A DNA stretch of 64,000 nt from the NCBI GenBank assembly GCA_027923965.1, contig AP026969.1, positions 1,426,001-1,490,000 on the forward strand. The letters are read 5' to 3'. Shown piece after piece: positions 1-64,000 of the stretch. The notes under the pieces were generated by a model. It saw only the letters and a list, made by a program, of their open reading frames with translations. It ran no database searches and was not told the origin of the DNA. Position 1 is the stretch's first letter. The number at the start of each line of letters is the position of its first letter. The position numbers and the translations under genes were made by a program. Source of the stretch: Comamonadaceae bacterium OS-1 (GTDB lineage: Bacteria > Pseudomonadota > Gammaproteobacteria > Burkholderiales > Burkholderiaceae_C).

Positions 1-1
1 G

Positions 2-730
2 TTCAACTTCGAGGGCGAGCACCTCAGCGTCACCGGGGCCAAGCTGCTGTACCCCCCGGTGCAAAAGCCGTATCCGCCCGTGTACTTCGGCGGTTCGTCC
101 GATGCGGCGCACGATCTGGCGGCCGAGCAGGTCGATACCTACCTGACCTGGGGCGAGCCTCCGGCCGACGTGGCCAAGAAGGTGGCCGATGTACGCGCCC
201 GGGCTGCCAAACATGGCCGCACGGTGAAGTTTGGCATCCGCCTGCACGTCATCGTGCGCGAAACCGAGGCCGAGGCCTGGGCCGCCGCTGAGAGCCTGAT
301 CAGCAAGCTGGACGACGACACCGTCATCCGCGCCCAGGCCGCGTTCGCCAGGATGGATTCGGCAGGCCAGCGCCGCATGGCCGCCCTGCACGGCAGCGGT
401 AAGAAGCGCACCCGCGCCGACCTGGAAATCAGCCCCAACCTGTGGGCCGGTGTGGGCCTGGTGCGCGGCGGCGCGGGCACGGCCCTGGTGGGCGACCCGC
501 AGACGGTGGCGGCCCGCATGCAGGAGTACGCAGACATCGGGCTGGACACCTTTGTGCTGTCGGGCTACCCGCACCTGGAAGAGGCCTACCGCTTCGCCGA
601 ACTGGTGTTCCCGCTGTTGCCTCTACAGCTGCAAGAAAAGTTGCAAGACCAGTTGCCCGGCCAGCGCCTGACCGGGCCGTTTGGCGAGGTGGTGGCCAAC
701 GAATACCTGCCGCGTGTCTCCCAAAGTTAG
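2..730 (+). CDS. ssuD: FMNH2-dependent alkanesulfonate monooxygenase SsuD, 3' part
   Basis: The reading frame is open from base 2 and gives the last 242 residues of a luciferase-like flavin monooxygenase; the start lies outside the window. The visible start has the SsuD signature around the [19 protein letters not shown] region, followed by the (beta/alpha)8-barrel C-terminus with conserved [20 protein letters not shown]. SsuD uses reduced FMN and O2 to cleave the C-S bond of alkanesulfonates, releasing sulfite and an aldehyde in the cytoplasm. It is the first visible gene of a + strand unit with a VOC protein and the ssuC/ssuB transporter genes, which supports the sulfonate role. Confidence 0.9.
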
Positions 731-751
731 TGCCAAAGCTAAAGGAAAAGT

Positions 752-1138
752 ATGAACATCCACTCCATCCACCACGCCCAGCTGCCGTTCCGCGCGGGCG
801 ACGAGGCGCAGATCCGGCGCTTTTACAACCAGCTGATCGGCCTGACCGAGTTCCACTACGGCGAGCACGTGGCCAGCAATACGCCGCTGCGCTTCGTGGC
901 CGGCCACCAGCGCATCGACCTGGTGCCTACCGACAACTGGCAGCCCAACCCCATCCCCAGCCATTTGGCGTTCGAGGTGCAAGGCCTGCCCACGCTGCGC
1001 AACCGCCTGCTGTCTGCCGATGTGCCGCTGGAAGAAAGCCGCCCGCTGGTGGGCTACCTGCGCTTTTACGTGAAAGATCCGGCGGGCAACCAGCTGGAGT
1101 TTCTGGAACCCGACGCATCGCAGGCGAGCACTGTATGA
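752..1138 (+). CDS. VOC-family (glyoxalase/dioxygenase-like) protein
   Basis: This 128-residue protein has a single vicinal-oxygen-chelate fold: an N-terminal beta-alpha-beta-beta-beta half (FYNQLIGLTEFHYGE) and the typical C-terminal strand PAGNQLEFLEP. The metal-ligand type residues H9, H72-like and E119-like are compatible with an enzyme, but the substrate cannot be read from sequence. It sits between ssuD and ssuC; its stop overlaps the ssuC start as ATGA, so it is translationally coupled to the sulfonate operon. Inference: it may act on a sulfonate or on the aldehyde released by SsuD. Confidence 0.75.
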   Translation: MNIHSIHHAQLPFRAGDEAQIRRFYNQLIGLTEFHYGEHVASNTPLRFVAGHQRIDLVPTDNWQPNPIPSHLAFEVQGLPTLRNRLLSADVPLEESRPLVGYLRFYVKDPAGNQLEFLEPDASQASTV

Positions 1139-2004
1139 GCGGCCCCCTGACTTCTCTGCGCGAAGTGCAGACCACGCCCTTCCCCCACACCGCCGCCGAC
1201 TTGCCGGATACGCCGGAAACCCCTTTCCCGTTCAGGGCGTTCGCCGCCAGCGTAGGCCAGGGCTTGCTGCCCTGGTTGCTGCCCATCGTGCTGGTGGTGG
1301 CCTGGCAAATCGCCAGCAGCACCGGCTGGCTGGCCACGCGCATCCTGCCCGCGCCGCTGGACGTGTTCAAGGCCGCCTGGACCCTGGCCGCCTCGGGCGA
1401 GCTGGCCAAGCATGTGAGCGTGAGCGCCGGGCGCGCGCTGACCGGCCTGGCCATCGGCGGCGGGCTGGGCCTGGCGCTGGGGCTGCTGACGGGATCGGTG
1501 AAGTTCTTTGAGACTCTGTTCGACTCCAGCCTGCAGATGGTGCGCAACATCCCGGCGCTGTCGCTGATTCCGCTGGTGATTTTGTGGTTTGGCATCGACG
1601 AGACGGCCAAGCTGTTTCTGATCTCGGTGTCGGTGTTCTTCCCGATCTACCTCAACACCTTCCACGGCATCCGCAACGTGGACCCGGCGCTGATCGAGAT
1701 GGGGCGCAGCTACGGCCTCACGCGCTGGCAGCTGTACCGCGACATCATCCTGCCGGGCGCGCTGTCCAGCATCCTGGTGGGCCTGCGCTTCAGTTTGGGG
1801 CTGATGTGGGTGATTCTGATCGTGGCCGAAACCATCTCGGCCCAGGCCGGCATCGGCTACCTGACCATGAACGCCCGTGAGTTTTTGCAGACCGACATCG
1901 TGCTGGTCGGCATCCTGCTCTACGCCTTGCTGGGCAAGCTGGCCGACGTGTTTGCCCGCGGCCTGGAGCGCTACTTCCTGCGCTGGCACCCCGGGTATAT
2001 GTGA
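1135..2004 (+). CDS. ssuC: Aliphatic sulfonate ABC transporter permease SsuC
   Basis: This 289-residue inner-membrane permease carries the binding-protein-dependent transport domain. A hydrophobic segment near residues 43-60 is followed by further membrane helices, and the EAA-type cytoplasmic loop lies in the region [20 protein letters not shown]. The end, [15 protein letters not shown], is typical of SsuC. The ATG overlaps the stop of the VOC gene. The cognate ATPase ssuB follows 163 bp later, separated by a dispersed repeat. The binding protein ssuA is not in this unit but lies convergently at 4032-4970. Confidence 0.9.
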
Positions 2005-2006
2005 AT

Positions 2007-2095
2007 ACCCCCAGGCTTGCCCACTTCGTGTGGCCTCCAACCCCCTTGCAGGGGGCAACACCAGCAGCCCGGCAAAGCCGGTTCTGCGGTGTTCG
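2007..2095 (+). repeat. Dispersed repeat B, copy 1
   Basis: This non-coding stretch between ssuC and ssuB contains the core GCAACACCAGCAGCCCGGCA followed by AAGCCGGTTCTGCGGTGTT, with a short CCCCC/GGGGG hairpin in front. The same sequence returns inverted at 38398-38514. It splits the otherwise continuous ssu operon. Confidence 0.8.
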
Positions 2096-2167
2096 CGAAC
2101 GGGCTTCGCTTCGCTTGCCGCAGTGGCGGTGTCTCGTGATCCTGAAATTGTGATTGGACCTTTAGAT

Positions 2168-2974
2168 ATGACTACAGAAACCACGGGCGGCGTGCGCCTG
2201 CAACTGCAATCGCTGACCAAGCGCTACGGCGAGCGCACGGTGTTGCACAACACCCAGCTCACCATTGAACCCGGCCAATTCGTCGCCATCGTGGGGCGCA
2301 GCGGCTGCGGTAAAAGCACTTTGCTGCGTCTCGTGGCCGGGCTGGAGTTCGCCAGCGGCGGCAGCCTGCAGCTGGATGCACAGCCCATCGACGGCATCCG
2401 TGAAGACACCCGCATCATGTTCCAGGACGCACGCCTGCTGCCCTGGCGCAAGGTGATCGACAACGTGCTCATCGGCCTGCCCCCATCGGCCCGGGAGAAG
2501 GGCGAAAAAGTGCTGGCCCAGGTGGGGCTGGCCGACCGGCAGCAGGACTGGCCCGCCAAGCTCTCCGGTGGCCAGCGCCAGCGTGTGGCCCTGGCCCGCG
2601 CCCTGGTGCACAACCCGCGCCTGCTGCTGCTGGACGAACCCCTGGGCGCGCTGGACGCGCTGACCCGCATCGAGATGCACCGCCTGATCGAAGGCCTGTG
2701 GGAGAAGCACCGCTTCACCGCACTGCTCGTCACCCACGATGTCCAAGAGGCCGTGGCTCTGGCCGACCGCGTGATCCTGATCGAAGACGGCCGCATCGCA
2801 CTGGACGAAAACATCGCCCTGGCCCGCCCGCGCTGGCATGGCGATGCCGAGTTTGCCCGCATCGAAAAACGCATCCTCGATCGCGTGCTACAAAAACAAG
2901 AGCGGTCTGTGCAGGTTCCACCAGCACGGGGAGGCGATTTGGCTCCTATTTTTGGCCTGAACTGGGCTATTTGA
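2168..2974 (+). CDS. ssuB: Aliphatic sulfonate ABC transporter ATPase SsuB
   Basis: This 268-residue ABC ATPase has Walker [10 protein letters not shown] (about residues 43-51), Q-loop FQDARLLPW, signature [15 protein letters not shown], Walker B LLLLDEP and H-loop VTHDVQEA. It energises the SsuC permease. The ATG at 2168 follows repeat B. The last roughly 25 residues, from about 2887, are encoded by a copy of dispersed repeat A and have no family counterpart I can recognise, so the C-terminus appears to have been rewritten by repeat insertion. Confidence 0.9.
2887..2948 (+). repeat. Repeat A copy inside the ssuB 3' end
   Basis: The bases starting GCTACAAAAACAAGAGCGGT and continuing through CCAGCACGGGGAGGCGATTT align along their length with the intergenic repeat A family (GCTATT...AGAGCTGCT...AGCGC...GGC.C.TTTT). 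Here the repeat is read in frame as the SsuB C-terminus. Confidence 0.6.
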
Positions 2975-2993
2975 GTTTTTAAGAAGACACAGC

Positions 2994-3053
2994 ATGGCAA
3001 GAAACAGCACGCACCTGCTGGTCGACCTCGACCAGGCGCTGGACGCTGTGTGA
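2994..3053 (+). other. Short orphan ORF, possible 5' gene remnant
   Basis: A 19-codon frame begins ATGGCAAGAAACAGCACGCA, 19 bp after ssuB, and ends TGA exactly where a repeat A copy begins. The peptide MARNSTHLLVDLDQALDAV is not recognised. It may be the beginning of an ssu operon gene whose remainder was lost when the repeat arrived, or chance. Confidence 0.3.
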
Positions 3054-3058
3054 AAAAT

Positions 3059-3121
3059 TTATAAAAAAAGTGCCGCCCGTGCTTATTCCATCAGCATGAG
3101 CAGCTCTTTATCCAATAGCAA
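3059..3121 (-). repeat. Dispersed repeat A (intergenic, inverted)
   Basis: On the - strand it reads TTGCTATTGGATAAAGAGCT through GGCGGCACTTTTTTTATAA. It is a member of the repeat A family; the terminal T-run and central GCTGATGGAATAAGC region give a terminator-like hairpin on the - strand. Confidence 0.85.
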
Positions 3122-3132
3122 ACCCTATTTGT

Positions 3133-3729
3133 ATGACCCAACTCAACGCTTTGTCCGATCTGTCGCTGGACCAGCTGTTCCGCAAGGCCCGCACCGTCCA
3201 CGCCTTCCAGCCCGTGCCGGTCACCGATGCCACCATCCTGCAGCTGTACGAGCTGCTGAAATGGGGCCCCACCGCGTTCAATGCCCAGCCCGCACGCTAC
3301 GTGTTTGTGCGCAGCGCCGAGGCCAAGGCCCGGCTGCTGCCTGCGGTGTCTTCCGGCAACCGGGCGCAGACGGCAGCGGCCGGTGTCACGGTGATCGTGG
3401 CGCAAGACACGCAGTTTTACAAGCACCTGCCCAGCCAGTTTCCGGCCTACAACGCCAAGCCTATTTTTGAAGGCAATGCCCAGGCCGCCGAATCCACGGC
3501 TTTTCGCAATGCCAGCCTGCAGGGTGCCTACCTGATCCTGGCGGCGCGTGCCCTGGGGCTGGATGTGGGCGCGCAGTCGGGTTTCGATGCGGCAGCCGTG
3601 AACCAGGCCTTCTTTCCCGATGGCCGCTGGCAGGCCAATTTTCTGGTCAACCTGGGTGTGGCCGACCACCAGGCCACCCATCCGCGCGGGCCGCGTCTAG
3701 CGTTTGACGAAGTCGCCCACATCGTCTGA
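3133..3729 (+). CDS. RutE/HadB-like nitroreductase family protein (malonic semialdehyde reductase type)
   Basis: This 198-residue FMN-dependent nitroreductase-fold protein has the RutE subfamily signatures: FRKARTVHAFQP near the N-terminus, LYELLKWGPTAFNAQPARYV, LLPAVSSGNRAQT, and GAYLILAARALGLDVGAQSGFD. RutE reduces malonic semialdehyde to 3-hydroxypropionate in pyrimidine degradation, and close relatives reduce other small carbonyls or nitro compounds. No other rut genes are nearby, so the physiological substrate is open. Near sulfonate desulfonation genes it could reduce a reactive aldehyde (inference). ATG at 3133; length matches the family. Confidence 0.8.
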   Translation: MTQLNALSDLSLDQLFRKARTVHAFQPVPVTDATILQLYELLKWGPTAFNAQPARYVFVRSAEAKARLLPAVSSGNRAQTAAAGVTVIVAQDTQFYKHLPSQFPAYNAKPIFEGNAQAAESTAFRNASLQGAYLILAARALGLDVGAQSGFDAAAVNQAFFPDGRWQANFLVNLGVADHQATHPRGPRLAFDEVAHIV

Positions 3730-3764
3730 ATTTTTTCGTTTTTTCAACCCTCAGGAGTATTCCC

Positions 3765-3980
3765 ATGACCATCCAAGCCATCAACGTCCGCAACCAGTTC
3801 CGCGGCAAGATCAAAGAAATCATCCGCGGCGACGTGGTCTCTGAAATCGACGTCGAAACCCCCTGGGGCATCGTCACCTCGGTCATCACCACCCGCTCGG
3901 TCAATGACCTGGAGCTGAAGGTCGGCAGCGAAGTGGTCGCTTTGGTGAAGTCCACTGAGGTGTCTATCGCCAAGCTGTAA
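3765..3980 (+). CDS. Molbindin (single Mop/TOBE domain molybdate-binding protein)
   Basis: The 71-residue protein is one complete Mop domain: NVRNQFRGKIKEIIRGDVVSE, then a SEIDVETPWGIVTSVITTRSV core and ELKVGSEVVALVKSTEVSI. Molbindins assemble as hexamers that bind molybdate or tungstate oxyanions for intracellular storage or buffering. It has a good ribosome-binding site (CAGGAG) and is followed by a strong bidirectional terminator. No mod transporter is in the window. The assimilatory nitrate system at 38-41 kb would be a molybdenum consumer (inference). Confidence 0.9.
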   Translation: MTIQAINVRNQFRGKIKEIIRGDVVSEIDVETPWGIVTSVITTRSVNDLELKVGSEVVALVKSTEVSIAKL

Positions 3981-4000
3981 ACGCGCTTTCTGGACCACCA

Positions 4001-4027
4001 AAAAAAACGCCCCTCGGGGCGTTTTTT
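4001..4027. terminator. Bidirectional intrinsic terminator
   Basis: An A-run, the stem CGCCCC-TC-GGGGCG and a T-run lie between the convergent molbindin and ssuA genes, so it can end transcription from both sides. Confidence 0.9.
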
Positions 4028-4031
4028 GCGT

Positions 4032-4970
4032 TCAGCCCGCGAGCGGAAACCCCGTATCAAACGTCTCCCGCACGTCCAGCCGCTGCTTGAGCAGCCCCGC
4101 CTCCAGGTAGAAGTCGGCCGTGCGCTGCTGGTCGGCCAGCACGGGGGCGTCGATGGGTTGCCAGCGGGTTTGGCGGCGCTCGAACTGCAGGCGGGCGGCA
4201 TCGGCGGGGATGCCGATGATGCGGGCCAGGCTGGCGCTGAATTCGGCCGGGTGCTGGGTGGCCCAGGTCTGGGCGCGCACCAGGCGTTGGTGGATGTCTT
4301 TCAGCGCAGCACGCTTGTCGCGCAAGGCGTTGTCGGTGGCGGCCAGGAAGCTCAGGCCCGTGGACAGGCCGCGCCCGTTCACCAGCACGCGCGCGTGGCC
4401 GCCGGTTTCGGCCAGCGCGGTGTAGGGCTCCCAGGTGGCCCAGGCATCGACCGAGCCCTGGGTCAGGGCCAACTTGGCATCCGGCGGGGCCAGAAAGCGC
4501 AGGTTGATGTCGTCGGGCTTCAGGCCTACCGAAGCCAGCGCTTTGAGGGTGACGAAGTGGCCGATGGAGCCGCGGTTGGTGGCCACGCTTTTGCCTTTGA
4601 GGCTGCTGGCATCCTTGAGCGGCGAGTTGGGTGCAACCAACACCGCCGTGCCGTAGGCATCGGAGCGGTTGGCGGCAAAGGCCTTGACGCGGCTGCCTGC
4701 GGCCAGGGTGAACAGCAGGGGCGCGTCGCCGATGGGGCCGAAATCCACTGCGTCGGCGTTCAGTGCCTCGGCCAGCGGGGCGGCTGCCGGGAACTCGGTC
4801 CACTGGATGTCGTAGGGCAGGGTCTTGAGTTCGCCTGCGGCTTCCAGCAGGGCGCGCAGGCCGCCTTTTTGGTCACCCGCGCGCAGCAGCAGTTTGGTTT
4901 GGCTGTGGCCCAGCACGGGGGAGAGGAAGGCCGCAGCCGACAGGAATTGTTGGAAGGTACGTCTTTGCAT
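4032..4970 (-). CDS. ssuA: Aliphatic sulfonate ABC transporter substrate-binding protein SsuA
   Basis: This 312-residue periplasmic binding protein has an N-terminal signal peptide (MQRRTFQQFLSAAAFLSPVLGHSQ). Typical SsuA landmarks follow: LRAGDQKGGLRALLEAAG, GPIGDAPLLFTLAAGS, KGKSVATNRGSIGHF, DAWATWEPY and a C-terminal helix with DFYLEAGLL. It delivers sulfonates to an SsuBC-type importer. It is the third gene of a - strand unit after the SsuD-like monooxygenase and the SfnB-like enzyme; the gap from the latter is 16 bp. The unit ends at the terminator at 4001-4027. Confidence 0.9.
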   Translation of the reverse strand: MQRRTFQQFLSAAAFLSPVLGHSQTKLLLRAGDQKGGLRALLEAAGELKTLPYDIQWTEFPAAAPLAEALNADAVDFGPIGDAPLLFTLAAGSRVKAFAANRSDAYGTAVLVAPNSPLKDASSLKGKSVATNRGSIGHFVTLKALASVGLKPDDINLRFLAPPDAKLALTQGSVDAWATWEPYTALAETGGHARVLVNGRGLSTGLSFLAATDNALRDKRAALKDIHQRLVRAQTWATQHPAEFSASLARIIGIPADAARLQFERRQTRWQPIDAPVLADQQRTADFYLEAGLLKQRLDVRETFDTGFPLAG

Positions 4971-4986
4971 GGTGTGGTGGGGATAG

Positions 4987-6141
4987 TTAAGAAATCAGGA
5001 TTTGGCGGCCCGCCGCAATGCGGGCGCTGTCGTCTTGCGGCGTGTGGATGCGCCCGCACAGCACGTCGCGCAGGTGGCGCTGCAGCGGGTGGTGGCGTGA
5101 CAGGCCGTGGTTGCCGGCCAGCGACAGCGCGGCTTCCACCGCCTGCACGGCGTTGTTCGTCAGCAGGGATTTGAGGAGGCCGCTGTCGGTGGCGGATACC
5201 GGCACGCCGGTGTCCACGTCACGCGCCAGGCTGGCCAGCAGGCGCTCGTTGGCCAGCAGCAGGGCCTGGATGCCGCCCACGGTTTCTTGCGCGCGGGGCA
5301 GGGTGGCCAGCGCGGCCCCCAGGTTGGCGGGTGTGCGCTGGCGCAAGAAGTCCACCGTCCAGTCGCGGGCGGCGCGGGCCACGCCGGTGTACAGCGCGCC
5401 CAGCAGCACGGCCATGTCGGCCTGCAAACCGGCATCTACACCGCCCCATGCCTGGGGTTCGCGCAGGTCGATGGCGTTGTCCAGATCGACCAGTACGTCG
5501 TCAAACACCACGTCGTGGCTGCCGCTGGCGCGCAGGCCCAGGTGGTCCCAGGTGTCCACGATGTGGGTGCCGGGCAGACCGGCGGGCACCAGCAGCGTGC
5601 CCACGCGTGGCGCTGCCTCGTCGGTGCGCACCCACACCGCGTACCAGCGCAGGATGGGCGCGCCGGTGGAATACAGCTTGTGGCCCGATACGCGCCAGCC
5701 GGCGGCGGTCCAGCGCGCCGTGGTGCTGGGCAGGCCACCCCGGGCGGGCGACCCCAGCTCGGGCTCGACGCGCAGGGCGTTGATCAGCGACACGCTGGCC
5801 ACCGACTCGCGCACTAGGCGCTCGGCCAGATGCTGCGGCCAGGTTCGGCCTGCCTTGCCGGTCTGGCCCATGCTGCGGTGCTGGATGTACTGCATCACCA
5901 GCACCAGGGCGGTGGCCGGGCAGCCGTAGCCCACCGCGCCAATCACTTCGCCCAGTTGCGCCAGCGTGGCCCCCTGGCCACCCAGGGTACGCGGTGCGGC
6001 CAGGGCCAGCAGACCGGCCTGTTGGAGTTCGGCGAAGTTGTCAAACGGAAAGCTGGCATCGCGGTCGTGGGCATCGGCGCGGGCCGCAAACTCCACGGCC
6101 AGGGTGCGGGCCAGCTGGCCGGGGTTGAGCGAGGCATTCAT
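4987..6141 (-). CDS. Acyl-CoA dehydrogenase-fold flavoprotein, SfnB/DszC-like sulfur acquisition enzyme
   Basis: This 384-residue protein has the acyl-CoA dehydrogenase fold: an N-terminal helical domain (RDASFPFDNFAELQQAGLLAL), a middle domain ending with WDHLGLRASGSHDVVFDDV, and a C-terminal four-helix bundle (NHGLSRHHPLQRHLRDVLCG). The SfnB/DszC group within this fold are reduced-flavin monooxygenases or desulfurisation enzymes rather than true dehydrogenases. Its place between an SsuD-like monooxygenase (11 bp upstream) and ssuA supports a sulfur-scavenging role. The frame is open further upstream, but homology begins at the ATG at 6141 and the monooxygenase gene occupies that upstream DNA. 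Confidence 0.8.
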   Translation of the reverse strand: MNASLNPGQLARTLAVEFAARADAHDRDASFPFDNFAELQQAGLLALAAPRTLGGQGATLAQLGEVIGAVGYGCPATALVLVMQYIQHRSMGQTGKAGRTWPQHLAERLVRESVASVSLINALRVEPELGSPARGGLPSTTARWTAAGWRVSGHKLYSTGAPILRWYAVWVRTDEAAPRVGTLLVPAGLPGTHIVDTWDHLGLRASGSHDVVFDDVLVDLDNAIDLREPQAWGGVDAGLQADMAVLLGALYTGVARAARDWTVDFLRQRTPANLGAALATLPRAQETVGGIQALLLANERLLASLARDVDTGVPVSATDSGLLKSLLTNNAVQAVEAALSLAGNHGLSRHHPLQRHLRDVLCGRIHTPQDDSARIAAGRQILIS

Positions 6142-6152
6142 GGCAACCCCAC

Positions 6153-7253
6153 TCAGGCGGCTTTGCGCGCCAGGTGTTCGGCTTGCTGTTCGCGCTCGGC
6201 CACCTTCTGGCGCACCAGGGGCAGCAGGTCGCGGCCATAGGTGATGGTGTCCACCAGCGGGTCGAAACCGCGGATCAAAAAGGTGGTGATGCCCAGGTCG
6301 TAGTACTTCAGTAGCGCGTCGGCCACCTGCTCGGGCGTGCCGACCAGCGAGGTGGAGTTGGAGCGGCCACCGTTCTCGCGCGCCAGCGCGGTCCACAGGT
6401 GTGCGTCCACCCGGTCCCCCTGGGCGGCATCGGCCAGCAGGCGGCGTGCGCCCTCGCTTTGCTGCGGGCCACCGCGCGAGAAGCCCTGGCTGACCTTCAG
6501 GCGGCGGGTGTCTTCCAGAATCTGCTCGGCCTTGGCCCAGGCTTGCTCCTCGGTGGCACCCAGGATGGGACGGAACGAAATGCTGAACTCCACCGTGCGG
6601 CCATGCTGGGCGGCGGCGGCGCGCACCTGGCGCACCAGATCCCCGGCCTGCGCCAGCGACTCGCCCCACAGGGCGTACACGTCGGCATGTTTGCCCGCTA
6701 CCTGCAGCGCGGGGGCGGAGGCTCCGCCGAAGTAGATGGGCACGTAGGGCGATTGCACCGGTTTCACTTCCGACCATGCGCCCTTGGCCTGGTAGTAGGT
6801 GCCTGCGTGGTCAAACGGCTGCTCGGAAGTCCACACCCGGCGCAGCAGGCCGATGTATTCGTCGCTGCGGGCGTAGCGCTCGTCGTGGCCCAGGAAGTCG
6901 CCGTCGCGCTGCTGGTCTTCGTCGGACCCGCCGGTGATGTAGTGCACCGCCACGCGGCCATTGGTGTAGTTGTCCAACGTGGCCAGTTGCCGGGCCGACA
7001 GCGTGGGCGACACAAAGCCGGGGCGGTGCGCCAGCAGGAAGTGGATCTTTTGCGTGACCGACGCGGCATAGGCCACCGTGAGCAAGGTGTCGGGGCTGGT
7101 GGCACTGGCGGGCACCAGGATGCGGTCAAAACCCGCGTGCTCGTGCGCCTGGGCAAACACCCGCACATAGGCAGGGTCTACCGCCGGGCCGGTGTGGGGA
7201 ATGGTTTCAGAAACCTCGTGCGGCTGGATCATGCCGATGAACTGGACACCCAT
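6153..7253 (-). CDS. SsuD-like FMNH2-dependent alkanesulfonate monooxygenase
   Basis: This 366-residue luciferase-like monooxygenase begins MGVQFIGMIQPHEVSE. Family landmarks include HYITGGSDEDQQRDGDF, YVPIYFGGASAPALQVAGKHADVYALWGE (read across), and the closing GTPEQVADALLKYYDLGITTFLIRGFDPL. It is probably a paralogue of SsuD with another sulfonate or sulfone range. It is first in a unit with the SfnB-like enzyme and ssuA, and the 104 bp in front separate it from the cytochrome gene, leaving room for its own promoter. Confidence 0.85.
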   Translation of the reverse strand: MGVQFIGMIQPHEVSETIPHTGPAVDPAYVRVFAQAHEHAGFDRILVPASATSPDTLLTVAYAASVTQKIHFLLAHRPGFVSPTLSARQLATLDNYTNGRVAVHYITGGSDEDQQRDGDFLGHDERYARSDEYIGLLRRVWTSEQPFDHAGTYYQAKGAWSEVKPVQSPYVPIYFGGASAPALQVAGKHADVYALWGESLAQAGDLVRQVRAAAAQHGRTVEFSISFRPILGATEEQAWAKAEQILEDTRRLKVSQGFSRGGPQQSEGARRLLADAAQGDRVDAHLWTALARENGGRSNSTSLVGTPEQVADALLKYYDLGITTFLIRGFDPLVDTITYGRDLLPLVRQKVAEREQQAEHLARKAA

Positions 7254-7357
7254 GTGAATTCCTTGTGGTAGATGGATGGGTGGACGATAGAAGCGATGCG
7301 TTGCTGCGACAACGAAGAAAACCGTGTGTCTACATGCGGTTTCTGATGGAGAGGGGG

Positions 7358-8491
7358 CTAGTGTGGAAACCCGCCGCGCAGCAGCCGCACCGGTTCGTCG
7401 TCCATGCGGCGGATCAGGCCGTCCAGGCCGTCACCTTTGGTGGACGCGCTGGCCACGGTGGTGGTGCGGCACACCAGGTCGTCTACCGACCAGGCCGCCT
7501 TGCCCGGCCGGCCCCGGGCGCGCAGCCAGCCGCCCCGGTCGACCAGCAACTGGTTGCCTGCCAACTGCGCAGCAGGCACGCCCACCACCAGGGCCAGCGC
7601 GGTGCGCAGGGCCGCGGCATCGGCCTGGCATTCGGCATCGGGCGCGGCTGTACCCACATAGACCGTCACCAGCCGGGGATCGTCTTGCAGCCTGTCTGCG
7701 TCGGCGGCGATGCGCAGCCGCTGGCCGACCAGGCTGCGCACACTGCGGTGCGTGCCTTGGCGGCACAGCACGCGGGCATCGGGCATGCGCACCGGGTAGG
7801 TCCAGGCACCGGACTCCTGCAGCGTCTGGCCAGAGGCGTTGGCCTGCAGATAGTCCAGCACCTGCCATACCTGGGCATCGCTGAGCTGCTGGTCAAAACC
7901 GGGCATGGTGGTGCTGCCATCGCGCGCCTGCATGCCGTGGCGCACGCGCCAGAAGAGTTCGCCGTCCAGCCGCTTCCACAGCAGCGAGCCGTTCAGCGTG
8001 GGCGGCCACATGGGCAGTTGGGCGGCATCCACGCCTTCGCCTTTGCCGTCCGCGCCGTGGCAGCGCAGGCACTGCTGCTGGTACACGGCCTGGCCGCGCA
8101 CGATGCTGTCGGCGGTGAAGCCGCTGGGCGAGGTGTGCAGGCTGGTGGGCACGGCGGGGGCGAACAGCAACTGGCTTTCAGGCCAGGGGGCCAGTAGCAA
8201 AACCGCAACAGCGCCTGTCCACAGACCGTACCGTGCACGCCGCCAAAAAAGAGATACCGCCAAAGTGAGCAATGCCAGCAGCAGGCAGGCCAGCGAGGTG
8301 GCCACCCGGCGCGCATGGCCCGCGTCTAGCGCCAGCATTTCCCCGGCGATGCGCTGCGCAAACGGCCAGGCAGGCTGGCCATGGATGTCGGGGGCCAGCC
8401 CCAGGGCGTGCAGCAGCGCCCGCAGGCCAAGCTGGGCTTCTTGCAGCCAGGCCAGCAGCGCGTTCAGCCCCTCGGGCGATAGAGATGTCAA
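7358..8491 (-). CDS. Membrane-anchored c-type cytochrome in an ABC transporter operon
   Basis: The 377-residue protein has two predicted membrane helices (about residues 62-82 and 88-103), then a mono-haem cytochrome c domain with CLRCH at 141-145 and a probable axial Met in TTMPGF near 196. A C-terminal domain of about 150 residues is not recognised (RVLCRQGTHRSV onward, two further Cys). The start used is TTG at 8491, 7 bp after the stop of the ATPase gene, because no ATG fits. Its position as last gene behind a binding protein, permease and ATPase is unusual. Substrate and electron partner are unknown. Confidence 0.65.
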   Translation of the reverse strand: MTSLSPEGLNALLAWLQEAQLGLRALLHALGLAPDIHGQPAWPFAQRIAGEMLALDAGHARRVATSLACLLLALLTLAVSLFWRRARYGLWTGAVAVLLLAPWPESQLLFAPAVPTSLHTSPSGFTADSIVRGQAVYQQQCLRCHGADGKGEGVDAAQLPMWPPTLNGSLLWKRLDGELFWRVRHGMQARDGSTTMPGFDQQLSDAQVWQVLDYLQANASGQTLQESGAWTYPVRMPDARVLCRQGTHRSVRSLVGQRLRIAADADRLQDDPRLVTVYVGTAAPDAECQADAAALRTALALVVGVPAAQLAGNQLLVDRGGWLRARGRPGKAAWSVDDLVCRTTTVASASTKGDGLDGLIRRMDDEPVRLLRGGFPH

Positions 8492-8498
8492 CCGCGGT

Positions 8499-9281
8499 CT
8501 ACCAGCTGGCGGCCAGGCCCAGCAGCGACAAGGCCTGGTGCCGCAGCGCCGCCAGCCGCGGGTCGCCCCGGTGGCGCGGATAGGGCAGGTCGTTGAAAAG
8601 CACCTGCTTGATCCGCGCAGGCCGGTCGGACAGCACGACCACGCGCTGCGCCATGAACAAGGCCTCTTCCACATCGTGCGTGACGAGTAGCGTGGAAAAG
8701 CCCTTGCGCTGCCACAGCTCAACCAGCTCGGTCTGCATGGCCAGGCGGGTCAATGAATCCAGCTTGCCCAGCGGCTCGTCCAGCACCAGCAGGCTGGGGT
8801 CGTTGACCAAGGCGCGGGCCAGGGCCACGCGCTGCGCCATGCCGCCCGACAACTGGTGCGGCAGGGCCTTGGCAAAGCTTTGCAGGCCCACCAGTGCCAG
8901 CGCTTCATCGACGCGGTGGCGGTGGGTGGCGAGCAAACCACGTGCCTGCAGGCCCAGTGCCACGTTGTCCCACACGCTGCGCCAGGGGAACAGTGTGGGG
9001 TCCTGGAACACCACGATGCGCGACGGGTCGGACTGGGTGATGGTCTGGCCGTCGTGCTGCAGGCTGCCTGCGGTGGCGGGTTCCAGCCCGGCCACCAGGC
9101 GCAGCAGGGTGGACTTGCCGCAGCCGCTGGGGCCCAGCAGGGCGACAAATTCGCCGGGCTGGATGTCCAGGTCCAGGTCGGCGATTACCTGTATAGGTCC
9201 ACCGGGTAGTTCAAACCAGTGGCTGACGTTGCGCACGGCAATGCGCGCACCGGTGGTGGTTGTTTGTACGGGGGCTACCAT
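8499..9281 (-). CDS. ABC transporter ATPase, nitrate/sulfonate/taurine type
   Basis: This 260-residue ATPase has Walker A GPSGCGKST, Q-loop FQDPTLFPW, signature [15 protein letters not shown], Walker B LLVLDEP and H-loop VTHDVEEA, typical of the SsuB/TauB/NrtD subfamily. Its start overlaps the permease stop by 7 bp, so it is coupled. It belongs to a four-gene - strand operon (binding protein, permease, ATPase, cytochrome). The family imports sulfonates, taurine, nitrate or thiamine precursors; position among sulfur genes favours an organosulfur substrate (inference). Confidence 0.85.
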   Translation of the reverse strand: MVAPVQTTTTGARIAVRNVSHWFELPGGPIQVIADLDLDIQPGEFVALLGPSGCGKSTLLRLVAGLEPATAGSLQHDGQTITQSDPSRIVVFQDPTLFPWRSVWDNVALGLQARGLLATHRHRVDEALALVGLQSFAKALPHQLSGGMAQRVALARALVNDPSLLVLDEPLGKLDSLTRLAMQTELVELWQRKGFSTLLVTHDVEEALFMAQRVVVLSDRPARIKQVLFNDLPYPRHRGDPRLAALRHQALSLLGLAASW

Positions 9282-10291
9282 TTCACAATTCCTTTTTGCC
9301 AGGACAGCACCCGGTCGCGCAATAGAAACAGCAGGCTGATCAGCCCGGAAAACAGCAGCGCCATGACCAGCAGTGCGGCGTACATGTTCGGGTAGGCGGC
9401 CCAGCCCTGCGCCCAGGTCAGGTACCAGCCCAGACCGGCTTTGACACCCAGCATCTCGGCCACCACCAGCGTGGCAAAGGCGTGGCCCAGGCCCATGAAC
9501 AGCCCCACAAACACCTGGGGCAGGGCGGCCGGAATGGCCACCCGCAGCACCAGAAACCAGGGCGATGCGCCCAGGGTGCGGGCCACGTCGTAGAAGTTTT
9601 TGTTGACACTGGCCACGCCGGACGAGGTGAGGATGGCCACCGGAAACGCCGTGCCAATGGCGATCAAAAAGATGGCCCTGGACCAGCTGGACGGAAAGAA
9701 GTAAAACGAAATCGGCAGCAAGGCCGTGGTAGGCAGCGGCCCCAGCACGCGCAGCACCGGGTGCACCCAGTAATTGGCCCGGCGCGACCAGCCGATCAGC
9801 ACCCCGATCAGAAAGCCTGCGGAGGCACCGATGCCAATGCCCAGCGCCAGCAGCTGCAGCGAATGCGCAGCGCTCTCCAGCAGGCGCGGCCAGTCGCTGA
9901 TGTAGACCTCGGCCAGGCTCTGCGGCGGTGCGAAAAACGGCGGCGGCAGCGTGCCCAGCTTGGCGGTAAAGACTTCCCATACGCCCAGGCCCAGCGCTAG
10001 TGCAATCAGCCATGGCCCCAGCACGCGCAGCTTGGCAGGCGCGGACGGGCTGAGCCCCAGCACCAGCAAAGCCACGGCCACCGCCCCGACGAACCAGGCG
10101 AACTCTGCCGTGTAAGCCCACTCGTTAAAGCCCTGCGGCTTGTTGGGCCACACCGCTGTGAGCAAGCCCAGCGCGCCCCAGGCGAGGGCGGCGGCCAGTC
10201 CGGTCCACCAGGGCGTGTAGGTGTATGTGCCCCGTGTTGCGGGCCGGCTGCGCAGGCGCGGCAGGGCGAAGGCGTTTTCTGCGGTGGTCAT
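9275..10291 (-). CDS. ABC transporter permease, nitrate/sulfonate/taurine type
   Basis: This 338-residue permease has two or three extra N-terminal helices (WWTGLAAALAWGALGLLTAVW, FAWFVGAVAVALLVLG) before the standard domain, which holds the EAA-like loop VARTLGASPWFLVLRVAIPAA and ATLVVAEMLGVKAGLGW. It is longer at the N-terminus than SsuC. The ATG at 10291 lies 4 bp after the stop of the binding-protein gene. It works with the 8499-9281 ATPase. Confidence 0.85.
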   Translation of the reverse strand: MTTAENAFALPRLRSRPATRGTYTYTPWWTGLAAALAWGALGLLTAVWPNKPQGFNEWAYTAEFAWFVGAVAVALLVLGLSPSAPAKLRVLGPWLIALALGLGVWEVFTAKLGTLPPPFFAPPQSLAEVYISDWPRLLESAAHSLQLLALGIGIGASAGFLIGVLIGWSRRANYWVHPVLRVLGPLPTTALLPISFYFFPSSWSRAIFLIAIGTAFPVAILTSSGVASVNKNFYDVARTLGASPWFLVLRVAIPAALPQVFVGLFMGLGHAFATLVVAEMLGVKAGLGWYLTWAQGWAAYPNMYAALLVMALLFSGLISLLFLLRDRVLSWQKGIVKW

Positions 10292-10295
10292 GGTG

Positions 10296-11321
10296 TCAGC
10301 CCAAAACGTCGGCATACACATATTCGGCAAATCGCACGGGGTCGGTGCCGGGCTTGAGCACGCCCACCAGCTTGAAGTCGCGGGCGTAGAACTCGATCTC
10401 TTTTTTCAGGTCGTTGCCGCTGGGGTGGTTGCGGTGCGTCAGCGTGCCCAGCACGGCGCGCAGGTCTTCTACCGGCACCTTGGAGTAGGGGCTGTAGATG
10501 CGGGCAGTTTCATTGGGGTAGTTGGCGATGAAGTCCGATGCCTCGGTGATGGCGCGGGCCAGCGCGGCGGCGGCGGGCTTGTCGTTGCGCACCAGCTTGC
10601 CGCTGACACCCAGCACGCAGCAGGTCTTGTTGGCGTACTCGCCCGACAGGTTGGTGGCCAGCTCGACCAGGCCCTTGGTGCGGCGCTCCACCAGGAACAG
10701 GTTCGGGTCGCCATCGGCAATCGCCTGGGCTTCGCCTTTTTCCACCGCCAGGCCCAGCATGTCGGCGGGAAACTGCCGCCAGCCCACGTCTTTTTCCGGG
10801 TCCAGCCCGGCCTTGACCAGCAGCACCGAGAAGAAGTTTTTGCCCGGGCTGTTCAGGTCCGACACCGCAATCGTCTTGCCCTTGAGCTTGGCCAGGCTGG
10901 TTACGCCCGCCGGGGCGTAGCCCACCAGCCGGGTGCAGCCGCCGTGCGAGCTGCTGACCAGCTTCACGTCAAAGCCCGACTCCAGCGGCTTGATCCAGCG
11001 GTGCACCATGCCCACACCGGCATCGGCCTTGCTGGTGGCAATGCTCTCCAGCAACTGGTCGGTAGAGCCCGCAAAGTTGACCAGCTCCACGTTCAAACCG
11101 TGTTTTTCGAAAATGCCGCGCTCCAGCGCCACCGGCACTGCCGACAGGCACACCGCGCCCGCGTTCCAGGCCAGTTTGATGTCGCGTAGCTTGCCCGCCG
11201 CACGCACATTACGCCCGGCGATGGCCGCCGCGCCTGCCACACCGGCCAGGCCCGCGGCCCGCAACCATTGGCGGCGGGACCAGGGGGGAATCAAGCCCGG
11301 GTGATCGGGAAAAGTGTGCAT
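10296..11321 (-). CDS. ABC transporter substrate-binding protein with Tat-like signal
   Basis: This 341-residue binding protein of the NMT1/THI5-NrtA/SsuA fold has an N-terminus containing SRRQWLRAAG and then a hydrophobic stretch AGLAGVAGAAAIAG, a twin-arginine export signal. The body contains LAWNAGAVCLSAVPVALERG, STDQLLESIATSKADAG and KGKTIAVSDLNSPGKNFF. The ATG at 11321 has an upstream AAAGAGG. It is the first gene of the four-gene operon and diverges from the multi-rhodanese gene, with a shared 161-bp region. The ligand is not determinable; sulfur or nitrogen oxyanion or organosulfur are the options. Confidence 0.8.
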   Translation of the reverse strand: MHTFPDHPGLIPPWSRRQWLRAAGLAGVAGAAAIAGRNVRAAGKLRDIKLAWNAGAVCLSAVPVALERGIFEKHGLNVELVNFAGSTDQLLESIATSKADAGVGMVHRWIKPLESGFDVKLVSSSHGGCTRLVGYAPAGVTSLAKLKGKTIAVSDLNSPGKNFFSVLLVKAGLDPEKDVGWRQFPADMLGLAVEKGEAQAIADGDPNLFLVERRTKGLVELATNLSGEYANKTCCVLGVSGKLVRNDKPAAAALARAITEASDFIANYPNETARIYSPYSKVPVEDLRAVLGTLTHRNHPSGNDLKKEIEFYARDFKLVGVLKPGTDPVRFAEYVYADVLG

Positions 11322-11482
11322 GCCGTACCTCTTTGAAAATCTTGGATGGATGGCGATTGCACCGGATTTCGCGCCCCATGGGAAAGAAGGAAAACAGGAA
11401 TCCATATGCAAAGAATCCGCACGCAAGCGCCCCCGTTTGGGGTGCAATGGCACACTTCCCGCGTTTCTTCCAATGGACTGCC
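11322..11482. promoter_or_regulatory. Divergent promoter region, ABC importer / multi-rhodanese
   Basis: This 161-bp intergenic region separates two divergently read sulfur-related transcription units, so both promoters must lie here. I see the ribosome-binding site of the - strand gene (AAAGAGG) but no convincing sigma-70 boxes or palindrome. Confidence 0.4.
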
Positions 11483-13081
11483 ATGACCATCCCGATTCCT
11501 GAAAAAACCTACCTGGACGTGCGCCAGGCCCTGCTGGCCAAGCAGGAGATCGCCCTGATCGACGTGCGCGAAGAAGACCCCTTCGCCCAGGCCCACCCGC
11601 TGTTTGCCAGCAACATCGCCGCCGGGCGCATAGAGCTGGATGCCTGGAGCCGCATCCCGCGCCGCGACACCCCCATCGTGCTGCTGGACAACGGCGAAGG
11701 CCTGGCCGCCCCGGCGGCCCGCACCTTGCACAAGCTGGGCTACACCGACGTGGCGCTGCTCGCCGGCGGCCTGCAAGGCTGGGTGGAGGCGGGGGGCGAA
11801 ATCTTCAAAGACGTGAACGTGCCCAGCAAGGCCTTTGGCGAGCTGGTGGAGTCGCAGCGCCACACGCCGTCGCTCTCGGCCGAAGAAGTCAAGGCCCTGA
11901 TCGACCGCAAGGCCGATGTGGTGGTGCTGGATGCCCGCCGCTTTGACGAGTACCAGACCATGAGCATCCCCAGCGGCATCAGCGTGCCGGGGGCCGAGCT
12001 GGTGCTGCGCGCCCAGGCCCTGGCCCCCAACCCCAGCACCCGCATCATCGTCAACTGCGCGGGCCGCACCCGCAGCATCATCGGCACCCAGTCGCTGGTG
12101 AATGCGGGCATTCCCAACCCGGTATCGGCCCTGCGCAACGGCACCATCGGCTGGACGCTGGCAGGCCAGACTTTGGACCGCGGTGCCGCCCGCCAGGGTC
12201 GCACCACCACCGAACACACCAGCCCCGATGCCGCCCGCCAGGCCCGCGCCGTGGCCGACCGTGCCGGTGTGCAGCGCGCCCAGCCTGCCGACCTGCAGCG
12301 CCTCAAAGCCGACACCCCGCGCACCACCTACCTGCTGGACGTGCGCACCGCCGAAGAATTCGCCACCGGCCACCTGCCCGGCTTCCGCAACGCCCCCGGT
12401 GGCCAGCTGGTGCAGGAAACCGACGTGACCGCCCCCGTACGCGGTGCCCGCATCGTGCTGGCCGATACCGACGGAGTCCGCGCCAACATGACCGCATCCT
12501 GGCTGGCGCAAATGGCTTGGGATGTGTGGGTGCTGGACGGTACAACGCCTGCCGACTGGAGCGCCACCGGCCCCGCGCCAGACCCACGGCCCGAGCCCGA
12601 AGGCCCCATCGCCGCCACCGACCCGGCCCAGCTCTCCGCCTGGCTGCAGGCCGGCCCCGACGGCACCACCGCCGTGCTGGACCTGACCACCAGCGTGAAC
12701 TACGTCAAACGCCACATCCCCGGTGCCTGGTACGTATCGCGCACCGGCCTGGCTGCGGCGTTGGCGAATATTCCGCCCGCGCACCGCTACGTGCTCACCT
12801 GCGGCAGCAGCCTGCTGGCCCGCTACGCGGTCGCCGATGTCGCCCGTTTAACCGGCGCGGAAGTGTGGGTGCTGGAAGGCGGCACCGCCGCCTGGATCGC
12901 CGCAGGCCTGCCCCTGGAAGAAGGCGAAACCCGCCTGGCCTCCCCGCGCACAGACCGCTACCGCCGCCCCTACGAAGGCACCGACAGCCCGCGGGCGGCG
13001 ATGCAGGGGTACCTGGACTGGGAGTACGGGCTGGTGGAGCAACTGGGGCGGGATGGGACGCATGGGTTCAGGGTGATTTGA
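11483..13081 (+). CDS. Four-domain rhodanese sulfurtransferase
   Basis: The 532-residue protein is four rhodanese domains in series (about 1-110, 125-235, 265-360, 378-490). Only domains 2 and 4 keep an active-site cysteine: CAGRTRS (C192) and CGSSLLAR (C440). Domain 1 has DNGEGL and domain 3 has DTDGVRA at that position and should be non-catalytic. Rhodaneses move sulfane sulfur from donors such as thiosulfate to thiophilic acceptors. It is divergent from an ABC importer operon. The ATG at 11483 is chosen because rhodanese homology starts there. The 3' end is partly duplicated at about 13989-14033. Confidence 0.9.
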   Translation: MTIPIPEKTYLDVRQALLAKQEIALIDVREEDPFAQAHPLFASNIAAGRIELDAWSRIPRRDTPIVLLDNGEGLAAPAARTLHKLGYTDVALLAGGLQGWVEAGGEIFKDVNVPSKAFGELVESQRHTPSLSAEEVKALIDRKADVVVLDARRFDEYQTMSIPSGISVPGAELVLRAQALAPNPSTRIIVNCAGRTRSIIGTQSLVNAGIPNPVSALRNGTIGWTLAGQTLDRGAARQGRTTTEHTSPDAARQARAVADRAGVQRAQPADLQRLKADTPRTTYLLDVRTAEEFATGHLPGFRNAPGGQLVQETDVTAPVRGARIVLADTDGVRANMTASWLAQMAWDVWVLDGTTPADWSATGPAPDPRPEPEGPIAATDPAQLSAWLQAGPDGTTAVLDLTTSVNYVKRHIPGAWYVSRTGLAAALANIPPAHRYVLTCGSSLLARYAVADVARLTGAEVWVLEGGTAAWIAAGLPLEEGETRLASPRTDRYRRPYEGTDSPRAAMQGYLDWEYGLVEQLGRDGTHGFRVI

Positions 13082-13097
13082 ACGGTGCGCTTTGGAT

Positions 13098-13158
13098 TTG
13101 CTATTGAATGGGTAGCTGCTTGTGCTGGTTGGATGAGCGTGGGCGGCACTTTTTGCTT
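13098..13158 (+). repeat. Dispersed repeat A
   Basis: It starts TTGCTATTGAATGGGTAGCT and ends GGCGGCACTTTTTGCTTGTG, directly after the rhodanese gene. Together with the preceding 65 bp it is the left half of a diverged direct duplication with 13989-14114. Confidence 0.85.
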
Positions 13159-13196
13159 GTGAAAAGTAACTACTGCCAGAAAATCGTCAAATGGCT

Positions 13197-13895
13197 TCAG
13201 CCTTCTTTGGGCCGAGTGGCTTCCAGACTCTGATCATTCGATTCAATCCATTTCTCAAGTGACTCGAATGCATCAGGCCACTCGCTGTTGTATTCCGCAT
13301 CGAAGATCACCATGCACGCTTCAATCGAGCTTTCGTGCGTTGACGAGTACATTGCTGCCCAACGATTTTCAAAGGTTGTTTGATAGTTTTCAGTATCACC
13401 TGTTGAATACCCAACTAATAAGCCCTCGCAGTTTGGGTGAGCTGATTCGCACAGTACCTCGTACCACGCTAGGAGTCCCGGAAAGCGCTTGTCGGCCTTC
13501 TGGAGCACTGTCAATATGCTTTTGGCTTTCAACGACGTTGTGTTATCCCTCGAACCAAGCAACAACTGGCTTGTGAGGCCAGAAAACTCGTGGAAGTCCA
13601 AATGTCCAGATACGACACGACGCATCTCCTGATTTGAGTAGATGAGGATCCCCAATGTCTCAAATGCCGCTCTTACTAAGATTCGCGCACCGAGCAAATG
13701 TTGCGCCTTGTACAAGGCATTGGACTGAATCAGTAGGTCAACGAGTCGCCAACCTACTGCCTCTCGTAAAAGCAGTGCACGCCAAGGCGACTTCCACTTG
13801 TGGGCAATTGGACTTCTAGCGAACAGTCCGCTGACATCTACGCTTTTGCACAAGTTAGCGTGCCAGTCCGTTAGTGAGCTCTCGATATTGGGCAT
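13197..13895 (-). CDS. Hypothetical protein, accessory island
   Basis: This 232-residue mainly helical cytoplasmic protein is not recognised. Lower GC and looser codon use set it apart from its neighbours. Features seen: LLREAVGWRLVDLLIQS, ARILVRAAFETLGILIYS, and WYEVLCESAHPN followed by an acidic Trp-rich end. The helical layout with a conserved-looking E...H pattern recalls HEPN-type proteins, but I cannot show the motif. It is flanked by two diverged copies of the same 130-bp sequence, suggesting it came in by recombination. Confidence 0.6.
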   Translation of the reverse strand: MPNIESSLTDWHANLCKSVDVSGLFARSPIAHKWKSPWRALLLREAVGWRLVDLLIQSNALYKAQHLLGARILVRAAFETLGILIYSNQEMRRVVSGHLDFHEFSGLTSQLLLGSRDNTTSLKAKSILTVLQKADKRFPGLLAWYEVLCESAHPNCEGLLVGYSTGDTENYQTTFENRWAAMYSSTHESSIEACMVIFDAEYNSEWPDAFESLEKWIESNDQSLEATRPKEG

Positions 13896-13988
13896 GGGAG
13901 GCTAACGCGATGTAGATCGTGAAACTTGTGAATTCATCTGTGTAATTCGGTAGAGATGGGTCATGAAATCCTAATTGGAATTGCTTGG

Positions 13989-14033
13989 TGGAGCAGCTTG
14001 AGAGGGACACATGGGCTCAGGATGATTTGAACA
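13989..14033 (+). pseudogene. Diverged copy of the rhodanese gene 3' end
   Basis: GGTGGAGCAGCTTGAGAGGG followed by ACACATGGGCTCAGGATGATTTGA matches the end of the four-domain rhodanese gene at about 13034-13081 with substitutions and a 5-bp deletion. Aligned, it would encode a tail like EQLER-THGLRMI then stop. It is a gene-end relic, not an expressed gene. Confidence 0.75.
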
Positions 14034-14047
14034 GCGCTAGCTGACGA

Positions 14048-14110
14048 TTGCTACTAAATAAAAAGCTTCTTGTGTTTGCAGAGTCAGCACAGGCGGCACT
14101 TTTTGCTTGT
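14048..14110 (+). repeat. Dispersed repeat A
   Basis: It starts TTGCTACTAAATAAAAAGCT and ends GGCGGCACTTTTTGC. It follows the rhodanese-tail relic just as the 13098 copy follows the intact gene. Confidence 0.8.
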
Positions 14111-14143
14111 GAACTCTAACGGCCAGCGGCGAAGGCTCGGGCA

Positions 14144-14851
14144 TCATCGATTGCAGTGCTTAGCAACTTCGCTGCAGATGGCTGCAAACGCAGCGATGGG
14201 GTCCGTAGCGCGCGTAATCGACCGACCGATGACGAGATGCGTGGCACCCGCCAGAATGGCCTGTGTGGGCGTGGCTGTGCGGGTTTGGTCGCTCTTGGCT
14301 TCACCTGCCAACTGGGTGCCTGGCGTGACGATCAGCATGGCCGCTGGCAACACCTGGCGCAGACGCATGGCCTCTTGCGGCGAGGCGACGACTCCATGGC
14401 AACCAGCCGACACGGCAAGCAACGCCAGCCTCTCGACCTGCTCCAGGACCGACCCGGAAACTCCAACTTCTGCCAGGTCCTGCGCTCCCATGCTCGTGAT
14501 GACTGTGAGTGCCAGCACCTGAAGGTGGGGGAAAGGCCGCGCTGCCTCGACGGCAGCCCGAAGCACGGCTGAGCCTGCAGAGGCATGCACCGTGACCATG
14601 GCAACACCGAGCTGACCCGCTGCGGTGACAGCACCGGTCACGGAGTTGGGAATTTCGTGCAGCTTGAGATCCAGGAACACGCTTTTTCCTTGGCCGGTGA
14701 GCCAACGAACGACGGATGGCCCTGCGGCAGTGAGCAGCTGCAGGCCTACTTTGTAGGAAGAGGCTTGCGCACCCAGTTGTGCGACAAGCCCCATGGCCTC
14801 GGCTTCGCTGTCAAAGTCGAGCGCAATGATGATGCGGTTATGGGGTTGCAT
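14144..14851 (-). CDS. pyrF: Orotidine 5'-phosphate decarboxylase-like protein with altered catalytic motif
   Basis: This 235-residue (beta/alpha)8 protein is of the short type 1 OMP decarboxylase class: IIIALDFDS, YKVGLQLL (active Lys), DLKLHEIPNSV, TPGTQLAGEAKSDQTR and ATHLVIGRSIT (phosphate gripper). The catalytic motif normally reads D-x-K-x-x-D; here the second Asp is Glu (HEIPN for HDIPN). That raises doubt about full decarboxylase activity. A GTG at 14899 would overlap the MOSC stop as GTGA and extend the N-terminus by 16 residues; I chose the ATG that gives family length. It lies in the island, so it may be a second pyrF. Confidence 0.75.
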   Translation of the reverse strand: MQPHNRIIIALDFDSEAEAMGLVAQLGAQASSYKVGLQLLTAAGPSVVRWLTGQGKSVFLDLKLHEIPNSVTGAVTAAGQLGVAMVTVHASAGSAVLRAAVEAARPFPHLQVLALTVITSMGAQDLAEVGVSGSVLEQVERLALLAVSAGCHGVVASPQEAMRLRQVLPAAMLIVTPGTQLAGEAKSDQTRTATPTQAILAGATHLVIGRSITRATDPIAAFAAICSEVAKHCNR

Positions 14852-14895
14852 GCTGGTGGTCCGGGGGTGATTGCAGCGGCGCTCCATGTTCGAGT

Positions 14896-15393
14896 TCACC
14901 GGCTCGGCGAGGGCGAGTCCGGTGCAATGAGGGGGGGAGTGTCAGTTTCAACCTGCGCTCCACGAACGATTTTCCCATCACTCAGCACGTCGGCGCGGAG
15001 CCCGCCGTAGCCAACCCAGCGCTTGACGGCCGCGGGTGTTGTAAGCGATACGCTGCTGAGAGCGCTGCCCAGAATCACACAGGGCTCGCAAAGCTCTACG
15101 CCCCGCAACTTCACGTCACCGATGGTGAATTCGCGGTTCACCAGATCGTTTAGCCGAACTCCTCGGGTAATCAAGTTCCTACGCGTTAGCGATAGATCCG
15201 GGGCCCGCGCTTGCTCGAAGCAGAAGCGTTCAATCTCTTCGGCCTCCACCAGCGTCAGGTTCTGTCCTGGGTGCCTATTGACACCGAAGTTCCTGTCGCC
15301 CACAACGCCCCTTTCACTGTGGAGTGCTATTCGTTCACACTCGACCTGTGCGGCACCACGCTCGGGGCTTATGAAAATCCGTTCAACAATCAT
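14896..15393 (-). CDS. MOSC domain protein
   Basis: This 165-residue stand-alone MOSC domain contains GVVGDRNFG near the N-terminus, LTRRNLITRGVRLNDL and EFTIGDVKLRGVELCEPC in the centre, then GGLRADVLSDG. MOSC domains bind molybdenum cofactor or persulfide sulfur through a conserved Cys, here in CEPC. It is the first gene of a two-gene - strand unit with the pyrF-like gene, coupled through a GTGA overlap if the longer pyrF start is used. The physiological role is unknown; it may deliver sulfur or bind a pterin cofactor. Confidence 0.8.
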   Translation of the reverse strand: MIVERIFISPERGAAQVECERIALHSERGVVGDRNFGVNRHPGQNLTLVEAEEIERFCFEQARAPDLSLTRRNLITRGVRLNDLVNREFTIGDVKLRGVELCEPCVILGSALSSVSLTTPAAVKRWVGYGGLRADVLSDGKIVRGAQVETDTPPLIAPDSPSPSR

Positions 15394-15487
15394 CGGGTGC
15401 TCCTGACACCGAACATTAGTACGTCGTTCACTTAAATAAACTGTGACTTCATGTACCCTACTGTTACAAAATAATTTTAGGACTTAT

Positions 15488-17101
15488 ATGGGTACACGAG
15501 GTGGTTTTGGAGGCTTGCTACGGGCAACGGTACGGGTTGCCGCAGCAGCCGAGCGTGATCGGAAGCGTGCAGTTAACAGTTTTCAGGCACAAGCGCGGCA
15601 ACATGAACGCCAAAAAAGAATGACTCTCGCTCAGCAAAGTCGTGACGACAAGACGGCACAAAAGTTAGCTAAAGCGGAATATCTTGCGGAACGACAGGGT
15701 GAAGTGGACGATCTCAATGCGGAGTTGCAAGACCGTCTGGCTGACTTTCAGGAAATCTTGACACATACTCTCTCACGTGACGACTGTATTAGTTTCGATA
15801 GCCTACGCATCACTAACGAATTCGAGCCATTCCAAGCATTAGCTGATCTCTCTCTTGGAATAGCTCCACAGCCAGTTTCCGTCAAAGCACCCAACTGGTT
15901 CGGCAAGTTGTTACCTGGGGCAGACAAGAGGCATGCTGCAGTTCTGGAAGCGGCTAAGTCACGGCATCAAACTGCAATGGTGCAATTCCATCAAGACGAA
16001 GCTGAAAAACTCTCTATCTTTGCAAATCTTAAACATGAATACGAGCTGAAGAAGGCTCTGTATGACGACGAGAAACACAGTAAAAATACAGAGATCGACG
16101 CTTTTCAAATAAATTTCATGGCAAAAGAAAAGGACGCCGTAGAGTCTTACAACGACATGGTGCTAAGCCGCTCTGAATATCCTGCAGAGGGATTTCTTCA
16201 GATGTTTCGACTCGTGTATTTGCCAGAATCTGCAGAGTTAGTAGTCGAGTACGACCTACCTGATGTGAGTTTGATTCCCGTTGAGGTTGACTATCGTTAC
16301 GTGAAATCAAAAGACACCATTGAGTCCAAAGCCCGTAAGTCTGCGGACATCAAGCTACTTTATCAGGATGTTATCGCATCAATTGCGCTGCGCACTCTTC
16401 ATGAGCTTTTTGAAGCTGACCAAGCCGATGCGCTGGCCCTAATAACTTTTAACGGCGTAGTGGATACAAATGATCCTGCGAGCGGCCGGGAGGTGCGAGT
16501 GCCATTGATTTCTGTGCGCGCACCTAAAAGTCATTTTCTTCAAATCAAATTAGAGAAAATTGACAAGATTGCCTGTTTGCGCGGCCTTGGCGCTCAGGTA
16601 TCCAGCCGACCCGATGAACTACAGGCGATCAAACCCATAGTTGAATTCGACATGATTGACAAACGGTTCATTAATCAAGGTGATGCTTTAACTGGATTGG
16701 AATCCCGGCCTAACCTCATGGATTTGACGCCTGGCGAGTTTGAAATTCTCGTATCAAACCTTTTCACTCGTATGGGCCTAGATACAAAACTCACTCGCAG
16801 TTCACGCGATGGGGGTGTTGATGCCGTTGCCTTTGACACGCGGCCTGTACTTGGGGGGAAAGTCGTTATTCAAGCTAAGCGATATCGGGACACAGTTGGC
16901 GTGAGTGCTGTACGTGATCTTTATGGAACGATGATGAATGAGGGTGCCAATAAAGGAATTTTAGTATGCACAAGTCGATATGGCCCCGACGCATATAACT
17001 TCTCCAAGGACAAACCTATTGAACTAATTGATGGCGGAGGCCTGCTCTATCTACTACGTGAGCATGCAGGTACACATGCCCGAATCGTTAACACAGCATA
17101 G
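15488..17101 (+). CDS. Mrr-like restriction endonuclease with long N-terminal region
   Basis: The 537-residue protein has a strongly charged, Ala/Gln/Glu-rich N-terminal coiled-coil part (about 20-90 and 150-220), a middle domain of unknown type, and a C-terminal Mrr-cat nuclease domain (about 420-537). That domain has LTPGEFEILVSNLFTRMG, the catalytic GGVDA...VVIQAKRY (D near 444, QAK near 461-463) and GILVCTSRYGPDA. Mrr-family enzymes cut modified DNA and serve in defence. Low GC and rare codon use mark it as acquired. The ATG at 15488 has AGGA in front; the frame is open slightly further upstream without a start signal. Confidence 0.75.
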   Translation: MGTRGGFGGLLRATVRVAAAAERDRKRAVNSFQAQARQHERQKRMTLAQQSRDDKTAQKLAKAEYLAERQGEVDDLNAELQDRLADFQEILTHTLSRDDCISFDSLRITNEFEPFQALADLSLGIAPQPVSVKAPNWFGKLLPGADKRHAAVLEAAKSRHQTAMVQFHQDEAEKLSIFANLKHEYELKKALYDDEKHSKNTEIDAFQINFMAKEKDAVESYNDMVLSRSEYPAEGFLQMFRLVYLPESAELVVEYDLPDVSLIPVEVDYRYVKSKDTIESKARKSADIKLLYQDVIASIALRTLHELFEADQADALALITFNGVVDTNDPASGREVRVPLISVRAPKSHFLQIKLEKIDKIACLRGLGAQVSSRPDELQAIKPIVEFDMIDKRFINQGDALTGLESRPNLMDLTPGEFEILVSNLFTRMGLDTKLTRSSRDGGVDAVAFDTRPVLGGKVVIQAKRYRDTVGVSAVRDLYGTMMNEGANKGILVCTSRYGPDAYNFSKDKPIELIDGGGLLYLLREHAGTHARIVNTA

Positions 17102-17384
17102 CAGCATGGCCGCTTAGTTCCAGGTCAGCCGCGCAATAATCATCAGCATCCGCACAGCGGGCAAATAGTCGGGCATTCATGAAACTATTCACACATAGAA
17201 GACCGCTGTAGGACTAACTTTACGGACGAGGGAACAGCTTTCTCCAGAGGGACGCTATTCGGACTGTGGGCAATCGAGGTACGACTAGCGAGACGTACAC
17301 CGCAAAACCTGCGGTTTAAATTGACTGTTGACGCTTAAATCATTCACGGAGATATCCTGAATGTGCTTTCGATACCAGTAGTTT
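17102..17384. other. Intergenic, no gene seen
   Basis: About 280 bp of lower-GC DNA after the Mrr-like gene, up to the next repeat A. I find no open frame, RNA gene or clear terminator. It is probably the right-hand flank of the accessory island. Confidence 0.5.
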
Positions 17385-17445
17385 TTCTACCAAATAAAGA
17401 GCTCTTCATGCTCACCAGATCAGCACGAGCGGCACTTTTTCCATG
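17385..17445 (+). repeat. Dispersed repeat A
   Basis: It contains CTACCAAATAAAGAGCTCTT and ends GCGGCACTTTTTCC. It marks the right edge of the low-GC island; normal high-GC sequence resumes at once. Confidence 0.75.
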
Positions 17446-17468
17446 AAACTCTATGGAGAAGGGAACCC

Positions 17469-17879
17469 TCAACCCTTGCCCGCCACCACGTACCGCCCAA
17501 AGCTATCCAGAATCGCCTGCCAGCCCGTGCGCTGCTGCTCTTCGGGGTAGACGTTTTCGGCATCGAAGGTCACCGTCACGGTGACACCGGCGGGGCCTTC
17601 GGCAAACTCTACCCGCCCGGTGCGCTCGCCAAAGCGGTACTCCAGCAGATGGGGGGCCTCGACTTTCGTGTATTCACCTGCAAAGTCGAAGCCAAACGAG
17701 CCGTCCTTGGCTTCCATGCGCGACGAGAACTGGCCGCCCACCCGCAGATCGACCGTGGAGGCCGTGGTGTGCCAGTCGGGCGAGGCGGTGTTCCAGACCT
17801 TGATGGCTTCGGGTGCGTTGTACGCGGCCCAGACGGTGGCGATGGGCGCGGCGACAACGGTGGATACGGTGATTTGCAT
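17469..17879 (-). CDS. SRPBCC/AHSA1-family protein
   Basis: This 136-residue helix-grip protein starts MQITVSTVVAAPIATVWAAY, with the typical W of the first helix. It continues with LRVGGQFSSRMEAKDGSFGFDF and GVTVTVTFDAENVYP, and ends with a long C-terminal helix. Members of the activator-of-Hsp90-ATPase-like (SRPBCC) group bind hydrophobic small molecules in a deep pocket; no ligand can be assigned. It is probably a monocistronic gene at the right border of the island. Confidence 0.8.
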   Translation of the reverse strand: MQITVSTVVAAPIATVWAAYNAPEAIKVWNTASPDWHTTASTVDLRVGGQFSSRMEAKDGSFGFDFAGEYTKVEAPHLLEYRFGERTGRVEFAEGPAGVTVTVTFDAENVYPEEQQRTGWQAILDSFGRYVVAGKG

Positions 17880-17952
17880 AGGTGCTCCTGTGGGGTTTGG
17901 ACGCGGGTTGCGGGGCTAGGTGGCCGCCGACGGTCCCAACCCACGGTGCACC

Positions 17953-18348
17953 TTAGCCCTTCGCGGCGCTGGCGGGAACCCACCGTTGGATGGCATCGAC
18001 GGAATCGAAGGGGCCACTGTTGAAGCAAATTTTGGCATGCGGCGCGCAGGTATGCACCGTGTTGACCAGTTTTTCAAACAGGTGCAGGTAGTCTGGAATG
18101 GTGCGCACGCCTGCGCCAATCAGCACGCAATGGCGGGGCTTGGCTGTCAGCAGTTGTGTGAGGACCTGGTCGGCTGTGTCGGCACTCTCGATCAGGCCCA
18201 GCTCGGCGTTGTAGCCCAAGGCCTCCAGCCGGACTCTGTCGGCTTCAAATCCGGCCCATAGCTTGTCGGGCGTGAGCCCTGGCCATTTGCGGTAGTCCAC
18301 CGCGTTGGGGTGCCAGCCCACCAGCAGTACGGCGCTCTTGTCGATCAT
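17953..18348 (-). CDS. Conserved hypothetical protein
   Basis: This 131-residue cytoplasmic protein is not recognised. It has an alternating beta-alpha pattern: SAVLLVGWHP, GYNAELGLIE, PRHCVLIGAGVRT and HAKICFNSGPFDS, resembling a small Rossmann-like fold. The ATG at 18348 has a strong AAGGAG site. No membrane segment or signal is visible. It stands alone between the SRPBCC gene and a repeat. Confidence 0.65.
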   Translation of the reverse strand: MIDKSAVLLVGWHPNAVDYRKWPGLTPDKLWAGFEADRVRLEALGYNAELGLIESADTADQVLTQLLTAKPRHCVLIGAGVRTIPDYLHLFEKLVNTVHTCAPHAKICFNSGPFDSVDAIQRWVPASAAKG

Positions 18349-18706
18349 GGTTCTCCTTGGGGTGGTGCTGGGAAAAAAATCGTCTGGTGATTTTGCGCGG
18401 TACCCGCCATCGGCTGTGCTGAGTTTGAAACCGAGTGTGTCCCAGCGCATCGGCGTTTGCACCTTGGATTGTGTTGCTACTGATTAAGTAGCTGCCCATG
18501 CTTATTACATAAGCGCAAGAAGCACTTTTTACGTATGAGTACGCCCGGTTACCAGAATTTTCAGCGCTTTTGTGTTTAGGCGATGGTGTGGCGCAGGCCC
18601 TCGTGGTGGTGGCCCCGCCAAATGGTTGGCCCGGGGTTGATCCAGCGCATGGTGGAGCGCGTGCAGTTCCGGCAAGCTTGCATTCAACTCCCTACAAGGA
18701 TGCCCC
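18349..18706. other. Intergenic region with one repeat; leader of the arsA fusion gene
   Basis: About 360 bp without a gene. It holds the repeat A copy at 18474-18533; the rest, 18534-18706, is the leader of the thioredoxin-ArsA gene with an AAGGATG ribosome-binding site. I see no ArsR-type operator. Confidence 0.45.
18474..18533 (+). repeat. Dispersed repeat A
   Basis: It starts TTGCTACTGATTAAGTAGCT, has the inner hairpin GCTTATTACATAAGC and ends AGCACTTTTTACG. Confidence 0.85.
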
Positions 18707-20704
18707 ATGGAAATCACAGTTTTCGGCCCGGCTTGCAGCCAATGCCGCAGCACCATCGCGATGATTGGGCAGGTGGCCCAGGAACTGGGTGTGCCTGTGG
18801 AGATCGCCACGGTGGAGGACCCCCGCGCGATCTTGCGCGCCGGGGTTACCGCCACACCGGCGGTTGCCATGGGCGGTAGGGTGCTGCACGGTGGGGGGCT
18901 GCCTTCGCATGAAGAGGTGCGGGGCTGGCTTGCGCCGATGCTGCGGCCCATGGCGTTTTTGAGCCAGGCCACGCGCTATCTGTTCTTTACCGGCAAGGGC
19001 GGTGTCGGCAAGACCTCGCTGTCCACCGCGGCTGCGCTGACCTTGGCCGACGCGGGCCGGCGGGTGCTGCTGGTCAGCACCGATACGGCGTCCAACCTGG
19101 ACGAGATGCTGGGCGTGGCCTTGCGCAATGTGCCCACGGCCGTGCCCGGTGCCCCGGGCCTGTCGGTGCTGAACATCGACCCCGGCACGGCAGCCGAGTC
19201 CTACCGGCAGCGGGTGCTGGCCCAGATGGGCGCGGGTGCCAGCCCCGCCGAGCTAGCTACCGTGCGCGAGCAGTTGTCGGGTGCCTGCACCACCGAAATC
19301 GCCTCGTTCGACGAGTTCGCCACGCTGCTGTCGGAGCGCGATGCGCGGTTCGACCATGTGGTGTTCGACACGGCCCCCACCGGCCACACCTTGCGGCTGC
19401 TGAGCCTGCCCAAGGCCTGGAGCGGGTTTTTGGAGGGTAACGACCGTGGCGCTTCGTGCCTGGGCCCGCATTCAGGTTTGAAGATGCAGGAGGCGCGGTT
19501 CAAGGCGGCGCTGGCGGCCCTGAGCGATCCGGCCCAGACCACCGTGGTGCTGGTCACCCGCCCGGACAAGGGGGCCCTGGCCGAGGCCGCCCGCAGCGCC
19601 GAAGAGCTCAAGGGGCTGGGCCTGCACCACCAGCGCCTGGCGATCAACGGCGTGTTCCATGCCAGCGACCGCGCCGATACCGTGGCGGCTGCCATCGAGA
19701 CGCTGGGGCAACAGGCCCTGGCCGAGATGCCCGCATCCTTGCGGGCCTTGCCGCAAGACACGGTGCCGCTGCGCGCCTTTGACACCGTGGGCCTGCCCGC
19801 TTTGCGGGCACTGCTGTCGCCCCACCAGGCGGCTGTGGCCGCTGCGCCGCCGGTAACCGTGGAGCCGATCCCCGCGGGCCAGGACCTGGCGGCGCTGGCC
19901 GACGCGCTGGCGGCGGTGGGCCGCGGCCTGGTCATGGTGATGGGCAAGGGCGGCGTGGGCAAGACCACCATTGCCGCGGCGCTGGCCCTGGGCCTGGTGC
20001 AGCGCGGCAAGACGGTGCACCTGAGCACCACCGACCCCGCCGCCCACCTGGCGGGCACGCTGGCGGGCGCACTGCCGGGTCTGCACGTGAGCCGCATTGA
20101 CCCCAAGGTGGAGACGCAGCGCTATACCGACAAGATCATGGCCGCCAAGTCGCCCGACCTGAGCGCGCAGGAACAGGCGCTGCTGCTGGAAGACCTGCGC
20201 TCGCCCTGTACCGAGGAAGTGGCCGTGTTCCACGCCTTCTCGCGCATCGTTGGCGAGGCGCGCAGCGCATTTGTGGTGCTGGACACGGCACCCACCGGGC
20301 ATTCCCTGCTGCTGATGGATGCCACCGGCGCGTACCACCGGCAGATGGTGCGGGAGTTCGAGGGCAAAAATGCGGGCCACGTGGTGACCCCGCTGATGCG
20401 GCTGCAAGACGCTGCCTACACCAAGATCATCCTGGTGACCCTGCCCGAAGTAACCCCGGTGTCGCAGGCCGCCGCCTTGCAAGACGACCTGCGCCGGGCC
20501 CACATCGAACCCTATGCCTGGGTGCTGAACAAAAGCGTTCTGGCTGCGGGCACCCATGACCCCCTGCTGGCGGCACGGCTGGCAGGCGAGCGCAAGCAGA
20601 TGGAACGCATGGCCGCAGGGCTGGCCCCGCGCAGCTTCGTGGTGCCTTGGCTGACCCAGCCGCCCATAGGCATCGCGGAGCTGGCGAAGATGGTGCGCCA
20701 TTGA
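18707..20704 (+). CDS. arsA: Thioredoxin-like domain fused to ArsA arsenical/metalloid pump ATPase
   Basis: This 665-residue protein has a small thioredoxin-fold domain (1-80) with C10-SQ-C13 and a cis-Pro-type TATPAV motif. A complete tandem ArsA follows: P-loop 1 at 95-104 (TGKGGVGKTS), P-loop 2 at 413-421 (GKGGVGKTT) and two DTAPTGH signature motifs. The three metalloid-binding Cys of ArsA are kept: C194 in GACTTEIASFDEF, C251 in SCLGP and C501 in SPCTEE. ArsA normally powers ArsB efflux of As(III)/Sb(III). No arsB, arsC, arsD or arsR is nearby. The N-terminal redox domain could take the place of ArsD as metalloid carrier (inference). Confidence 0.9.
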   Translation: MEITVFGPACSQCRSTIAMIGQVAQELGVPVEIATVEDPRAILRAGVTATPAVAMGGRVLHGGGLPSHEEVRGWLAPMLRPMAFLSQATRYLFFTGKGGVGKTSLSTAAALTLADAGRRVLLVSTDTASNLDEMLGVALRNVPTAVPGAPGLSVLNIDPGTAAESYRQRVLAQMGAGASPAELATVREQLSGACTTEIASFDEFATLLSERDARFDHVVFDTAPTGHTLRLLSLPKAWSGFLEGNDRGASCLGPHSGLKMQEARFKAALAALSDPAQTTVVLVTRPDKGALAEAARSAEELKGLGLHHQRLAINGVFHASDRADTVAAAIETLGQQALAEMPASLRALPQDTVPLRAFDTVGLPALRALLSPHQAAVAAAPPVTVEPIPAGQDLAALADALAAVGRGLVMVMGKGGVGKTTIAAALALGLVQRGKTVHLSTTDPAAHLAGTLAGALPGLHVSRIDPKVETQRYTDKIMAAKSPDLSAQEQALLLEDLRSPCTEEVAVFHAFSRIVGEARSAFVVLDTAPTGHSLLLMDATGAYHRQMVREFEGKNAGHVVTPLMRLQDAAYTKIILVTLPEVTPVSQAAALQDDLRRAHIEPYAWVLNKSVLAAGTHDPLLAARLAGERKQMERMAAGLAPRSFVVPWLTQPPIGIAELAKMVRH

Positions 20705-20736
20705 GGGTGCGTCCAGTGGATTGCGCGGCGCCCCGT

Positions 20737-20797
20737 TTACTATTAAATTAAGAGCTGCTCACGCTTATTCCATAAGCGCTAGAAGCTCTTTTTTCTT
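20737..20797 (+). repeat. Dispersed repeat A acting as terminator
   Basis: A good two-part hairpin: outer AGAGCT...AGCTCT and inner CGCTTATTCCATAAGCG, then TTTTTT. It lies between the convergent arsA fusion and the DszA-like gene, whose TAA stop falls inside the repeat end. Confidence 0.9.
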
Positions 20798-22154
20798 AAA
20801 GACTGCAGGCACCCACTTCCTCTTCGCCATCCTCGGCTTCCTCCACCGCCACATACCGGTTCACCGGCACCGGCAGGTCCAGGTTGTCGCGCAGCGTGCC
20901 CTGGCCGTACTGGGTGCGGTAGATGCCACGCGCCTGCAGCAACGGCACCACCAGCGCCACAAAGTCTTTCAGCGAGGTGTTGGGCAGGGCTTCGAAGAAG
21001 TTGAAACCGTCGGCACCACCCAAATCGAACCAGCGCTGGATTTCGTCGGCCACCTGCTCGGCGGTGCCGACGAAAGTGCGCTTGGGGCGGGCGTGCCACA
21101 GGGCGACTTCGCGCAGCGTCCAGCCTTTGTCTTTGGCGACCTGCTTGATGCGGTCGCTGGCACTTTGCTGGCTGTTGCGGCCCAGGTCGCCCAGGTCGGG
21201 GAAGGGGGCATCCAGCGGGTAGGCCGAGAAGTCGTGGTCGTTGAAGGGACGGGCCAGCGCGGCGATGGCATTTTCAATCGGCACCAGAGCGGCAGATTCT
21301 TCGTACTTGCGTTCGGCTTCTTCGGCGGTGCGGCCCACGATGGGGCGGATGCCGGGCAGCAGGTGTACGGCGTCGGGGTTGCGGCCCGCGGCGGCCACGC
21401 GGGCCTTCACATCGCGGTAGTAGATTTGCGCTTCCTCCAGGGTGTCGGCGTGGAAGAAGATGGCATCGGCTTCGGTGGCGGCGAATTGTTTGCCGTCCTC
21501 GGAGGCCCCGGCCTGGAAGACCACCGGCTGGCCCTGGCGGGAGCGGCTGATGTTCAGCGGCCCTTCCACGGCAAAGAAGTCGCCTTTGTGGTCCAGGCGG
21601 TGCAGCTTGGCGGGGTTGAAGAACACGCCGGTTTGCTTGTCGCGCACCAGCGCGTCGTCTTCCCACGAATCCCACAGGCCTTGCACCACGCCCAGGTGTT
21701 CCTTGGCCAGCGCGTAGCGCACGTCGTGGTCGTAGTGGGTGGGCTTGCTGTAGTTGCGGGCGCTGCCGTCCAGCCATGATGTCACCACGTTCCAGCCTGC
21801 GCGGCCATTGCTGATGTGGTCCAGCGAAGCGAATTGCCGCGCCACGGTGAAAGGCTCGCTGTAGCTGGCGGTGACGGTGGCCACCAGGCCGATGTGCGAG
21901 GTCACCGCCGCCAGCGCCGACAAAATCGTCAGCGGCTCAAAGCGGTTCAGGTAGTGCGGGCTGGAGCGCGGCGTGATGTGCACGCTGTCGGCCACAAACA
22001 AGAAGTCGAACCGGCCCTGCTCGGCCAGTTGCGCCTGCTCTTTGTAGAAGCCGAAGTTGACGCTGGCATCGGTGACCGCCGCCGGGTGGCGCCAATCGCC
22101 CCAGCCCGCGCCTACGCCGTGCAGCACGAATCCAAATTTGAGTTGTCTGGCCAT
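20796..22154 (-). CDS. NtaA/SnaA/DszA-family FMN-dependent monooxygenase
   Basis: This 452-residue luciferase-like monooxygenase of the nitrilotriacetate/dibenzothiophene-sulfone type begins [20 protein letters not shown]. Diagnostic segments are [30 protein letters not shown] and [19 protein letters not shown]. These enzymes use reduced FMN from a separate reductase and oxidise sulfones, chelates or similar compounds. No reductase gene is adjacent. Surrounding sulfur genes point to sulfone desulfurisation, but the substrate is inferred. The ATG at 22154 is used because homology starts there. Confidence 0.85.
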
Positions 22155-22168
22155 GGTGGCGCTTTCCG

Positions 22169-22186
22169 AGAAGTTGAAGAACTTCT
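22169..22186. promoter_or_regulatory. Perfect inverted repeat upstream of the DszA-like gene
   Basis: AGAAGTT-GAAG-AACTTCT has 7-bp arms and a 4-bp spacer, 15 bp upstream of the - strand start at 22154. It could be a repressor operator or a small 5' hairpin. Confidence 0.35.
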
Positions 22187-22353
22187 GCACGTTAGCGACG
22201 CGGCTTGTGTGGGGCAACGAAGAGATTCAGATATGGATATGCGGCAGCCCTGGGCCTGGCGAAACACCCCGTTTCGGCTAAAGTTAGGAACGGCATGTTC
22301 TGCACAAGGCGTGGCGCATACGGCGGGCTGGGTGTTTGCACTGGGGAAAAGCG

Positions 22354-23910
22354 ATGAAATCAACGGCTCCGGGCCAAAGCCCGCAGGAAATCGAGCTCAA
22401 GTTGGCGTTGCCCATGGCCGATCCGTCCAGCCTGGCCAGGCTACTGGCCCGTGTGCCCATCCTGGCGCGCCGCAAGCCGACCCGTCAGACATTGCATAAC
22501 GTCTATTACGACACGCCGGAGCAAATCTTGCACCAGCAGCGCGTAGCATTGCGGATACGGCGGGTTGGCAGCGACGCCGCGCCGCGCTGGCTGCAGACCC
22601 TGAAGACCGGAGACCGTGGCCACTCGGCGTTGAGCCAGCGCGGCGAATGGGAAGTCGGGGTACCCAGCCCCACGTTGGCACGGGAGGCCCTCACAGCCAC
22701 GCCGTGGGCCAAGATCGACCCTGACGACACCGTGTTTCCCTCTTTGGCACCCGCATTTTTGACGACCTTCGAGCGAACCCTTTGGGTGGTGCGGCGTCGC
22801 GACGCAAGCGTGGTCGAAGTGGCCTTGGACATTGGACACATCACGGCGGGTGAAAAAGATGTGCCCATCTGCGAGCTGGAGCTGGAGCTACTGGCGGGCC
22901 CGTCGACGGCGCTGTTCGACATCGCCCACCAGATTGCCCGCACCATCGCAGTCTTGCCGTTGAGCAAGAGCAAATCGGAGCGGGGCTACGCGCTGGCACA
23001 GAACTGCCTGGACGCCCCGCTACACGCCCACCCGCCCACACTCACCAAAAACCTGTCCGTTCCCAAGGCGGCGGCGTGCGTCTTGGGCGAAATGTTCTGC
23101 CAGTTCACCACCAATCTGATTGCGGTACGTAGCTCGGACGATCCGGAAACCGTGCACCAGACCCGGATTGGTTGGCGGCGTTTTCGAAGCGCTGTGCGGC
23201 TGTTCCAACCCGCGGTGGCGATGGATGCCGTACCGGCTTGGCAGCCCCTGCACATGCTGTTGGGCTTGCTGGGCGAACTGCGGGATCTGGATGTCGCTTG
23301 CACCGATACTTTGCCGGCACTCGCGCAGGCCTATTCGGCGGGGGATGCCCAGCGTGCCGACGCCTGGCAGGCGATGGCACACAGCCTCCAACACGCTGCC
23401 GACCTGCAACGCAAATCTGTCCGCTACGCACTTTTGGAGCCCGCAGTGGGCGCTACCTTGTTGGCCACCACACAATGGCTGGAAGGCTTGGCGGCCCTGC
23501 CTGGGCCTGGCGGCGTGCAGGGGGAACCCACGGGGTCCCTGCGGCGTTGGAGCAGGCTGCGCATGGCCCGGATGCACCGGCAACTGAAGCGCGCCCGCCA
23601 GGACAGCGGCAGCCCCGATAGCCAGCACCGGGTACGCATCCTCGCCAAGCGCATGCGTTATGGCATCGAGGCGCTGGTCCACTGTTTGCCCCAGCGGCGT
23701 GCCAAACACTGGTACCGGCAGGCCACGGGGCTGCAGTTGCGCCTTGGGGCCGAGCGGGACGTGGTGCAAGCCGGGCTGCTGGCTGCAAAATATGAAGTGG
23801 ACCGCGGACTGGTTGGTTTTCTGCAGGGGGTCGCCGTGGGGCGGGCCATGCACAGCGCAGGCCACTCTTCCGGCGGTAAAAAAGAAGTCCGCCTCAAATC
23901 ACATAGTTGA
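22354..23910 (+). CDS. CYTH and CHAD domain protein (YgiF-like inorganic triphosphatase)
   Basis: The 518-residue protein has an N-terminal CYTH domain opening with EIELKLALP (the EXEXK-type metal-binding motif), then YYDTPEQ, RIRR and ERTLW elements. A C-terminal helical CHAD domain (about 245-500) follows, rich in His/Arg, with ETVHQTRIGWRRFRSA, LGELRDLDVA and HRVRILAKRMRYGIE. E. coli YgiF with this architecture hydrolyses tripolyphosphate; CHAD binds polyphosphate. The ATG at 22354 has GGGGAAA in front; a TTG 18 bp upstream is less likely. Its end overlaps the convergent cysB gene by 17 bp. Confidence 0.85.
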   Translation: MKSTAPGQSPQEIELKLALPMADPSSLARLLARVPILARRKPTRQTLHNVYYDTPEQILHQQRVALRIRRVGSDAAPRWLQTLKTGDRGHSALSQRGEWEVGVPSPTLAREALTATPWAKIDPDDTVFPSLAPAFLTTFERTLWVVRRRDASVVEVALDIGHITAGEKDVPICELELELLAGPSTALFDIAHQIARTIAVLPLSKSKSERGYALAQNCLDAPLHAHPPTLTKNLSVPKAAACVLGEMFCQFTTNLIAVRSSDDPETVHQTRIGWRRFRSAVRLFQPAVAMDAVPAWQPLHMLLGLLGELRDLDVACTDTLPALAQAYSAGDAQRADAWQAMAHSLQHAADLQRKSVRYALLEPAVGATLLATTQWLEGLAALPGPGGVQGEPTGSLRRWSRLRMARMHRQLKRARQDSGSPDSQHRVRILAKRMRYGIEALVHCLPQRRAKHWYRQATGLQLRLGAERDVVQAGLLAAKYEVDRGLVGFLQGVAVGRAMHSAGHSSGGKKEVRLKSHS

Positions 23911-24838
23911 TCGCCTTGGCATTCCCCGCCAGCGCCTGCTCCACCGCCCCCCGGTCCAGCGTGGGCGCGAACGACTCGATGAAGGCGTACACATACCCGC
24001 GCAGATAGGCCCCGCGCCGCACGGCCAGCTTGGTCATGTTGATGCCGAACAGGTGGCCGGCATCGACGGCGCGCAGGGCCAGGTCGCGCTCGGCTTCGAA
24101 GGCGATGGAGGCCACGATGCCCACGCCCATGCCCAGCTCCACATAGGTTTTGATCACGTCGGCATCCATGGCGGCGATGGCGATGTGCGGCACCAGTTGC
24201 TGTTGCACAAAGGCCTGGTCGATGCGGGTGCGGCCGGTGAAGCCGTTGTCGTAGGTGATCAGCGGGTAGCGGGCCAGTTGCTCCAGTGTCAGCGGGCCGT
24301 CCAGCAGGGCGTGGCCGGGCGGCACGATGACCGAGTGCGTCCAGGGGTAGCAGGGCAGGGCGACCAGCTCGTCGTACTGGGTGAGCGCCTCGGTGGCTAT
24401 ACCCACATCGGCCTCGCCCGACAACAGCATCTCGGCCACGTGCGCGGGCGAGCCCTGGTGCAGGTGCAGGGTGACGTTGGGAAACTGGCTGCGAAACTCC
24501 TGCACCGCCATGGGCAGGGCGTAGCGCGCCTGGGAATGGGTGGCGGCGATCGACAGCAAGCCGGTTTGCCGCGAGACGAATTCTTCCCCGGCCTTGCGCA
24601 GGTTGCTGCTGTCGAGCAGCATGCGTTCGATGATGGGCAGCACGTGGCCGCCGGGATCGGTCAGGCCGGTGAGGCGTTTGCCTGCGCGCACAAACAGCTC
24701 GATGCCCAGCTCTTCCTCCAGCTCGCGGATCTGGCGGCTCACGCCGGGCTGGGAGGTGTGCAGCACGTTGGCCACCTCGGTGAGGTTAAAGCCGCGCCGC
24801 ACAGTTTCGCGGACGGAGCGCAATTGCTGAAAATTCAT
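23894..24838 (-). CDS. cysB: LysR-type regulator CysB
   Basis: The 314-residue LysR regulator begins MNFQQLRSVRETVRRGFNLT, the CysB/Cbl hallmark, with the HTH ANVLHTSQPGVSRQIRELEEELG. The effector domain has SIAATHSQARYALP and TYDNGFTGRTRID, as in CysB, which senses N-acetylserine and activates cysteine, sulfonate and sulfate genes under sulfur limitation. Residues that bind the inducer or sulfate in CysB (TTHTQARY-type loop) are present as THSQARY. Its position among ssu, cys and encapsulin genes makes it the likely master regulator here. Confidence 0.9.
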   Translation of the reverse strand: MNFQQLRSVRETVRRGFNLTEVANVLHTSQPGVSRQIRELEEELGIELFVRAGKRLTGLTDPGGHVLPIIERMLLDSSNLRKAGEEFVSRQTGLLSIAATHSQARYALPMAVQEFRSQFPNVTLHLHQGSPAHVAEMLLSGEADVGIATEALTQYDELVALPCYPWTHSVIVPPGHALLDGPLTLEQLARYPLITYDNGFTGRTRIDQAFVQQQLVPHIAIAAMDADVIKTYVELGMGVGIVASIAFEAERDLALRAVDAGHLFGINMTKLAVRRGAYLRGYVYAFIESFAPTLDRGAVEQALAGNAKAINYVI

Positions 24839-25031
24839 ATAAGAGTGCCATATTTAATAACTGAATTTGATTATTTGCCAGATTGTGGTTTACACAAACT
24901 AACAAATCGTAGATTCGATATGGCTTAACTGTCTGAGGGGCGGGGCGGGCAGGCGCTGCATATCGTTAGGCGTTTTGCGTCGTTGCCACCGCAGGGATGC
25001 GGGCCTACGCTTGCCTCCATCGAACCACCGG
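24839..25031. promoter_or_regulatory. Divergent AT-rich promoter region, cysB / thiol dioxygenase
   Basis: This 193-bp region has a strongly AT-rich part next to cysB (ATATTTAATAACTGAATTTG and following), the usual look of a LysR-type autoregulatory site. No precise operator can be fixed by eye. Confidence 0.4.
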
Positions 25032-25997
25032 ATGCCCACCATGCCCCATCACCTCACCACGTATGGCCCTGACATCGCCAGCCAGCGCGCCCACGCCATC
25101 AGCGCTTTTCTGGACACCGTGCGCCATCTACTGCCCGACCCGCAACAGGCCCAGCCCGCGCAGCTGCAGGCGGTCGCCCAGGCATTGGAGCAGCTGGGCC
25201 TGCGCCAGGACCTGTTTGTGCCCGCGCACTTCCCGGTGTCTGCCGCCGACCCGGCCCACATCTACCGCCTGGCCGAAGATGCCGATGGCCGCTACGCGCT
25301 GTATATCTCGGCCGCACTGCCGGGCAAGGGCCAGCCGCCGCACGACCACACCACCTGGGCCATCATTGCCGGGGTGCAGGGGAAAGAGCGCAACGTGGTC
25401 TATGGCCGCCGGCCCACCGACGACCCGGCGCAAGACCGCCTGGAGCCGCTGCGCACCATCGACGTGGTGCCCGGCACCTCGGTCACGCTGACGCCCGACG
25501 AGGTGCACACTATTCTTTTGCTGGACGGCGCGCCCGGCCTGCACCTCCATCTTTACGGCCTGGCACTGGACCGCCTGGTCCACCGGGTGGTGTTTGCCGG
25601 TACCGACGGCGGCAGCTACCGCACCTTTGCGCCGCCCGCGCAGATCCGCCATGCGCGCATCGCGCCCCTGGCCTTGCAGGCCGCGCTGGAGGATGGCCAC
25701 GACATCGCCGTGCTGGACGTGCGCGACAAGGCCGAGCGCGCCGTGGGCCACATTTCCACCACCGTGTCGGCTCCGCTGGAGCGACTGGAGCAGTGGATTG
25801 AGCGCCTGGTGCCCAACCCGGGCACGCGCACCGTGCTGGTCGATGCCGACGAGACCCGTGCCCACCTGGCGGCCCTCACACTGGTGCGCCTGGGCTGGCT
25901 GAACGTGTCGGTGCTGACCGGCGGCACCGATGCCTGGTTGGCGGCAGGCTTTGCGCTGGTGGGCGGCGGCCAGCAGGTGGAGGCGCTGGCCCATTGA
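25032..25997 (+). CDS. Cysteine dioxygenase-type cupin fused to a rhodanese-like domain
   Basis: The 321-residue protein has an N-terminal cupin (about 10-195) with the thiol-dioxygenase iron ligands HDH (H104, H106) and H159 in TPDEVHTI, and GVQGKERNVVYGRR. These enzymes oxidise cysteine or mercaptopropionate to the sulfinate. The C-terminal rhodanese-like domain (about 210-318) has DADETRA where the active Cys should be, so it is probably non-catalytic and may bind a persulfide partner. Start may be ATG 25032 or 25041. It is divergent from cysB. Confidence 0.8.
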   Translation: MPTMPHHLTTYGPDIASQRAHAISAFLDTVRHLLPDPQQAQPAQLQAVAQALEQLGLRQDLFVPAHFPVSAADPAHIYRLAEDADGRYALYISAALPGKGQPPHDHTTWAIIAGVQGKERNVVYGRRPTDDPAQDRLEPLRTIDVVPGTSVTLTPDEVHTILLLDGAPGLHLHLYGLALDRLVHRVVFAGTDGGSYRTFAPPAQIRHARIAPLALQAALEDGHDIAVLDVRDKAERAVGHISTTVSAPLERLEQWIERLVPNPGTRTVLVDADETRAHLAALTLVRLGWLNVSVLTGGTDAWLAAGFALVGGGQQVEALAH

Positions 25998-26058
25998 TGC
26001 TATGTAAAAAGGAGCATGTCACGCTGACGGAATAAGCGCTGGAGGCACTTTTTACTTA
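25997..26058 (+). repeat. Dispersed repeat A
   Basis: It reads GATGCTATGTAAAAAGGAGC then GGAATAAGCGCTGGAGGCACTTTTT. It begins at the stop codon of the dioxygenase fusion gene and can terminate it. Confidence 0.8.
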
Positions 26059-26106
26059 AATTTTTTTAGAGGGGAAAGTCACAGAGGGCAACTGTGGGAA
26101 CTTGGG

Positions 26107-26138
26107 CTGGTGGCCTCCGGGTCACCAGTTTTTTTTTT
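26107..26138 (+). terminator. Strong intrinsic terminator
   Basis: Stem CTGGTGGCC-TCCG-GGTCACCAG (one G-U pair) is followed by ten T residues, 104 bp before the tauD relic. It either backs up the repeat terminator or attenuates the tauD/cysK transcript. Confidence 0.8.
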
Positions 26139-26241
26139 GCCCGTCCGCAGCAAAATCCGCATAAGCACATCTGATACGCGTCGTTGGCAGCGCAGGCTTG
26201 GGCCGCTACCGTGGCGGTTTCGTTTTTCGCAAAGTGAATCC

Positions 26242-26574
26242 ATGCAAGTGCAAGCCCTCGGCCCCACCATTGGTGCGCTGGTGTCCGATATCGACCTGGC
26301 CCTTCCCCTGGCCGACTCCCAGCGCGACGCGCTGCTGGCGGCGCTGCTGCAGCACCATGTGCTGCTTTTTGAGAACCAGCCGGTCACGGCACCCCAGCAC
26401 CGCGACCTGGCGGCCCGCTTTGGCAGCTTGCACATCCACCCGATCTACCCGCAGCGCGCCGAGGCCCGCGAGATCATCCTGCTGGACACCGACCTCGACA
26501 ACCCGCCCATGGGGGCTTTGCTGTCGGCCCGGCAGCTGTCCCCCCCCCCAGAGTCGCCACTTTTATCCACCTAG
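26242..26574 (+). pseudogene. tauD: tauD relic (taurine dioxygenase), internally deleted and truncated
   Basis: The frame encodes 110 residues, against about 280 for TauD. The N-terminus is normal ([52 protein letters not shown]). It then jumps directly to [10 protein letters not shown], skipping the DNDNWHTDVTFI block that carries the first two iron ligands (H-x-D). It ends after a run of ten C. Lacking the metal site and the C-terminal two thirds, it cannot be an active alpha-ketoglutarate-dependent dioxygenase. The cysK start follows only 11 bp after its stop. Confidence 0.85.
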
Positions 26575-26585
26575 AAAGCCGCACC

Positions 26586-27584
26586 ATGTCCTCGACTACC
26601 TCCTCGACTACCTCCTCGGTATATGCCGACAACTCCTTGTCGATTGGCCGCACGCCGCTGGTGCGCTTGAACCGCATCACCGACGGTGCCGCAGCCACCG
26701 TGCTGGCCAAGATCGAAGGGCGCAACCCGGCGTATTCGGTGAAATGCCGCATCGGCGCAGCGCTGATCTGGGACGCGGAAAAGCGCGGCCTGCTGGGGCC
26801 GGGCAAGGAAATCATCGAGCCCACCAGGGGCAACACCGGCATTGCGCTGGCCTTTGTGGCTGCCTCCAAGGGCATCCCCATCACCCTGACCATGCCCGAG
26901 ACCATGAGCATCGAGCGGCGCAAGATCCTGCTGGCCTACGGTGCCCGGCTGGTCCTCACCGAAGGGGCCAAGGGCATGAAAGGGGCCATCGCCAAGGCCG
27001 AGGAAATCGCGGCCAGCGACCCCAAGTACGTGCTGCTGCAGCAGTTCAAGAACCCGGCCAACCCGGCCATCCACGCCACCACCACCGGCCCGGAAATCTG
27101 GCAGGACACCGATGGCCAGATCGACATCCTGGTCTCCGGTGTGGGCACCGGCGGCACCATCACCGGGGTGTCGCGCTACATCAAGCACATCCAGGGCAAA
27201 GCCATTGTTTCGGTGGCGGTGGAGCCCACGGCCAGCCCGGTGCTGACGCAAAAGCGCGCGGGCGAAGAAATCAAACCCGGGCCGCACAAGATCCAGGGCA
27301 TAGGCGCAGGTTTTGTGCCCGATGTGCTGGATTTGTCGCTGGTGGATGCCATCGAGCAAGTCACTAACGAGGAGGCCGTGGACTACGCCCGCCGCCTGGC
27401 GCGCGACGAGGGCATTCTGGCGGGCATCTCCTGCGGCGCGGCGGTGGCGGCGGCGGTGCGCTGGGCGAAAAAGCCCGAGAGCGCGGGCAAGACGATTGTG
27501 GTCATCCTGCCGGATTCGGGCGAACGCTACCTGAGCTCGGTGCTGTTCGAAGGTGTGTTCGATGCCGCAGGTGTTGCGACCTGA
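26586..27584 (+). CDS. cysK: Cysteine synthase A (O-acetylserine sulfhydrylase)
   Basis: This 332-residue PLP enzyme has [11 protein letters not shown] (PLP Lys), [36 protein letters not shown] and [11 protein letters not shown]. It joins O-acetylserine, made by the serine acetyltransferase at 31.2 kb, with sulfide. Two oddities: the substrate loop reads PTRGNTG rather than the usual PTSGNTG, and the N-terminus [11 protein letters not shown] is encoded by a 12-bp tandem duplication at 26589-26612. The gene follows the tauD relic by 11 bp. Confidence 0.9.
26589..26612 (+). repeat. 12-bp tandem repeat in the cysK 5' end
   Basis: TCCTCGACTACC occurs twice in a row, with a third half copy, directly after the cysK ATG. 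It adds the [10 protein letters not shown] tail in front of the conserved enzyme. Confidence 0.85.
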
Positions 27585-27648
27585 GATGTATAAAAAATCG
27601 GCCTCCTGCGCTTATCGCATGGGCGTGACGAGCTACTAAAAATGTAGC
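27585..27648 (-). repeat. Dispersed repeat A (inverted)
   Basis: On the - strand it reads GCTACATTTTTAGTAGCTCG, then GCGATAAGCGCAGGAGGC and a T-run. It begins right after the cysK stop. Confidence 0.75.
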
Positions 27649-27827
27649 GTAGGCGAAAACATCCACAACGGTTCATTTCGGCCAACTTGCGCCCTGGGGC
27701 GGCCAAGTCGGCTAGGGCCTGCCCGCTTGCACCCTGGCGCGGGGCGATGCAGCATTACATTCGCGGCGATGGCAGCACCCGCTGCCATCCCGATGTTGAT
27801 TGCCCAAGACTCCCCAAGAGACACCCC

Positions 27828-28934
<1,107 letters not shown>

Positions 28935-28992
28935 CCCCAGTCAGTTGCAAGCGGTGCGCGGCTGTTCCGCGTGGACATTCAGGAGACAAAAA

Positions 28993-29562
28993 ATGACACT
29001 CTTAGCATTGCACCCGGCCATTGGCCAAAGCAAACAGCCCGGCGCACCGGGTTTTAGCGGCGGTACGCTGACCTGCCACTGCAGCCACGACCCGGTGGTG
29101 GTGCGGGTGGATTCACAGGTAGCGCACAACCATGCCTGTGGCTGCAGCAAGTGCTGGAAGCCCGCGAACGCGCTGTTTTCGATTGTGGGCGTGGTCCCGT
29201 GCGACAAAGTGCACGTTACATCGCGCCCGGAGAAGCTGCACATCGTGGATGCGAGTGCCACCATCCAGCGCCATGCCTGCAAGGCCTGTGGCGTGCATCT
29301 GTTTGGCCGCATCGAGAACAAGGACCATGCGTTTTACGGGCTGGATTTCATCCACACCGAGCTGTCCAAAGAGTCTGGGTGGACCGGGCCGGAATTTGCG
29401 GCCTTTGTGTCGTCCATCATCGAAACCGGCACGCCGCCCGAGCAGATGGCCGACATCCGCAAAGAGCTGCACAGCGTGGGGCTGGAAACCTACGACTGCC
29501 TGTCGCCCACCTTGATGGATGTGCTGGCCACCCAGGTGGCCAAGTTGCGCAAAGCCGCTTAA
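28993..29562 (+). CDS. gfa: S-(hydroxymethyl)glutathione synthase (Gfa)
   Basis: This 189-residue zinc enzyme has Cys clusters [20 protein letters not shown] and [10 protein letters not shown] that form the two zinc sites of glutathione-dependent formaldehyde-activating enzyme. It accelerates formation of S-hydroxymethylglutathione, the substrate of FrmA. It starts 58 bp after frmA with a strong AGGAG site and forms a detoxification operon with it. The length fits the family. Confidence 0.95.
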
Positions 29563-29568
29563 AAAGCT

Positions 29569-30564
29569 TCAGGGCCGGGCCCCGCCAAAGCGCTCGCGGT
29601 AGGCCTGCGGCCCCACGCCCAGGCGCTTGAGGAACAGCTTGCGCAGCGGCTGCTCGGACGCAAAGCCCACGCGCCCGGCAATCGATTTGAGCGGCAGGTC
29701 GCCTTCTTCCAGCAGGCGGCGGCCCGCTTCCAGCCGGGCCGATTCGATGAACTGCAGCGGGCTGCTGCCCACCTCTTTGGCAAACACGCGGCGAAAGTTG
29801 CGCTCGCTCATGGCGGCGCGGTCGGCCAGCAGGGCCACGTCCAGCGGCAGCGACAGGTTGGACAGCACCCAGTCCTGGATGGCGCGGATGCCGGGGTGGC
29901 TGGTGTTCTGGCTGGTCAGGTGCACGCTGAACTGCGATTGCCCTCCCGGGCGTTTGAGGTACACCACCAGGTCGCGCGCCACCTGCAGCGCCAGGCCGCG
30001 GCCAAAGTCTTCTTCCACCAGGGCCAGCGCCAGGTCGATCCCGGCGGTGACCCCGGCCGATGTCCACAACCGGCCCGAGCGCAAATAGATCGCGTCGGCC
30101 TGCACCTGCACCTTGGGAAACTTCTCGCGCAGCAGGGCGGCCACGCTCCAGTGGGTGGTGGCGGGCAGGCCGTCCAGCACGCCCGCGGCCGCCAGAAAAA
30201 AGCTGCCCGAACACAGGGCCACCAGCCGTGTGATGCGCGGAGCCACGGCGGCCGCCCAGTCCACGATGGCCGGGTGGGCCGCCAGCGCCACCTCGATCTG
30301 CCGCGCGCCCACGATGATGGCCGTGTGCGGCAGGTCGTCTGGCTGCAAGGCCTGCGCCTGCAGCAGCATGTGGGTGTCGGAAGCCACTGGACCCGCCGCG
30401 TCGGACACGATGTGCACCGCGTAGCCCGTGGGGCGGCCCTCCTGCACCAGGTGCAGGTTTGCGTACTCGAACACGCTCATCGCGCCTATGGCCTCGATGG
30501 CCTTGAAGCCGGGGTAGACCACCATGTCCACGCGGCGGGCGTGACGTTCGCTGTTTTTTTGCAT
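29569..30564 (-). CDS. GlxA-type transcriptional regulator (DJ-1/PfpI + AraC HTH)
   Basis: The 331-residue protein has an N-terminal DJ-1/PfpI-like domain (about 10-190) with nucleophile-elbow region ALCSGSFFLAAAGVLDG and THWSVAALLREKFP. A C-terminal AraC double HTH (about 225-320) follows: LLADRAAMSERNFRRVFAKE and GFASEQPLRKLFLKRLGVGP. This architecture senses small metabolites through the first domain. It ends 6 bp after convergent gfa and diverges from the encapsulin operon, so it is the most likely local regulator of that operon. Confidence 0.85.
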   Translation of the reverse strand: MQKNSERHARRVDMVVYPGFKAIEAIGAMSVFEYANLHLVQEGRPTGYAVHIVSDAAGPVASDTHMLLQAQALQPDDLPHTAIIVGARQIEVALAAHPAIVDWAAAVAPRITRLVALCSGSFFLAAAGVLDGLPATTHWSVAALLREKFPKVQVQADAIYLRSGRLWTSAGVTAGIDLALALVEEDFGRGLALQVARDLVVYLKRPGGQSQFSVHLTSQNTSHPGIRAIQDWVLSNLSLPLDVALLADRAAMSERNFRRVFAKEVGSSPLQFIESARLEAGRRLLEEGDLPLKSIAGRVGFASEQPLRKLFLKRLGVGPQAYRERFGGARP

Positions 30565-30613
30565 GCTGCATCCTACGGATGTTTTGGTTGTTTAGAACTG
30601 ATTTCTTAGTCGT

Positions 30614-30641
30614 TTGAGATTGGCAGCAGGGCTTCTACAGT
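30614..30641 (+). promoter_or_regulatory. Candidate promoter of the encapsulin operon
   Basis: TTGAGA, then a 16-bp spacer and TACAGT, in the 131-bp region between the GlxA-type regulator and the rhodanese gene. It is a moderate sigma-70 match, by eye only. Confidence 0.35.
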
Positions 30642-30695
30642 GGCTTTCAACAACCCCGCACGCTGGTGTGCCGGGTCTGAACCACAGGAGTTTGC

Positions 30696-31169
30696 ATGCC
30701 ATCCGACACCGCTGAACTGATCAGCCTGCCCCCCGAACTGGAGTCTGCCCGCGCGGTCGCCCTGTCTACCAATTTGCCCTATGCGGGCGGTGTCAGCCCG
30801 GCCGTGGCCTGGCGCTTGTTTGAAGCCGGTGCGGCCCAACTGGTGGATGTACGCACGGCGGAAGAGCGCAAGTTTGTTGGCCACGTGCCCGGCAGCGCCC
30901 ATGTGGCCTGGGCCACCGGTACCAGCCTGACGCGCAACCCGCGCTTCGCCCGTGAGCTGGAAGCCAAGGTCGGCAGCAAGGACGCGGTGGTCCTGCTGCT
31001 GTGCCGCAGCGGCAAGCGCTCGGCGCTTGCGGCCGAAGCCGCAGCCAAGGCGGGGCTGACGCGCGTGTTCAACGTGCTCGAAGGCTTTGAAGGCGAGATC
31101 GACGGCCAGCAGCACCGCGGTGGCGACGACGGCTGGCGCTTCCACAAGCTGCCGTGGGTGCAAGACTGA
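30696..31169 (+). CDS. Rhodanese sulfurtransferase of the encapsulin operon
   Basis: This 157-residue single-domain rhodanese has LVDVRTAEERKFVGHVPGSA and the active loop CRSGKRS with Cys103. It could supply or accept sulfane sulfur for the encapsulated desulfurase. The start has a good ACAGGAG site. Its TGA overlaps the next start as TGATG, so it is translationally coupled to the serine acetyltransferase gene. Rhodaneses are recurrent members of family 2A encapsulin operons. Confidence 0.9.
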   Translation: MPSDTAELISLPPELESARAVALSTNLPYAGGVSPAVAWRLFEAGAAQLVDVRTAEERKFVGHVPGSAHVAWATGTSLTRNPRFARELEAKVGSKDAVVLLLCRSGKRSALAAEAAAKAGLTRVFNVLEGFEGEIDGQQHRGGDDGWRFHKLPWVQD

Positions 31170-32092
31170 TGGCCGCGCCGGTTTTTGACATCGGCAAAGT
31201 CGTGCAGTCGCTGCACGGTGTGCGGGCCGAGTGGCGGGCCGCGCAAGGGCGCTCCAGCGAGCCGGGCGGGCGTGAATTTCCGTCGCGCAACGCGCTGGCG
31301 GGCATTGTCGAATCGCTCAAGGGCGTGCTGTTTCCCATGCGCCTAGGCCCGGTGGACCTGCGCCAGGAAAGCGAAGATTTCTACGTGGGCTACACCTTGG
31401 ACGCGGCCCTGCACGGCCTGCTGGCCCAGGTGCGGCTGGAGCTGCGCCTGGTGGAAGACGTGCCGGTGGGCACCCAGCCCACCCAGGTGGTGCAGCAGTT
31501 TGCCCAGGCCTTGCCCGGCATCCGCCGCCTGCTCGACAGCGATGTGCTGGCCGCCTTCCATGGCGACCCGGCGGCCCGCAGCGTGGACGAGGTGCTGCTG
31601 TGCTACCCCGGCATCCTGGCCATGCTGCACCACCGCCTGGCCCACCAGCTGTACCGCCAGGGCCTGCCGCTGCTGGCACGCATCGTGGCCGAGCTGGCGC
31701 ACAGCGCCACGGGTATCGACATCCACCCCGGTGCCAGCATCGGCCCGGGCTTCTTCATCGACCACGGCACCGGCGTGGTGATCGGCGAGACCGCGCGCAT
31801 CGGCCAGCGGGTGCGCATCTACCAAAACGTCACGCTGGGGGCCAAGCGCTTCAGCACCGATGCCCAGGGCCACCTGGAAAAAGGCCAGCCGCGCCACCCC
31901 ATCGTGGAAGACGACGTAGTGATCTACGCCGGGGCCACCGTGCTGGGCCGGGTGACGCTGGGGCAGGGCGCCAGCATTGGCGGCAATGTGTGGCTGACCC
32001 ACAGCGTGCCGCCTGGTGCCCACATCACCCAGGCCCGGGCAGAACAAGCCCAGGCACCCCACCAAGTTTCTCTTTCCCCTGTAACCACGTAA
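31169..32092 (+). CDS. epsC: Serine O-acetyltransferase (EpsC/CysE type)
   Basis: The 307-residue protein has an N-terminal helical domain (about 1-170) and a C-terminal left-handed beta helix of hexapeptide repeats: DIHPGASIGPGFFIDHG, TGVVIGETARIGQ and ASIGGNVWLTHSV. It makes O-acetylserine from serine and acetyl-CoA, the substrate that CysK turns into cysteine. It lies between the rhodanese and the encapsulin shell gene, as in other family 2A loci, where cysteine supply feeds the caged desulfurase. Confidence 0.92.
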   Translation: MAAPVFDIGKVVQSLHGVRAEWRAAQGRSSEPGGREFPSRNALAGIVESLKGVLFPMRLGPVDLRQESEDFYVGYTLDAALHGLLAQVRLELRLVEDVPVGTQPTQVVQQFAQALPGIRRLLDSDVLAAFHGDPAARSVDEVLLCYPGILAMLHHRLAHQLYRQGLPLLARIVAELAHSATGIDIHPGASIGPGFFIDHGTGVVIGETARIGQRVRIYQNVTLGAKRFSTDAQGHLEKGQPRHPIVEDDVVIYAGATVLGRVTLGQGASIGGNVWLTHSVPPGAHITQARAEQAQAPHQVSLSPVTT

Positions 32093-32105
32093 ACGGAGTT
32101 TTTCT

Positions 32106-33026
32106 TTGAGCAATATCACCACCCTCGGCGACAGCGCCGCACGCCAATTAGCCAACGCGACCAAGACCGCGCCCCAGCTGGAAACCATTTCGCCCCGTTG
32201 GCTCACGCATTTGCTGCAGTGGGTGCCGGTGGAGGCGGGCATCTACCGCCTGAACAAGGTGAAGAACCCCGAGTCCATCAAGGTCACCTGCACCGCCCGC
32301 CAGACCGAAAACCAGTTGCCCCGCACCTTTGTGGACTATGAAGAGCAGCCCCGCGAATACTTCCTGAACGCGGTCAGCACCATCCTGGATGTGCACACCC
32401 GCATTTCCGACCTCTACAGCAGCCCGCACGACCAGATCAAGGAGCAACTGCGCCTGACCATCGAGACCATCAAGGAGAACCAGGAAAGCGAGCTGATCAA
32501 CAACCCCGACTACGGCCTGCTGTCGCAGGTGACCGATGCCCAGCGTATCTTCCCGCTGACCGGCGCGCCCACGCCCGACGACTTGGACGAGCTGCTGACC
32601 AAGGTCTGGAAAGAGCCCGCCTTCTTCCTGGCGCACCCGCTGGCCATTGCCGCCTTTGGCCGCGAAGCCACCCGCCGCGGCACGCCACCGCCCACCGTGA
32701 GCCTGTTTGGCTCGCAGTTCATCACCTGGCGCGGTGTGCCGCTGATCCCTTCGGACAAAGTGCCGGTGGCCGATGGCAAGAGCAAGATCTTGCTGCTGCG
32801 TGTGGGCGACAAGCGCCAGGGCGTGGTGGGCCTGTTTCAGCCCGGCCTGCCCGGCGAGCAAGCGCCCGGCCTGTCGGTGCGTTTCATGGCCATCAACGAC
32901 CAGGCGATTGCCTCCTACCTGATCTCGCTGTACTGCTCGCTGGCCGTGCTGACCACCGACGCGCTGGCCGTGCTGGACGACGTGGAAATCGGCAAGTACC
33001 ACGACTACGCCGACACCTACAAGTAA
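32106..33026 (+). CDS. srpI: Family 2A encapsulin nanocompartment shell protein (SrpI)
   Basis: This 306-residue HK97-fold shell protein is of the SrpI type: RQLANATKTAPQLETISPRW, LLQWVPVEAGIYRLNKVK, QPREYFLNAVSTILDVHTR, GLFGSQFITWRG-like VSLFGSQFITWRGVPLIPSD, and a C-terminus DDVEIGKYHDYADTYK. Family 2A shells assemble into about 25-nm icosahedral cages that package a cysteine desulfurase and store sulfur. The start is TTG at 32106 with CGGAG upstream, which fits the known MSNITTLGD-like N-terminus. The cargo gene begins 3 bp after the stop. Confidence 0.93.
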   Translation: MSNITTLGDSAARQLANATKTAPQLETISPRWLTHLLQWVPVEAGIYRLNKVKNPESIKVTCTARQTENQLPRTFVDYEEQPREYFLNAVSTILDVHTRISDLYSSPHDQIKEQLRLTIETIKENQESELINNPDYGLLSQVTDAQRIFPLTGAPTPDDLDELLTKVWKEPAFFLAHPLAIAAFGREATRRGTPPPTVSLFGSQFITWRGVPLIPSDKVPVADGKSKILLLRVGDKRQGVVGLFQPGLPGEQAPGLSVRFMAINDQAIASYLISLYCSLAVLTTDALAVLDDVEIGKYHDYADTYK

Positions 33027-33029
33027 GCC

Positions 33030-34901
33030 ATGTTCAACATCCCACAACCCAACTTGCCAGCGGGCCTGCCCGATCCGGCGGCGTTGGCGGCCATGGCCAG
33101 TGCGCTGTTCCAGGCCCTGCCCGGACAGGCCGCGCCGGGGGCCCAGTTCCCGGCCAACATCGCGCCACCGGGCTCGCCGCTGTCCAGCCCCGCGGGCTTG
33201 GGCCCCAGCGTGCCGGGTACGCCGATTCCGCAGGGGCAAATCCCCGGCACGAATCTGCTGCCGTCGTCCCCCAGCCAGGTGCTGAACCTGGGCAACCGCG
33301 CCCCGGCGCTGCTGCCCGAGGCCCAGGCGGGCAATGGCGTGCCCGACAAGTTGCTCAGCGCCGTCCCGGGCTACGACCCACGCGTGGGCGGTGTGCTGCA
33401 AGGCGTACCCGAAGCCGCCGGTGCGGGTTCGCCGTTCTACTTTGTGGCGGAAAAGCGGGGGCCGCCTCAGGGCGCACCTTCCAGCCTGGATGCCCTGAGC
33501 AGCCAGCCGTTCCAGCCATCCGCGGTGCCCACGGCCAGCGCCCCGAAGGCCCCACCCGTGCCGCAAAGCACGCCCGCGTTCTACTTTGTGGATGCGGTCA
33601 CGCTGCCCAACGGCTACGTCACGCCCGCCACCCCAGGCGCGCGCGAGGTACCGGCTTACCAGGGCTCGGCCCACCCCGCGTTCGACGTGCACGCCGTGCG
33701 CCGTGACTTCCCCATCTTGCAGGAGCGGGTCAAAGGCAAGCAGCTGGTGTGGTTCGACAACGCCGCCACCACGCACAAGCCCCAGTCGGTGATCGACCGC
33801 ATTGCCTACTTTTACGCGCACGAGAACTCCAACATCCACCGCGCCGCCCATGACCTGGCCGCCCGCGCCACCGACGCCTACGAAGGTGCTCGGGAGCGGG
33901 TGAAAAAGTTCATCAACGCGCCGGACGTGAACGAGGTGATCTTTGTGCGCGGCACCACCGAAGCTATCAACCTGGTGGCCAAGAGCTGGGGCGGCCAGCA
34001 CGTGGGCGAGGGCGACGAGATCATCGTCTCCCACCTGGAGCACCACGCCAACATCGTGCCCTGGCAGCAGCTGGCGGCTGCCAAAGGCGCGAAGCTGCGC
34101 GTGATCCCGGTGGACGACAGTGGCCAGGTGCTGCTGGACGAGTACCGCAAGCTGCTCAACGACCGGACCAAGATCGTGGCTGTGACGCAGGTCTCCAACG
34201 CCCTGGGCACCGTGGTGCCGGTGAAGGAGATTGTGGAACTGGCCCACCGTGCCGGTGCCAAGGCGCTGGTCGATGGCGCGCAGTCCATCTCGCACATGCG
34301 GGTGGACGTGCAAGACATCGGGGCCGACTTCTTCGTCTTTTCGGGACACAAGGTCTTTGGCCCCACCGGCATCGGCGTGGTCTGGGGCAAGCGCGAGGTG
34401 CTGGAAGACATGCCTCCGTGGCAAGGCGGCGGCAACATGATTGCCGACGTGACGTTCGAGAAAACCGTGTTCCAGCCCATCCCGAACAAGTTCGAGGCGG
34501 GCACCGGCAACATCGCCGACGCGGTAGGCCTGGGCGCGGCCATCGACTACGTGAACAAGGTGGGCATTGAGAACATCGCCCGCTACGAGCACGAGCTGGT
34601 GGCCTACGGCATGCAGGCGCTTGGAGCCATCCCCGGCGTGCGCCTGATCGGCACCGCCAACGACAAGGCCAGCGTCATGTCTTTCGTGCTGGCTGGCTAC
34701 AGCACCGAAGAGGTTGGCAAGGCGCTGAACGAGGAGGGCATTGCCGTGCGCACCGGCCACCACTGTGCCCAGCCCATCCTGCGCCGCATGGGCGTGGAAA
34801 CCACGGTGCGCCCCTCGCTGGCGTTCTACAACACCTTTGCCGAGATCGATCTGATGGTGGCGGTGGTGAAGCGATTGGCTTCGGCACGACGCAACGGGTA
34901 G
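33030..34901 (+). CDS. Family 2A encapsulin cargo: cysteine desulfurase with cargo-loading domain
   Basis: The 623-residue protein has a long disordered Pro/Ala/Gly-rich N-terminus (about 1-215) with two related motifs, SPFYFVA at 135-140 and PAFYFVD at 182-188. The SufS-type class II desulfurase follows: FDNAATTHKPQSVIDR, SHLEHHANIVPWQ, PLP Lys441 in FSGHKVFGPTG and active Cys579 in RTGHHCAQPILRRMG. It removes sulfur from cysteine as persulfide. The extra N-terminus is what targets the enzyme into the SrpI shell. It is last in the four-gene operon and is followed by a repeat terminator. Confidence 0.93.
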   Translation: MFNIPQPNLPAGLPDPAALAAMASALFQALPGQAAPGAQFPANIAPPGSPLSSPAGLGPSVPGTPIPQGQIPGTNLLPSSPSQVLNLGNRAPALLPEAQAGNGVPDKLLSAVPGYDPRVGGVLQGVPEAAGAGSPFYFVAEKRGPPQGAPSSLDALSSQPFQPSAVPTASAPKAPPVPQSTPAFYFVDAVTLPNGYVTPATPGAREVPAYQGSAHPAFDVHAVRRDFPILQERVKGKQLVWFDNAATTHKPQSVIDRIAYFYAHENSNIHRAAHDLAARATDAYEGARERVKKFINAPDVNEVIFVRGTTEAINLVAKSWGGQHVGEGDEIIVSHLEHHANIVPWQQLAAAKGAKLRVIPVDDSGQVLLDEYRKLLNDRTKIVAVTQVSNALGTVVPVKEIVELAHRAGAKALVDGAQSISHMRVDVQDIGADFFVFSGHKVFGPTGIGVVWGKREVLEDMPPWQGGGNMIADVTFEKTVFQPIPNKFEAGTGNIADAVGLGAAIDYVNKVGIENIARYEHELVAYGMQALGAIPGVRLIGTANDKASVMSFVLAGYSTEEVGKALNEEGIAVRTGHHCAQPILRRMGVETTVRPSLAFYNTFAEIDLMVAVVKRLASARRNG

Positions 34902-34962
34902 TGCTATGAAAATAAGAGCTTCTCATGCTGATGGAATAAGCATGGGAAGCTCTTTTTTATAG
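34901..34962 (+). repeat. Dispersed repeat A, terminator of the encapsulin operon
   Basis: AGAGCTTCTCATGCT-GATGGAAT-AAGCATGGGAAGCTCT is followed by TTTTTTAT. The outer and inner stems are both nearly perfect, so this copy is a strong intrinsic terminator. Confidence 0.9.
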
Positions 34963-35002
34963 AAGGAACGAAAACCCGGGGACCTGCGTCGGCAGGGCGT
35001 TC

Positions 35003-35371
35003 TCAGTGCTCCATCACGTCGAGCAGAGCCAGGCGCAGGGCATCGTCGGTGAAGGGTTTGGCCACAAAGCCGCGTGCACCGAGTTTCAGGGCGGCGATGG
35101 CGGTGGCCTTGTCGTTCAGCGCGCTGACCACCAGGATATTGGTGTGCGGCAGCAGGCGCAGCATTTCGCGGATGCACTCCATGCCGTTCATCTCGGGCAT
35201 GGTCAGGTCCATGGTGACCACGTCGGGCTGGGTGGCTTTGGCGATGCGCAGGGCCTCCACGCCATTGCGGGCCAGGCCAACGAGCGCGATCTTGCCCAGG
35301 CCACCGTCTTGCACGATCTTGCTGATGCGCGTGCGGATCATGTTGGAGTCGTCTACGACCAGAAGGCGCAT
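35003..35371 (-). CDS. CheY-like single-domain response regulator
   Basis: The 122-residue receiver domain has LLVVDDSNMIRTRI (acidic pair), DVVTMDLTMPEMNG (phospho-Asp), VVSALNDKA and FVAKPFTDD (Lys), all key residues present. It has no output domain. It starts 4 bp after the CheA-like kinase gene and is surely its partner. It probably acts by protein-protein contact, e.g. on a motor, pilus or other enzyme. Confidence 0.92.
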   Translation of the reverse strand: MRLLVVDDSNMIRTRISKIVQDGGLGKIALVGLARNGVEALRIAKATQPDVVTMDLTMPEMNGMECIREMLRLLPHTNILVVSALNDKATAIAALKLGARGFVAKPFTDDALRLALLDVMEH

Positions 35372-35375
35372 GGTG

Positions 35376-37532
35376 TTAAGCGTCAAATCGAACGGTTATT
35401 TCGGTAAATTCCCCGGGTGTGGAGGCCAGCGTCAAGCGTCCGCCCAGGCGCTGCACGTTGGCCTGCACCACGTCCAGCCCCACGCCCCGTCCAGCGTATA
35501 TGTCGGCATGCCCGTCGGCAGCGTCGGCGGTGGCCTCTACGGTAGAGAAGCCGGGCTTGAAGATGTGGCCGACGATCTGGTGGTCGTCGAAGCTCTCCAG
35601 CTGCAGGGCGGTGTACCAGCCCAGGTCGAGCAGCTTTTGCCGCAGAGTGTTGGCGTTCAGGCCCCGGCCATCGTCCCGTACACGCAAGATCCATTCCGTG
35701 CCGGTTTTGCCCTGTTTACCCAATTGCACCTCCAGCCGACCGGTAGCGGCCTTGCCGGAGGCCTGGCGGGTGGCCGGTGATTCGATGCCGTGCACTACCG
35801 CGTTGCGGGCCAGTTGGGTGCTGATTTCACGCACCAGATCGGCCACATCGGCCCCCAACGCACCGTGCTGGTCCATCTGCACCACAGCGGCCACGCGCTT
35901 GCCCAGGGCGCTGGCGGTGTCCATGGCCAGCCGGGTCAGCGCTGCGTTCAGCCCGGTGCCCGACAAGCGGCTGTCGCGCTGGATGCTTGCCAGGCTTTTC
36001 AGCGTTGCCATCCGGCCCATCAGTGCTTCCAGCGGCGGGTGCAGGGCCTGCAGCGCGTCGCCACTGTTGTCGCTGCGGGCCAGCAGCAGGGCAGATTCGA
36101 AAGCATGGGCCTGGTGCACCAGCGAATCCAGCCCCAGTGCGCCCGCGTCGCCTTTCAGGGCGTGGATGCGGCGGGCGGCCTGGTCCAGCGCATGGCCAAA
36201 GGTGTTGCGTGGGGCGGGTAGCAGGCCCTGGGGGCTACCGTGCAGCCGGTCGTTGATCTCCAGCAGGCTGGCCTCGGAGCGGGCCACAAACTGGCGCAAC
36301 AGGGCCGGGTCGGTCTCGCAGGCGGCCAGCAGCAGGGTCAGCTCATTTTGCGAACGCAGGCGTTCGGCCTGCAACTGGGTTTGCAGCAGGGTGCGGTCGG
36401 AAACGTCTTGCACCGTGACCAGCACATGGTCGATGGCCGTGCCCGTACCCGTGCCTTTGTAGACCCGGTTGAAGCGGAAGGCCAGGGTGCGCCCAACGGC
36501 TTGCCCGAGTCCGTTGGTGAGCAGCACCGGCACCTCCAGCAGCGGGTTGATGTCTTGCACCAGCGCCTCTTTCACATGCGGTGCAAACAGCAGGGCCACG
36601 TAGTCCTGGGCATCGTGCAGGGCTTTGCTGTCCACCATACCGGCCAGCAGTTCAAAAAAGCCCGCGCCCGGCAACAGCGGGCGGCCAAACAGCACCTGGG
36701 CCGACTGCGATACCTGCGAGCCGAGCCGGAAGTCGGGCGTGATCAAAAACAAGCCCTCGCGCACGCTGGCCAGAATTTCACGGTTCTCGCGGGTCACCGC
36801 CTCGATGCCCGTGTCCAGTTGGCGCAGACGGCGCAGAAACTTGAACAGGATGAAGCCAAAGTTCAGCAGCGCCAGCACGATGCCCGCGGTCTGCACCTGG
36901 CGCAGGGTGGTGGCGCGCTGGGAGGCGGTGGCCTCCAGGGCGGTGGTCAGGCGGTTCATCAGGCCCAGCAGTTCCAGGTTGTGGGCCTGGGCGTAGGCGC
37001 TGGCGGCGTGCAGGTCGGCGTCGCTGGCCAGGCCGTTCAGCACCGCGGCCATGGCGTGCTGGAATGGGGTCCACAGAGCCTGGGCCTGTTGCAGCGCCTG
37101 CAGCGCGGCGGCCCCCTCGGCGGGTTTCAGATACACCGGCTGGCCGCTGCCGCTGGGGACGATGGCACCATGCTGAAAGCCTTGGAGCGTGGCGTCAAAC
37201 AGGCTGACGGCATCGCGCAGCTCCGCCAGTTCGTAGGCCGCCGTCTGGCCTTGTTTGCGGGCGGCTTCTACCGCCAGCAAGGCCTTGGCCGAGCGCTGCG
37301 ACAGCATGCGCTGGCGGCCCGCGAGGTTGATGCTGTGCGCGTCTTCGCTGATCTGGTAGGAGGTGGCAAAGTTCAGTACCAGCACGCCCAGGTCGAACAG
37401 CAGAAACAGCGCCACGGCCAGCACAATGTCGCGGTACTTTCCCAAGGAAAATAGGCTGTTCGTGCTTATTCCATCAGCATGAGTAGCTACTTTTTTTATA
37501 GTAATGGACGGGTGGGGCGACGTGTGGGACAT
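35376..37532 (-). CDS. CheA-like histidine kinase with PilJ/NarX-type sensor domain
   Basis: The roughly 718-residue protein has TM1 (DIVLAVALFLLFDLGVLVLN), a periplasmic PilJ-like domain opening NLAGRQRMLSQRSAKAL, TM2 (AGIVLALLNFGFILFKF), a PAS-like region, an HPt domain with RRIHALKGDAGALGLDS, and a CheA-type ATPase (ARNAVVHGIESPATR, RDDGRGLN). The RQRMLSQR box recalls the nitrate-binding P-box region of NarX-type sensors. The start is unclear: ATG 37532 reads through a repeat A copy, and TTG 37445 lies after it. Confidence 0.8.
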   Translation of the reverse strand: MSHTSPHPSITIKKVATHADGISTNSLFSLGKYRDIVLAVALFLLFDLGVLVLNFATSYQISEDAHSINLAGRQRMLSQRSAKALLAVEAARKQGQTAAYELAELRDAVSLFDATLQGFQHGAIVPSGSGQPVYLKPAEGAAALQALQQAQALWTPFQHAMAAVLNGLASDADLHAASAYAQAHNLELLGLMNRLTTALEATASQRATTLRQVQTAGIVLALLNFGFILFKFLRRLRQLDTGIEAVTRENREILASVREGLFLITPDFRLGSQVSQSAQVLFGRPLLPGAGFFELLAGMVDSKALHDAQDYVALLFAPHVKEALVQDINPLLEVPVLLTNGLGQAVGRTLAFRFNRVYKGTGTGTAIDHVLVTVQDVSDRTLLQTQLQAERLRSQNELTLLLAACETDPALLRQFVARSEASLLEINDRLHGSPQGLLPAPRNTFGHALDQAARRIHALKGDAGALGLDSLVHQAHAFESALLLARSDNSGDALQALHPPLEALMGRMATLKSLASIQRDSRLSGTGLNAALTRLAMDTASALGKRVAAVVQMDQHGALGADVADLVREISTQLARNAVVHGIESPATRQASGKAATGRLEVQLGKQGKTGTEWILRVRDDGRGLNANTLRQKLLDLGWYTALQLESFDDHQIVGHIFKPGFSTVEATADAADGHADIYAGRGVGLDVVQANVQRLGGRLTLASTPGEFTEITVRFDA
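37450..37504 (-). repeat. Dispersed repeat A at the kinase gene start
   Basis: On the - strand it reads AAAAAAAGTAGCTACTCATG then CTGATGGAATAAGCACG. It is in frame with the kinase and, if the upstream ATG is used, encodes about 18 residues before the first membrane helix. Confidence 0.75.
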
Positions 37533-37654
37533 GCACAGAGCAGGCAAAAACAGGGCCAGCCAGCGGACCCCGGGATGCACCGAAAAGGTGCCCTGCGGCG
37601 CGCAGTGGTGGCGGGTTTAACATCCTCGGTTGCGTATTTCTCTGGAAGCCCAGC

Positions 37655-38329
37655 ATGTCCGATTCCCTTACCGTTCAAATGCCCGCCAGCGCGGCGCGCC
37701 AGTTGTTTCTGTTGTTCCATGGCGTGGGCGGCTCGCCGCACAACCTGGTGCCGCTGGGCCAGCGGCTGGCGCTGGAGTTCCCGCAGGCGGCGGTGGTCTG
37801 CGTGGCCGGGCCGGATGCGTCCGACCTGGGTGCGGGATTCCAATGGTTTTCGGTGCAGGGCATCCACGAGGACAACCGCGCGCAGCGCATTGCCGACACC
37901 ATGCCGCGCTTTGTGGCCACGGTGCGCGGCTGGCAGCAGCGCACCGGATTGACGCATGCCGAGACGGCGCTGGTGGGCTTTTCGCAAGGCGCGATCATGG
38001 CGTTGGAGGCTACCCAGCTAGAGGAAACGCTGGCGGGCCGGGTGGTGGCGCTGTCGGGGCGGTTTGCCCAACTGCCAGGGCAGGCCCCGGCGACCACCAC
38101 GCTGCACTTCATCCACGGCAAGAACGACGAGGTGGTGGCCTATGGCCATACCGTGGCCGCCGCGGAGCGGCTGGTGCGCCTGGGTGGTGACATCACCGCC
38201 GATGTGATCCCGTTCCTGGGGCACACCGTGAATGAGGAGGTGGTGGAGCTGCTGGTCGAGCGGCTCAAGGGCCATATCCCCAAACGCATTTGGGAGCAGG
38301 CGGGGCAGAGCGCCCCACCGCAGTCCTGA
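37655..38329 (+). CDS. Carboxylesterase, YpfH-like alpha/beta hydrolase
   Basis: The 224-residue serine hydrolase has the oxyanion region LFLLFHGVGGSPHNL, nucleophile elbow GFSQGAIMALEA, Asp in HGKNDEVVAYGH and His in PFLGHTVNEE, a complete Ser-Asp-His triad. It belongs to the phospholipase/carboxylesterase family and hydrolyses short-chain esters. It has no signal peptide. It is divergent from the kinase; no partner gene is evident. Confidence 0.88.
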   Translation: MSDSLTVQMPASAARQLFLLFHGVGGSPHNLVPLGQRLALEFPQAAVVCVAGPDASDLGAGFQWFSVQGIHEDNRAQRIADTMPRFVATVRGWQQRTGLTHAETALVGFSQGAIMALEATQLEETLAGRVVALSGRFAQLPGQAPATTTLHFIHGKNDEVVAYGHTVAAAERLVRLGGDITADVIPFLGHTVNEEVVELLVERLKGHIPKRIWEQAGQSAPPQS

Positions 38330-38397
38330 AACCGCATACGGGCCGTGGATGCGGCGATACACCCCGTCTGCTACAGCCTGAACGCGCGCCTTCCAGA

Positions 38398-38514
38398 AAC
38401 ACCGCAGAACTGGCTTTGCCAGGCTGCTGGTGTTGCCCCCTGCGTGTCGTATCGGTTTTTCAAACCTATACGAGGGGGGTTGGAGGAAGATGCGAAGCAC
38501 TGTAGCCTGGGGGT
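38398..38514 (-). repeat. Dispersed repeat B, copy 2, with an inserted hairpin
   Basis: On the - strand it runs ACCCCCAGGCT ... CAACCCCCCT, then GCAACACCAGCAGCCTGGCA and TTCTGCGGTGTT, like copy 1 at 2007-2095. Between the C-run and G-run it carries an extra segment CGTATAGGTTTGAAAAACCG-ATACG that folds on itself. Confidence 0.8.
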
Positions 38515-38520
38515 GAGCCA

Positions 38521-38543
38521 AAAAAATTACGCAGTAATTTTTT
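38521..38543. terminator. Terminator overlapping the nrtD stop
   Basis: AAAAAATTAC-GCA-GTAATTTTTT is a perfect inverted repeat ending in T-runs on both strands. The TAA of nrtD lies inside it. Confidence 0.75.
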
Positions 38544-39375
38544 CCACGTGCGCCTGGCGGGTGTACAGGAAGTCGATCACTGCCTTGCGGTAGCCCTGGT
38601 AGTCGGCGTTGTCGGCCAGTTCCACGCGGTTGCGTGGGCGGGGCAGCTTGACGTTGAGCACTTCGCCGATGGTGGCGGCGGGGCCGTTGGTGAGCATCAC
38701 GATCTTGTCGGACAGCAGCACGGCTTCGTCCACGTCGTGGGTCACCATGACCACCGTGCTCTGGGTTTTTTGCACGATGGCCAGCAGCTCGTCCTGCAGC
38801 TTGGCGCGGGTCAGTGCATCCAGCGCGCCAAAGGGCTCGTCCATCAGCAAGACCTTGGGCTCCATGCTCAGGGCACGGGCAATGCCTACGCGCTGTTTCA
38901 TGCCGCCCGAGATTTCGCCAGGGCGCTTTTGCGCGGCGGCGGTCAGGCCCACCAGGGCCAGCACCGCGTCGGTGCGGGCTTTCAACTGGGCTTTGTTTTC
39001 CGACGGCGCGCCGGTGGACTTGTTGGCTGCGCCGAAGACGCGCTCCACCGCCAGATACACGTTCTCATAGCAGGTCAGCCAGGGCAGCAGCGAGTGGTTC
39101 TGGAACACCACCGCGCGCTCGGGGCCGGGGCCCTTGATCTCGCGGTTGGCGCACAGCAGCGTGCCGTTGGTGGGGTCGGTCAGGCCGGCAATCAGGTTGA
39201 GCAGGGTGGACTTGCCGCAGCCCGAGTGGCCGATCAGGGCCACGAACTCACCCTTGGCAATGGTCAGGTTCACGTCGCGCAGGGCGGGGAAAATCCCCTT
39301 GGCGGTCTTGAAGGTCTGCTCGACATCCTGGATTTCGATGTACTTGCTGCTCAGGCTGGCGGGGGTGGGGCTCAT
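38527..39375 (-). CDS. nrtD: Nitrate ABC transporter ATPase
   Basis: The 282-residue ATPase has Walker A GHSGCGKST, Q-loop FQNHSLLPW, signature ISGGMKQRVGIARAL, Walker B VLLMDEP and VTHDVDEA. It has no C-terminal NrtA-like regulatory domain, so it is NrtD-type rather than NrtC. Its ATG overlaps the nrtB stop as ATGA. It is the last gene of the nrtABD nitrate import operon. Confidence 0.9.
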   Translation of the reverse strand: MSPTPASLSSKYIEIQDVEQTFKTAKGIFPALRDVNLTIAKGEFVALIGHSGCGKSTLLNLIAGLTDPTNGTLLCANREIKGPGPERAVVFQNHSLLPWLTCYENVYLAVERVFGAANKSTGAPSENKAQLKARTDAVLALVGLTAAAQKRPGEISGGMKQRVGIARALSMEPKVLLMDEPFGALDALTRAKLQDELLAIVQKTQSTVVMVTHDVDEAVLLSDKIVMLTNGPAATIGEVLNVKLPRPRNRVELADNADYQGYRKAVIDFLYTRQAHVEKITA

Positions 39376-40304
39376 GATTTCACCTCTTCAAAAGTAAATG
39401 CGGTAGCGAGTTTGATCAGCGCGTATTCCAGCATCAGACCGACGACGCCGATCACGAAGATGGCGATGATGATGTTCTTGACGTTCAGGTTGTTCCACTC
39501 GTCCCACACCCAGAAGCCGATGCCCACGCCGCCGGTCAGCATCTCGGCCGCCACGATCACCAGCCAGGCGGTGCCCACGGCCAGGCGCACGCCGGTCAGC
39601 ATGTAGGGCAGCACGGCGGGGAACAGGATCTTGGTGACGATCTTCCACTCGCTCAAATTCAGCACCCGGGCCACGTTCATGTAGTCCTGCGGCACGCGCT
39701 GCACGCCCACCGCGGTGTTGATGACCATGGGCCAGATCGAGCAGATGAAGATGGTCCAGATGGCCGCCGGGTTGGCACCCTTGAACACCATCAGGCCGAT
39801 GGGCAGCCAGGCCAGCGGCGACACTGGGCGCAGCAGGCTGATCAACGGGTTGAACATGCGGCCCATGAACTCAAACCGGCCAATCGCAAAACCGGCTGGA
39901 ATGCCTACCAGCGCCGCCAGGCCAAAGCCCAGCGCCACCCGCTCCAGCGAGGCCAGCACGTTCCAGCCCACGCCCTGGTCGTTCGGGCCCTTGCGGTAGA
40001 ACGGGTCGCTGAACAGCACCACGGCCTGCTGGAAGGTCTCGGTTGGTGAGGGGATGTTGCTGGCGGTGGTGATGGACACAATGGCCCAGATGCCGATCAA
40101 CAGGCCCAGGCCCAGGATGGGCGGCACCACCTGGCGCCAGAAGCCGCGCCAGTCGAAAGGCATTTTGGGTGTTGCCATTTTTACGTCTTTCAGAGGGCTA
40201 GCGCTTGTATCCATTGCGGCGGTAGCTAGCATTTTGGGAGCGGACGGGCTGTCGGCGACATCAAACGATGCACCGCGCGGGGAATGGAATACGGCACTGA
40301 CCAT
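39372..40304 (-). CDS. nrtB: Nitrate ABC transporter permease
   Basis: This 310-residue permease has a transmembrane region starting with VVPPILGLGLLIGIWAIVS and the EAA-like loop DYMNVARVLNLSEWKIVTKI; WLVIVAAEMLTGGVGIGFW is characteristic of NrtB. The start at 40304 has a strong GAAGGAG site. The first 45 residues are unlike the family, and part of their DNA (about 40194-40240) resembles repeat A. Confidence 0.9.
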   Translation of the reverse strand: MVSAVFHSPRGASFDVADSPSAPKMLATAAMDTSASPLKDVKMATPKMPFDWRGFWRQVVPPILGLGLLIGIWAIVSITTASNIPSPTETFQQAVVLFSDPFYRKGPNDQGVGWNVLASLERVALGFGLAALVGIPAGFAIGRFEFMGRMFNPLISLLRPVSPLAWLPIGLMVFKGANPAAIWTIFICSIWPMVINTAVGVQRVPQDYMNVARVLNLSEWKIVTKILFPAVLPYMLTGVRLAVGTAWLVIVAAEMLTGGVGIGFWVWDEWNNLNVKNIIIAIFVIGVVGLMLEYALIKLATAFTFEEVKS

Positions 40305-40315
40305 GGGGTTCTCCT

Positions 40316-41560
40316 TCAGGCGTGGACTTTGAAACTGTCGGCGTATTTCTTGGGGTCTTTGCCGTCCCAGACCACACCGTCCATCAGCTTGCTGCTGCGC
40401 ATGTCACTCTTGGGCACGGGCGTGTTGCTGGCGGCGGCGGCCTGCTTGTAGATGTCGATCTGGTTGATCTGCTTGGCCACGGCCAGGTAGTCGGGGTGGT
40501 CTTTGAGCAAGCCCCAGCGTTTGTGCTGGGTCAGGAACCACATGCCGTCGCTCAGGTACGGGAAGTTGACCGCGCCTTCGTTGTAGAACTTCATGTAGTT
40601 CGGGTCGTCCCAGGTCTTGCCCAGGCCGTTCTGGTAGCGGCCCAGAATGCGCTGGTTGATGGCATCCACGCTGGTGTTCACGTAGCTCTTGTCGGCGATG
40701 GTTTCGGCCATCTTGTTCTTGTTGGCCAGGCCGGCGTCGATCCATTTGCTGGCTTCCAGGATGGCGGCGGTGACGGCGCGGGCGGTGTTGGGGTTCTTCT
40801 TGACGAACTCGGCGGTGGTGCCCAGCACTTTTTCGGGGTGGTCTTTCCAGATGTCCTGGGTGGTGGCGGCGGTGATGCCGATGCCGTCAATGATGGCGCG
40901 GTGGTTCCAGGGCTCGCCCACGCAGTAGCCGTCCATATTGCCCACGCGCATATTGGCCACCATTTGCGGTGGCGGTACGGTGATGACCTTGGCGTCAGAC
41001 AGGGGGTTGATGCCGTTGGCGGCCATCCAGTAGTACAGCCACATGGCATGGGTGCCGGTGGGGAAGGTCTGGGCAAAGGTGTATTCGCGCTTTTCGGCAG
41101 CCATCAGCTTGGCCAGGCCGGGGCCGTCGACCGCGCCCTTGTCGGCCAGTTTTTTGGACAGGGTGATGGCCTGGCCGTTGTTGTTCAGGGTCATCAGCAC
41201 GGCCATGTCTTTTTTGGGGCCGCTTTCACCCATGTGCACGCCGTAGACCAGGCCGTACAGGGCGTGGGCAAAGTCGAGCTCGCCGTTGACCAGCTTGTCG
41301 CGCACGCTGGCCCAGCTGGATTCCTTGCTGGGGATGATCTTCACGCCGTATTTCTTGTCGATGCCCAGCACCGAGGCCATCACCACGCTGGCGCAATCGG
41401 TCAGGGGGATGAAGCCGATTTTGACTTCTTCTTTTTCGGGTTTGTCGGACCCGGCGGCGTACACCAGGGCGCGCAGGGCAGGGCTCACACCCACGGCACC
41501 CACGGCGGCGGTTTGCAGCACCGAGCGGCGGCTGAGTTTGGTCTTCAAAAGGTCGGTCAT
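40316..41560 (-). CDS. nrtA: Nitrate ABC transporter substrate-binding protein
   Basis: The 414-residue protein has a Tat signal with SRRSVLQTAAVGAVG and the CmpA/NrtA binding fold: KIGFIPLTDCASVVMAS, ELDFAHALYGLVYGVHMG, TFPTGTHAMWLYYWMAANGI and DGYCVGEPWNHRAI. It captures nitrate (possibly nitrite or cyanate) in the periplasm. The ATG at 41560 lies behind a 40-nt spacer and a leader with an intrinsic terminator and two hexaloop hairpins, so expression is expected to depend on the NasT antiterminator. Confidence 0.92.
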   Translation of the reverse strand: MTDLLKTKLSRRSVLQTAAVGAVGVSPALRALVYAAGSDKPEKEEVKIGFIPLTDCASVVMASVLGIDKKYGVKIIPSKESSWASVRDKLVNGELDFAHALYGLVYGVHMGESGPKKDMAVLMTLNNNGQAITLSKKLADKGAVDGPGLAKLMAAEKREYTFAQTFPTGTHAMWLYYWMAANGINPLSDAKVITVPPPQMVANMRVGNMDGYCVGEPWNHRAIIDGIGITAATTQDIWKDHPEKVLGTTAEFVKKNPNTARAVTAAILEASKWIDAGLANKNKMAETIADKSYVNTSVDAINQRILGRYQNGLGKTWDDPNYMKFYNEGAVNFPYLSDGMWFLTQHKRWGLLKDHPDYLAVAKQINQIDIYKQAAAASNTPVPKSDMRSSKLMDGVVWDGKDPKKYADSFKVHA

Positions 41561-41601
41561 CAAAGGGCTCCCAAGATAGAAACTAGGTTGGTTCCAGAAC
41601 G

Positions 41602-41665
41602 AAAAAAGGCGTCCTCACCGCGCAGCGCGCTGCAGGTTGCAGCCTCTAACGGGTGGGGACGCCTT
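41602..41665 (-). terminator. Leader terminator (attenuator) in front of nrtA
   Basis: On the - strand, AAAGGCGTCCCCACC ... GGTGAGGACGCC and TTTTTT form a 12-bp stem with one mismatch, ending about 40 nt before the nrtA start. In this position it would stop transcription unless overridden. Confidence 0.85.
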
Positions 41666-41686
41666 TGTCCGAATACGTGGCGCTTC

Positions 41687-41704
41687 GCACCCGCCATTGG
41701 GTGC
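41687..41704 (-). promoter_or_regulatory. ANTAR-type hexaloop hairpin 2 of the nrtA leader
   Basis: On the - strand GCACCC-AATGGC-GGGTGC: a 6-bp perfect stem with a six-base loop having A at position 1 and G at position 4, the ANTAR recognition pattern. The 3' arm can also pair with the start of the downstream terminator (CACCCG), giving mutually exclusive folds. Confidence 0.75.
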
Positions 41705-41716
41705 TTGCTGCCATGG

Positions 41717-41730
41717 GACCATCGGTGGTC
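41717..41730 (-). promoter_or_regulatory. ANTAR-type hexaloop hairpin 1 of the nrtA leader
   Basis: On the - strand GACC-ACCGAT-GGTC: a stem with a six-base loop, again A at 1 and G at 4. It lies 12 nt upstream of hairpin 2, the tandem spacing typical of dimeric ANTAR binding sites. Confidence 0.7.
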
Positions 41731-41776
41731 TTGTACTGGTTATGCAAGCACCGTGCCAGGGTCGTGTGCTACCGGA

Positions 41777-41838
41777 TTGCTGCTATTTTTATAGCTGGTT
41801 GTGCTTATGGAATAAGCGCCATCAGCCTATTGGGCTTG
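41777..41838 (+). repeat. Dispersed repeat A, shortened
   Basis: TTGCTGCTATTTTTATAGCT, then GCTTATGGAATAAGCGCC and CAGCCTATTGGGCTTG. It lies between the GGDEF/EAL gene and the nrtA leader. Confidence 0.75.
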
Positions 41839-41878
41839 TAAGCAGAGGTTTCGCACTGTTCTTGTGCGGTGCACCATT

Positions 41879-44068
41879 TCAGCGGGTGGTCTTGGGCAGG
41901 GTGGGTGGGCGGATGAAGCCGCCGTCTTGCGCCAGCAGCTGGCAAAAGGCCGCATTGGTCATGGGCTTGGCCAGCAGGTAGCCCTGGAATTCGTCGCAGC
42001 CCTGGCTGCGCAGCAGGTCGAACTGGGCCTGGTTTTCTACCCCTTCAGCGACCACGGTTTTGCGCAGGTTCTGGCACAGGCCGACCATGGCGCGGGCGAT
42101 CATGGCCACGTCGTCGTCGGACTCGATGTCGGTGACCAGGGAGCGGTCGATCTTCACCGTGTCCAGCGGCAAATGGCGCAGGTACGACAGGCTGGAGTAG
42201 CCGGTGCCAAAGTCGTCCATCGCCACCCGAAAGCCCTGGGCCTTGAAGGCGTTGAGCACGCTGATGGCGCGCGCGCTGTCGTCCAGGAAAACGCCTTCGG
42301 TGATCTCCAGCTCCACCCGCTCGGGCGGCAGGCCGCTGGCGCGTACCAGGGCGGCCACGCGCAGCACCAGGTCGTCGGCCAGAAACAGCCGGGCCGAGAG
42401 GTTGACGGCGATCACCAGGTGCGCGCCCTGCGGCCCCACCCACAGTGCGGCAGCAGCAAAGGCCTGGCGCAGGACCATGTCGGTCAGTTCGCCAATCAGG
42501 CCGGTATCTTCGGCAATCGGGATGAAGCGGTCGGGCCCTACCGTGCCGATTTGCCCGCTGTGCCAGCGGGCCAGGGCCTCCACGCCGACGATGCGCCGGT
42601 GCTGGTCGACCTTGGGTTGGTAGGCCACGGTGAATTCGTTGTGCGCCAGCCCCACGCGCATGGCGGTGGCCAGCTCCAGCCTTTCGTCGGCCACCTTGTT
42701 CAGCTCGGGGGTGAAGAACTGGAAGTTGTTGCGGCCTCGCTCCTTGGCGGCGTACATGGCCACATCGGCGTGCTTGAGCAGGCTTTGCGCGTCCTCGCCG
42801 TCTTGTGGGTACAGCGCCACGCCCATGCTGGCACCTACCTGGAACTCGCGCCCCAGCAGGATGACCGGCTGGTTGATCTCTTTGAGCACGCGCTGCAGGT
42901 GGGAGATGACACTGTTGGCGCGAAAGTGCTCGTTGAGCAACAGCACAAACTCGTCGCCGCTGTGGCGTGAGACGGTGTCGCTGGCGCGCACGCAGTTGCG
43001 CATGCGCTGGGCAATTTCCACCAGCAGCTGGTCGCCCGCGTCGTGGCCCAGGCTGTCGTTGATCAGCTTGAAGTGGTCCAGGTCGATGAACACCACGGCC
43101 AGAAAGTGCCCCATGCGCTCGGCATGGGCAATGGCCGGGCCGATGCGGTCGCGCAGCAGGTTGCGGTTGGCCAGACCGGTCAGGCCGTCGTAGTTGGCCT
43201 GGCGCTCCAGCTGTTCGCGCTGGCTGCGGCGCTCGGTGATGTCTTGCACCGTGCCTTCGAAGCAGATGAAGCCGCCCTGGGCATCGCGCACGCTGTGGGC
43301 ATTTTCTGAAATCCAGATGGTGCTGCCGTCGCGCCGGTAGACCTCGGATTCGAAGTTGCGCACCTCGCCGTGCGCGGCCATCAGCTTCTGGAAGCGCTCG
43401 CGCCGCTGCGGCTGCACGTACAGACGGCGGTCGATGTCGGACAGGTCGGTAATCAATTCCTCGGCGGTGGTGTAGCCGTAGAGCCGGGCCAGCGCCGGGT
43501 TGGCCGACAGGTAGCGGCCTTCCAGCGAGGTCTGGAAGATGCCATCGCGCGCGTGCTCAAAGATTTGCCGGTAGCGGGCCTCGGCATGGGCCAGCGCCTC
43601 CAGGGTCACAAAGCCCTCGGTCACGTCTTCGATAAAGCCCTCCAGCACCTGCTGCTCGCCTTCATCGATCACCATCACGCCTTGCTCCTTGACGCGGCGC
43701 ACGGCACCGCTGCGGGTCTGGATGGCGTAGTACACGGTGAAGCGCTGTTCTGCAGCGGCAGCGGCCAGTATTTCGGCGCGCACCCGGATGCGGTCGTTCG
43801 GGTGGGTGATGCGCTCCCACGAGATGGTCTGGTTGTCGATCAGCTCCAGCGCCTGGTAGCCGGTGAGCTTGTAGCAGCCCTGGCTGACGAAGCGCATGGT
43901 CCAGTGCACGTCGGGCAAGCAGCGGTAGGCCATGCCTTCCAGGTTGTTGACCAGGGTGTCCAAGACCTTGTGCAGATTGACCGACCGCGCCAGCAGCGGG
44001 CTGGAGTGGTGCGAGCGGGCAGCGGGAGCGAGAACGGTTTCCACAGAAGCAGGCGAAGAGGACGGCAT
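41879..44068 (-). CDS. PAS-PAS-GGDEF-EAL cyclic-di-GMP signalling protein
   Basis: The roughly 729-residue cytoplasmic protein has two PAS domains (about 35-150 and 165-285), then a GGDEF domain with DLDHFKLINDSLGHDAGD and active motif HSGDEF. A full EAL domain follows, with EALARW, NLSARLF, MDDFGTGYSSLSYL and VVAEGVEN. The EAL residues are complete, so phosphodiesterase activity is likely; the SGDEF variant can still be active. ATG 44068 is chosen, though no good ribosome-binding site is seen. It sits between nasT and nrtA on the same strand. Confidence 0.9.
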   Translation of the reverse strand: MPSSSPASVETVLAPAARSHHSSPLLARSVNLHKVLDTLVNNLEGMAYRCLPDVHWTMRFVSQGCYKLTGYQALELIDNQTISWERITHPNDRIRVRAEILAAAAAEQRFTVYYAIQTRSGAVRRVKEQGVMVIDEGEQQVLEGFIEDVTEGFVTLEALAHAEARYRQIFEHARDGIFQTSLEGRYLSANPALARLYGYTTAEELITDLSDIDRRLYVQPQRRERFQKLMAAHGEVRNFESEVYRRDGSTIWISENAHSVRDAQGGFICFEGTVQDITERRSQREQLERQANYDGLTGLANRNLLRDRIGPAIAHAERMGHFLAVVFIDLDHFKLINDSLGHDAGDQLLVEIAQRMRNCVRASDTVSRHSGDEFVLLLNEHFRANSVISHLQRVLKEINQPVILLGREFQVGASMGVALYPQDGEDAQSLLKHADVAMYAAKERGRNNFQFFTPELNKVADERLELATAMRVGLAHNEFTVAYQPKVDQHRRIVGVEALARWHSGQIGTVGPDRFIPIAEDTGLIGELTDMVLRQAFAAAALWVGPQGAHLVIAVNLSARLFLADDLVLRVAALVRASGLPPERVELEITEGVFLDDSARAISVLNAFKAQGFRVAMDDFGTGYSSLSYLRHLPLDTVKIDRSLVTDIESDDDVAMIARAMVGLCQNLRKTVVAEGVENQAQFDLLRSQGCDEFQGYLLAKPMTNAAFCQLLAQDGGFIRPPTLPKTTR

Positions 44069-44118
44069 GAAAAAGGAGAGGGGCAAGAACTGGCATTTCC
44101 ACCCGGGGGTGCGGTACT

Positions 44119-44180
44119 CTTGCTATTGAATAGATAGCTGCTTACGCAATCAGGTAGAGCATAGGCAGCATATTTTATTT
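44119..44180 (+). repeat. Dispersed repeat A
   Basis: TTGCTATTGAATAGATAGCT, then GCTTACGCAATCAGGTAGAG and GGCAGCATATTTTATTTC; a degenerate copy in the 171 bp between nasT and the GGDEF/EAL gene. Confidence 0.75.
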
Positions 44181-44239
44181 CAAAACCTAGTTGCGAACAA
44201 AATTGTGCACCGTTTGTGTGCGCTATACCGGCGCGGTGC

Positions 44240-44887
44240 TTAACCCAGCAAGTCGGCTACATCGAGGATGCGCTGGGCCACATCCACCAGCTTCAGGCTT
44301 TTGTCCATGGCGGCTTTGCGCAGGCGCTCGTAGGCCTCTTGCTCGGTCAGGCCCTGGCGCTGCATCAGCAGTCCCTTGGCGCGGTCGATCACCTTGCGGT
44401 TGAGCAGCTCGGCCTTGTGGCCATCCAGCTCCTGGCGGGTATCGGCCAGTTCCTTGCGCAGTGCCTGTTCAAACTCGAAGCGGGCCATGGCCACGTCCAG
44501 GATGGGGCGGATGCGCGCTGCCGACAACCCGGCCACGATGTAGGCCGACACGCCCGCCGCCACCGCGTCCTTCACATGCGAGGTGTCGTCGTCGTTGGTG
44601 AACATTACGATGGGGCGGCGCGCGTTGCGGGTCGCCACCACCACGTGCTCCAGTGCGTCGCGGGCTTCGCTTTCGGCATCCACGATCACCATGTCGGGCT
44701 GCAACTGGGCCAGGCGCTCGGTTAAAAACACGTCGGCGGGCAGGCTGGCGACCAGGTTGTAGCCGTTTTCCAGCAGGCCAATGCGCAGCGCCCGCGAGCG
44801 CTCGGCCTGCAGCAGGCCGGCTTCGTCATGCGGGTCCAGTACGTCCAGATCGGGGGCAATCACTACGATGCGCAGGGCTTCATTCAT
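44240..44887 (-). CDS. nasT: NasT-type ANTAR antitermination regulator
   Basis: The 215-residue protein has a degenerate receiver domain ([15 protein letters not shown]...[23 protein letters not shown]) and a C-terminal ANTAR RNA-binding domain (about 150-213): [27 protein letters not shown] and [11 protein letters not shown] (read across). NasT binds tandem hexaloop RNA hairpins and prevents leader termination in nitrate assimilation genes. The nrtA leader 2.5 kb downstream carries such hairpins. Its usual nitrate sensor partner NasS is not next to it in this window. Confidence 0.9.
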
Positions 44888-44961
44888 GCGCAAAAACCCG
44901 CAAGATTCGCGCCAACATGGTGCGGGCCTACACTCCCAGCCTGATTAAAGAGGGAACACCT

Positions 44962-45990
44962 GTGCTGGTATTGGGTATTGAATCATCGTGTGACGAAACC
45001 GGAATTGCGCTCGTGCGTGCCGAGGGTGCGGCTCTGCCCGTGCTGCTGGCGCACGCGCTGCACAGCCAGATCGAGATGCACCAGGCCTATGGCGGCGTGG
45101 TGCCCGAGCTGGCCAGCCGCGACCACATCCGCCGGGTGCTGCCACTGACCCGCCAGGTATTGGAGGAGGCGGCCCACAGCCTGCAAGACGTGGACGTGGT
45201 GGCCTACACGCGCGGCCCCGGCCTGGCGGGCGCGCTGCTGGTGGGCGCGGGCGTGGCCTGTGCCCTGGGGGCCGCCCTGGGCAAGCCGGTGCTGGGCGTG
45301 CACCACCTGGAAGGGCATTTGCTGTCGCCATTCCTAAGCGTGGACCCGCCGGAGTTTCCGTTTGTAGCGCTGCTGGTGTCGGGCGGCCACACCCAGCTGA
45401 TGCGGGTGGACGGCGTGGGCCGTTACGAGATGCTGGGTGAAACCATAGACGACGCAGCGGGCGAGGCCTTCGACAAATCCGCCAAGCTCATGGGCCTGGG
45501 CTACCCCGGCGGCCCGGCCTTGTCGCGCCTGGCCGAGCAGGGCGACCCGGCGGCCTTCAAGCTGCCACGGCCTCTGCTGCACAGCGGGAATCTGGATTTT
45601 TCGTTTGCCGGTTTGAAAACGGCGGTGATGACGCAGGCCAAGAAGCTGGGCGACGATCTGGAGGCGCGCAAAGCCGACCTGGCCGCCAGCACCCAGGCGG
45701 CGATTGTCGAAGTGCTGTTGAAGAAATCCATGACGGCCCTGCAACGCACCGGCCTGCGCAGGCTGGTGGTGGCGGGCGGGGTGGGGGCGAATGCATCGCT
45801 GCGCAGCCAGCTCAATGCCGTCTGCGCCAAGGCCGGTATCCGCGTGCACTACCCCGAGCTGCACCTGTGCACCGACAACGGCGCGATGATCGCCATGGCC
45901 GGAGCCATGCGGCTGCAGTCGGGCCTGCAGGCACCCACGCGGGCTTACGCTTTTGACGTGAAGCCGCGCTGGCCCTTGGACTCGCTGTAG
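44962..45990 (+). CDS. tsaD: tRNA N6-threonylcarbamoyladenosine biosynthesis protein TsaD
   Basis: The 342-residue protein has the ASKHA fold: [15 protein letters not shown], the metal His pair in [13 protein letters not shown] and [44 protein letters not shown], and [10 protein letters not shown]. It transfers the threonylcarbamoyl group to A37 of ANN-decoding tRNAs and is essential in most bacteria. The start is GTG at 44962 with AGAGGG upstream. It ends directly next to the convergent hsp20 gene, with no spacer. Confidence 0.95.
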
Positions 45991-46347
45991 TTAGTTGATG
46001 GTGAGGTTGGAGACGTTGCTGACCGGGACCTTCTTGGCCAGCTTCAGGGTCAACACACCGTTTTCTAACTTGGCATCGCTGGCCGATACGTCGATGTCTT
46101 GCGGCAACTCGTACGCGGCCTTATAGGTGCGGGGTGCGTCGGGTTGGCTTTCAATGCGCACCACGCTGCCTTCGATGCCGATGGAGAGCTGCTCCTTGGC
46201 AATGCCGGGCACGTCAAACTGCAAGCTGTAGGCGTGTTCGTCCTGGGTAATGCGGTAGCCCGCAGAGCGCTTTTCGTCGAGCAGATGCTGCAGGGCGCGC
46301 AGGTTGTTGTGGCGGGCTAAAGCGGGGTGGGTAGCTGCGATAAACAT
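45991..46347 (-). CDS. Small heat-shock protein (Hsp20 / alpha-crystallin)
   Basis: The 118-residue protein has an alpha-crystallin domain (about 30-112) with YSLQFDVPGIAKEQLSIGIEG and a C-terminal ENGVLTLKLAKK, the family A-x-x-x-n-GVL signature. It holds unfolding proteins in the cytoplasm without ATP. The C-terminal I-x-I-like tail is only partly present (SNLTIN). It is a single gene. Confidence 0.9.
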   Translation of the reverse strand: MFIAATHPALARHNNLRALQHLLDEKRSAGYRITQDEHAYSLQFDVPGIAKEQLSIGIEGSVVRIESQPDAPRTYKAAYELPQDIDVSASDAKLENGVLTLKLAKKVPVSNVSNLTIN

Positions 46348-46439
46348 AGTAGGCTCCGTTTACATTACGCGGCGCTCACAGTGATTGCCGCTTGAGTCAC
46401 ATCTGCGTGCGCCACCCCCTATTTCAAGGAAGTTTTTAG

Positions 46440-47711
46440 ATGTTTAAGTTTCGACGTGCGCTCTTGAAATCGTGCGCTGTGGCGCTATGTGGCTTGGTTT
46501 TTGTCTCGGCCCAGGCGGCCCCCGCGCCCATCAAGCTGGCCCTGGTCGAGGGCCTGAGCGGCCCGTTTGGCAACACCGGCGAGGCGGTTTTCCGCAATCT
46601 GGTCTGGGCCGTGGAGCGCGTCAATGCACGCGGCGGCGTGCCGCTGCCCGATGGCAAACACCTGCTGGCGCTGGAGCGCTATGACAGCAAGGGTCAGAAC
46701 GAAGAAGCTCTTTCGGCCCTGCGCGCCGCTATTGACGACGGCGCGCAATACATTTTGCAAGGCAACTCTTCCGCCACCGCCGCCGTGTTGATCGATGCCA
46801 TCAACAAGCACAACGACCGCGAACCCAGCAAGCGTGTGCTGCTGCTGAATTACGCCGCGGTAGACCCCACGCTGACCAACGAGAAATGCAGCTTCTGGCA
46901 CTTCCGCTTCGACGCGCACGCCGACATGCGCATGGCCGCGCTGATGGCGGTGTTCAAGGACGACGCAGCCGTCAAAAGCGTCTACATCCTGGGCCAGGAC
47001 TACAGCTTCGGCCAGGCCGTGGCGCGCGAGGCCAAGCGCCAGTTGGCGCTGCAGCGCCCAGATGTGCGGGTGGTGGGCGACGAGCTGCACCCGCTGGGCC
47101 GGGTCAAGGACTTCATCCCCTACGCCACCAAAATCAAGGCCAGTGGCGCGCAGGCCGTCATCACCGGCAATTTCGGCAACGACCTGACCCTGCTGGTCAA
47201 GGCCGCCCGCGAGGTGGGTTTTGAGGGCAAGTTCTACACCTTCTACGGCAATGCCCTGGGTGCTCCGGCGGCGCTGGGCGAGGCGGGGGTGGGCAAGGTG
47301 ATCGCCGTGGCCGACTGGCTGCCGAACACGCCCACGGCGCAGAGCCAGGCTTTCGTCAACGCATTTCGCCAGCGATTCCCCAAGCCTGCCGACGACTACC
47401 TGCACATGCGCATGCAGCTGATGGTGGAGGCACTTGCCCAGGCGGTCGAAAAGGCCGGTACTATGGATTTAATAGCTGTAGCCACAAGCCTGGAGGGCGC
47501 TAGTGTCAGTTTATATGGTCAAACCGGTAGCATGCGCGCGGCTGACCACCAGTTCCAGCAGACCCTGGCCGTGGGCAGCATGGACCGCCAGGGCACGCCG
47601 GGCGTGAAGTTCGATGTGGAAGGCTCGGGCTACGGTTTTCGGGTCGTCAAACAGCTCAGCCCCGCCCAGGCCGAGATGCCCACCACCTGCAAGATGCAGC
47701 GGCCCGGCTAA
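46440..47711 (+). CDS. LivJ-like periplasmic amino-acid-type substrate-binding protein
   Basis: The 423-residue protein has a signal peptide ending SAQAAP and the type I periplasmic binding fold of branched-chain amino acid receptors: IKLALVEGLSGPFGNTGEA, QYILQGNSSATAAVLIDAI, SVYILGQDYSFGQAVA and AQAVITGNFGNDLTLLVKAA. No liv permeases are adjacent, so its transporter is elsewhere. A repeat A-like segment at 47462-47518 lies within the coding sequence. The stop codon is inside a 9-bp tandem repeat that supplies three in-frame stops. Confidence 0.85.
   Translation: MFKFRRALLKSCAVALCGLVFVSAQAAPAPIKLALVEGLSGPFGNTGEAVFRNLVWAVERVNARGGVPLPDGKHLLALERYDSKGQNEEALSALRAAIDDGAQYILQGNSSATAAVLIDAINKHNDREPSKRVLLLNYAAVDPTLTNEKCSFWHFRFDAHADMRMAALMAVFKDDAAVKSVYILGQDYSFGQAVAREAKRQLALQRPDVRVVGDELHPLGRVKDFIPYATKIKASGAQAVITGNFGNDLTLLVKAAREVGFEGKFYTFYGNALGAPAALGEAGVGKVIAVADWLPNTPTAQSQAFVNAFRQRFPKPADDYLHMRMQLMVEALAQAVEKAGTMDLIAVATSLEGASVSLYGQTGSMRAADHQFQQTLAVGSMDRQGTPGVKFDVEGSGYGFRVVKQLSPAQAEMPTTCKMQRPG
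47462..47518 (+). repeat. Repeat A-like segment inside the LivJ-like gene
   Basis: TATGGATTTAATAGCTGTAG, then GGCGCTAGTGTCAGTTTATA; it follows the repeat A pattern (ATTTAATAGCTG...GCGCTAG...TTTAT) and is read in frame as MDLIAVATSLEGASVSLYG. Confidence 0.5.
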
Positions 47712-47729
47712 CCCGGCTAACCCGGCTAA
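47703..47729 (+). repeat. Three tandem copies of CCCGGCTAA
   Basis: The 9-bp unit repeats exactly three times and holds the stop of the LivJ-like gene (each copy reads Pro-Gly-stop in that frame) and, on the other strand, the stop of the small secreted-protein gene. Confidence 0.95.
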
Positions 47730-47935
47730 CGGGTATAGCCCGCGCAGGCCCCGGCGTTGGGGCGGCCCTTGCATTCGCGCAGCAGGCGGCGGTCGCGCTC
47801 GCCAGTGCTTTCCGACGAATCTTTGAGCAGACGCACCTGGGAGCCGCCCCGGGTCTTTTTGGATTTGGCCAGGCTGGGGCCGCTGTAGGCCAGAACCAGT
47901 GCGATGAGGCAGCAAGGCAGGGTGTGAAAAGACAT
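47726..47935 (-). CDS. Small secreted protein of unknown function
   Basis: This 69-residue protein starts MSFHTLPCCLIALVLAYSGP, a signal peptide, cleaved near SLA-KS. The mature part is short, basic and contains two Cys (RECKGRPNAGACAGYTR), which may form a disulfide. The frame is open further upstream, but the signal peptide marks the start at 47935. The function is unknown. It is convergent with the LivJ-like gene. Confidence 0.6.
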   Translation of the reverse strand: MSFHTLPCCLIALVLAYSGPSLAKSKKTRGGSQVRLLKDSSESTGERDRRLLRECKGRPNAGACAGYTR

Positions 47936-48002
47936 GGTGTGCAGCTCCAGAATGGGCGAGGGCAGACCCGCATAATCATGCCTCCACAGTCCCCATTCGT
48001 CT

Positions 48003-49160
48003 ATGCGCCAAGCCATCCTGAACCTCGAAGAATCCAAAATCCGTGAAGTTGCCAACGCTGGCATGGGGCGCAGCGACGTGCTGGCCTTCTGGTTTGGCGA
48101 AAGCGACGAAGTCACGCCCGACTTCATCCGCCAGGCCGCCATCGATTCGCTGCAGCAGGGCGAAACTTTTTATTCCCATAACCTGGGTCTGCCCGAGCTG
48201 CGCCAGGCGGTAGCCGACTACATGGGCGGCCTGCACGGCCCCATCGCTGCCGACCGCATCGCCATCACCTCCGGCGGTGTCAACGCTTTGATGCTGGCCA
48301 TCCAGATGCTGGTGGACGCGGACGACGAGGTGGTGGCCGTCACGCCAGTGTGGCCCAACCTCACCGCCCAGCCCGCCATCCTGGGCGCACGGCTGCGCTG
48401 TGTGGCACTGCAACCGCAGCCGGACGGTGCCTGGGCGCTGGACATGGCCCAGCTGCTGGCCGCTGTCACACCCGCTACCAAGCTGCTGGTGCTCAACGCC
48501 CCGAACAACCCCACCGGCTGGACGCTGACCCGCGCCGAGCAGCAAACCATTCTCGACCACTGCCGCCGCACCGGCACCTGGATCCTGGCCGATGAGGTCT
48601 ACGAGCGCCTGTACTACGCGCCCAGCACCAACGGCTGCGCGCCCAGCTTTCTGGATGTGGCCGCGCCCGAAGACCGGCTGGTGGTGGTGCACAGCTTTTC
48701 CAAAAGTTTTTTGATGACCGGCTGGCGGCTGGGCTGGCTGGTGATGCCCGCGAGCGCTACGCCGCACATGGGCAAGCTCATCGAATTCAACACCTCCTGC
48801 GCCAGCGTGTTCGTGCAGCGCGCCGGTATCGCTGCCTTGCAGGGCACCGACAACATCACGCCACGCGTGGTGGCGCACCTGAAAACCTGCCGCGACACTT
48901 TGGTGCCGCTGCTGCAAGCCGTGCCTGGCGTGCGCGTGGCCCCGGCGCAGGGCGGCATGTACGCCTTCTTCCAACTGGCAGGTCACCCGGATTCCCTGGT
49001 TACCGCCAAGCGCCTGGTGGCCGAAGCGGGCCTGGGCCTGGCCCCCGGCAACGCCTTTGCCCCCGAGGCCCAGGGCTGGCTGCGCTGGTGTTTTGCATCC
49101 AAAGATCTGTACCGATTGGAGCAGGGCGTGGAAAGGCTGAAAAAGTGGGCTATAATTTGA
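48003..49160 (+). CDS. Class I/II PLP-dependent aminotransferase
   Basis: The 385-residue fold type I enzyme has TFYSHNLGLPELRQAVADY, ITSGGVNALMLAIQML, LNAPNNPTGW, ADEVYERLYY and the PLP Lys near residue 234 in VHSFSKSFLMTGWRLGW. It transfers amino groups between an amino acid and a 2-oxo acid; specificity cannot be read. The last codons (GGGCTATAATTTGA) also form a good -10 box for the tRNA cluster downstream. Confidence 0.9.
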   Translation: MRQAILNLEESKIREVANAGMGRSDVLAFWFGESDEVTPDFIRQAAIDSLQQGETFYSHNLGLPELRQAVADYMGGLHGPIAADRIAITSGGVNALMLAIQMLVDADDEVVAVTPVWPNLTAQPAILGARLRCVALQPQPDGAWALDMAQLLAAVTPATKLLVLNAPNNPTGWTLTRAEQQTILDHCRRTGTWILADEVYERLYYAPSTNGCAPSFLDVAAPEDRLVVVHSFSKSFLMTGWRLGWLVMPASATPHMGKLIEFNTSCASVFVQRAGIAALQGTDNITPRVVAHLKTCRDTLVPLLQAVPGVRVAPAQGGMYAFFQLAGHPDSLVTAKRLVAEAGLGLAPGNAFAPEAQGWLRWCFASKDLYRLEQGVERLKKWAII

Positions 49161-49260
49161 GGCTTGCTGCAGCGGACCTAAACTGCAAAGCAGCAAGCGA
49201 CAAGAACCCTGGTTCAAGTCAAATGAGCCTAAAGTCATGTTATGATTTGAGGCTGAAAAC
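49161..49260 (+). other. Leader of the tRNA cluster with possible decayed tRNA
   Basis: TATAATTTGAGGCTTG at about 49150 resembles the stretches just in front of both tRNA-Gly genes (TATGATTTGAGGCTGAAAAC and TAGAATACAAGGCTTGAAAC). Between 49165 and 49235 is non-coding sequence with a T-arm-like GGTTCAAGTC, but no complete tRNA folds by eye. Confidence 0.35.
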
Positions 49261-49336
49261 GCGGGAGTAGCTCAGTTGGTAGAGCGCAACCTTGCCAAGG
49301 TTGAGGTCGAGAGTTCGAGACTCTTCTCCCGCTCCA
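49261..49336 (+). tRNA. tRNA-Gly (GCC), copy 1
   Basis: A complete 76-nt cloverleaf with encoded CCA; acceptor GCGGGAG/CTCCCGC, anticodon loop TTGCCAA gives GCC. It is identical to the copy at 49534-49609. Confidence 0.97.
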
Positions 49337-49346
49337 AATTGGTAAA

Positions 49347-49374
49347 AAGGGAAGCTTCAGGCTTCCCTTTTTTA
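49347..49374 (+). terminator. Intrinsic terminator after tRNA-Gly 1
   Basis: AAGGGAAGC-TTCAG-GCTTCCCTT followed by TTTT. Confidence 0.8.
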
Positions 49375-49393
49375 TGATGAGTGTAGTGAGTGC

Positions 49394-49467
49394 GGCGCGA
49401 TAACAAAGCGGTTATGTACCGGATTGCAAATCCGGCTAGCCCGGTTCGACTCCGGGTCGCGCCTCCA
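49394..49467 (+). tRNA. tRNA-Cys (GCA)
   Basis: A 74-nt cloverleaf with CCA; acceptor GGCGCGA/TCGCGCC, anticodon loop TTGCAAA gives GCA. It is flanked by two identical tRNA-Gly genes. Confidence 0.97.
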
Positions 49468-49533
49468 GAATTCAAAATTCGGCGAAAACCGGATTTTGCA
49501 TAAAAAGCCATGCTAGAATACAAGGCTTGAAAC

Positions 49534-49609
49534 GCGGGAGTAGCTCAGTTGGTAGAGCGCAACCTTGCCAAGGTTGAGGTCGAGAGTTCGAGACTCTTCT
49601 CCCGCTCCA
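49534..49609 (+). tRNA. tRNA-Gly (GCC), copy 2
   Basis: Base-for-base identical to copy 1. The 25 bp in front and the terminator behind are also similar, so the whole transcription unit was duplicated. Confidence 0.97.
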
Positions 49610-49620
49610 AATTTGGAAAA

Positions 49621-49647
49621 AAAGGAAGCTTAGGCTTCCTTTTTTTA
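49621..49647 (+). terminator. Intrinsic terminator after tRNA-Gly 2
   Basis: AAAGGAAGC-TTAG-GCTTCCT followed by TTTTTT; it parallels the terminator at 49347. Confidence 0.8.
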
Positions 49648-49800
49648 TGCCCGTTTGTTTTTGCGTTTTACGGCTGTTTGCACCGGGCTTCCAGAGCCAA
49701 AACCATACTCCCTGCGGGGTACAATGCGGCTGCTTTTCAGCTCTGGTGCAATGAAACACGAGACCCATCCCCGGGTCCCGGCCCCAAGGTGGATACAGCA

Positions 49801-49885
49801 GGCTCGGTGGTGTAATTGGTAGCCACAGCAGACTTAAAATCTGCCGACGCAAGTCGTACCGGTTCGATTCCGGTCCGAGCCACCA
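49801..49885 (+). tRNA. tRNA-Leu (TAA)
   Basis: An 85-nt class II tRNA with a long variable arm and encoded CCA; acceptor GGCTCGG/CCGAGCC, anticodon loop CTTAAAA gives TAA. Confidence 0.95.
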
Positions 49886-49932
49886 GATTTGCATTTTCGC
49901 CTAGCGATAATGCTGGATTTGCCCCAAATCCC

Positions 49933-50154
49933 ATGCAACAAGAATCCCCAGAACCCCTCGAAGAATACGTGCCCGGCGTAGCCAATGGCCGCCATTACAT
50001 GGCCAAGCTGAGTTACCAGGTCGGTGGGCCGTGGTCCATCGAGGTGGTCCACGTGGAAGGTCTGCCGCCGCTGGGCGACAGCGACAAAAGCTGGCCCACC
50101 CGCGACGAGGCAGTACAGGCTGCTCAGGCCATGGTAGCTGCGCTGGCGCACTGA
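49933..50154 (+). CDS. Small conserved hypothetical protein
   Basis: This 73-residue cytoplasmic protein is not recognised: an acidic N-terminus (MQQESPEPLEEYVPG), a beta-rich core (HYMAKLSYQVGGPWSIEVVHVE) and a C-terminal helix (TRDEAVQAAQAMVAALAH). Family assignment is not possible by eye. It stands between tRNA-Leu and the next hypothetical gene. The start is the first ATG after the tRNA. Confidence 0.6.
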   Translation: MQQESPEPLEEYVPGVANGRHYMAKLSYQVGGPWSIEVVHVEGLPPLGDSDKSWPTRDEAVQAAQAMVAALAH

Positions 50155-50291
50155 GCCCGGGCACGTAAAATCCCCAGGTTCGCAATCCACCACAGACGAC
50201 GGCGCTCTTCCTTTGGGTGATTTCCCAAGGTTTTGTGCCCCTGCTCCTCGCGCTGGTTTCCAACCCCCCTAAAAGCGCCTAATATCTCCCT

Positions 50292-50927
50292 ATGCCCCGT
50301 TACAACGCCCCCTTTGAAATCCATGTGCACGGCCAGGTGCCTTTGCGCACCGACGTGACGTTCCACCAAGTCCAGGAAGCCCTCAAGCCGCTGTGGAAAT
50401 ACGCCGGGGCCAAGTCCCTGGCCGATGCCGCGGGCAGCGCCTACGAAGAAGAGCCGGGCATCCAGTTCGACGGTGCCGAGCACATGCTGCAAATGTGCTG
50501 GACGGTGCCGGGCGACGAAGATTTCAAGCAGGCGCTGGACGAAATGTGCATGAGCCTGAATGAGCTGGCCGAGCGCGGTGCGTCTATTGAGATCACCTTC
50601 TACGACACCGACTTTGACGAAGAAGACGAGGAAGCCACCGACGATTCGCGCGACGACTTCCTGATGCTGTTCGTCGGCCCCACGCCCGCGGCCATCATGC
50701 AGGTGCAGCGCGATCTGCTGGTGCAGGATGTCATCAACATGATGGAGCGCCATTTCGACGCGTCCGAACTCAACGGCATCGTGCGCGAGATCGACCAGTT
50801 GTTCACCCAGCGCTTCGATGCCTTGGTGAATTCGCTGGAGCTGGGCAAGCCACCGCGCGGTCCGGGTGGCTCGGGTGGTGCCGGTGGCCACGGTGGCGGC
50901 GGACGTCGGCCACGCCACTTGCATTGA
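50292..50927 (+). CDS. Conserved hypothetical protein with acidic centre and Gly/His-rich tail
   Basis: The 211-residue protein has a conserved-looking N-terminus (MPRYNAPFEIHVHGQVPLR), a stretch of consecutive Asp/Glu near 105-118 (DTDFDEEDEEATDD), a helical part (VQRDLLVQDVINMMERHFD) and a C-terminus of Gly/His/Arg (GGAGGHGGGGRRPRHLH) that might bind metal or nucleic acid. I do not recognise an activity. Its stop overlaps the start of the acetyltransferase gene. Confidence 0.7.
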   Translation: MPRYNAPFEIHVHGQVPLRTDVTFHQVQEALKPLWKYAGAKSLADAAGSAYEEEPGIQFDGAEHMLQMCWTVPGDEDFKQALDEMCMSLNELAERGASIEITFYDTDFDEEDEEATDDSRDDFLMLFVGPTPAAIMQVQRDLLVQDVINMMERHFDASELNGIVREIDQLFTQRFDALVNSLELGKPPRGPGGSGGAGGHGGGGRRPRHLH

Positions 50928-51376
50928 TTTCTACCCGTCTTGCCTCGCTGGACGACCTGCAGGCCGTCGCGCCGCTGTTCGACGCCTACCGCCAGTTCTA
51001 CGACCAGGCGCCCGATTTGGCACAGGCCACGGCCTTCATCCAGGCGCGCATGGCCCATGGCGAGTCCAGCATCCTGGTGGCGCAAGGCGATGGCGGGCAT
51101 GTGCTGGGGTTTTGCCAGCTTTATCCCTCGTTCTGTTCGGTGGCGGCAGCTCCCATTTACGTGCTGTACGACCTGTTCGTGGCCCCGGATGCGCGCAAGA
51201 CGGGTGCGGGCCGGGCGCTGCTGCTGGCGGCGGAGCAGTTCGCGGCTAGCCAGGGCGTGGCGCGGATGGACCTGACCACGGCCAAAACCAATCTGGCTGC
51301 ACAGTCGGTGTACGAGTCACTCGGCTGGGTGCGCGACGAAATTTTCTTCGCTTACAGCAAGGCGGTCCCGGCCTAG
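50924..51376 (+). CDS. GNAT-family N-acetyltransferase
   Basis: This 150-residue GCN5-related acetyltransferase has the acetyl-CoA loop DLFVAPDARKTGAGRALL, motif A, and the C-terminal NLAAQSVYESLGWVRDE. It transfers acetyl from acetyl-CoA to an amine; the substrate is unknown. The start is TTG 50924, overlapping the upstream stop (TTGA), so it is coupled to the hypothetical protein. Its end overlaps convergent murI by 4 bp. Confidence 0.85.
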   Translation: MISTRLASLDDLQAVAPLFDAYRQFYDQAPDLAQATAFIQARMAHGESSILVAQGDGGHVLGFCQLYPSFCSVAAAPIYVLYDLFVAPDARKTGAGRALLLAAEQFAASQGVARMDLTTAKTNLAAQSVYESLGWVRDEIFFAYSKAVPA

Positions 51377-52278
51377 GTGGCCCAGCGCACCGCATCCTCG
51401 GTGGCAAACGCCAGCCAGCGCCGCGCTGCGGCCTGCAGCACGGCGGGCGCGCCGGTGGTGACGAGCTGGACCCGGCCCGGGCCTTGGGTGGCCAGCGCGC
51501 CTGCAGTTTCCAGCAGGTGCCGCGTGCGCCGTGCGACCGGTTCGCCGGTGGACAAAATCCGCACCTGCGGGCCTACCAGTGCGGCCAGATGGGACTGGGC
51601 AAAGACGTAGTGGGTGCAGCCCAGCACCAAGGTGTCGATCTCGCCGGGATTTAAGCCAAATGTGCCCATGGCGCCCATGTATTGAGCGCAGAGTGCTATC
51701 ACTTTTGAATCTTCACCGGTTTCTACACTGCGGCTGATGGCATCGGCCAGCCCGTCGCAGGGCTGCACGATGAACTCGGCCTGGTCTTGCAGTGTGGCGT
51801 GAAGGGCCTTGAACTTGGCGCTGGTGACGGTGCCGCGCGTGCCGATCACGCCCACCCGCTTGGTGTGGCTAGCCGCCGCTGCCGGTTTCAGCCCCGGCTC
51901 CACGCCGACGATGGGCAGGTCCGGGTGTTCGGCCCGGAGCTGAGCCACCGCAGCCATGGTCGCGGTGTTGCAGGCGATCACCAGCGCCTTGATGCTGTGC
52001 GTCTGGCGCAGGTAGGCGGTGATGGCGCGGGAGCGGTCGATCACATGCGCATCGTCACGCTCGCCGTAGGGCGCGTGGGCGCTGTCGTCCAGGTAGACGA
52101 AATGCTCCAGCGGCAGGGCGGCCTGCAGCGCCTGCAAGACACTGAGACCACCTATGCCGCTGTCAAAAACCCCGATGGCATTGGTGCCCCCACGCTGGTC
52201 ACTGCGTGTACTGCACTGCCCCCCGAGGGGGTGCTCGCTTGCTTGGGGCGGCCCGACGCGGCGCTCGGTGTCCTTCAA
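51373..52278 (-). CDS. murI: Glutamate racemase MurI
   Basis: The roughly 301-residue enzyme has AIGVFDSGIGGLSVL, YLDDSAHAPYGERDD, the catalytic Cys pair in VIACNTATMAAVA and LGCTHYVFA, and YLGTRGT-like VGVIGTRGTVTS. It makes D-glutamate for peptidoglycan. No ATG precedes the conserved core in frame except far inside the fumarase gene. The likely start is TTG 52278, which overlaps the fumarase stop (TTGA). That gives a 33-residue N-terminal extension encoded by a dispersed repeat. A repeat A-like segment also appears in frame near 51685-51740. Confidence 0.85.
   Translation of the reverse strand: MKDTERRVGPPQASEHPLGGQCSTRSDQRGGTNAIGVFDSGIGGLSVLQALQAALPLEHFVYLDDSAHAPYGERDDAHVIDRSRAITAYLRQTHSIKALVIACNTATMAAVAQLRAEHPDLPIVGVEPGLKPAAAASHTKRVGVIGTRGTVTSAKFKALHATLQDQAEFIVQPCDGLADAISRSVETGEDSKVIALCAQYMGAMGTFGLNPGEIDTLVLGCTHYVFAQSHLAALVGPQVRILSTGEPVARRTRHLLETAGALATQGPGRVQLVTTGAPAVLQAAARRWLAFATEDAVRWAT
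51685..51740 (-). repeat. Repeat A-like segment inside murI
   Basis: On the - strand GATTCAAAAGTGATAGCACT, then CTGCGCTCAATACATGGGCG and GGCACATTTGG. It fits the repeat A pattern over its length and is read in frame (DSKVIALCAQYMGAMGTFG). Confidence 0.45.
52205..52275 (-). repeat. Dispersed repeat C at the fumA-murI junction
   Basis: On the - strand GCCGCGTCGGGCCGCCCCAA, then GCAAGCGAGCACCCCCTCGG and GGGGCAG; a GC-rich hairpin element of a type I associate with Comamonadaceae genomes. It supplies the murI N-terminal coding region. Confidence 0.6.
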
Positions 52279-53837
52279 GCCGCCACAACTCCGATATTTT
52301 TGAATTCGCCGGTCGCAATGCGCTTTTGCCATTCCGCCGGGCCGGTGATGTGGGCGCTGGTGCCGCCCGCGTCCACGGCCACCGTCACGGGCATGTCGAC
52401 CACGTCGAACTCGTAGATGGCTTCCATGCCCAGGTCGGCAAAGCCCACCACCTTGGCGGTCTTGATGGCTTTGCTGACCAGGTAGGCGGCACCGCCCACG
52501 GCCATCAGGTAGGCGCTCTTGTGCTTTTTGATGGCTTCGATGGCGACAGGCCCGCGCTCGGACTTGCCGATCATCGATATCAAACCGGTTTCGGCCAGCA
52601 TCATTTCAGTGAAGCCGTCCATGCGGGTGGCGGTGGTGGGGCCTGCGGGGCCCACGGCTTCGTCACGCACCGGGTCGACCGGGCCGACGTAGTAGATGAC
52701 GCGGTTGGTGAAGTCCACCGGCAGCTTCTCGCCCTTGGCCAGCATGTCCTGGATGCGCTTGTGGGCGGCATCGCGGCCAGTGAGCATCTTGCCGTTGAGC
52801 AGCAGGGTGTCGCCGGGCTTCCAGCTGGCGACCTCGGCCTTTGTCAGGGTGTTGAGATCGACTTTTTTGCTCTTGTTGTAGTCGGGCGTCCAGTTGACGT
52901 TGGGCCACAGGTCCAGGCTCGGTGGGTCCAGGTAGACCGGGCCGCTGCCATCCATCACAAAATGGGCGTGGCGGGTGGCGGCGCAGTTGGGGATCATGGC
53001 CACGGGCTTGCTGGCGGCGTGGGTGGGGTACATCTTGATCTTGATGTCCAGCACGGTGGTCAGGCCGCCCAGGCCTTGCGCGCCGATGCCGAGCGCATTG
53101 ACCTTCTCGAACAGTTCCAGGCGCAGGGCTTCGGTCTTGGTGAGCGCGCCACCGGCGGAGGACTTGGCCTGCAGTTCGTACATGTCCAGGTCGTCCATCA
53201 GGCTTTGTTTGGCCATCAGCACGGCCTTTTCAGCGGTGCCGCCGATGCCGATGCCCAGCATGCCCGGCGGGCACCAGCCAGCGCCCATGGTGGGCACGGT
53301 TTTCAGCACCCAATCGACCACCGAGTCGCCGGGGTTGAGCATGACCATCTTGCTTTTGTTCTCGCTGCCGCCGCCCTTGGCTGCGACGGTGATGTCCACG
53401 GTGTTGCCGGGCACGATCTCGGTGACGATGACTGCGGGGGTGTTGTCCTTGGTGTTCTTGCGGTCGAACTGCGGGTCGGCCACGATGCTGGCGCGCAAGG
53501 TGTTGTCGGGGTGGGCATAGCCCTGGCGCACGCCTTCGTTGATGGCGTCGTCCAGGCTGCCGGTAAAGCCCTCCCAGCGCACGTCCATGCCCACTTTGAG
53601 GAACACGTTGACGATGCCGGTGTCCTGGCAGATGGGGCGCTGGCCGGTGGCGCTCATCTTGCTGTTGGTCAGGATCTGCGCAATCGCGTCCTTGGCCGCC
53701 GCGCTCTGTTCGCGGTCATAGGCGCGGGCCAGGTGGGCGATGTAGTCGGTGGGGTGGTAGTACGAGATGTACTGCAGGGCGGCGGCGATGGATTCGATCA
53801 GATCGGCTTGGCGAATTGACGTGGTTTGGGCGGTCAT
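52275..53837 (-). CDS. fumA: Class I fumarate hydratase (iron-sulfur)
   Basis: This 520-residue fumarase fuses the alpha and beta domains of the [4Fe-4S] hydro-lyase family. Cluster Cys are seen in GQRPICQDTGIVNVF, NCAATRHAHF and GWCPPGMLGIGIGG. The C-terminal domain has KGEKLPVDFTNRVIYYVGPV and VDAGGTSAHITGPAEWQ. It interconverts fumarate and malate in the TCA cycle. The ATG at 53837 starts MTAQTTSIRQADL. A class II enzyme (fumC) begins at 63221, so the organism has both an oxygen-sensitive and a stable form. Confidence 0.93.
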   Translation of the reverse strand: MTAQTTSIRQADLIESIAAALQYISYYHPTDYIAHLARAYDREQSAAAKDAIAQILTNSKMSATGQRPICQDTGIVNVFLKVGMDVRWEGFTGSLDDAINEGVRQGYAHPDNTLRASIVADPQFDRKNTKDNTPAVIVTEIVPGNTVDITVAAKGGGSENKSKMVMLNPGDSVVDWVLKTVPTMGAGWCPPGMLGIGIGGTAEKAVLMAKQSLMDDLDMYELQAKSSAGGALTKTEALRLELFEKVNALGIGAQGLGGLTTVLDIKIKMYPTHAASKPVAMIPNCAATRHAHFVMDGSGPVYLDPPSLDLWPNVNWTPDYNKSKKVDLNTLTKAEVASWKPGDTLLLNGKMLTGRDAAHKRIQDMLAKGEKLPVDFTNRVIYYVGPVDPVRDEAVGPAGPTTATRMDGFTEMMLAETGLISMIGKSERGPVAIEAIKKHKSAYLMAVGGAAYLVSKAIKTAKVVGFADLGMEAIYEFDVVDMPVTVAVDAGGTSAHITGPAEWQKRIATGEFKNIGVVAA

Positions 53838-53925
53838 GGGTGGCCTGGCTAATGTTGAAATGGACGGGTGAGGGGCAAACCCTGTAATTATCACCGCTGG
53901 GTGGGTGCGGCCGGTGGCGGCATGC

Positions 53926-53952
53926 TTGACGTGGGCAGGTACGCGATATAAC
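53926..53952 (+). promoter_or_regulatory. Candidate promoter for the GAF kinase gene
   Basis: TTGACG, a 15-bp spacer, and TATAAC in the divergent region between fumA and the kinase gene. The boxes are good, the spacing short. Confidence 0.4.
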
Positions 53953-54075
53953 GTTGTGTTTCACTTTGTTTGATTGTGGCGGGCCAAAAATGAGCCACAT
54001 TTGCGCAGTGCCGTCCATTTACGCTGGGCGGTTCGGGCCGTTGTGCAAATGCTGTCAGTCCCATGGAGAAATGCA

Positions 54076-55383
54076 ATGTCTCTTGAAAGCGACCAGATCC
54101 CGCCCGAATTTCTCCAGAAGTGGCAAGGCACCATCAACGTCATGGCCCGTATTTTTGATGTGCCTGCAGGATTGATGATGCGGGTGTTGCCTGAGCAGAT
54201 CGAGGTGCTGCTGTCCAGCACGTCGGAGGGCAACCCTTACGAGCACGCCGAGAAAGCTGCGCTGGACACCGGTCTGTACTGCGAAACCGTGATGGCCACG
54301 CGCGACCTGCTGCACGTGCCCAATGCGCTGGAAGACCCGCAGTGGGAGCAAAACCCCGATGTCAAATTGAACATGATCTCTTACCTCGGGGTGCCGCTGG
54401 AATGGCGCCCTGACGAGGTGTTTGGCACCATCTGCGTGCTCGACAGCAAGACGCGCCATTACCCTGAAAAGTACATCGAGCTGATGTGGGAGCTCAAAAA
54501 AAGCATCGAGGCCGATTTCGCGGTGATCCGGCACAACCAGGACCTGGTGCATGCCAACGCGCTGCTGGCCCAGGAAATCACCGAGCGCCAGGCCACCGAG
54601 TTGCGGCTGCAAGCGGCCCAGCATGACTTGGCGCAAGCCGAGAAAATGGCCGCGCTGGGAGGGCTGGTAGCGGGCATCGCCCACGAGATCAACACCCCCG
54701 TGGGCCTGGGGCTGACCGGCTCATCGCACTTCCAACACATGGTTGAGCAGCTGGAGACCAGGTTCCGCGCGGGCCAGCTGGAGGAGTCGGATTTTGAGCA
54801 GTTCCTGGCCGATTCCAAGCAGCTGTCGCACTCGATCTTCATCAGCCTGGAGAAGGCAGCGGCCCTGGTCAAAAGCTTCAAGCTGGTGGCGGTGGACCAG
54901 ACGCACGACGAGATCCGCGGCTTCCAGCCGCTGGCCTACATCCAGGACGTGCTGCTGACCCACAAACAGGCGCTGCGCCAGGCGGGCGTGGCCACGGCGG
55001 TCGACTGCCAGGCCGACCTGGTGGTGACCAGCTACCCGGGAGCCTGGTCGCAGATTTTGTCCAATCTGATCAGTAACTCGCTGGTGCATGGGTTCACCCC
55101 GGGGCAAACCGATGCCCAGATCCACATTGCCCTGGGCGATACGCCCACCGAATGGGTACTGGACTACCGTGACAACGGCCGCGGTATGGCCGACGAGGTG
55201 GCTCGCAAGGTGTTTGACCCCTTTTTCACCACCAACCGCCAGGGCGGCGGCAGTGGCCTGGGCATGCACGTGGTCTACAACCTGGTGTCGCAAAAGCTCG
55301 GTGGGCGCATCCAGTTGCAGACGGCACCGGGGCAGGGGGCTGCCTTCACTTGCCACCTGCCCAAACAACTGGCCAGCGCATGA
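54076..55383 (+). CDS. GAF-domain sensor histidine kinase
   Basis: The 435-residue cytoplasmic kinase has an N-terminal GAF domain (about 15-165, LMMRVLPEQIEVLLSSTSEG, SYLGVPLEWRPDEVFGTICV), a coiled coil, a dimerisation domain with GGLVAGIAHEINTPVG (phospho-His), and an ATPase domain with NLISNSLVHG, DNGRGM and GGGSGLGMHVVYNLV. It is the first gene of a pair with the hybrid kinase 30 bp downstream. GGAGAA precedes the ATG. Confidence 0.9.
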   Translation: MSLESDQIPPEFLQKWQGTINVMARIFDVPAGLMMRVLPEQIEVLLSSTSEGNPYEHAEKAALDTGLYCETVMATRDLLHVPNALEDPQWEQNPDVKLNMISYLGVPLEWRPDEVFGTICVLDSKTRHYPEKYIELMWELKKSIEADFAVIRHNQDLVHANALLAQEITERQATELRLQAAQHDLAQAEKMAALGGLVAGIAHEINTPVGLGLTGSSHFQHMVEQLETRFRAGQLEESDFEQFLADSKQLSHSIFISLEKAAALVKSFKLVAVDQTHDEIRGFQPLAYIQDVLLTHKQALRQAGVATAVDCQADLVVTSYPGAWSQILSNLISNSLVHGFTPGQTDAQIHIALGDTPTEWVLDYRDNGRGMADEVARKVFDPFFTTNRQGGGSGLGMHVVYNLVSQKLGGRIQLQTAPGQGAAFTCHLPKQLASA

Positions 55384-55413
55384 GCCACAGCGCCACGGTG
55401 CGAACAAGGGAGC

Positions 55414-58227
<2,814 letters not shown>

Positions 58228-58240
58228 TACCGGTACGCTA

Positions 58241-58302
58241 TTTGCTATTGAATCAGTAGCTGCTTGTGCTTACTGGATAAGCGCAAGAGGCTGATTTTCT
58301 TT
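58241..58302 (+). repeat. Dispersed repeat A
   Basis: TTTGCTATTGAATCAGTAGC, then TGCTTGTGCTTACTGGATAA and GCGCAAGAGGCTGATTTTCT; it terminates the hybrid kinase gene. Confidence 0.85.
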
Positions 58303-58334
58303 AAAAGTACTTGACCAGGGTGACAGTGGCGTGA

Positions 58335-58352
58335 CTGTCAAAAAACGGTCAC
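58335..58352 (+). promoter_or_regulatory. Pho box upstream of phoX
   Basis: CTGTCAAAAAACGGTCAC closely matches the 18-bp PhoB site (two CTGTCA-like heptamers 11 bp apart), differing mainly by one G in the second half. A further half site, GTGACAGTGGC, lies directly before it. It sits about 85 bp before the phoX ATG. Confidence 0.75.
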
Positions 58353-58436
58353 ATGCTTTTCCTAAGATGGCGGCCAGAAGCCTTGCGCGCCCCGCGACAA
58401 GGCCTTTTGCTAAAGCCCACCCACTGGAACCCCACC

Positions 58437-60380
58437 ATGTCCGACGCATCCCTTGCCTCGCGCCGCAGCGCCCTGAAATTTTTAGCCACCGCACCCATGC
58501 TGCCCCTGGGCGCGTTTGCCACCACCTCGCTCTTGTCTGGCTGCGCCACCACCGCGCCGTCCAGCGCCGGGTTTGTGTCGGCCACGTTCACCGGCATGGC
58601 CGCGCCCACCCTGGCCAACCCGGCGGCCATGGCCACCGTGGCCGTGGGCTCCACCCTCAACGTGGCCTACAACGACAACACCACCCGCAGCTACAAGCTG
58701 GCTTACCAGCCGTTTTTCAACACCGGCGACATGGTGCCGGACGGCAAAGGCGGCAAGGTGCTGGCCGGTGGCTACTTTGATATCCGCAACCAGCCCATCC
58801 TGGACCGCTCGGTGCCGGGCAAGGAGCGCCACTTCTTCTCGGACTGCCCGGACGGCAGCTCGCTGCTGACCCTGTCCAACGCCAACGTGCCGGGTGTGAA
58901 GGGCAACACCGTGTTCGCCGTGGTGCAGTTCGAATACACCACCCGCGACCAGAAGGGTGCAGAGGCCTACGGCACGCTGCCGTCGCCCATCGCCGTGCTC
59001 ACGCTGGACCAGAACCCGAAAACCGGCCTGCTCAGCCTGGTCAAGTACCACAACGTGGACACCTCCAGCGCCCACGGCCTGTGGATCACCTGCGGTGCCA
59101 GCCTGTCGCCCTGGAACACACACCTCTCCAGCGAAGAGTACGAGCCCAATGCGCCCTTCATCGGCGAAGTCAAGCACTTCAAGGCCTTCAGCAAGAACGT
59201 GTTTGGCGACGAAAACAAGGCCAACCCCTACCACTACGGCCACCTGCCCGAAGTCACGGTGCACCCCGACGGCACCGGCTCCATCAAAAAACATTACTGC
59301 CTGGGCCGCATTTCGCACGAGCTGATCCAGGTGATGCCCGACAACCGCACCGCGCTGATGGGCGACGACTTCACCAACGGCGGCCTGTTCATGTTTGTGG
59401 CCGACCGCGAAAAAGACCTGTCCTCGGGCACCCTGTACGTGGCCAGCCTGGACACCGGCTTCTCGGTGAACCCCACAGCACCGGCCGTCGGTGTGTACTG
59501 GGTCAAACTGGGCCATGCCACCAGCGCCGAGATCGAGCAGATGGCCAACACCCTGAAGCCCGCCGACATCATGGACGTGCGCAAGGACGACCCCCAAGAC
59601 GCCAGCTTCACCCAGGTGTTCCTGAGTGGCGTGCCCAACTGGATCAAGGTCAAGCCCGGCATGGAAAAGGCCGCGGCCTTCCTGGAAACCCACCGCTACG
59701 CCGGTCTGGTGGGCGGCACCATGGCTTTCACCAAGATGGAAGGCACCACCGTCAACATCAAGGACAAGGTGGCCTATTCCGCGCTGTCCTACATCCAGGA
59801 ATCCATGGTCAAGGGCGGCAAGGGCTGGACGGCGGGCAGCGGCATCGCCTTGCCCAAGGCCCTGGTGGCCGGTGCGGTGATCGAGCACAAGCTGGTGGGC
59901 GGCCAAAAAGACATTCTGGGCGAAGCCATCCGCAGCGATTGGGTGCCTGTTGCCACCAAGACCCTGCTGGCCGGGGAAGACATCGCCGCTGATGCCATGG
60001 GCAACCTGGCCCACATCGACAAAATCGCCAACCCCGACAACCTGAAGTTCTCGGAAAAGCTGCGCACCCTGTTCATCGGCGAAGACACCAGCCTGCACGT
60101 CAACAACTACCTGTGGGCCTATAACGTCGACACCAAGGCCCTGAGCCGCGTGCTGTCCACCCCGTCGGGCGCGGAATCCACCGGCCTGCACGCGGTGGAC
60201 GAAATCAACGGCTGGACCTACATCATGAGCAACTTCCAGCATGCCGGCGACTGGATTCCAGCCCTGCACGGCAAGGTGCAGGCCACCCTGGACCCGCTGG
60301 TGCGCGCCAACTACAACGACCGCTTCGGCGCAGCCGTGGGCTACCTGACCGCCGACCCAACAGCCGTGCGCCTGGGCTGA
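58437..60380 (+). CDS. phoX: PhoX-family alkaline phosphatase
   Basis: This 647-residue exported protein has the twin-arginine signal ASRRSALKFLATAPMLP and a lipobox-like LLSGC at Cys36. A DUF839/PhoX body follows, including RNQPILDRSVPGKERHFFSD, HGLWITCGASLSPWNTHLSS, EEYEPNAPFIGEVKHF, YHYGHLPEVTV and SHELIQVMPDNRTALMGDDF. PhoX enzymes are calcium/iron-dependent monoesterases that release phosphate outside the cytoplasm. A Pho box lies upstream, so phosphate starvation should induce it. Confidence 0.9.
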   Translation: MSDASLASRRSALKFLATAPMLPLGAFATTSLLSGCATTAPSSAGFVSATFTGMAAPTLANPAAMATVAVGSTLNVAYNDNTTRSYKLAYQPFFNTGDMVPDGKGGKVLAGGYFDIRNQPILDRSVPGKERHFFSDCPDGSSLLTLSNANVPGVKGNTVFAVVQFEYTTRDQKGAEAYGTLPSPIAVLTLDQNPKTGLLSLVKYHNVDTSSAHGLWITCGASLSPWNTHLSSEEYEPNAPFIGEVKHFKAFSKNVFGDENKANPYHYGHLPEVTVHPDGTGSIKKHYCLGRISHELIQVMPDNRTALMGDDFTNGGLFMFVADREKDLSSGTLYVASLDTGFSVNPTAPAVGVYWVKLGHATSAEIEQMANTLKPADIMDVRKDDPQDASFTQVFLSGVPNWIKVKPGMEKAAAFLETHRYAGLVGGTMAFTKMEGTTVNIKDKVAYSALSYIQESMVKGGKGWTAGSGIALPKALVAGAVIEHKLVGGQKDILGEAIRSDWVPVATKTLLAGEDIAADAMGNLAHIDKIANPDNLKFSEKLRTLFIGEDTSLHVNNYLWAYNVDTKALSRVLSTPSGAESTGLHAVDEINGWTYIMSNFQHAGDWIPALHGKVQATLDPLVRANYNDRFGAAVGYLTADPTAVRLG

Positions 60381-60413
60381 TCAGGAGGGCCGAAGCGCTT
60401 CGGTCTTTGCTTC

Positions 60414-60468
60414 TGTTTTGATAGCTTCCCATGCTGATTCCATCAGCACGGGAGGCTTTTTTTATTGG
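60414..60468 (+). repeat. Dispersed repeat A, terminator of phoX
   Basis: ATAGCTTCCCATGCTGATTC-CATCAGCACGGGAGGC followed by TTTTTTTATT. The stem is nearly perfect. Confidence 0.88.
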
Positions 60469-60657
60469 TAAAAGGGGGCTCTCTCAGGGCGCGCAGTGTC
60501 CCAAAATACCGCAGAACACTGCCCCACCTTCACTATTTGTTCTGTCACCAAGTACACCGCTTAGACCATCCTCCACACCGTCCGGCGGTTTGCCGCAGCC
60601 AGGCGCAGGCAGGGCGTCTAGCGGGGTGCCGGTTTTGCGCCTGACCCGCGTTGAAAA

Positions 60658-61605
60658 TCAGCCCGGGCAAGAGAAATCAAGCGCCTTTGCTGCGTCAACC
60701 GTTCTCTGTGCTTCCTCGGGCAGCAGCACACGGCTGCGTACGTTGGCGTTCACAATCGCCTGCACCCTTGCCACGTAGTTCGCATGGCTTGCGTACCGCC
60801 GGCACAGCTGCGCCGGCGTGAAGTCGACGTGGTTTCCGGACGGGCCGCAGAACCACGGGCCATTGCCGGTGCCAGCGTTGGCGGCGATGGGTGCATCTTG
60901 TGCGGCAGTACGGATGCCGCCAAGGATTTGGCCATTGGCATCCCGCACAAGCATCGGGTCTACGTAGCTCTGTACTTCGTCCAGTGAGAAATGCGAGGCG
61001 CCGTTCAGCTCCCACCACCGCTGGTGGTCCGTATCATCCTGCGGCGGCTGGCCCATCAACAGGGTGAATATCTCGGTGCCGATGGCAATGGTCTTGGTAC
61101 CCACATCGGTGCGCAATACCCCGCTACGGTCGTACAACAGGAAGCCGTCAAACACACGGTGCAAGGGCTGGATGCTGTTGTAGTAGGTCGAGACCTTGAT
61201 CGTCGACTGTGATTCAGCCGCCGCAATCAGTTTTTGAGCTTTCAAACCACCCATCATTTGGGATCTGCCGTCGGCTGCCGACCTGCCGACCTGGGAGAAG
61301 ATATCCCAGGCCAGTACGTCACCACCTACCGCCATGATTTGGGGATTGGCGTGGTCAACTGCGCTGCCGTCCGCTGGATCGGTATTGGAGGCGGCCACAC
61401 TGAGTCTGCTGTAGCGCGCCGGGTTCCACTTTTTCATCGCCTCGATACCATTGCGCTGCATACTTACGCCAATCCAGGCGTAGCCTTCGCGCACCAGCAA
61501 TTCGCGGGTGGCACCGAACACGAAGTCGATAGTGTTTGCCGATGGTGGGAGATTTCTTGCATATTGGCTCCCGGAATCAGCTTGGGACGACCATCTCGGC
61601 CACAT
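60658..61605 (-). pseudogene. 5'-truncated alpha/beta-hydrolase domain protein
   Basis: The open frame gives about 315 residues, matching the C-terminal part of a large alpha/beta-hydrolase-domain family (about 500 residues): TRELLVREGYAWIGVSMQRNG, LAWDIFSQVGRS (with GGDVLAWD), YNSIQPLHRVFDGFLLYDR and WWELNGASHFS. The N-terminal third is missing and the frame's start runs over the end of the SnoaL-like gene, whose reading it shares by overlap. It is probably inactive. The breakpoint is near 61560. Confidence 0.6.
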
Positions 61606-62041
61606 CCCGCCAGGTGAACCGTGCCACGCGTTCGGCGATCAACCATTGCCCGTTGCGGCGCACGTACGCGTCCTTGTAAATCACACCATTGAAGTTTTTG
61701 AACTTCTTGCCTTGCGTGTCGGATACCAAAACCACCAAACAGTAGTGCGTCGAGCGGGCCCGGTCGCCATCGATGTCCAGCGTCATTTGCCCGTTGATGT
61801 GGTAGAGCGCTTCAAAGTTGGCGATAAAGCTGGAGAAAACCTGGCCGATTTCTTCGCGGCCACGCATGGACGCAAACAGGGTGTCGCCGAAGTAGGTGTT
61901 GACGGTGGCATCTTCGGTGAACAAGGGCATCTGGCGGGCCACGTCCTTGTCGTCGGCCAGGTTCGAGAAGGTATCGACCAGATGTTTGATGGCGGCCTGG
62001 TCTTCCAGGCGTTGGATGCGTTGTTCCAGGGTAGTGCTCAT
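61577..62041 (-). CDS. SnoaL-like / nuclear transport factor 2 family protein
   Basis: This 154-residue alpha+beta barrel protein starts with a helix (LEQRIQRLEDQAAIKHLVDTF, cut here) and contains LFTEDATVNTYFGDTLFAS, HYCLVVLVSD and VYRRNGQWLIAERVARFTW-like VRRNGQWLIAERVARFTW. This fold covers ketosteroid isomerase-like and polyketide cyclase-like enzymes; no reaction can be assigned. It is divergent from a LysR regulator that probably controls it through the palindrome at 62181. Confidence 0.8.
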   Translation of the reverse strand: MSTTLEQRIQRLEDQAAIKHLVDTFSNLADDKDVARQMPLFTEDATVNTYFGDTLFASMRGREEIGQVFSSFIANFEALYHINGQMTLDIDGDRARSTHYCLVVLVSDTQGKKFKNFNGVIYKDAYVRRNGQWLIAERVARFTWRDVAEMVVPS

Positions 62042-62180
62042 GGCGGGGTCTCTTTCTATGGGGTGGTTTGGGGGTTGCTGATTTCTTGTCGAGCGAGTTG
62101 CCGGTGTGGGCAGGTTGGCGCGATGGAGGGAACTTTATCTGCGGGATAAACATTAAACTAGCCACAAATAGCCTGAATTT

Positions 62181-62201
62181 TTTACAACCAAAAGTTGTAA
62201 A
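62181..62201. promoter_or_regulatory. Palindromic LysR-type operator
   Basis: TTTACAAC-CAAAA-GTTGTAAA is a perfect inverted repeat with 8-bp arms and contains the T-N11-A core of LysR-type sites. It lies in the divergent region, 19 bp from the regulator start. Confidence 0.7.
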
Positions 62202-62219
62202 TACAAGCCGGGAGCCACC

Positions 62220-63188
62220 GTGTCGATCAATGAGTTGCGATCCATCACCACTTTCATCCGCACTGCGGAACTGGGTAGTTTGAGCAAGGCTGCCGAAGAG
62301 CAGCACATCTCGCCACAGGCGGCCAGCAAGGCGTTGGGGCAGTTGGAACACTACCTGGGGGTCAGGCTGATCCACCGCACCACGCGCAGCATGTCGCTGA
62401 CCGAGGAAGGGCAACGTTTTCTGGATGCCGCCCAACCCTCTTTGCAGGGCTTGCAACAGGCGCTGCGCGCAGCCCGGCAAACCCGGGAAGACATTGCCGG
62501 GCCGCTGCGTATCGCAGGGCCGCGCACCGTTTTGCAAACCGTGATCGGTCCGGTGCTGGACGCATACCAGCGCCTCTATCCGCAAGTGCAGCCGGATGTG
62601 CAGCTGGACGACCGCATCGGCAATTGGGTGGAAGACCGCGTCGATGTCGGCTTCCGTCTGGGCCATGCGCCCCAGGAGGGCCTGATTGCCCGGCGTTTGT
62701 TTCCCATGCAGCTCATCATTTGCGCCGCGCCAAGCTATGTGGCCCAACACGGTTTTCCGCAAAATTTGTACGAACTGGCGGCCCACCGCTGCAGCGCATT
62801 TCGCCGCCCCGTGGATGGACGTGTCTTTCCCTGGCATGTGAAAGTGGGTGAAGGCACCCAGGACCAACACGTCAACCCGGCTTTCTGTACCAACGACGAG
62901 ACCCTGGAGCTGCGAACCGTGCTGGCAGGCTCGGTCATCGGCCAGCTAGCCGCGCCTACGGCTGCAGCATCCATTCGCGCGGGGCATTTGGTGCCGCTGC
63001 TGCTCGACCATCTGGCCGACCACCACAGTCTGTTCGTCTACTTTGGCAGCCGTGCAGCAGTACCAGTGCGGGTGCGGCGCTTCATCGACCTGGCGGTCGA
63101 ACGGCTCACCGACAACACCGACTTCGTGCTCGGCAAGGAAGAGCTGCTCCGCGCCCACACCCTGGGGGTAGGGGCATTCATTCGGTGA
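62220..63188 (+). CDS. LysR-family transcriptional regulator
   Basis: The 322-residue regulator has an N-terminal winged HTH (ELGSLSKAAEEQHISPQAAS, ALGQLEHYLGVRLIHRTTR) and a type 2 periplasmic-like effector domain (about 90-300), of the group close to CrgA/AaeR-like regulators (DDRIGNWVEDRVDVGFRLG). The start is GTG at 62220 with CGGGAG in front. It is divergent from the SnoaL-like gene and likely controls it and itself. Confidence 0.9.
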   Translation: MSINELRSITTFIRTAELGSLSKAAEEQHISPQAASKALGQLEHYLGVRLIHRTTRSMSLTEEGQRFLDAAQPSLQGLQQALRAARQTREDIAGPLRIAGPRTVLQTVIGPVLDAYQRLYPQVQPDVQLDDRIGNWVEDRVDVGFRLGHAPQEGLIARRLFPMQLIICAAPSYVAQHGFPQNLYELAAHRCSAFRRPVDGRVFPWHVKVGEGTQDQHVNPAFCTNDETLELRTVLAGSVIGQLAAPTAAASIRAGHLVPLLLDHLADHHSLFVYFGSRAAVPVRVRRFIDLAVERLTDNTDFVLGKEELLRAHTLGVGAFIR

Positions 63189-63220
63189 GATGATGCCCAT
63201 TTCGACCCGCCCTTTGCCCT

Positions 63221-64000
63221 ATGACCACCCGTACCGAACGCGACACCTTTGGCCCCATCGACGTCCCCGACGACCGGCTGTGGGGGGCGCAGACGCAGCG
63301 CTCGCTGCAGAACTTCGATATCTCCGGCGAGCAGCAGCCGCGTGAAATCATCCGCGCGCTGGCGTTGGTGAAACGGGCTTCGGCCGTGGTCAACCAGGCG
63401 CTGGGCCTGCAGGACGCAGCCAAAACCCAGGCTATCGCCATCGCTGCCGACGAGGTGATCGCAGGCCTGCACCCCGATGAATTCCCGCTGGTGGTGTGGC
63501 AAACCGGCTCGGGCACGCAGACCAACATGAACGTCAACGAAGTGCTGGCCAACCGCGCCAGCGAGCTGATGGGCGGCGTGCGCGGGGAAGACCGCCTGGT
63601 GCACCCCAACGACGACGTGAACCGCAGCCAGTCCAGCAACGATGTGTTCCCCACCGCCATGCACGTGGCGGCGGTGGACGCCATGACCCGCAAGTTGCTG
63701 CCCGCTATTTTCCGGCTGCGCGCTACGCTGGCGCAAAAGGCCAGCGACTTCGACGGCATCGTGAAAATTGGCCGCACCCATTTGCAGGATGCCACACCGC
63801 TCACTCTGGGCCAGGAATTCTCGGGCTATGTGGCCCAACTGGACCATGGTGCGCGCCACATCCAGGCGGCCTTGCCCCACCTGTGCGAGCTGGCGCTGGG
63901 CGGTACGGCGGTGGGCACCGGGCTGAATGCACCCCAGGGCTATGCAGTAGCGGCTGCAGGCGAACTGGCCCGGCTCACCGGCCTGCCTTTTGTGACCGCG
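63221..64000 (+). CDS. fumC: Class II fumarate hydratase, 5' part
   Basis: The first 260 residues are present; the gene runs off the window. It begins [20 protein letters not shown] and has [54 protein letters not shown] and [19 protein letters not shown], all class II fumarase signatures. The C-terminal GSSxMPxKxNP loop is not reached. This cofactor-free tetrameric enzyme is the oxygen-stable counterpart of the class I enzyme at 52275-53837. Confidence 0.95.

Follow-up and report, generated by a model that had tools for sequence, protein, structure and literature searches.

A family 2A encapsulin operon in Comamonadaceae bacterium OS-1 and a candidate controller gene in the operons of its relatives

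Gene content and surroundings of the operon

The window, a stretch of 64,000 nucleotides from a bacterium that is probably close to Rhodoferax, contains four + strand genes at 30696-34901. All four open reading frames of the preliminary description were confirmed, as was the spacing that it gave: a 1-bp overlap followed by gaps of 13 bp and 3 bp (ORF coordinates). The first gene (30696..31169, +) encodes a rhodanese-like protein of 157 aa (PF00581, 55.5 bits) with the loop CRSGKR, which places Cys103 by motif. The second (31169..32092, +; 307 aa from ATG) encodes a serine O-acetyltransferase of the EpsC type, scoring 164.6 bits on NF041874 (cut-off 150) and 172.9 bits on TIGR01172, under the cut-off of 210.65 of the latter. 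A GTG at 31154 offers an alternative start, giving 312 aa. The third gene (32106..33026, +; 306 aa), with a TTG start behind GGAG, encodes a family 2A encapsulin shell (NF041162, PF19307, PDB: 8t6r). The fourth (33030..34901, +; 623 aa) encodes a family 2A cargo cysteine desulfurase (NF041166), in which the PLP-binding Lys441 and the catalytic Cys579 were positioned by motif.

The order rhodanese-acetyltransferase-shell-desulfurase on one strand is kept in 75 of 80 loci (the best 80 of 571 relatives), and hence the arrangement is more than chance. The other five comprise four loci that reach the edge of their contig and L074, in which nothing matched the acetyltransferase; with a length filter the count among the best 80 of 571 is 74, the acetyltransferase match of L024 being short. 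The rhodanese gene stands beside the operon in 77 of these best 80 of 571 loci, and the remaining three meet a contig end. The operon of the window is an ordinary member of the family 2A sulfur encapsulin systems already known from PMC8346489 and PMC8049743, the former describing 1281 family 2A desulfurase operons.

A promoter-like site, TTGAGA-16-TACAGT (30614..30641, +), precedes the rhodanese gene and was the only one found by sequence scan in 30500-35100, where 0.3 were expected. The nearest relative (G301) has the same hexamers and spacing before its rhodanese gene, with different spacer letters. The desulfurase gene is followed by a probable intrinsic terminator (34916..34958, +) with a 13-bp stem including one G-T pair, an 11-nt loop and a run of six T; this stem was read from the sequence by eye and is absent from the list of the scanner, whose loops were limited to 3-8.

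The claim that cysteine is made in the same operon found no support, since the acetyltransferase, the source of O-acetylserine, is present and a cysteine synthase was not found among the four genes scanned in 30696-34901. The nearest cysteine synthase found is CysK (26586..27584, +; TIGR01139, 451.8 bits), a candidate partner encoded 3.1 kb upstream, with adhC, gfa and a divergent regulator in between. In 5 of the best 80 of 571 loci an orthologue with 86-88% identity immediately precedes the acetyltransferase gene, and two other cysteine synthase copies in the genome of the window are 54% and 45% identical to this CysK. The divergent neighbour (29569..30564, -) is an FtrA-like DJ-1/AraC regulator (216.5 bits, under the FtrA cut-off of 425). 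It adjoins the operon only in G301 and the same-genus genome G302, and the best 80 of 571 loci hold just two remote, non-adjacent matches (35-37%); a role as the regulator of the operon is therefore unsupported, and the protein probably stands outside the sulfur system.

Shell and cargo proteins

The shell had been described as an SrpI-type family 2A protein, and a profile search of 32106-33026 bore this out with 528.6 bits on the family 2A model NF041162 (cut-off 380). Residues 6-306 align with 8t6r (549 bits), a close relative from which self-assembly into an icosahedral particle may be deduced. PF19307 is the sole Pfam domain in the 306 residues, and the E-loop contains no cNMP-binding domain, a trait separating family 2A from 2B. 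The family 2B model was also passed (416.3 bits, cut-off 400), with a best stretch covering model positions 216-449 only. A search of the 5.12 Mb single-contig genome gave one match for the shell.

Encapsulin shells share the HK97-type fold (PMC8346489), as expected if the protein were a domesticated or prophage capsid unrelated to sulfur metabolism. Two records labelled as phage, the only ones matched, resemble the shell at 81%, and PHROGs returned marginal matches (best E 0.0013, function unknown; a head protein at E 0.014). No PHROGs match points clearly to a head family of phages. In the one phage record examined, an Acinetobacter-type copy is flanked by bacterial genes of metabolism, and the record hence looks like a bacterial contig. 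None of the 18 window proteins scanned affiliates with a phage family. Together with the family 2A equivalog match and the dedicated cargo gene, these results led us to reject a phage capsid identity, which we regard as extremely improbable; the search against phage capsids thus left the encapsulin reading standing.

The desulfurase was rightly described as a dedicated family 2A cargo (NF041166, 940.2 bits, cut-off 800). The match is near full length and includes the N-terminal extension (residues 9-616 on model positions 14-623 of 623). The long disordered N-terminus is also present: about 216-223 residues are unannotated, the match to the sufS core starting at 222, and 60.1% of them are P, A, G, S or Q. 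In a low-confidence structure model (mean pLDDT 45.2), built on an alignment of 21 close relatives from 120 listed, the N-terminal block means range between 22 and 39. A first motif, LAAMASALF (aa 19-27; 33084..33110, +), lies in a region modelled, at low confidence, as a helix (16-28) and is the counterpart of the published LARLANEFFS (PMC8049743). A second motif occurs as SPFYFV (33429..33446, +) and PAFYFVDA (33573..33596, +), and two copies are found in 116 of the 119 parsed relatives. In Synechococcus elongatus the N-terminal domain of the cargo loads the shell, and a fragment with the counterpart of the second motif alone was not loaded (PMC8049743). A Pro/Gly-rich block between the motifs (aa 45-105; 33162..33344, +), strongly conserved among the 21 relatives aligned (out of 120 listed), is common to Variovorax PBL-E5 and was rejected as a general targeting signal because it is unrecognisable in five more distant cargos.

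The SrpI/CyD system on plasmid pANL of S. elongatus (PDB: 6x8m; PMC8049743) has a shell 72.9% identical to that of the window over 96%, a cargo with a long low-complexity N-terminus and acetyltransferase and rhodanese genes alongside. Unlike in the window, its order is cysK-epsC-srpI-cyd-rhodanese, with cysK first and the rhodanese last, and its cargo has one copy of the second motif (FYFI) instead of two. The Acinetobacter system (8t6r; locus L134) shares the gene order of the window and the two motif copies, and its shell is 81% identical. In contrast to the 3-bp spacing in the window, its shell and cargo genes overlap; its shell is preceded by a 255-bp gap, with no + strand ORF of at least 35 aa in the scanned region and no palindrome within 250 bp. 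The operons in Burkholderiales (Variovorax, Duganella, Acidovorax, Rhodoferax and others; best 80 of 571) consist of the same four genes, with shells 89-99% identical to that of the window.

An XRE gene and a 21-bp element in related operons

The preliminary description had called the operon complete. This is too strong, since 70 of the best 80 of 571 related loci contain a fifth gene, for an XRE protein of typically about 89 aa, between acetyltransferase and shell. By PDB sequence matches and fold comparison its product resembles the controllers of restriction-modification systems: C.AhdI and C.BclI are the best PDB sequence matches and among the top fold matches, and ClgR chains rank equal or higher by fold. 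In contrast to C.AhdI and C.BclI, the XRE protein has a longer C-terminal helix (63-88) and its gene sits between metabolic genes. Controller proteins recognize a small palindromic site beside a promoter, to which the proposed site of the XRE protein can be likened. Of the 70 XRE-carrying loci (best 80 of 571), 69 have a 21-bp element ahead of the shell gene, in most cases with a -10-like box behind it. The pattern nAnACT, picked after viewing the loci, lies 16-18 bp from the element in 67 of 69, in comparison with 0.9% when the 60 bases after the element were shuffled. The ten loci lacking the XRE gene also lack the element (best 80 of 571); such non-carriers include lake MAGs, L034 (Rhodoferax), L020 (Duganella), L077 (Ottowia) and L081 (Variovorax). 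These best 80 of 571 relatives come from one scan, have shells 89-99% identical and are not independent, and the 21-bp consensus was derived from them. A search of 200 family genomes, which may share species with the 80 loci, gave 31 matches to the element, and 25 of the 30 inspected lie beside an XRE gene and shell; shell presence was measured in part of these genomes, of which G317 and G326, at the least, combine a shell with the lack of an element match.

A related site occurs at the rhodanese promoter. With up to one mismatch it is present in 42 of 68 XRE carriers and with up to two in 56 (13.9 expected from simple shuffles); the loci without the XRE gene have it in one of nine and five of nine (1.8 expected), respectively, all counts leaving out the three of the best 80 loci without a rhodanese match. 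The best match at the rhodanese promoter of the window has three mismatches. Joint loss of this site with the XRE gene was considered and found to be only a partial coupling, five of the nine non-carriers keeping it at up to two mismatches. The conserved XRE tail "...AIAC" was considered as a cysteine sensor; the idea was abandoned, since 19 of 83 loci retain this DNA with the XRE stop codon at a different position (inside the first four bases of the element in 12 of them, in other places in 7), the 83 coming from 94 loci examined, some being the same record twice. The tail Cys, where encoded, could still have a role.

In the window the XRE gene and the TTGRYGGCTATAGCMTGTTGA element are absent before the shell, and a junction of 13 bp (32093..32105, +) stands where most close relatives have the gene and its operator/promoter. 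The element has no match at up to two mismatches in the window's own genome, in which only distant XRE matches were found (best 45% over residues 5-70). The nearest relative, G301, likewise lacks both. Absence could be ancestral in this group, other lineages having gained the gene: 10 of the best 80 of 571 relatives lack gene and element, as do the distant operons of G170, G326 and G336 (shell 74%). We consider this unlikely, as the same-genus G302 shares the neighbours of the window (cysK-adhC-gfa-ftrA, then rhodanese-acetyltransferase) yet has the XRE gene and the exact element, G300 and G304 of the same genus have both, and the XRE gene occupies the same place in other genera. We rather infer that the XRE gene and the internal shell promoter were deleted in the lineage of the window. 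The XRE switch is not universal, since gene and element are absent from G170, G326 and G336 and the 250 bp preceding the shell did not show the palindrome in the loci of S. elongatus, Methylosinus, Azospirillum, Aliarcobacter and Acinetobacter. No published link between an encapsulin, an XRE protein and a desulfurase, or between an encapsulin and a controller protein, was found in a search that most subscription papers and supplements lay outside and that is no proof of novelty; the XRE gene and 21-bp element at encapsulin operons are reported as new here, the operon itself being known.

Proposed function and regulation

The family 2A reading as a whole is, in our judgement, very likely correct: a self-assembling shell would package a SufS-type desulfurase by way of its disordered N-terminus and hold sulfur. 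The caged desulfurase would take sulfur from cysteine, and this sulfur could be held in the shell. The acetyltransferase would raise O-acetylserine for a cysteine synthase encoded elsewhere, for which cysK 3.1 kb upstream is the best candidate, and the rhodanese would probably pass sulfur on to acceptors. Transcription of the whole set probably starts from the single promoter before the rhodanese gene, since the relatives' controller gene and their promoter in front of the shell appear to have been deleted in this lineage.

The shell might channel sulfur instead of storing it, the persulfide of the caged desulfurase being received at the shell only by the rhodanese of the operon and feeding selected pathways. 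The idea is stated in PMC8346489 and fits the rhodanese gene beside the operon in 77 of the best 80 of 571 loci. It sits less well with L177-L179 (order- or family-level relatives, shell 74%), where the stretch examined has no match to the rhodanese of the window. Moreover, a study of Acinetobacter by Benisch et al. in 2024 reportedly carries the statement, in its title, that a desulfurase encapsulin compartment stores elemental sulfur. Channelling alone is thus possible and rather doubtful, and storage is the reading we prefer.

For the relatives, a large clade of Burkholderiales, we propose that the XRE protein binds the GGCTATAGCC palindrome abutting the -35 box and turns on shell and cargo, a GGCTATCGCC variant serving its own transcription, and that the lineage of the window, whose rhodanese promoter shows no recognisable site, deleted switch and shell promoter, leaving the four genes on one un- or differently controlled promoter; we give this scheme an even chance. 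The proposed internal shell promoter has a poor -10 box, GACACT, and the proposed GGCTATCGCC variant is located near the rhodanese promoter.

The operon of the window is one more member of a known family, and its regulation is what could matter. To our knowledge, apart from the response of S. elongatus to sulfur starvation, few of the cues that make cells build sulfur compartments have been described. A dedicated controller whose 21-bp site leads mostly to encapsulin operons throughout a bacterial family would offer a testable handle, and the window and its same-genus relatives allow a natural comparison of operons that lack the switch and operons that carry it.

Identity of the operon and its products

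As the preliminary description had it, four genes lie on the plus strand at window positions 30696-34901, encoding a rhodanese, a serine acetyltransferase, a family 2A encapsulin shell and a cargo cysteine desulfurase. The first two genes overlap by 1 bp, and the next two gaps measure 13 bp and 3 bp. The rhodanese stop codon is overlapped by the acetyltransferase ATG at 31169, and the shell gene starts with TTG preceded by GGAG. The shell scored 528.6 bits against the family 2A shell model NF041162 (cut-off 380) and the desulfurase 940.2 bits against NF041166 (cut-off 800). The top PDB chain for the shell was that of the Acinetobacter family 2A structure 8t6r (549.4 bits), followed by 6x8m, SrpI from Synechococcus elongatus. 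The closest source-named cargo relatives (among the best 120 of 7999) were from Rhodoferax and are labelled family 2A cargo desulfurases. A single shell match occurs in the genome. The preliminary description correctly recognised a known system.

A PHROGs search with the shell returned marginal matches only. Two records named Acinetobacter phage carry the shell at 81% identity; since the stretch read in one of them (L134, CAKLQH020000001.1) holds, along with the encapsulin operon, genes for LysR, a glutathione S-transferase and the transport of amino acids, it is likely a mislabelled bacterial contig.

The rhodanese has the loop CRSGKR, and the desulfurase contains the motifs SGHK and RTGHHC, whose Lys441 and Cys579 we take to be the PLP-binding and the catalytic residue, respectively. 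Proline, alanine, glycine, serine and glutamine make up 60.1% of the 223 residues ahead of the desulfurase core versus 31.5% of the core. Within this cargo N-terminus, a Pro/Gly-rich block (window 33162-33344) shows a degree of conservation across 21 aligned relatives that is unusual in disordered sequence. Such a compartment reportedly stores sulfur, to judge from the title of a 2024 paper. In S. elongatus, the cargo CyD has been shown to be loaded via its disordered N-terminus, for which two motifs are listed (PMC8049743). Both have counterparts in the window's cargo, the second one twice, as in 116 of 119 parsed relatives (of 120, one being without a recognisable core). Similar to the window's cargo, that of Acinetobacter has two copies of the second motif; in contrast, that of S. 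elongatus has one, and a pattern search found none in the Azospirillum and Aliarcobacter cargos.

Elsewhere in the window are a gene whose 665-aa product has a thioredoxin-like domain at its N-terminus and also matches ArsA-type ATPases (18707-20704; PF13192, PF02374) and four clustered tRNA genes (Gly-Cys-Gly-Leu, 49261-49885).

Supply of cysteine

Serine acetyltransferases and rhodaneses are the most enriched accessory genes of family 2A operons in a survey counting 1281 desulfurase operons (PMC8346489). The proposal that cysteine is made in the same operon has to be reworded, as no cysteine synthase gene lies within it: it is O-acetylserine that is made there. The window encodes CysK at 26586-27584, and two further relatives of it (54% and 45% identity) occur in the genome. 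In five of the 80 best-matching related loci (of 571 relatives; L010, L021, L040, L059 and L063), the gene immediately 5' of the acetyltransferase gene is a cysK with 86-88% identity to that of the window, the arrangement also found in S. elongatus; the upstream cysK is therefore a good, albeit unproven, candidate partner of the operon. Genes for S-(hydroxymethyl)glutathione dehydrogenase and synthase (formaldehyde detoxification; 27846-29562) lie between cysK and a divergent regulator, in the same order as in the congeneric genome G302. In L074 (Herminiimonas contaminans), rhodanese, XRE, shell and desulfurase were matched and an acetyltransferase match was absent beside the shell.

An XRE gene and a palindromic element in related operons

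The acetyltransferase-shell gap is 13 bp in the window. Among the 78 relatives with both genes it is below 150 bp in 10, 150-299 bp in 4, 300-399 bp in 51 and at least 400 bp in 13. Where the gap is long, it holds in most loci the gene of a small XRE protein, usually of 89 aa, that has an HTH_3 domain (tested in two). This fifth gene of close Burkholderiales family 2A operons, listed for 77 loci (e.g. L027:7639-7905, L171:4798-5064), is absent from the window's operon, and no close relative of it was found in the genome. In 54 of 68 loci that have both genes, there is a 4-bp overlap between the acetyltransferase stop and a start codon in the frame of the XRE gene. The structure model is confident (mean pLDDT 96.6); by fold the protein resembles ClgR and the restriction-modification controllers C.AhdI and C.BclI, which were also its best PDB profile matches.

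Upstream of the shell gene, 69 of the 80 loci have a 21-bp element, TTGRYGGCTATAGCMTGTTGA, whose core is palindromic (49 exact, 16 with one mismatch, three with two and one with three); its distance from the shell gene is 85-120 bp in 63 of them. In most loci the XRE gene runs into the element with its 3' end; because the element is kept where the XRE stop is located elsewhere (19 of 83 loci), we read it as a probable DNA signal. In 67 of the 69 loci the element is followed by a -10-like nAnACT at a spacing of 16-18 bp (actually 17 or 18 bp) to a TTGA-type -35; the rate in shuffled sequence was 0.9%. Gene and element co-occur in 69 of the 80 loci, one has the gene alone, 10 have neither and none has the element alone. 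A variant site, GGCTATCGCC, commonly precedes the rhodanese gene in loci that have the XRE gene, its loss not being strictly coupled to that of the XRE gene. In these relatives, the XRE protein might bind the palindrome beside the -35 and help RNA polymerase to use a poor -10; it might also bind GGCTATCGCC, thereby limiting its own operon. The protein could instead be a repressor.

Distribution of the proposed switch and its probable loss in the window lineage

The distribution of family 2A is patchy, as the shell is present in 12 of 60 relatives searched (including the window's own genome) and, in the phylum, the cargo model cut-off was passed by 10 of 299 genomes. In L176 (G308, 4148-5052), the shell gene was matched as two overlapping pieces and is probably broken or affected by a sequencing error. 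Across 200 genomes of the window's family, TTGRYGGCTATAGCMTGTTGA with up to two mismatches was matched 31 times in 30 genomes, and the reversed pattern used as control once. All 18 matches with no or one mismatch lie beside a shell gene. Of 30 inspected loci, 25 adjoin both XRE and shell genes, and the other five (L143, L148, L149, L150 and L153) all have two mismatches. At this threshold the window's genome contains no match. In three more distant operons from the same order (G170, G326 and G336; shell 74%), acetyltransferase, shell and desulfurase were matched, and the scan found neither an XRE match nor the element. For S. elongatus, Methylosinus, Azospirillum, Aliarcobacter and Acinetobacter, a search of the 250 bp ahead of the shell gene did not find the palindrome. 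The proposed switch is also absent from the window, its nearest relative G301 and 10 of the 80 loci; it characterises a clade and not family 2A as a whole.

The gene neighbourhood of the window recurs in G302 (cysK, adhC, gfa and ftrA, followed by the rhodanese and acetyltransferase genes), with an additional XRE gene and an exact TTGRYGGCTATAGCMTGTTGA. Gene and element are also present in the congeneric G300 and G304, whereas both are missing from the window and from G301 (shell 99% identical); they were therefore probably deleted in the window-G301 lineage. Both genomes keep TTGAGA-N16-TACAGT before the rhodanese gene, and this promoter-like sequence would now drive all four genes. What is new is regulatory and located in the relatives, and the window carries the version of the operon without the controller.
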